DNA from: Actinomycetes bacterium
Lineage (GTDB): Bacteria; Actinomycetota; Acidimicrobiia; Acidimicrobiales; RAAP-2
NCBI GenBank assembly: GCA_021795095.1
Contig: JAJYPU010000024.1
Span: 1-17,966, forward strand
DNA length: 17,966 bases
Reading direction: 5' to 3'
A program made the translations under genes and the position numbers. This document shows positions 1 to 17,966 of the stretch, piece by piece (position 1 is the first letter of the stretch; the number at the start of each line of letters is the position of its first letter). The notes under the pieces are model-generated. The model made no database searches. It saw only the letters and a program-made list of their open reading frames with translations, and was not told the origin of the DNA.

Positions 1-1
1 G

Positions 2-103
2 GTCGGGCCGATCAAAGTGTCACGCATCGAGCGTGGGCTCGACCACGACGAGGAATTCATTGAGCGCTATCGAGCGTGGCTCGCCAGTCGAACGGCGGCT
101 TGA
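2..103 (+). CDS. C-terminal fragment of an unknown protein
   Basis: An open frame runs in from the window edge and ends at TGA 101-103, giving 33 residues, hydrophilic and acidic in the middle (RGLDHDEEFIERYRAW), ending ASRTAA. The start lies outside the window. No family is recognisable from this tail. It is the only long frame across this stretch, and a hairpin-rich non-coding segment follows directly, which fits a gene end. It could be a chance frame, because only about 100 bases are visible. Confidence 0.4.
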   Translation, partial: VGPIKVSRIERGLDHDEEFIERYRAWLASRTAA

Positions 104-201
104 CAAACATAGGAGCATCTGAGTCTCTCAGCAGCTGGCGATGACACGCGGAAGGGAAGCCCGGCGTTAGTCGGGCCGAACAACTCCGTGAGGAGTGCAG
201 C
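104..201 (+). other. Hairpin-rich non-coding segment (possible structured RNA or terminator region)
   Basis: Three perfect short stems follow one another: CTGAG/CTCAG at 119-123 and 127-131 (3-nt loop), GCCCG/CGGGC at 159-163 and 172-176 (8-nt loop), and ACTCC/GGAGT at 183-187 and 192-196 closed by a GTGA tetraloop of the GNRA type. The run GGGAAG (154-159) followed by the second stem recalls part of the cobalamin-riboswitch core. The rest of that fold is not evident, and no sense-strand gene follows, because the next gene is convergent. It may simply be a double terminator region between convergent genes. Confidence 0.3.
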
Positions 202-225
202 ATGAGTGAACTCAGTAGAGATCAC

Positions 226-1026
226 TCAGTTGCAGCGGTAGTCGCTCACGTGGCGGACCACGGCTGGCCCGCTTGCGAGAAGGAGCCGAACGTCGTCGCC
301 AATCGGATGCGCACGGATCGCGGCCTGAATGTCGAAGATCGACGCCACCGGATGATCGTCAATCTCGAGGACACGGTCGCCACGCTCGACGCCCGCGACG
401 TGCAGAGCGCTATCCGCGCGGGGCCGTTGGATGAGAAAGCCCGGGGCACCATCACTCGTCAAAGCGGCTTCGCGCCACGCCTCGGCGAATGTGACGCCAG
501 TCGCCGATACGCAGCCACAGACACCGATACTGCACATTGGACAGATGCACTCACAATCCGCGCCGTCCTCGACCAGTTCGTCGACCACGGCGCTGAAGAT
601 GAGCTCACCCGTGAATTGCGCAGCAGCCGTGTACTCGCTGAGGTGCCGCGGGGCGAGTTCGCGCAAGTCACGATCGTAGAGGCGAAGGGCGAACTCCACG
701 AGGATGGCGTAGCTCATCGCCGCAACGTTGAAGGCCGTGTAGACATCGCGCAGCGCGTCGGACACCGTTGGCTCGCCACGTCGTTCACCGACCAACGGGA
801 TCGGGGGTGGACTGGACACATCGAGAGAGTCACTGCCCCGGTACGCGTCCAGCGCGTCCCGGTGGTGTTTGGCGATCGTGATGAATCCGTCGAACGCCGC
901 GAGCGCCTCGGGATTCGCGTGCACCACCCGTCGTTGCGCCGCCAACATCGTGGCCAGATATCCCTCGAGCTGTGCCACGTCCGCGACCTGTCGTTGCAGT
1001 CGATGAAGCACCCGTGAGTCGGCCAC
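226..1026 (-). CDS. Predicted helical-bundle, cysteine-cluster and PDZ-domain protein (266 aa)
   Basis: The protein has three parts. Residues 1-155 are helical and rich in Glu, His and Tyr, resembling a ferritin-like or four-helix bundle, although no complete di-iron motif is proven. Residues 158-172 hold six cysteines in 15 positions (CECICPMCSIGVCGC), suited to binding a metal or a cluster. Residues about 192-262 form a PDZ domain, with GAPGFLIQRP as carboxylate loop and GVERGDRVLEIDDHPV after it. No signal peptide or membrane segment is seen, so it is probably cytosolic. I chose the GTG at 1024-1026 because GGGAGGT lies 5 nt upstream. An in-frame TTG 11 codons earlier has no such site. A DosR-type box lies about 150 bp upstream in the shared divergent region, suggesting induction by hypoxia or nitric oxide (inference). 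The function is unknown. Confidence 0.8.
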   Translation of the reverse strand: MADSRVLHRLQRQVADVAQLEGYLATMLAAQRRVVHANPEALAAFDGFITIAKHHRDALDAYRGSDSLDVSSPPPIPLVGERRGEPTVSDALRDVYTAFNVAAMSYAILVEFALRLYDRDLRELAPRHLSEYTAAAQFTGELIFSAVVDELVEDGADCECICPMCSIGVCGCVSATGVTFAEAWREAALTSDGAPGFLIQRPRADSALHVAGVERGDRVLEIDDHPVASIFDIQAAIRAHPIGDDVRLLLASGPAVVRHVSDYRCN

Positions 1027-1175
1027 GTCGCACCTCCCAGCACGTACACCCTCGTCCAACTGCCGCCGACCGAGATTGACCCTGAGCCTACGTCCGAATC
1101 CGCGACGAACGCGGCTCGCTACCGACGAGTCAGCCTGATTGGGTCGCGACGCGTTCCGTGGCGCACCGCTGCGAA

Positions 1176-1195
1176 TTCGGGACTTTAGTCCCGGT
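1176..1195. promoter_or_regulatory. DosR/DevR-type operator (dormancy regulon box)
   Basis: The sequence TTCGGGACTTTAGTCCCGGT matches the mycobacterial DosR consensus TTSGGGACTWWAGTCCCSAA at 18 of 20 positions, and only the last two bases differ. The core, CGGGACT-TT-AGTCCCG (1178-1193), is a perfect palindrome. It sits about 100 bp upstream of the small gene at 1298 and about 150 bp upstream of the divergent PDZ gene, so it could serve either or both. In mycobacteria, boxes of this kind bind the response regulator DosR under hypoxia, NO or CO. No DosR or sensor kinase gene lies in this window. Confidence 0.72.
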
Positions 1196-1212
1196 ACGAC
1201 AAGCAGGCGCCG

Positions 1213-1242
1213 AATCAGCCCAACCGTACGATTGGGCTGATT
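1213..1242. repeat. Perfect 11-bp inverted repeat in the 5' region of the small gene
   Basis: AATCAGCCCAA (1213-1223) and TTGGGCTGATT (1232-1242) are exact reverse complements, separated by CCGTACGA, which itself contains the palindrome CGTACG. The repeat lies 18 bp downstream of the DosR box and 55 bp upstream of the ATG at 1298. It could be a hairpin in the mRNA leader or a second operator. It has no T-run, so a factor-independent terminator is less likely. Confidence 0.55.
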
Positions 1243-1297
1243 GGTGGTAGTGGTTCAGCATCATTGTTGGCGTCTATCGAGGACTGGGAGACTATCG

Positions 1298-1447
1298 ATG
1301 GAACACAAGACCGAAACGCATCGGACAGTGTCGGGCGTTCTCCGCAAGGTCGCGCGCGGCTTCTACGGTTTCCTCTACGAGAAAGACCCCGACTTCTTCC
1401 CCTCGTATGAGGTCGTCGACGCCGAGCACGTATCCGCACAACGCTGA
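1298..1447 (+). CDS. Small protein of unknown function (49 aa), likely DosR-controlled
   Basis: The ATG at 1298 follows CTGGGAG (1284-1290) at 7 nt, and the frame ends at TGA 1445-1447. The protein starts with a polar, basic stretch (MEHKTETHRTVSG), continues as an amphipathic basic helix (VLRKVARGFYGFLYEK) and ends in an acidic tail (DPDFFPSYEVVDAEH). There is no signal peptide or cysteine. It is not a known family to me. The good ribosome site, the upstream DosR-type box and a clear hairpin 18 nt after the stop make it more than a chance frame. A longer in-frame version starting at 1241 is unlikely, because it would begin inside the inverted repeat with no ribosome site. Confidence 0.65.
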   Translation: MEHKTETHRTVSGVLRKVARGFYGFLYEKDPDFFPSYEVVDAEHVSAQR

Positions 1448-1465
1448 AAGAACGGACACCCAACC

Positions 1466-1482
1466 GTTCGCGACACGCGAAC
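1466..1482 (+). terminator. Hairpin after the small gene
   Basis: GTTCGCG and CGCGAAC form a perfect 7-bp stem with an ACA loop, beginning 18 nt after the stop codon at 1447. No U-run follows, which is common for actinobacterial terminators. It could also act for the convergent gene ending at 1563. Confidence 0.5.
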
Positions 1483-1562
1483 AGCGGCCGTGCGTCACTC
1501 GTTCCGCCCTGGCGGTCGCTGCTTCCGCCACAACGCATCCGGCGTGCGCAGTTTGCCTCGGA

Positions 1563-2012
1563 CTACGGCGTCGGCGCCATTGAGAGGAACGCGGCGAAAG
1601 CGAGAACCCCCACCGACGCGATGACGGTCGTAATCGCGTAGATGCGAACGCCACGCCGCGTTGTACGGCGGGCCACGAACCCGTGAAGCGATGCCATGAC
1701 GACGACGACCACCACGAGCGCCACCTTGGCGACCAACAGATGCCCAAACGCTGACGTCGTGAGGTTGGACCACCGCGCGCCATCGTGCCACGCGAGCAAC
1801 GGACCAGTGACGAACAGCGTCGGGAACAGCACGCGGTTCGTGATGACGGTGAACCGGCGACCGGCGGATTGGGCGATCGCGCGTAACTGTTGAGGTGTCG
1901 CATCACGGCGAAGTGCCGGCATCACGACGAATGACAGCATCAGCTGACCGCCGACCCAGAACGCGGCGACCGTGATGTGCACGAAGAGCACCACCGACCA
2001 GAGCACCATCAT
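1563..2012 (-). CDS. CopD-like integral membrane protein (149 aa)
   Basis: Four hydrophobic segments are visible, at about residues 3-25, 57-77, 90-110 and 125-145. The first carries the VHITVAAFWVGGQL pattern, and the third a histidine-lysine pair (HLLVAK, H91 and K96), both typical of the CopD/YcnJ copper-resistance domain. H12, H76, H91 and H110 are possible metal or haem ligands. Family members sit in the plasma membrane and are linked to copper uptake or resistance. Here no CopC or other copper gene is adjacent, so substrate and role are uncertain. I chose the first of two adjacent ATGs (2010-2012), preceded by TAGGACGG. Extension further upstream adds 40 Arg/Ser-rich residues of non-coding character. 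Confidence 0.72.
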   Translation of the reverse strand: MMVLWSVVLFVHITVAAFWVGGQLMLSFVVMPALRRDATPQQLRAIAQSAGRRFTVITNRVLFPTLFVTGPLLAWHDGARWSNLTTSAFGHLLVAKVALVVVVVVMASLHGFVARRTTRRGVRIYAITTVIASVGVLAFAAFLSMAPTP

Positions 2013-2151
2013 CGCAACCGTCCTACCGAGCAGTCGCGCCCGGGAGTCACAACGTTGATACCGCTGGCGCGAGGACGTTGAGTCGGCGTAAGCACCTGGA
2101 CACCGTAGTACGCGAATCAATGCACCAAGCACTAGGCACGCGAAGCGAACG

Positions 2152-2919
2152 TCAGATGACGGGTGACAGACCGCCGTCGAGACTCACGCCGACACCGGTC
2201 ACGTAACTGGCACGCGGCGACAGTAAGAAGGCGGCCAAGCTCGCGAACTCCTCGGCCCGGCCCACGCGACCGAGCGGAATCCGGGCATTGTGGGCGAGGT
2301 CGTCGTACATCGAGGCGACCGGCACGCCCGTCTGAGCGGCTCGACGGACCCACTGCCCGGACTCCACCAGTCCGATCAAGATGGCGAGGACTCGCACGCC
2401 ACGTGGTCCGACCTCGCCCGCGAGGGCCTTAGTGAGCGCGAGACCCGCGGCCCGGGACGCTGCGGTGGGCGTTGATCCGGCGCCGGGGGCACGCGCCGAG
2501 ATCGCGAGGACATTGAGTACGGCGCCACCCGAGACCGCGAGGTCGTCGAGGACGAGTCGGGCCAGGTGCAGCGCCGACACCACCTTGAGCTCGTAGTCCG
2601 CGCGCCATTCGTCGTCGTCGGAGGTCGCCACGAGTGTGGCCGCCGATCGTCCGGCGTTATTGACCAGCCCGTCGATTCGACCGAACCGGTTCCTCGCGGC
2701 TAGGACGAAGGCCTCGCGGTCACCGGCGCGCGTTACGTCGACCTCTACGCACAGGGCTTCGTCGCCGAGCGTGGCCTGCGCCCGTTCGAGCCGGGCGAGA
2801 TCACGGCCGCACACGGCGACCCGAGCACCCTCGCCCACGAGGGTCTTGGCCAACGCGAGTCCGAGTCCGTCGGTTCCCCCGGTGATCAATATGACGCGAT
2901 CGTCCAGCCCCAGGTCCAT
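2152..2919 (-). CDS. Short-chain dehydrogenase/reductase with altered catalytic residues (255 aa)
   Basis: The Rossmann cofactor motif TGGTDGLG lies at residues 13-20, and NNAG at 87-90. SDR enzymes are NAD(P)-dependent oxidoreductases. The usual YxxxK catalytic pair is replaced: the aligned stretch reads PTAASRAAG, with Thr at 152 for Tyr and Arg at 156 for Lys. It may therefore belong to the FabG-like SDR subgroup that lacks the active-site Tyr, or it may have lost classical activity. The C-terminus (YVTGVGVSLDGGLS) is standard for the family. The ATG at 2917-2919 is preceded by TACAAT at exactly 6 nt with no Shine-Dalgarno, fitting a leaderless transcript. An upstream TTG at 2943 would place that -10 inside the gene. 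It lies 36 bp downstream of the phosphate transporter gene on the same strand and may also be cotranscribed with it. Confidence 0.85.
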   Translation of the reverse strand: MDLGLDDRVILITGGTDGLGLALAKTLVGEGARVAVCGRDLARLERAQATLGDEALCVEVDVTRAGDREAFVLAARNRFGRIDGLVNNAGRSAATLVATSDDDEWRADYELKVVSALHLARLVLDDLAVSGGAVLNVLAISARAPGAGSTPTAASRAAGLALTKALAGEVGPRGVRVLAILIGLVESGQWVRRAAQTGVPVASMYDDLAHNARIPLGRVGRAEEFASLAAFLLSPRASYVTGVGVSLDGGLSPVI

Positions 2920-2925
2920 GCGCCC

Positions 2926-2931
2926 ATTGTA
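2926..2931 (-). promoter_or_regulatory. -10 hexamer of a leaderless SDR promoter
   Basis: Read on the minus strand the hexamer is TACAAT, followed by GGGCGC and then the ATG at 2919. A -10 element ending 6 nt before the start codon places transcription initiation at or next to the A of ATG. No good -35 box is visible. Confidence 0.5.
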
Positions 2932-2955
2932 GGGAAGCGTCAACGCGCGACGACG

Positions 2956-4371
2956 CTACGCCGATCGATTGGAGGAATCCTCGAGCGAGGTCTTGGCTGG
3001 CTCGGGCAACATCGCCGTGGTGGCGAGTCCAAGGATTGCCGATATGCCGGCGACGACGAGTAGTCCGCGCAGTCCGATCGACGCCTGCAGGCGAGGCACC
3101 ATGAAGACACCGACGAACGCGCCGAACTTGCCGATACCCGCAGCAATCCCATGACCCGTCGTGCGCATCTCCACCGGGAAGACCTCCGAGGGCAGGACGA
3201 AGGTCGTCGTGTTCGGTCCGAATTCGGTGAAGAGGTAACTGAACCCGAAGATGAGCACGAAGGGCACCACCATCGTCGTGAACCGGGGCACCGCCGCGAG
3301 CAGTAAGAAGCAGGCGGCCATCACTGAGAAGCCGATCGACTGCAGTCTTCGGTGTCCGATTCGGTCTATTTTGGTCACCGCCAGGATGTACCCCGGCAAC
3401 GCGAAGACCACGAACATGGCCAAGGTGAGTAGCAGTTTCACCTTGATCGTCGCGGTGGGTGACACTTCAAGCAGGATGCTCGGTAGTGACAACGTATTGC
3501 CGTAGTAGGCGTAGTCGAAGAGGAACCAACTACCCGCCGTACCGATGATCAACAGCCACATCTGCCGATTCGCAAAGAACTGACGGGGAGCCATCAACGT
3601 CGTCGCGTTCGCCTTCACCACCGTCGCGTCCACAGCGCCGTTGGCGAACTGGTGCAGTTCGGCGGCCGCGCGCTCACTCTGATGGCGGACGTGCGCTTGG
3701 AATCGTGGCGACTCGGGCATGCGTGCACGCAGGTAGATGACCGCGGCCGCGGGGATCGCGCCTAGACCGAGCAGGAGGCGCCACGTCAAGTTCTCTGAGA
3801 ATCCCGAGGAGAGCAGCGCCAACCCGACCAGCGGTCCAACGATAAGGCCGACCGCCTGCATTGAGAACACGAGTCCCACGAGACGTCCGCGGTCGTTACG
3901 GTTCGCGTACTCACTCATCAAGACAGCCGACACCGGGTAGTCCCCACCGATGCCGAGGCCGAGCACGAATCGTGCGAGCACCAAGGTCAAGACGTTGGGG
4001 GCGAACGAGGAGCTAATCGCACCGATCACCATGATCACCGCGACGGCCGTGTAGACGGACTTGCGTCCAATCTTGTCAGCGATGCGACCGAAGACCATCG
4101 CACCGAGGAAGGCGCCGAGGATCGCCGACCCGGTGACCCAACTCGTCTCGGTGGTCGAGAGCGACCACTGCGACTGGACGAGTGCGGCCACGGTTCCAAT
4201 CACGAAAAGGTCATAGGCGTCGGTGAAGAAGCCCATGCCCGAGATCAGGACGGCGCGGTGGTGGAATCGACTCGTCGGTGCGTCGTCAAGGATCTGGCCA
4301 ACGGTGCGGGCCTCCGTCGTCGCGGTGTCGGCCGGACCGACTCCGCTCACTTCTGAATTTGAAACGCTCAC
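2956..4371 (-). CDS. MFS transporter, phosphate:H+ symporter (PHS) family (471 aa)
   Basis: This is a twelve-helix major facilitator. The first helix carries GMGFFTDAYDLF, the signature of PHS-family inorganic phosphate symporters (the Pho84 and PiPT group). The MFS loop motif is GRIADKIGRKS, and helix 4 carries GIGGDYPVSAVLMSEYAN. The acidic residues implicated in proton and phosphate transport in PiPT have counterparts here: D51 and D54 in helix 1, D144 in helix 4, and D286 in the helix 7 motif WFLFDYAYYG. The protein acts in the plasma membrane and probably imports inorganic phosphate. An organic-acid substrate is possible, since eye-level matching cannot exclude a sister family. I chose the GTG at 4369-4371, which has GGAAGGAT just upstream. 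An earlier GTG at 4416 lies inside a DNA palindrome and lacks a ribosome site. Confidence 0.85.
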   Translation of the reverse strand: MSVSNSEVSGVGPADTATTEARTVGQILDDAPTSRFHHRAVLISGMGFFTDAYDLFVIGTVAALVQSQWSLSTTETSWVTGSAILGAFLGAMVFGRIADKIGRKSVYTAVAVIMVIGAISSSFAPNVLTLVLARFVLGLGIGGDYPVSAVLMSEYANRNDRGRLVGLVFSMQAVGLIVGPLVGLALLSSGFSENLTWRLLLGLGAIPAAAVIYLRARMPESPRFQAHVRHQSERAAAELHQFANGAVDATVVKANATTLMAPRQFFANRQMWLLIIGTAGSWFLFDYAYYGNTLSLPSILLEVSPTATIKVKLLLTLAMFVVFALPGYILAVTKIDRIGHRRLQSIGFSVMAACFLLLAAVPRFTTMVVPFVLIFGFSYLFTEFGPNTTTFVLPSEVFPVEMRTTGHGIAAGIGKFGAFVGVFMVPRLQASIGLRGLLVVAGISAILGLATTAMLPEPAKTSLEDSSNRSA

Positions 4372-4410
4372 GGCATCCTTCCGAATTCGCCCCGGTCCCG
4401 AGTGTTGCCC

Positions 4411-4422
4411 CGTCACGTGACG
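4411..4422. promoter_or_regulatory. 12-bp perfect palindrome, candidate operator
   Basis: CGTCACGTGACG is a perfect palindrome in the 158-bp gap between the divergent phosphate transporter (start 4371) and GNAT gene (start 4530). Its place in a divergent promoter region fits a dimeric repressor site. No known regulator could be assigned. Confidence 0.35.
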
Positions 4423-4517
4423 ATGTCATGTCCCCAGAGTTACGGGCGGCTGATCCAAAAATGAATTCTTGGTTAACTGCGGCCACGGCGGCCCGAGAAT
4501 CGTCGAACGACGGCGGT

Positions 4518-4523
4518 TACAGT
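4518..4523 (+). promoter_or_regulatory. -10 hexamer of a leaderless GNAT promoter
   Basis: TACAGT is followed by TGCCGC and then the GTG start at 4530. This is the same 6-nt spacing seen at the SDR and YfhO-like genes. No Shine-Dalgarno lies before this start. Confidence 0.5.
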
Positions 4524-4529
4524 TGCCGC

Positions 4530-5009
4530 GTGAAGGATGTGCGGCTCGACCCCATGACCGTCGATGAGTTCGAGGCGCGACTCCCCGTTCTGATGGATGA
4601 CTACGTCGCCGAGCAGATCCGCGCTGGGAACTGGAGTGCGGTGGACGCCGAGGAACTCGCACGCGTCCAGCAACACCGACTCGTGCCGCTCGGAATCGCG
4701 ACTCCGGGCATGCACTGGTACATCGCGCGAACACCGTCGGACGAGGTCGTTGGGTACCTTTGGCTCGCCACCGAGCCGACGGATCCAGTCACCGGTGGGG
4801 CGTGGATCTACGCGATCGAAGTCGAGCCGGGATACCGGGGCCGCGGCTTCGGGCGCCGACTCCTCGACGCCGCAGAACTCGAGGCCCGTCGACTGGGGGC
4901 CCGTGCAATCGCGCTCAACGTCTTTGGGGCGAATCACGTCGCCCGACAACTCTACGAGAGCAGTGGCTACGAGGTGACGTCCTTGCAGATGCGCAAGACC
5001 CTCGGCTGA
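4530..5009 (+). CDS. GNAT-family N-acetyltransferase (159 aa)
   Basis: The acetyl-CoA pyrophosphate-binding motif A appears as GYRGRGFGRRLL (residues 101-112) after the beta-4 strand WIYAIEVEP. The C-terminal motif NVFGANHVARQLYESSGYE (about 130-148) is typical of GNAT enzymes that modify small molecules or protein N-termini. The protein is cytosolic and its acceptor substrate is unknown. I chose the GTG at 4530, placed 6 nt after a TACAGT -10 box, which implies a leaderless mRNA. The frame stays open upstream to 4278, but those residues lie antisense to the transporter gene and look like a shadow. Confidence 0.85.
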   Translation: MKDVRLDPMTVDEFEARLPVLMDDYVAEQIRAGNWSAVDAEELARVQQHRLVPLGIATPGMHWYIARTPSDEVVGYLWLATEPTDPVTGGAWIYAIEVEPGYRGRGFGRRLLDAAELEARRLGARAIALNVFGANHVARQLYESSGYEVTSLQMRKTLG

Positions 5010-5157
5010 GTCCAGCGATCCCTAGGAAACGCGGTCCCAGGTGGGCGGTCGTGAGCACGTGGTACGCCGCGCCGATCGGGCAACGGCGGGACCGGCCCAC
5101 TCCGATAGCGTGGGCGGTGATTTTTACGCGGTGCGTAAGTACTTCTGAGGATGGCTG
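5010..5157. other. Intergenic gap with small inverted repeats before the glycosyltransferase
   Basis: The 148-bp gap codes for nothing evident. TTACGC (5124-5129) and GCGTAA (5133-5138) form a perfect 6-bp repeat with a 3-nt spacer, and AAGTACTT (5137-5144) is a further palindrome overlapping it. Both sit just upstream of the Shine-Dalgarno GAGGA (5147-5151), so they may be an operator or a leader hairpin for the gene at 5158. Confidence 0.35.
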
Positions 5158-6870
5158 ATGTTCGAGATCCGTCAGTTTGACGTAGACGAGGCAAAACCGG
5201 TGATCACCGACGAGGAATTACGTCGCCGGTGGGCCCAGTTCCACGGCAACATCCACATGGTCTCGGGCAACCGCATTCGCCGCACGATCGGCCGAATGCT
5301 CGGTGAGGACACCCGGCGCTACCGCCTGGCACGCTTCTTCGGACGTCCCCTCCTCAAGGTGATCCGCGCGGTTCGCGGTACGACTAAGCCCGAACCGACC
5401 ACCAAATTGGTCGTCGAGGCACCCGACGAGGTGTTCTTCCCGATCAACTACCGGCCGTACCTGCTCGACCAACCCGAACGTTCCGCGGCGGGGATCGCCG
5501 CGACGGACGTCACCATCGTGCGCGTCGACGAGGGCGCCGCGAGCCCCGACGAGTTCATCGCGACCCTCAACGACGTGGTGAGTCGCGCCACCACGACCTG
5601 GCTGATGATCGCCGATTCGGCGGACCCCACCGGCGACGCGACGCTGGCGCGCGAGGTCCTGCGCACCCACGCCCGAGACGATGACGACGTCGTCTTCGCC
5701 GACGAGTACGGCCCGACCCCGCACGCCCCCACCCTGAAGAGCCCGGGAGTGGGCCCCCACACGCTGCTCAGTTACAACGTCGTCGGCCGTCCGGCACTGA
5801 TCCGGATGGACGCGATACGGCGCGTCGGCGGGTTCTCTCGCGATGCGGGGTGGGCCTACGAACACGACCTCTACCTCAAGCTGAGTGAGCTCGACGCCAC
5901 GTTCCATCACGTCGCCGAGCTCCTGCTCAGCGGACGACGGACCTCATCCTTTGACCGGTCGCACCTGGATGCCGACACACTGCGCGTCGTCCAAGCCGCG
6001 CTCGATCGTCGCGGGTGGACAGGTTCCGTGGAACCCGGGGCCTTCCCCGGTCTCGTCAAGTGGCACGTCGCGGTTCCCACGCCGGCGCCGTCGATCGACA
6101 TCGTGATCCCGACGCGCGACCGCGTCGACCTGATGCGACAGTGCATCAACGCCATCACCGAGAAGACGACGTATCCCAACTACAACATCATCATCTTGGA
6201 CAACGATTCCGTGGACCCCGAGACCCTCGCGTACTTCCAAGCGTGCCCCTACCAAGTGGTGCCCTGCCCGGGTCCCTTCAACTACGCCCATATCGTCAAC
6301 CGAGGTGTCGCCCACGCGAAGGCCGACTACGTGGTCACGCTCAACAACGACACGATCGTGGTCACGCCCGACTGGCTGGAGCGCCTCGTCGCCTTAGCGG
6401 CGTTGCCCGACGTCGGGTTCGTCGGCGCATGTCTCCTCGACCAGGACGGCCGTAAAGAGCACGAGAGCATCGTCATCTCGCCCTATCCTCAACACCTTCG
6501 AACCGACTCGAACTACTGGCACGCCGACAGTTTCGTGAGCGCCACGCGCGACGTCGCCGCAGTCACCGGGGCGGTCCAGATGGTCGAACGCGCGTGGTGG
6601 AACGAGCTCGGTGGCATGGACGAACAATTGAAGGTCGTGATGAATGACGTCGACATCTGCCTGCGCAGTCACGTGAGTGGCCGATACGTCGTTTATACCC
6701 CTGACGTGCAGCTCTACCACCACGTGAGCTCATCGAGGGGATCACTCGACCCGCTCGACGACCGCAACCGCTTCATCCGCCGATGGGACATCTTTGGAAC
6801 CTTCTCGGACCCGTACTTCCCCGAATCGCTCCTGCTACTCGGCGAGACGATGTACTACCGCTTCCGCTGA
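5158..6870 (+). CDS. Two-domain family 2 glycosyltransferase (570 aa)
   Basis: The C-terminal half is a complete GT-A fold of family GT2. It has SIDIVIPTRDR (312-322), the nucleotide-binding ILDND (346-350), the DXD-like NND (396-398), GGMDEQL, the acceptor-side NDVD (496-499), and YHHVSSSRGS near the end. The N-terminal half (about 85-265) keeps late GT2 landmarks (FADEYGP, LLSYNVVGRPALIRMDAIRRVGGF, YEHDLYLKLSE) but lacks a clear early nucleotide-binding strand, so it is probably a degenerate second GT-A domain. Enzymes of this layout add sugars, often rhamnose or galactose, to surface polysaccharides at the inner face of the membrane. There is no signal peptide or membrane helix. The start has GAGGA 6 nt upstream. 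The gene is followed after 61 bp by a YfhO-like gene, so both likely serve envelope glycan synthesis. Confidence 0.85.
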   Translation: MFEIRQFDVDEAKPVITDEELRRRWAQFHGNIHMVSGNRIRRTIGRMLGEDTRRYRLARFFGRPLLKVIRAVRGTTKPEPTTKLVVEAPDEVFFPINYRPYLLDQPERSAAGIAATDVTIVRVDEGAASPDEFIATLNDVVSRATTTWLMIADSADPTGDATLAREVLRTHARDDDDVVFADEYGPTPHAPTLKSPGVGPHTLLSYNVVGRPALIRMDAIRRVGGFSRDAGWAYEHDLYLKLSELDATFHHVAELLLSGRRTSSFDRSHLDADTLRVVQAALDRRGWTGSVEPGAFPGLVKWHVAVPTPAPSIDIVIPTRDRVDLMRQCINAITEKTTYPNYNIIILDNDSVDPETLAYFQACPYQVVPCPGPFNYAHIVNRGVAHAKADYVVTLNNDTIVVTPDWLERLVALAALPDVGFVGACLLDQDGRKEHESIVISPYPQHLRTDSNYWHADSFVSATRDVAAVTGAVQMVERAWWNELGGMDEQLKVVMNDVDICLRSHVSGRYVVYTPDVQLYHHVSSSRGSLDPLDDRNRFIRRWDIFGTFSDPYFPESLLLLGETMYYRFR

Positions 6871-6919
6871 TGCGACGAGGTCACGAACGGAACAACCCGA
6901 CCCCAGGGCGCCCCTCTTG

Positions 6920-6925
6920 TAGCCT
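6920..6925 (+). promoter_or_regulatory. -10 hexamer of a leaderless promoter for the YfhO-like gene
   Basis: TAGCCT is followed by GGCTCC and then the GTG at 6932, with no Shine-Dalgarno nearby. The arrangement repeats the TANNNT-N6-start pattern of two other genes in the window. Confidence 0.42.
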
Positions 6926-6931
6926 GGCTCC

Positions 6932-9178
6932 GTGATTTCGCTGCGTAACCGATTAGGAGCGGCCAATCGACGACTGCCATCGTGGGCGTGGCCCGTGATC
7001 GTCATCGTCATCGCGGTGCTCGCGGGCAACGCCATGTACACGACGGGTCTGGCCAACAACAACCCGATCGCATGGACGAGCGGCATCGCGCACTCGCTCT
7101 GTCGGATCACCTGCGGGCGCCCGATGATCGACCCCAACGTTGGCTACATCACTCAGCCCCTCGGCCATCTTTCGGCGATGGACCTGTTGCACGGCCACCT
7201 GCCGTGGTGGAACTACTTCGAGGGCCTCGGTCAGCCACTCGCCGGTGAGATGCAAGGCGCTTCACTGTTCCCCCTCACGCTCGTGTTCGCACTGCCCAAC
7301 GGGCTGTACCTGTTCCACGTGATCCTCGAGATCATCGCGGGTATCTCGACCTACTTCCTCGGACGCCGCCTCGGGATGGCGACGAGCGTCGCCACCGGCA
7401 TCGGTGTGGTCTTCGCCCTGAACGGGACCTTCGCGTGGCTCGGGAACGCGGTGCTCAACCCGGTCGCGTTCCTGCCGATGCTGATCTTGGGCATCGAGAT
7501 GGTCTACGACGGCGTAGCCGGTCGGGCGCGTGGGGGCTGGTACGTCATCGCGGCGGCGCTCGCGCTCTCGCTCTACGCCGGATTTCCCGAGGTGGCTTTC
7601 CTCGACGGCTTGCTCGCACTCGTGTGGGCGGTCGTCCGGCTCTTCTCGCTGGTGCGTGAGCAACGGGTGGTTGCCCTGCGACGAGTCGCGCTCGGCGGTG
7701 GCGTCGGTGTCCTGCTCTCGCTGCCCATCGTCGTCGCCTTCGCCGACTTCTTACGGGTGGCGAACATCGGCAGCCACGTCGGTTCCATCGACGGCACGGC
7801 CGTACTGCCCAACCAGGCGCTCCCGATGTTCCTCGATCCGTACGTCTACGGCACGATCTTCAGCAACCACAACGCGGTCTACGCGTGGGGCAGCATCGGG
7901 GGCTACCTCCTCGCCGGTTCCTCGACCCTGGCGATCCTTGGTCTCTTCGGGTCCCGGCTCCGACCCCTTCGAATCGCGCTCGCCGCCTGGATCCTGCTCG
8001 CGATACTCGCGATGTTCAACGTGGCACACGTGCGCCCCCTCTGGAACCTCATCCCCTACGTGAACCAGATCGCCGTATCGCGCTACATGATGCCGAGCCT
8101 TGAGCTGGCCGTAGTCGTGCTCGCCGGCCTCGCCGTCACCGATCTGGCCACCAGTCGGGCCGCGCGACGGCTCTTCTTCGTGACGACCACGATTGGCCTG
8201 CTGCTCACCATCTGGTCGGCCGAAGGGGCGGCGCCAGCCAACGCCGGCGTCGTAGTCGCCCATCGCACTCGCATCATCTTCATGGGGCTAGACGCCCTGC
8301 CGTTCATCGCTATCGCTTTGATCCTGCTCGTCGGCTTCTTCTCGAAGCACCGCGTCGCCCCGACCCTGTTCGCCATCGTGCTCGCGGGCGAGGCGCTCGT
8401 GTTCTTCTTCGTTCCAACGGCCGAGGCGCCAAAGGTCGTCACCGTCGACCAGGCGCCGATCACCTATCTCCAGCAGCACCTCGGCGAGTCACGCTTCCTC
8501 GACTTCGCGGTGCTCTACCCGAACTGGGGCTCGCAGTACAGCCTGAACGCGCTCAACGCCATCGACCTGCCCTTCCCCGAGGCGTTCGCGAAGCTCATCT
8601 CGACCCAACTGAACCCTGGGATGGCCACACCGCGCCAGTACATGGTGGCCGGGGGCATGACCGGCATCGTCGAGCAGGAGAACGCGCTCGTCAACCATCT
8701 GGCCGCGTACCAGGCAGCGGACGTCCAGTACCTGCTCTTCCCCGCGGTGGCGCCACCGAGTCGTGCCCTCGTGCACCTCGGGGTGAAGCTGGTCTTCTCG
8801 GACTTCCGCGCCGACATCTACCGACTGCCGACGACCACGCCCTTCTTCTCCTCACCGAATGCAAACTGCACGGTTTCGAGCACCGCAGTGGACCGGGCGT
8901 CGGCGACCTGCAAGGCGCCGGGGACCCTCGTGCGTAGCGAACTCATGATGCCGGGCTGGCACGCGTTCGTGAACGGCCGGTCCGTCCCCCTGACCACGAC
9001 CGACGGCGTGTACCAGACGATCGCGCTGCCCTCGGGAACCTCGACCGTCACCTACACCTTCCTGCCACCCCACGAGGAGGCGGCCGCGGCCGGATTCCTC
9101 CTCGGAGTACTCGCGCTGTTCCTCGTACCCGCGTGGCCGCGGTGGCGGCGACGTCGTGGTGAGCACGTGCGCCAATGA
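6932..9178 (+). CDS. YfhO-like polytopic membrane protein, predicted GT-C glycosyltransferase (748 aa)
   Basis: A first membrane helix (about 19-34) is followed by a long extracytoplasmic loop with ITQPLGHLSAMDLLHGHLPW, then WWNYFEGLGQPLAGEMQG. The 'PWW-Y--G-GQPL' pattern is the hallmark of the YfhO family. About ten more hydrophobic segments follow. A C-terminal extracytoplasmic beta-rich domain carries MMPGWHAFVNGRSVPL, also a family landmark, before a last helix and a basic tail. YfhO proteins glycosylate teichoic acids or other envelope polymers, using polyprenyl-phosphate sugars on the outside of the membrane. The substrate here is unknown. The length is normal for the family. The GTG start appears leaderless. 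Its stop overlaps the ATG of the next gene (ATGA, 9175-9178), so the two are translationally coupled. Confidence 0.85.
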   Translation: MISLRNRLGAANRRLPSWAWPVIVIVIAVLAGNAMYTTGLANNNPIAWTSGIAHSLCRITCGRPMIDPNVGYITQPLGHLSAMDLLHGHLPWWNYFEGLGQPLAGEMQGASLFPLTLVFALPNGLYLFHVILEIIAGISTYFLGRRLGMATSVATGIGVVFALNGTFAWLGNAVLNPVAFLPMLILGIEMVYDGVAGRARGGWYVIAAALALSLYAGFPEVAFLDGLLALVWAVVRLFSLVREQRVVALRRVALGGGVGVLLSLPIVVAFADFLRVANIGSHVGSIDGTAVLPNQALPMFLDPYVYGTIFSNHNAVYAWGSIGGYLLAGSSTLAILGLFGSRLRPLRIALAAWILLAILAMFNVAHVRPLWNLIPYVNQIAVSRYMMPSLELAVVVLAGLAVTDLATSRAARRLFFVTTTIGLLLTIWSAEGAAPANAGVVVAHRTRIIFMGLDALPFIAIALILLVGFFSKHRVAPTLFAIVLAGEALVFFFVPTAEAPKVVTVDQAPITYLQQHLGESRFLDFAVLYPNWGSQYSLNALNAIDLPFPEAFAKLISTQLNPGMATPRQYMVAGGMTGIVEQENALVNHLAAYQAADVQYLLFPAVAPPSRALVHLGVKLVFSDFRADIYRLPTTTPFFSSPNANCTVSSTAVDRASATCKAPGTLVRSELMMPGWHAFVNGRSVPLTTTDGVYQTIALPSGTSTVTYTFLPPHEEAAAAGFLLGVLALFLVPAWPRWRRRRGEHVRQ

Positions 9179-9768
9179 GGATGAAGCACCGACTCGGGGC
9201 CGTCACGCTCGCTATCGGCCTGACCCTGGCCCCCGCGACGGCCGGGGCGTCCGGTCATCGCCTGCTCCCCCAGACGACTCGACCCTGGACCGGCAAGGCG
9301 CTCACGGTACGGGTGCGCGAGCTCTGGCACGCCATCCGAACCAATGACGTAGCTCAGGCCGGCGCGCTCTTCTTCCCCCTTTCCGCCTACGTCCAGCTGA
9401 AGGCGATCTACGACCCGGCCGCCGACTTCCGTGACCGACTGTGGGCCTTCTATCGGCTCGACCTCGCCGCGTATCACGCGGCCACCCTCGACGCTGGCTC
9501 CTTCATCGGCGATCGCGTCAACCTGGCCGACATGAGTTGGATCCCACCGGGTGGTTGTGAGAACCGCATCGGGTACTGGCACCTGCCCGGCGTCCGTCTG
9601 CTCTACCACGAGGGTGGGACCGTCCGGTCCGTGGGGATCTTCTCCTTCATCTCCTGGCGCGGCGTGTGGTACGTCGTGCACCTGGGGCCGAACCCTCGAC
9701 CGGCTGACGTCGGCGCCGTCGACGCCCCGGCCCTCGGTCCGGGCGTACCCGGTGGGGGCGGCTGCTAA
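9175..9768 (+). CDS. Secreted protein of unknown function (197 aa)
   Basis: A signal peptide is evident: basic MRMKHR, hydrophobic LGAVTLAIGLTLA, and a likely cut after PATAGA. The mature part starts with a helical stretch (VRELWHAIRTNDVAQAGALFFP) of the kind seen in secreted proteins with NTF2-like or cystatin-like folds. Two conserved-looking segments follow (WIPPGGCENRIGYWHLPG and SFISWRGVWYVVHLGPNP), and it ends in a Gly/Pro tail with a final Cys. It has no lipobox. Its start overlaps the stop of the YfhO-like gene, implying a joint role at the cell surface. Its TAA (9766-9768) interleaves with the stop codon of the convergent CapA-like gene. I cannot assign a family. Confidence 0.78.
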   Translation: MRMKHRLGAVTLAIGLTLAPATAGASGHRLLPQTTRPWTGKALTVRVRELWHAIRTNDVAQAGALFFPLSAYVQLKAIYDPAADFRDRLWAFYRLDLAAYHAATLDAGSFIGDRVNLADMSWIPPGGCENRIGYWHLPGVRLLYHEGGTVRSVGIFSFISWRGVWYVVHLGPNPRPADVGAVDAPALGPGVPGGGGC

Positions 9769-10910
9769 CCGACCGGCTCGATCGCCCCGGTCGGTCCGAT
9801 GATGGCGGCGTTAGCCCCGAAGTCACTCGTCGACAGCTGGTTGACGAAGGTCGCCGCGGCACCCGACGGATCGAACTGAGGCAGTCCGGCGCTCGTGAGG
9901 ACGAAGGACGTGAACCGACTGGCCACGAATGAACCCGTGGCACTGAGCGTGACGCTTAGGACCGCCGAGTACTTGAGCGGCCCGACGGTGGCGAAGTCGT
10001 AGTAGTTGACGAAGTCCCCCAGGCTGTAGTCGATGAGGTGACCGCGGTACCACTCGAGACCGCGCAGCACGTGGGGACCACTGGCGATGACGAGGTCGGC
10101 GCCGTCGTCGATCGCGGCGTGGGCGAATTGGTACGGGTTGCCCCGGTCCTCGCCGGCAAAGGTCTCCACGCGACGCGTCACGTGGGCGGCGTTGGGACCT
10201 TCTGCACCGGCGTGCATGTAGACGACCACCACCTGGGCCTCACGGTGCGCGTCGGCGATCAGGGTCGCGGCCTGGGCGAGATCGAGCATGTCGTTGGTGC
10301 TGTAGTAGGGCGCGAAGTCGACGAAGGCGACGCGCACCGAGCCTTCGTGCACGAGGCCGATCTGCCCGGGCAAACCGGCCTGGACGATCCCGGCGCGGGC
10401 GAGGGCCCGCGACGTGCTGGCGATCCCCGGGGCGCCGTAGTCGTAGGCGTGATTGTTCGCGCTGTTGAGCACGGTGAAGCCCGCCGCCCGGTAGTCCTGG
10501 GCAAAACTCGGCGGCACCTTGAACGCGTAACAGTACGGCGACGGCGGCCGACACTTGGAACGCTTCGCTGCGGTCATCGTTCCCTCTAGGTTGCCGAACA
10601 CGATCGGCGCGTCGAGGTAGCGCCGCAGCGGCGCGACGTAGCCCGCCGGGTCGGGCGGCAGCGTCGGGGTGTTGCCGAGCTCGGTGTCGCCGACGGCGTC
10701 GATGGTGACGGTCGGGGCGGTCGCGGTGGTAGTGGTAGTGGTCGGGATCGATGGCAGTGAGGTCGTCGGCACGACGGTCGTCGTCGTGGTCGAGGTCGAC
10801 GTACGCAGCGCAACCAACGTCACAGTGGCGGCGCCCGCGAGCACGACGGCCCCGGCCGCACCCACGAACCAGGCGCGTCTCGCGGACTGGGACGCGTGGC
10901 GTCCTACCAC
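9765..10910 (-). CDS. CapA-family protein (PGA-capsule synthesis/metallophosphatase-like fold, 381 aa)
   Basis: A short cytoplasmic N-terminus and one membrane helix (about 12-36) lead into a Ser/Thr/Pro-rich linker (about 37-66), placing the domain outside the membrane. The catalytic-type motifs of the CapA/PgsA fold follow in order: AVGDTELGN (72-80), GNLEGT (106-111), NSANNHAYDYG (149-159), YMHAGAE (231-237), SGPHVLRGLEWYRG (277-290) and YSLGDFV (295-301). Family members take part in poly-gamma-glutamate or capsule handling. No PgsB or PgsC gene is nearby, so the substrate is open. The GTG start at 10910 overlaps the end of the upstream glycosidase gene by 7 nt, indicating translational coupling. 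The 3' end overlaps the convergent secreted-protein gene by 4 nt. Confidence 0.83.
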   Translation of the reverse strand: MVGRHASQSARRAWFVGAAGAVVLAGAATVTLVALRTSTSTTTTTVVPTTSLPSIPTTTTTTATAPTVTIDAVGDTELGNTPTLPPDPAGYVAPLRRYLDAPIVFGNLEGTMTAAKRSKCRPPSPYCYAFKVPPSFAQDYRAAGFTVLNSANNHAYDYGAPGIASTSRALARAGIVQAGLPGQIGLVHEGSVRVAFVDFAPYYSTNDMLDLAQAATLIADAHREAQVVVVYMHAGAEGPNAAHVTRRVETFAGEDRGNPYQFAHAAIDDGADLVIASGPHVLRGLEWYRGHLIDYSLGDFVNYYDFATVGPLKYSAVLSVTLSATGSFVASRFTSFVLTSAGLPQFDPSGAAATFVNQLSTSDFGANAAIIGPTGAIEPVG

Positions 10911-11836
10911 GGCTGGGCTTCACCGGGGTTGGTGGACTGGAAGACGGCGAAGAAGTCCTTGGTGCTCGGGTAGAGGAACCGGTTCGGGATCTGGTTCGGG
11001 TTCGGCACGACCAACGACGGCGCGCCGGCCCCGGGGCGGGCGTAGGCGACGAAGATCGGCCACTCGGGGTTGATGTCGAGTTCCATGGCTCGCACACAGT
11101 GCAGGTCCACCATCACCTGAGCCAGGCTCGCCGCGGTCTGGGCGGGGGCCGCCGCGTAGATCAGGTTGCCCGCCGCGTCCACACCGAGCGCCGTTCGCCA
11201 CACCGCGGGCGCCCCGTGCAAGGTCAGCCCCCAGGCGCCGTTGTTCGCGGCGAGGGCCGTCGGTCGCGCCTTCGCGACCAGCAGTGTCAGGTTCTGTCGG
11301 GCCATGACCACGTTCGCACCCGGGCGCGGTCCCCCGGCCCAGCTCACCACGTTCACCGTGCCGTTGGTGTAGCGCACCACCGTCGCCAGTCCGCGGACCA
11401 TCGGGAAGTAGAGCGTTCGATTCACATAGAAGCCGCCGGCGCTGTCGGCTTCGTAGAACCCGGCGTTGAAGGTCGCGAGCAGTCGGCCACGGGCCGTCGG
11501 TGGGACCTCCTCGGGCCCGCGCGCCAGACTCGTCGCGCCCGGGCCCAGGTAACCGGGATAGAGCGCCAGGATCGAGGCTGAACTGCGTAGCCACGAGGCG
11601 TACACGACGGTCGCTTCGTGCGGGTCGGGCCGGAAGGTGGTGGTGAACACCGTGGGCACCCGCGACCACGGGTCGAGCCGGCGCCAGCGTGAACACAACG
11701 CCGCGGGGCCCTTCGATACGGGGGTCGAGCCGTGCAGACACACCGGTTGCGGCGACGCACGCACCGACGCCGTCGCCTCGAGCGACGGGGACAGCACCAG
11801 CACGGCGAGTGCCACCATCCAGATCCTCGCGCGCAT
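10904..11836 (-). CDS. Phosphodiester glycosidase family (NAGPA-like) secreted protein (310 aa)
   Basis: A signal peptide (MRARIWMVALAVLVLSPS, cut likely after ATA at about residue 23) precedes a domain with FNAGFY (123-128), RTALGVDAAGNLIYAA (214-229) and AMELDIN (250-256), in the order seen in the phosphodiester glycosidase fold. Members cleave sugar-phosphate diester bonds, as in the uncovering enzyme NAGPA, or act on envelope polymers. The usual LDGGGS end motif is replaced here by MELDINPEWP, so catalysis may differ. The ATG at 11834-11836 has GGGAGG 4 nt upstream. The frame continues upstream, but that part is antisense to PPK2. The gene is coupled to the CapA-like gene by a 7-nt overlap. 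Confidence 0.75.
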   Translation of the reverse strand: MRARIWMVALAVLVLSPSLEATASVRASPQPVCLHGSTPVSKGPAALCSRWRRLDPWSRVPTVFTTTFRPDPHEATVVYASWLRSSASILALYPGYLGPGATSLARGPEEVPPTARGRLLATFNAGFYEADSAGGFYVNRTLYFPMVRGLATVVRYTNGTVNVVSWAGGPRPGANVVMARQNLTLLVAKARPTALAANNGAWGLTLHGAPAVWRTALGVDAAGNLIYAAAPAQTAASLAQVMVDLHCVRAMELDINPEWPIFVAYARPGAGAPSLVVPNPNQIPNRFLYPSTKDFFAVFQSTNPGEAQPW

Positions 11837-11853
11837 CACTCCTCCCTGGACCA

Positions 11854-11859
11854 ATCCTA
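11854..11859 (-). promoter_or_regulatory. Possible -10 hexamer for the phosphodiester glycosidase-like gene
   Basis: Read on the minus strand, TAGGAT lies 17 nt upstream of the ATG at 11836, leaving a short leader that contains the Shine-Dalgarno. No good -35 is visible, so this is tentative. Confidence 0.3.
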
Positions 11860-11895
11860 CGAAACAGGCCCTCACCGACCCGTCCTCGTGCGATA

Positions 11896-11922
11896 CCCTC
11901 CACGGTGGAGGACCGTGGAGGG
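11896..11922 (+). promoter_or_regulatory. Perfect inverted repeat covering the PPK2 Shine-Dalgarno
   Basis: CCCTCCACGG (11896-11905) and CCGTGGAGGG (11913-11922) are exact complements around the loop TGGAGGA. The second arm contains the Shine-Dalgarno GGAGGG, 2 nt before the ATG at 11925. GTGGAGG occurs twice (11905-11911 and 11915-11921), so the 5' arm could pair with either copy, hiding or freeing the ribosome site. A -10-like TACCCT (11894-11899) overlaps the 5' arm. If that is the promoter, RNA would start near 11906 and the repeat would work as a DNA operator instead. Confidence 0.55.
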
Positions 11923-11924
11923 CG

Positions 11925-12707
11925 ATGAGCAAGAGCGTTGACGGCATCGACCTCTCAGCGAAACTCTCGCGCGAGGAATCTGAATCGCGCGTCCTCGCCG
12001 CCCAGCGCCGACTCGTACACCTTCGTCTGTTGACGGCGGGGCTGCTCGAGCCCCACGAGGTCGGACCCGGGCTGGTGGTGCTCTTCGAGGGTTTCGACGC
12101 GGCCGGCAAGGGAGGCGCCATCCGCCGTCTCACTGGAGCCCTGGACCCGCGTCACGTTCGGGTCATCCCGATCAGCGCGCCCACCGACGAGGAACGACGC
12201 CACCACTTCCTCTGGCGGTTCTGGCCGAACCTGCCGGGCTGGGGCGAGATGACGGTCTTCGACCGGTCCTGGTACGGCCGGCTGCTCGTCGAACGCGTCG
12301 AGGGACTGATCGACCACGACACCGTGCGCCGCTCGGCCGACGAGATCGTCGAGTTCGAGCGCGCACTCGTGAACGACGGGGTGACGATCATCAAGTTTTG
12401 GCTGCACATCTCGGACGGCGAGCAGCTGTCGCGGTTCAATGACCGAGCGAAGGACCCGCTCAAGCACTGGAAGCTCACTCCGGACGACTGGCGCAATCGC
12501 GCAATGCGTCCGGCGTACCTCGAGGCACTCACCGACATGCGCGACTGGACCGACCACGGCCACGCCCACTGGGACATCATCGCCGCCGAGGACAAGCACT
12601 ACGCCCGCGTGGCGGTGCTCGAGACGGTCATCGACCGCTGGGAACACGACCTGGAGCGCCGCGGCGTGCACGTCCCGCCGGCGCGCGGCGATGACTATCT
12701 GCATTAG
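11925..12707 (+). CDS. ppk2: Polyphosphate kinase 2 family protein (260 aa)
   Basis: PPK2 enzymes transfer phosphate between polyphosphate and nucleotides in the cytosol. The Walker A motif is GFDAAGKGG (56-64), the Walker B region is TVFDRSWYGR (110-119, Asp113), and the lid module includes RFNDRAKDPLKHWKLTPDDWRNR (170-192). The IIKFWLHIS and KLTPDDWRNR patterns resemble the polyphosphate:AMP/NDP phosphotransferase groups. The exact class (AMP or NDP acceptor) cannot be fixed by eye. The length is normal for a single-domain PPK2. The ATG at 11925 is chosen because GGAGGG lies 2 nt upstream, inside a perfect inverted repeat. The divergent neighbour is the phosphodiester glycosidase-like gene, and the F420-type oxidoreductase follows after 21 bp. 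Confidence 0.9.
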   Translation: MSKSVDGIDLSAKLSREESESRVLAAQRRLVHLRLLTAGLLEPHEVGPGLVVLFEGFDAAGKGGAIRRLTGALDPRHVRVIPISAPTDEERRHHFLWRFWPNLPGWGEMTVFDRSWYGRLLVERVEGLIDHDTVRRSADEIVEFERALVNDGVTIIKFWLHISDGEQLSRFNDRAKDPLKHWKLTPDDWRNRAMRPAYLEALTDMRDWTDHGHAHWDIIAAEDKHYARVAVLETVIDRWEHDLERRGVHVPPARGDDYLH

Positions 12708-12728
12708 CGATTTCTGACACACTAGGGC

Positions 12729-13682
12729 ATGACCTCGCGCTACGGCATCACCATCCCCTTCGATGGCATCTCACTGGGCGAACATCGCGCCTGGTACTCG
12801 CGACTGGTCGAACTCGGCTACACCGACGTGTGGTCGGCCGAGGTCGACGGGACCGACGGGTTCACGCCGCTGGCGCTAGCCGCGGCGTGGGAGCCGCGAC
12901 TCAATCTCGGGCTCGCCGTGGCACCCGTCTTCACCCGCGGTCCGGGGCTGCTCGCGATGACCATCGCCGCCCTCGCCGAGGTGGCCGGGGAACGACTCAC
13001 CGTCGGGCTCGGCGCCTCGAGCCAACCGGTCGTTGAGCGCTGGAACGGGATCGCCTACGACCGGCCCTTCGCACGCACGCGCGACGTGCTGCGTTTCGTG
13101 AATCGGGCGCTCGACGGCGAGAAGATCGACGAGGACTTCCCCACCTTCAGCGTCCACGGCTTTAAGCTCTCGCGGCCCGTGACGGATCGGCCCCGCATCC
13201 TGCTCGGGGCGCTGCGCCCGGGCATGCTGCACCTAGCCGGCGCCGAGGCCGACGGGGCGATCCTCAACTGGCTGGCCGTCGAGGACGTCGCCACCTGCCG
13301 GGCCGAGGTGGGCCCCGACAAGGCCATCGCGGCTCGCTTGTTCGTCGTACCCACCGCCGACGCCGACCTCGCGCGAAGCGTCGGACGACGGATGATCTCC
13401 TCGTACCTCACGGTCAACGCCTACGCCGAGTTCCATCGTTGGCTCGGTCGCGGGGAGGCACTCACGCCGATGTGGGACGCCTGGGCCGCCGGTGACCGCA
13501 AGCTCGCCAACGCGGCGATTCCCGACGAGGTCGTCGACGCACTGATCGTCCACGGATCATTCGACGCCTGCCGCGATCACGTCCAGCGCTACGTCGAGGC
13601 CGGCGTCTCGATGCCGACGATCGCGATTGTGCCCGTGGGCGTCACCCTCGAGGAGGCCATCGTCGGCCTCGCGCCGCGCTGA
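12729..13682 (+). CDS. LLM-class F420-dependent oxidoreductase (317 aa)
   Basis: The sequence follows the luciferase-like monooxygenase TIM barrel. It opens with YGITIPFDG, has the second-strand GYTDVWSAEVDGTDGFTPLALAAA, the LAVAPVFTRGPGLLAMTIAAL segment, and RLTVGLGASSQPVVERWNG (89-107), where the cofactor phosphate is usually held. In actinobacteria such proteins usually use F420 (family knowledge), though FMN cannot be excluded. The substrate is unknown. No Shine-Dalgarno precedes the ATG at 12729. A weak -10-like CACACT ends 5 nt upstream, so the mRNA may be leaderless. It lies 21 bp after ppk2 and 32 bp before the riboflavin synthase gene, so a link to flavin or deazaflavin metabolism is possible. 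Confidence 0.85.
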   Translation: MTSRYGITIPFDGISLGEHRAWYSRLVELGYTDVWSAEVDGTDGFTPLALAAAWEPRLNLGLAVAPVFTRGPGLLAMTIAALAEVAGERLTVGLGASSQPVVERWNGIAYDRPFARTRDVLRFVNRALDGEKIDEDFPTFSVHGFKLSRPVTDRPRILLGALRPGMLHLAGAEADGAILNWLAVEDVATCRAEVGPDKAIAARLFVVPTADADLARSVGRRMISSYLTVNAYAEFHRWLGRGEALTPMWDAWAAGDRKLANAAIPDEVVDALIVHGSFDACRDHVQRYVEAGVSMPTIAIVPVGVTLEEAIVGLAPR

Positions 13683-13692
13683 GCGACATCCC

Positions 13693-13698
13693 TACACT
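13693..13698 (+). promoter_or_regulatory. Possible -10 hexamer before the riboflavin synthase gene
   Basis: TACACT sits 16 nt before the ATG at 13715, leaving a short leader that contains the Shine-Dalgarno GGAGG (13705-13709). No good -35 is visible. Confidence 0.35.
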
Positions 13699-13714
13699 GG
13701 CACTGGAGGTTGCG

Positions 13715-14224
13715 ATGGGTAAGAAGAAGACCAAGCACGAGGTCCCGGTGCGTATCGGCGTGGTGGACACGATGTTCGCCCGCTATGACATGGGTGGCGC
13801 GGCGCGCGCCGAGTTGGCGGACTGTCCGGGATACGGGAGTCGTTTCACCGTGGTCTCCAAGACAGTCCCCGGTTTCAAGGACCTCGCGGTAGCGGCAAAG
13901 AACCTCATCGAGCGCGACGGCTGTTCGATCGTGGTCGCCCTCGGCATGCCGGGCAAGGCACCCATCGACAAGCAGTGCGCCCACGAGGCGGCCCTCGGCA
14001 TCATGCAAGCCCAACTCCTCACCTCGACACCCATCCTCGAGGTCTTCGTCCACGAGGACGAGGCCGACGACCCCGAAGTCCTAGCGTCGGTGTTCAAGAA
14101 CCGCTCGGCCAAGCACGCGCGTAACGCGTACTGGATGCTGTTCGAACCCGAGCAGCTCGCCCGCCGGGCTGGTCAGGGCGTGCGTCAGGGCTTCGAGGAC
14201 GCGGGGCCGCTCGGCGTCGCCTGA
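13715..14224 (+). CDS. ribC: Riboflavin synthase, archaeal (RibC, lumazine-synthase-fold) type (169 aa)
   Basis: The enzyme dismutates two 6,7-dimethyl-8-ribityllumazine into riboflavin and a pyrimidine, the last step of vitamin B2 synthesis. The sequence carries the full set of landmarks I associate with archaeal riboflavin synthases such as Methanocaldococcus MJ1184: VDTMFARYDMG (17-27), KTVPGFKDL (49-57), VALGMPGKAPIDKQCAHEA (74-92), EVFVHEDEADD (109-119) and RQGFEDAGP (157-165). These proteins are related to lumazine synthase and unrelated to the two-domain bacterial RibE. The length fits the family, with a short basic N-terminal addition (MGKKKTKHEV). The start has GGAGG 5 nt upstream. 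It stands alone, with no other rib gene in the window. The match is from memory, but the motif agreement is extensive. Confidence 0.88.
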   Translation: MGKKKTKHEVPVRIGVVDTMFARYDMGGAARAELADCPGYGSRFTVVSKTVPGFKDLAVAAKNLIERDGCSIVVALGMPGKAPIDKQCAHEAALGIMQAQLLTSTPILEVFVHEDEADDPEVLASVFKNRSAKHARNAYWMLFEPEQLARRAGQGVRQGFEDAGPLGVA

Positions 14225-14293
14225 TCCTCGGCGCGAACGGCCCCTTGGCTGTTCACTATGCTCACCAGGGTTAGTCCGCCCCGAGGAGGATCC

Positions 14294-15502
14294 ATGCCCG
14301 AAGCCGTCATCGTCGCCACCGGTCGTTCGCCCATCGGTCGAGCGTTCAAGGGGTCGCTGGTCGACGTACGCCCCGACGACCTCGCCGCCCACGTCGTCGC
14401 CGAGGTCCTGGCCAAGGTGCCCCAGTTGGACCCGACGACCATCGACGACCTGATGATGGGCTGTGGCCAGCCGGCCGGCGAGTCAGGATTCAACATCGCG
14501 CGCGTCGTCGCCATTCTCGCCGGACTCGACACGGTGCCCGGCGTCACCGTCAACCGCTACTGCTCGTCGTCGCTCCAGACGATTCGCATGGCCGCGCACG
14601 CGATCAAGGCCGGCGAGGGCGACGTCTTTATCGCCGCTGGCGTCGAGACCGTGTCGCGCTTCGGCAACGGGGCCTCGGACATCGCCAAGGCGATGAACCC
14701 GCGCTTCGACGAGGCCATCGCGCGCACGACGGCTCGTTCGGCGCGCGCCGGTGACCCGTGGACCCCGAGTCCCGGGCTCCCCGACGTCTACATCGCGATG
14801 GGCCAGACCGCCGAGAACGTCGCCGAGTTCGAGCAGGTGTCGCGCGCCGAGATGGACGCGTTCGCCCTGCGCAGCCAAGAGCTCGCCGTCGCGAGCCAGC
14901 ACAACGGCTTCTTCGAGCGCGAGATCGTCCCCATCACACTCCCCGACGGGCGCGTGATCGCGACCGATGACGGCCCTCGGGCCGGCACCACGCTCGAGAA
15001 GCTGGCCGCCTTGGCCCCGGTCTTTCGCGAGGGCGGCACCGTCACCGCGGGCAACGCCTGCCCGCTCAACGACGGCGCCGCGGCCGTGATCGTCATGAGC
15101 GACACCCGCGCCAAGGCGCTCGGGTTGACGCCCCTGGCGCGGATCGTCTCGAGTGGGGTCAGCGCTCTCAACCCCGAGATCATGGGCCTCGGTCCCGTTG
15201 AAGCGAGCCGTCAGGCGTTGGCCCGCGCCGGGCTGAGTATGGACGACATCGACCTGGTCGAGATCAACGAAGCCTTCGCGGCTCAGGTGATCCCCTCGGC
15301 CAAGCACCTCGGCATCAACTGGGACAAGCTCAACGTGAATGGCGGGGCCATCGCGCTCGGCCACCCCTTCGGCATGACCGGGGCGCGCATCATGACCACC
15401 TTGCTCAACGGCCTCGAAGACCGGGACAAGCGCTACGGACTGGAGACGATGTGCGTCGGCGGCGGCCAGGGCATGGCCATGATCGTCGAGCGGCTCAGCT
15501 GA
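14294..15502 (+). CDS. Thiolase, acetyl-CoA C-acyltransferase family (402 aa)
   Basis: Thiolases cleave 3-ketoacyl-CoA, or condense two acyl-CoAs, in fatty acid breakdown or acetoacetyl-CoA synthesis. The nucleophilic cysteine is C90 in NRYCSSSLQT. NEAFA lies at 325-329, the catalytic His is H357 in GGAIALGHPFGMTGAR, and the second cysteine is C387 in CVGGGQGMAM. All key residues are present and the length is normal. Chain-length preference cannot be read from the sequence. The ATG at 14294 has GAGGAGGA just upstream. Its 3' end overlaps the convergent Trm112-like gene by 8 nt. No partner beta-oxidation gene is present here. Confidence 0.92.
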   Translation: MPEAVIVATGRSPIGRAFKGSLVDVRPDDLAAHVVAEVLAKVPQLDPTTIDDLMMGCGQPAGESGFNIARVVAILAGLDTVPGVTVNRYCSSSLQTIRMAAHAIKAGEGDVFIAAGVETVSRFGNGASDIAKAMNPRFDEAIARTTARSARAGDPWTPSPGLPDVYIAMGQTAENVAEFEQVSRAEMDAFALRSQELAVASQHNGFFEREIVPITLPDGRVIATDDGPRAGTTLEKLAALAPVFREGGTVTAGNACPLNDGAAAVIVMSDTRAKALGLTPLARIVSSGVSALNPEIMGLGPVEASRQALARAGLSMDDIDLVEINEAFAAQVIPSAKHLGINWDKLNVNGGAIALGHPFGMTGARIMTTLLNGLEDRDKRYGLETMCVGGGQGMAMIVERLS

Positions 15503-15728
15503 GCGGTCGCCCGGTCGACCGGGCATCGGGGTCGGCGACGTACCGGTCGTGCTCCTCGTCTGAGACGGCCCGGGCCTCGTCGGGCAAGAGGACGGGTATC
15601 GACCCGCGCACCTCGTAGGCGACGCGACGACGCGGGTTGTAGAGCACGCTCGCATCCGACAGGTACAGCAGTGGGCCGTGATCGACGGGGTCCTCCAGCA
15701 ACTCCAGCAGGAACGGGTCGAGGGCCAT
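15495..15728 (-). CDS. Trm112-like small protein (77 aa)
   Basis: The pattern MALDPFLLELLEDPVDHGPL, then YNPRRRVAYEVRGSIPVLLPDEAR, is that of bacterial Trm112/YcaR-family proteins. In eukaryotes and archaea Trm112 activates methyltransferases, and the bacterial role is less clear. The usual zinc-binding cysteines are absent (EDPVD in place of the common ACPxD/C), and the protein has no cysteine at all. The ATG at 15726-15728 shares its A with the TGA of the phosphomannomutase gene and has AAGGAGG upstream, so it is translationally coupled to it. The PMM-Trm112 pairing is familiar from other actinobacteria. Its end overlaps the thiolase gene. Confidence 0.8.
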   Translation of the reverse strand: MALDPFLLELLEDPVDHGPLLYLSDASVLYNPRRRVAYEVRGSIPVLLPDEARAVSDEEHDRYVADPDARSTGRPLS

Positions 15729-17080
15729 CACGCCTCCTTGATCATCGCGACGACCTCATCGACGTGGCGCGCGCAGCTCGGCTCGTCTCGCGCTTCGACG
15801 TTGAGCCGTAGCAGTGGCTCGGTGTTCGAGGGTCGCAGATTGAACCACCAGCTCCCGAAATCGGCGCTCAGCCCATCCATCTCGTCGACCGCCACACCCT
15901 CGTTACGCAGACGTTGGGCGACGGCGTGCACCGTGCCGGCGGGATCGGTCACCTCGGTGTTTCGCTCGCCGGAGGAGGCGTAGCGCTGAAAGGGTGCCTG
16001 CAGCGCCGACAGCGGCACGTCCGAGCGGCTGAGCAACTCAAGCACGATCAAGGCGGTGATGATGCCCGAGTCGGCGCGATAGTTGTCCCGGTAGTAGTAG
16101 TGGCCCGAATGCTCCCCACCGAAAATGGCGCCGGTCTCGGCCATGACCTGCTTGATATAGCTGTGGCCGACGCGCGTGCGCACGCCGACCCCGCCGTGCT
16201 CGGCTATGACCTCGGGCACGGACTTTGAGCAGATGAGGTTGTAGAGCACGGTCGCGCCGGGATGGCGGTCCAAGAGCGCGGCGGCCACCATCGCGGTGGT
16301 CGTCGAGCCCGAAACGGGCTCGGCACGCTCATCAACGACGAACACCCGGTCGGCGTCACCGTCGAAGGCGAGCCCGATGTCGGCCCCGGTCTCGAGGACG
16401 CGACGTTGCAGGTCCACGAGGTTGGCCGGGTTGAGCGGGTCCGCGGGATGGTTGGGAAAGGTCCCGTCCAGTTCTGGGTACAGCACGTCGAGCTCGACGG
16501 GCAGGCCCGCGAAGACTCGGGGCGCGACGAGACCCCCCATCCCGTTGGCGACGTCGGCCACGATGCGCAGCGGGCGCAATGCCGTGACGTCGATGAAGGA
16601 GTGCACGTGGGCGATCCAGTCGGGCCAGAGGTCCCGTTCGACCCGGTCCGCGTGAGGTTCGGCGTCGACGCCGAGCAGCCCCTGCGCGTCGGCGGCGATG
16701 TCGAGGAGCCCGGACTCCACACCGACCGGCCGGGCGCCGGCCAGACACAGTTTGATCCCGTTGTAGCGGGCAGGGTTGTGCGACGCGGTGAACATGGCGC
16801 CCGGCGCGTCGAGAAACCCCGACGCGAAGTACAAGAGGTCCGTCGAGGCGAGGCCGAGGTCAACGACCTCGACGCCTTCGCCACGCGCTCCGTCGCTGAA
16901 TGCCGCGCTGAGCGACACGCCGGACTGGCGCATGTCCCGGGCGATCACGAGCCTCGGTGACCGGGCGAAGCGAGCGAACGCCACGCCCACCGCCCGCGCG
17001 ACGACCTCGTCGAGTTGATCGGGATACGTCCCGCGCACGTCATAGGCCTTGAAGATGGCGCCGGTATCCACGCTGGTCAT
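15728..17080 (-). CDS. manB: Phosphomannomutase/phosphoglucomutase (450 aa)
   Basis: This alpha-D-phosphohexomutase interconverts hexose 6- and 1-phosphates and feeds GDP-mannose or UDP-glucose synthesis. The phosphoserine is S100 in TASHNPARYNGIK, the metal loop is DGDADR (240-245), the sugar-binding loop is GGEHSGHYYYRD (321-332), and the phosphate-binding loop is RPSNTEPLLRLNVEA (416-430). All four active-site loops are intact and the length is typical. The GEHSGH form fits dual-specificity PMM/PGM enzymes. The ATG at 17078-17080 lies 1 nt after the stop of the upstream membrane-protein gene and has no strong Shine-Dalgarno, so it is probably coupled. The enzyme likely supplies sugar nucleotides for envelope glycans. 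Confidence 0.93.
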   Translation of the reverse strand: MTSVDTGAIFKAYDVRGTYPDQLDEVVARAVGVAFARFARSPRLVIARDMRQSGVSLSAAFSDGARGEGVEVVDLGLASTDLLYFASGFLDAPGAMFTASHNPARYNGIKLCLAGARPVGVESGLLDIAADAQGLLGVDAEPHADRVERDLWPDWIAHVHSFIDVTALRPLRIVADVANGMGGLVAPRVFAGLPVELDVLYPELDGTFPNHPADPLNPANLVDLQRRVLETGADIGLAFDGDADRVFVVDERAEPVSGSTTTAMVAAALLDRHPGATVLYNLICSKSVPEVIAEHGGVGVRTRVGHSYIKQVMAETGAIFGGEHSGHYYYRDNYRADSGIITALIVLELLSRSDVPLSALQAPFQRYASSGERNTEVTDPAGTVHAVAQRLRNEGVAVDEMDGLSADFGSWWFNLRPSNTEPLLRLNVEARDEPSCARHVDEVVAMIKEA

Positions 17081-17081
17081 G

Positions 17082-17966
17082 CTACTGCCGGGACCGTCGG
17101 CGCCTCTTGTACGCGTTCCACGCCACGACCAGGCCGAGCGCGACGGTTACGTCGCTCAGCCAGTTACCGAGGGTCACCGCCGGCGTCGATCCGTAGACCA
17201 GCGAGACGTCGTGACTCGTGGGCACGACCACCATGAGGTTGGGGCTGACGCGGTACGGTCCCGTGGCCCCGATCGCGTGCCACCGGGGGTAGTACGAGAT
17301 CTTGACGAGGGTCGGTACGCCCAGGCGGTCCACGTGGAACGAGATCCGCTGGAGGCCAACGACCACGTGGGTCACGGTCTCCTTGGCCAGCGGGGCGCTC
17401 GGGTGCAGGTGGGTGATCGACGAGGCGCGCGGCCACGAGGGCGGTCCGCTCGCCGCGGCGAGCACCGACCACCGGGCCGGGTCGAGCCACCACGTCGTGT
17501 TGGCGGCGAGCCACGCGGTACGACTCGCGAGGCCACCGACGACGTTGGGTTCACTGGCGAGCCCCTCGACCATGGGGCTCGACTTGATCAGGTAGATACG
17601 CCAGCGAACCCCCGGGGACGGCCAGGCGCGGGTCTGGGCGATGAAGCGCAACTGGGGGTCGGCGTTGGCCTCCGCGACCGCCAGCGGTGAGAAAGCGATG
17701 TAGTACCGCACCCCGAGCATCTGCAGGTGGGTGACGCCCTCGGCGACGTTGAGCTGTCCGTAGGGCAGGCCGACCTGGGGGTTGCTCGGCTGGCTGCTCA
17801 GCTCGGCCTGGTCGAGGAAATGGTACGGCGTCGTCGCCGAGGACTCGAAGAAGAGCCCCTCCATCGAGTCGATGCAGTTGTTCGTCCAGTACGGCAGCAG
17901 CATGAGCGCCATCGTGGTGCCGAAGCGGTTCTCGCTCGGTGCGTACTCCCACATGGCCCGCCCGCA
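17082..17966 (-). CDS. C-terminal part of a large membrane protein, GT-C/YfhO- or PTPS-related-like (partial)
   Basis: The frame is open to the window edge, so the N-terminus lies beyond 17966 and at least 294 residues are visible. An ATG at 17952-17954 is probably internal. The visible part looks extracytoplasmic: LPYWTNNCIDSMEGLFFES, LGVRYYIAFSP, and a late beta-rich block with KISYYPRWHAIGATGPYRVSP, comparable to the 'MPGWHAFVNG' block of the YfhO-like protein at 6932. One last helix (about SDVTVALGLVVAWNAY) and a basic RRRRSRQ tail close it. Actinobacterial proteins of this layout are large polytopic, glycosyltransferase-like membrane proteins. The stop lies 1 nt before the PMM start, which points to an operon. 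Confidence 0.7.
   Translation of the reverse strand, partial: CGRAMWEYAPSENRFGTTMALMLLPYWTNNCIDSMEGLFFESSATTPYHFLDQAELSSQPSNPQVGLPYGQLNVAEGVTHLQMLGVRYYIAFSPLAVAEANADPQLRFIAQTRAWPSPGVRWRIYLIKSSPMVEGLASEPNVVGGLASRTAWLAANTTWWLDPARWSVLAAASGPPSWPRASSITHLHPSAPLAKETVTHVVVGLQRISFHVDRLGVPTLVKISYYPRWHAIGATGPYRVSPNLMVVVPTSHDVSLVYGSTPAVTLGNWLSDVTVALGLVVAWNAYKRRRRSRQ

Follow-up and report, generated by a model that had tools for sequence, protein, structure and literature searches.

An archaeal-type riboflavin synthase in an actinobacterial lineage whose rib operon lacks ribE

Organisation of the ribC locus

We analysed a stretch of 17,966 nucleotides from an Actinomycetes bacterium (contig JAJYPU010000024.1), referred to throughout as the window, in which an intact open reading frame on the forward strand (13715-14224) runs from an ATG start through 169 amino acids to a stop codon. 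The features of the gene and its immediate surroundings are as follows.

12729..13682, forward strand: LLM class F420-dependent oxidoreductase (TIGR03841, 292.3 bits against a cut-off of 213.65)
13693..13698, forward strand: -10-like element TACACT, probable ribC promoter, the sole TACACT in the window on either strand
13705..13709, forward strand: Shine-Dalgarno sequence GGAGG, 5 bases 5' of the ribC start codon
13715..14224, forward strand: ribC, archaeal-type (pentameric) riboflavin synthase, 169 amino acids (TIGR01506; 2b98/2b99 by sequence and fold; model pLDDT 90.9)
13826..13834, forward strand: three-residue insert Pro-Gly-Tyr, codons 38-40 (from alignment with 248 relatives, G078, Streptomyces and 120 archaeal-type rows)
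14294..15502, forward strand: acetyl-CoA C-acetyltransferase (thiolase; NF005890, 701 bits)

The first-pass annotation had placed ribC directly after an F420-type oxidoreductase, which is true of the window, where 32 bases separate the oxidoreductase stop from the ribC start, but is a local feature: among 130 loci (not dereplicated) only 26 have an oxidoreductase no more than 300 bases upstream of ribC. With proximity this infrequent a functional tie between ribC and the F420 oxidoreductase is not supported. A thiolase within 300 bases downstream is the commoner neighbour (75 of 130 loci, again not dereplicated, 108 of which had more than 1500 bases downstream of ribC for the count), yet it is confined to part of the family.

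The promoter-like element and Shine-Dalgarno sequence that had been ascribed to ribC are both present as listed above. Of 108 related upstream regions (loci L001-L080 and L130-L169 without L152, after removal of repeats and short stretches) 51 have TACACT in the 140 bases that precede codon 14, compared with a mean of 0.7 and a highest value of 4 in 100 shuffles, and the looser TAnnnT occurs in 92 against a shuffled mean of 32 and a highest value of 42; the 140-base stretch takes in the first ribC codons and the shuffle statistics ignore kinship. These counts support, short of proof, a putative conserved -10 element upstream of ribC. Deeper members such as L130 show TAGGAT a few bases 5' of the ATG, which we read as the arrangement of a leaderless transcript.

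Base composition does not set the gene apart from its surroundings, with a GC content of 0.659 and a GC3 of 0.853 for ribC and ranges of 0.661-0.699 and 0.838-0.911 respectively for the eight neighbours measured. No Rfam family, and hence no riboflavin riboswitch, reached its gathering score anywhere in the window, and a scan of six window neighbours gave no match to any family for the biosynthesis of flavin analogues.

The ORF encodes a member of the RibC family

The translated gene matches TIGR01506, the equivalog model of the archaeal riboflavin synthase, over model positions 2-151 of 151 with 175 bits (E 8.8e-52), some 74 bits above the cut-off of 100.55, and among solved structures it matches by sequence the M. 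jannaschii riboflavin synthase 2b98 (179 bits, E 7.2e-52). In a Pfam scan with E values up to 0.1 PF00885 was the only match, and the Lum_binding domains of bacterial RibE (PF00677) were absent at that threshold. An AlphaFold2 model built from 53 sequences reached a mean pLDDT of 90.9 and, when compared with solved structures using Foldseek, gave as its first match 4y7k, a fusion chain containing a riboflavin synthase, followed at ranks 2-4 by the archaeal pentameric riboflavin synthases 2b99 and 2b98, with TM scores of 0.94-0.95 by target length and 54-56% identity (for 2b99_A, TM 0.83/0.95, rmsd 1.2 and 54% identity). Among the matches listed, lumazine synthases came lower with TM scores of at most 0.77 and identities of 14-26%.

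The window protein also retains every position flagged as nearly invariant (more than 97% identical) in both a set of 248 close relatives and a set of 120 archaeal-type rows, including D18, T19, T50-G53, K55, D56, M78-G80, D85, C88-A92, E109-H113, E116, R130, H134, N137 and R157. All six sequence motifs on which the original call of an archaeal RibC-type gene had been based are found in the translation, and that call is borne out by the TIGR01506 score and by a fold nearest to the M. jannaschii enzyme. A best match to lumazine synthase had been named as the outcome that would count against it; the best family match is RibC. We considered a lumazine synthase identity and rejected it, the protein scoring 28.3 bits against the lumazine synthase model TIGR00114, below the cut-off of 84.6, and its fold being closer to 2b98 and 2b99. 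As judged from these matches the gene specifies a member of the pentameric, lumazine-synthase-like riboflavin synthases of archaeal type, with the corresponding predicted activity, and ribC in itself is a new member of a known family. Public annotation calls some such proteins riboflavin synthase of Acidimicrobiales.

Distribution of RibC among related genomes

The genome counts given here come from relatives of the window, with the genome of the window itself outside them. The nearest locus (L001, in genome G001) has 90.9% DNA identity to the window over 10.3 kb, and a scan of genome contigs found 347 relatives, of which 80 were kept as ribC loci. Going by their titles 74 of the kept loci are actinobacterial (Acidimicrobi-, Actinomycet- and Actinobacteri- names), five belong to Acidobacteria and one to Saccharibacteria, and the assignment of the surveyed relatives to the class Acidimicrobiia likewise derives from record titles. 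For 79 of the 80 the title denotes a metagenome-assembled genome (MAG), in which the absence of a gene can reflect incompleteness. The six loci titled as Acidobacteria or Saccharibacteria (L011, L024, L050, L053, L073 and L060) carry the same gene under titles that may be wrong, and one of them, L024 (genome G013), falls within the family group of G001.

RibC, scored as TIGR01506 over its cut-off, is present in 132 of the 150 genomes of the G001 family group, leaving 18 without it, and the idea of a single-genome curiosity or of contamination was rejected on this survey. Beyond the family the gene becomes scarce, being found in 12 of 148 genomes of a class sample and in 9 of 396 of a phylum sample, all nine of which are also in the class sample. 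The annotation had reasoned that presence throughout Actinobacteria would speak against its reading; the type is rare across the phylum sample, the survey covering Actinomycetota. A second occurrence centres on genome G078, whose family consists of two genomes, both with RibC, and whose order, which also includes G067 of the G001 family sample, has RibC in 9 of 59 genomes. In a search of plasmids the sole RibC record was that of Streptomyces camelliae, at 61% identity. Genome G259 carries RibC twice, each copy a full-length match above cut-off, on contigs 96 and 98 (L164 and L165).

RibE is nearly always missing where RibC is present

The annotation had proposed a check for a bacterial-type ribE, which we carried out on the related genomes. 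RibE (PF00677 over cut-off) was found in 1 of the 150 genomes of the G001 family group and in none of 20 genomes sampled from those of the 80 ribC loci, compared with 118 of 148 genomes of the class sample and 39 of 59 of the order sample. No genome among the 148 of the class or the 59 of the order had both RibC and RibE over cut-off, and the chance of such zero overlap is 5.9e-10 and 1.3e-5 respectively in a calculation that ignores kinship. Neither enzyme was over cut-off in 18 of the 148 class genomes, and the PF00677 match of G125, at 22.4 bits, stays below the cut-off of 27.

The sole family genome with both enzymes is G212, where RibE lies on another contig than RibC as an open reading frame of 451 residues (L152:3817-5172, contig 65) in which RibE is joined to a RibB-like domain. 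The fusion scores over cut-off for NF006767, just under for TIGR00187, and under the cut-offs of the RibB models; it could represent contamination or a gene with a specialised role.

Lumazine synthase (RibH) is over cut-off in 140 of the 150 family genomes and falls short in only 4 of the 132 that have RibC (G192, G205, G216 and G281). RibD_C was found in all 60 genomes searched (46 with RibC, 14 with RibE) and DHBP synthase in all 30 (18 with RibC, 12 with RibE), so that the remainder of the bacterial riboflavin pathway is in place.

The ribE slot of the rib operon is empty

We compared rib operons of genomes with RibE and genomes with RibC in two sets of loci, the second of which (ribBA loci) overlaps the first in part of its genomes. 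In the first set the order was ribD-ribE-ribBA in 8/8 loci with RibE, with ribH visible behind in 7, and ribD-ribBA-ribH in 8/8 loci with RibC. In the second set RibE lies upstream of ribBA at a distance of up to 413 bases in all 20 control loci, which were chosen as having RibE, and in the 17 of these with ribD in view the gap between ribD and ribBA is 586-745 bases. Where RibC is present ribD is in view in 17 of 18 loci, each of the 17 having a ribD-ribBA gap of 2-235 bases; ribBA of G078 is near a contig end. The gap is 235 bases in G200 and 95 bases in G207.

The distance from ribD_C to ribH in genomes with RibC is 1327-1638 bases with a median of 1330 (44 of 46 genomes, G002 and G078 being left out as no same-contig ribH place was at hand), and this leaves space for ribBA only. 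The empty ribE slot is the strongest evidence that we are dealing with a true replacement and not with an added gene.

Relationships and origin of the actinobacterial RibC

Trees of 79 and 71 RibC proteins, with 31 and 20 actinobacterial rows respectively (the family, G078, Streptomyces and the window), both separate the actinobacterial from the archaeal-type rows by a branch with 100/100 support, the trees being unrooted. Streptomyces and G078 form long branches whose pairing is unsure, and the archaeal part is a polytomy with most archaeal groups outside the sample. We collected the archaeal-type rows in two ways, by resemblance to the M. jannaschii enzyme and with a mixed profile, keeping the best 120 per search, and the 26 of the 120 M. 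jannaschii-gathered rows that name an organism are all archaeal (Methanococcales, Hydrothermarchaeota, Thermoplasmata and similar).

The actinobacterial proteins share the insert at codons 38-40. Its central Gly is present, to two decimals, in every one of the 248 close relatives (an overlapping set of 128 loci and 120 protein clusters) as well as in G078 and Streptomyces, and 120/120 rows gathered with the M. jannaschii enzyme have gaps in all three columns. The common insert indicates that actinobacterial RibC most likely derives from one acquisition or has spread among actinobacteria. The G078 protein deviates at positions 79 and 100, both of them nearly invariant in the rest of the family. 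Many close relatives also have a Lys-rich N-terminal extension (13715-13750 in the window) that the archaeal-type rows do not have, with Lys at position 4 in 75% of the 248.

Thermoplasmata and Methanomassiliicoccales are among the nearest archaeal rows, under names given by the source and within a one-sided sample. In one alignment the seven named Thermoplasmata/Thermoplasmatota rows have 54-60% identity to the window protein, and the top identity, up to 63.6%, is to an unnamed row that clusters with a named row of the same group. An archaeal source of the actinobacterial RibC is likely.

The history of the operon was followed in a tree of 38 RibBA rows, for which we selected genomes of the order and family samples and added eight loci of the class. 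RibC and RibE labels on this tree require at least two changes, with five RibE genomes inside a 23-row set (82/87) that contains all 18 rows with RibC, so that RibE may have been displaced more than once within the order, or may have returned.

Of 14 control genomes six match TIGR01506, three of those over cut-off. The archaeon Haloferax volcanii, also a control, matches the RibE domain and does not belong to the six RibC-matching controls, which hints at a reverse exchange in an archaeon.

Discussion

Our analysis supports the view that an archaeal-type enzyme displaced RibE and became fixed in this actinobacterial lineage. Displacement is directly supported by the mutual exclusion of RibC and RibE taken together with the empty ribE slot, and it appears old because RibC is common to most of the family group and has GC and GC3 values near those of its neighbours. 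The annotation had left a choice between lateral transfer from archaea and an old displacement; the displacement stands on the exclusion and the empty slot, while for the transfer an archaeal source is likely, judged on a tree with an archaeal polytomy and a one-sided sample. What the protein does, its descent from archaea, the sequence of events and the likeness of the window genome to its relatives are inferred.

RibC is very probably the sole riboflavin synthase of the lineage, replacing a RibE lost from the operon in an old event inherited by most of the family. RibE would have been lost from between ribD and ribBA and its function taken over by a ribC placed elsewhere in the genome. By homology RibC would act as a pentamer of lumazine-synthase fold that converts two molecules of 6,7-dimethyl-8-ribityllumazine, supplied by a separate RibH, by dismutation into riboflavin and a pyrimidine precursor, itself the substrate of RibH, in the last step of vitamin B2 synthesis. 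We lean, with less assurance, towards a wider reading in which RibC permanently took over this essential last step lineage-wide with ribE gone, the two-genome family of G078 went the same way, and the labels on the RibBA tree record repeated captures or a return of RibE. If so, two unrelated essential enzymes would have been exchanged back and forth between related bacteria.

Other explanations have to be weighed against this one, and the least probable, to which we give practically no credence, is that ribC is a contamination or binning artefact of metagenome bins. Nearly all kept loci are titled as MAGs and six of the 80 name other phyla, against which stand the 132 of 150 family genomes that carry the gene, the recurrence of the same neighbours on ribC contigs, a composition close to that of those neighbours and the placement of the oddly titled L024 (G013) in the family group. 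It is extremely unlikely that the window protein is a lumazine synthase, or a RibH-derived paralogue merely resembling RibC: the Pfam fold family PF00885 is common to both and TIGR00114 does reach 28.3 bits, but this is far under 84.6 whereas TIGR01506 is exceeded by about 74 bits, the TM scores are 0.94-0.95 to 2b98/2b99 against 0.77 or less for the lumazine synthases among the matches listed, and a RibH above cut-off is present in 140/150 family genomes.

Two further alternatives concern the role and the source of the gene. RibC could be a second, specialised synthase that boosts flavin supply for a secondary pathway in the manner of RibE2, the housekeeping enzyme having gone unrecognised, and the RibC of Streptomyces camelliae, 61% identical and encoded within a rosB cluster, together with the description of RibE2 in excerpts of PMC11039241 as an additional, archaeal-like synthase, would fit such a role. 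We hold this to be very unlikely given that RibE exceeds its cut-off in a single family genome of 150, that RibC is present in most of the family and is not sporadic, and that the six window neighbours scanned match no flavin-analogue biosynthesis family. Unlikely too, if less so, is a source of RibC outside the archaea, either as an ancient bacterial gene that this lineage retained and others lost or as one that moved from these bacteria to archaea. The actinobacterial proteins do form one group opposite the archaeal-type rows (100/100) in a tree that is unrooted. However, RibE is the common state of the class (118/148) and sits within the rib operon in 20 control loci, RibC is rare in the phylum sample (9/396), and of the four archaea in the 14-genome control set three match TIGR01506; with RibE common and RibC rare, a gain of RibC is the simpler reading.

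Riboflavin synthase acts at the end of a pathway that is discussed as an antibacterial target (excerpts of PMC10366380). A lineage relying on the unrelated archaeal enzyme would show that the enzyme of even such a core step can be exchanged across domains and the exchange become fixed, its footprint, an operon one gene short, still being readable. As relatives with and without the empty slot exist side by side, the order and number of exchanges are testable. Annotation that looks for RibE only would wrongly record such bacteria as incapable of completing riboflavin synthesis. There is precedent for archaeal-type RibC in actinobacteria; what we did not find in the open-licence literature is RibC as the only synthase of a bacterium, or a lineage-wide displacement with an empty operon slot.

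Comparison with known riboflavin synthases

RibE and RibC catalyse the same reaction, and the two types of riboflavin synthase proceed via different diastereomers of the pentacyclic intermediate. Bacterial RibE, with its two Lum_binding domains (PF00677), belongs to another Pfam family than the window protein. RibH (TIGR00114, PF00885) is homologous to it in fold and differs in being a separate gene, located within the rib operon in the loci read, with the window protein scoring far under the RibH cut-off. Archaeal riboflavin synthases are described as homopentamers whose sequence is completely different from that of the trimeric enzyme (excerpts of PMC10366380) and as paralogues of lumazine synthase (excerpts of PMC7369331).

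The M. jannaschii RibC (2b98, 2b99) is a full-length homologue of the window protein with 54% identity and the shared nearly invariant positions kept, and the window protein differs from it in its bacterial host, the insert at 38-40 and the Lys-rich N-terminal extension. The RibC of Streptomyces camelliae is archaeal-type and actinobacterial, is 61% identical, has the same insert and falls in the same tree group. Its gene lies on plasmid NZ_CP115301.1 (95606-120097, locus L170) together with ribA and genes for gamma-glutamyltransferase, ribX, a substrate-binding protein and rosB, a neighbourhood that is a roseoflavin rosB-type cluster, whereas the ribC of the window lies beside an oxidoreductase and a thiolase. 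RibE2 is, in excerpts of PMC11039241, an additional archaeal-type synthase from the roseoflavin cluster of Streptomyces davaonensis and of isolate 14.2 (S. berlinensis), and horizontal transfer is suggested there for the RibE2 of roseoflavin-producing Streptomyces. The archaeal-type enzyme of these Streptomyces is, by the same excerpts, an extra synthase belonging to an antibiotic cluster, whereas in most genomes of the family examined here RibC is the sole recognised riboflavin synthase.
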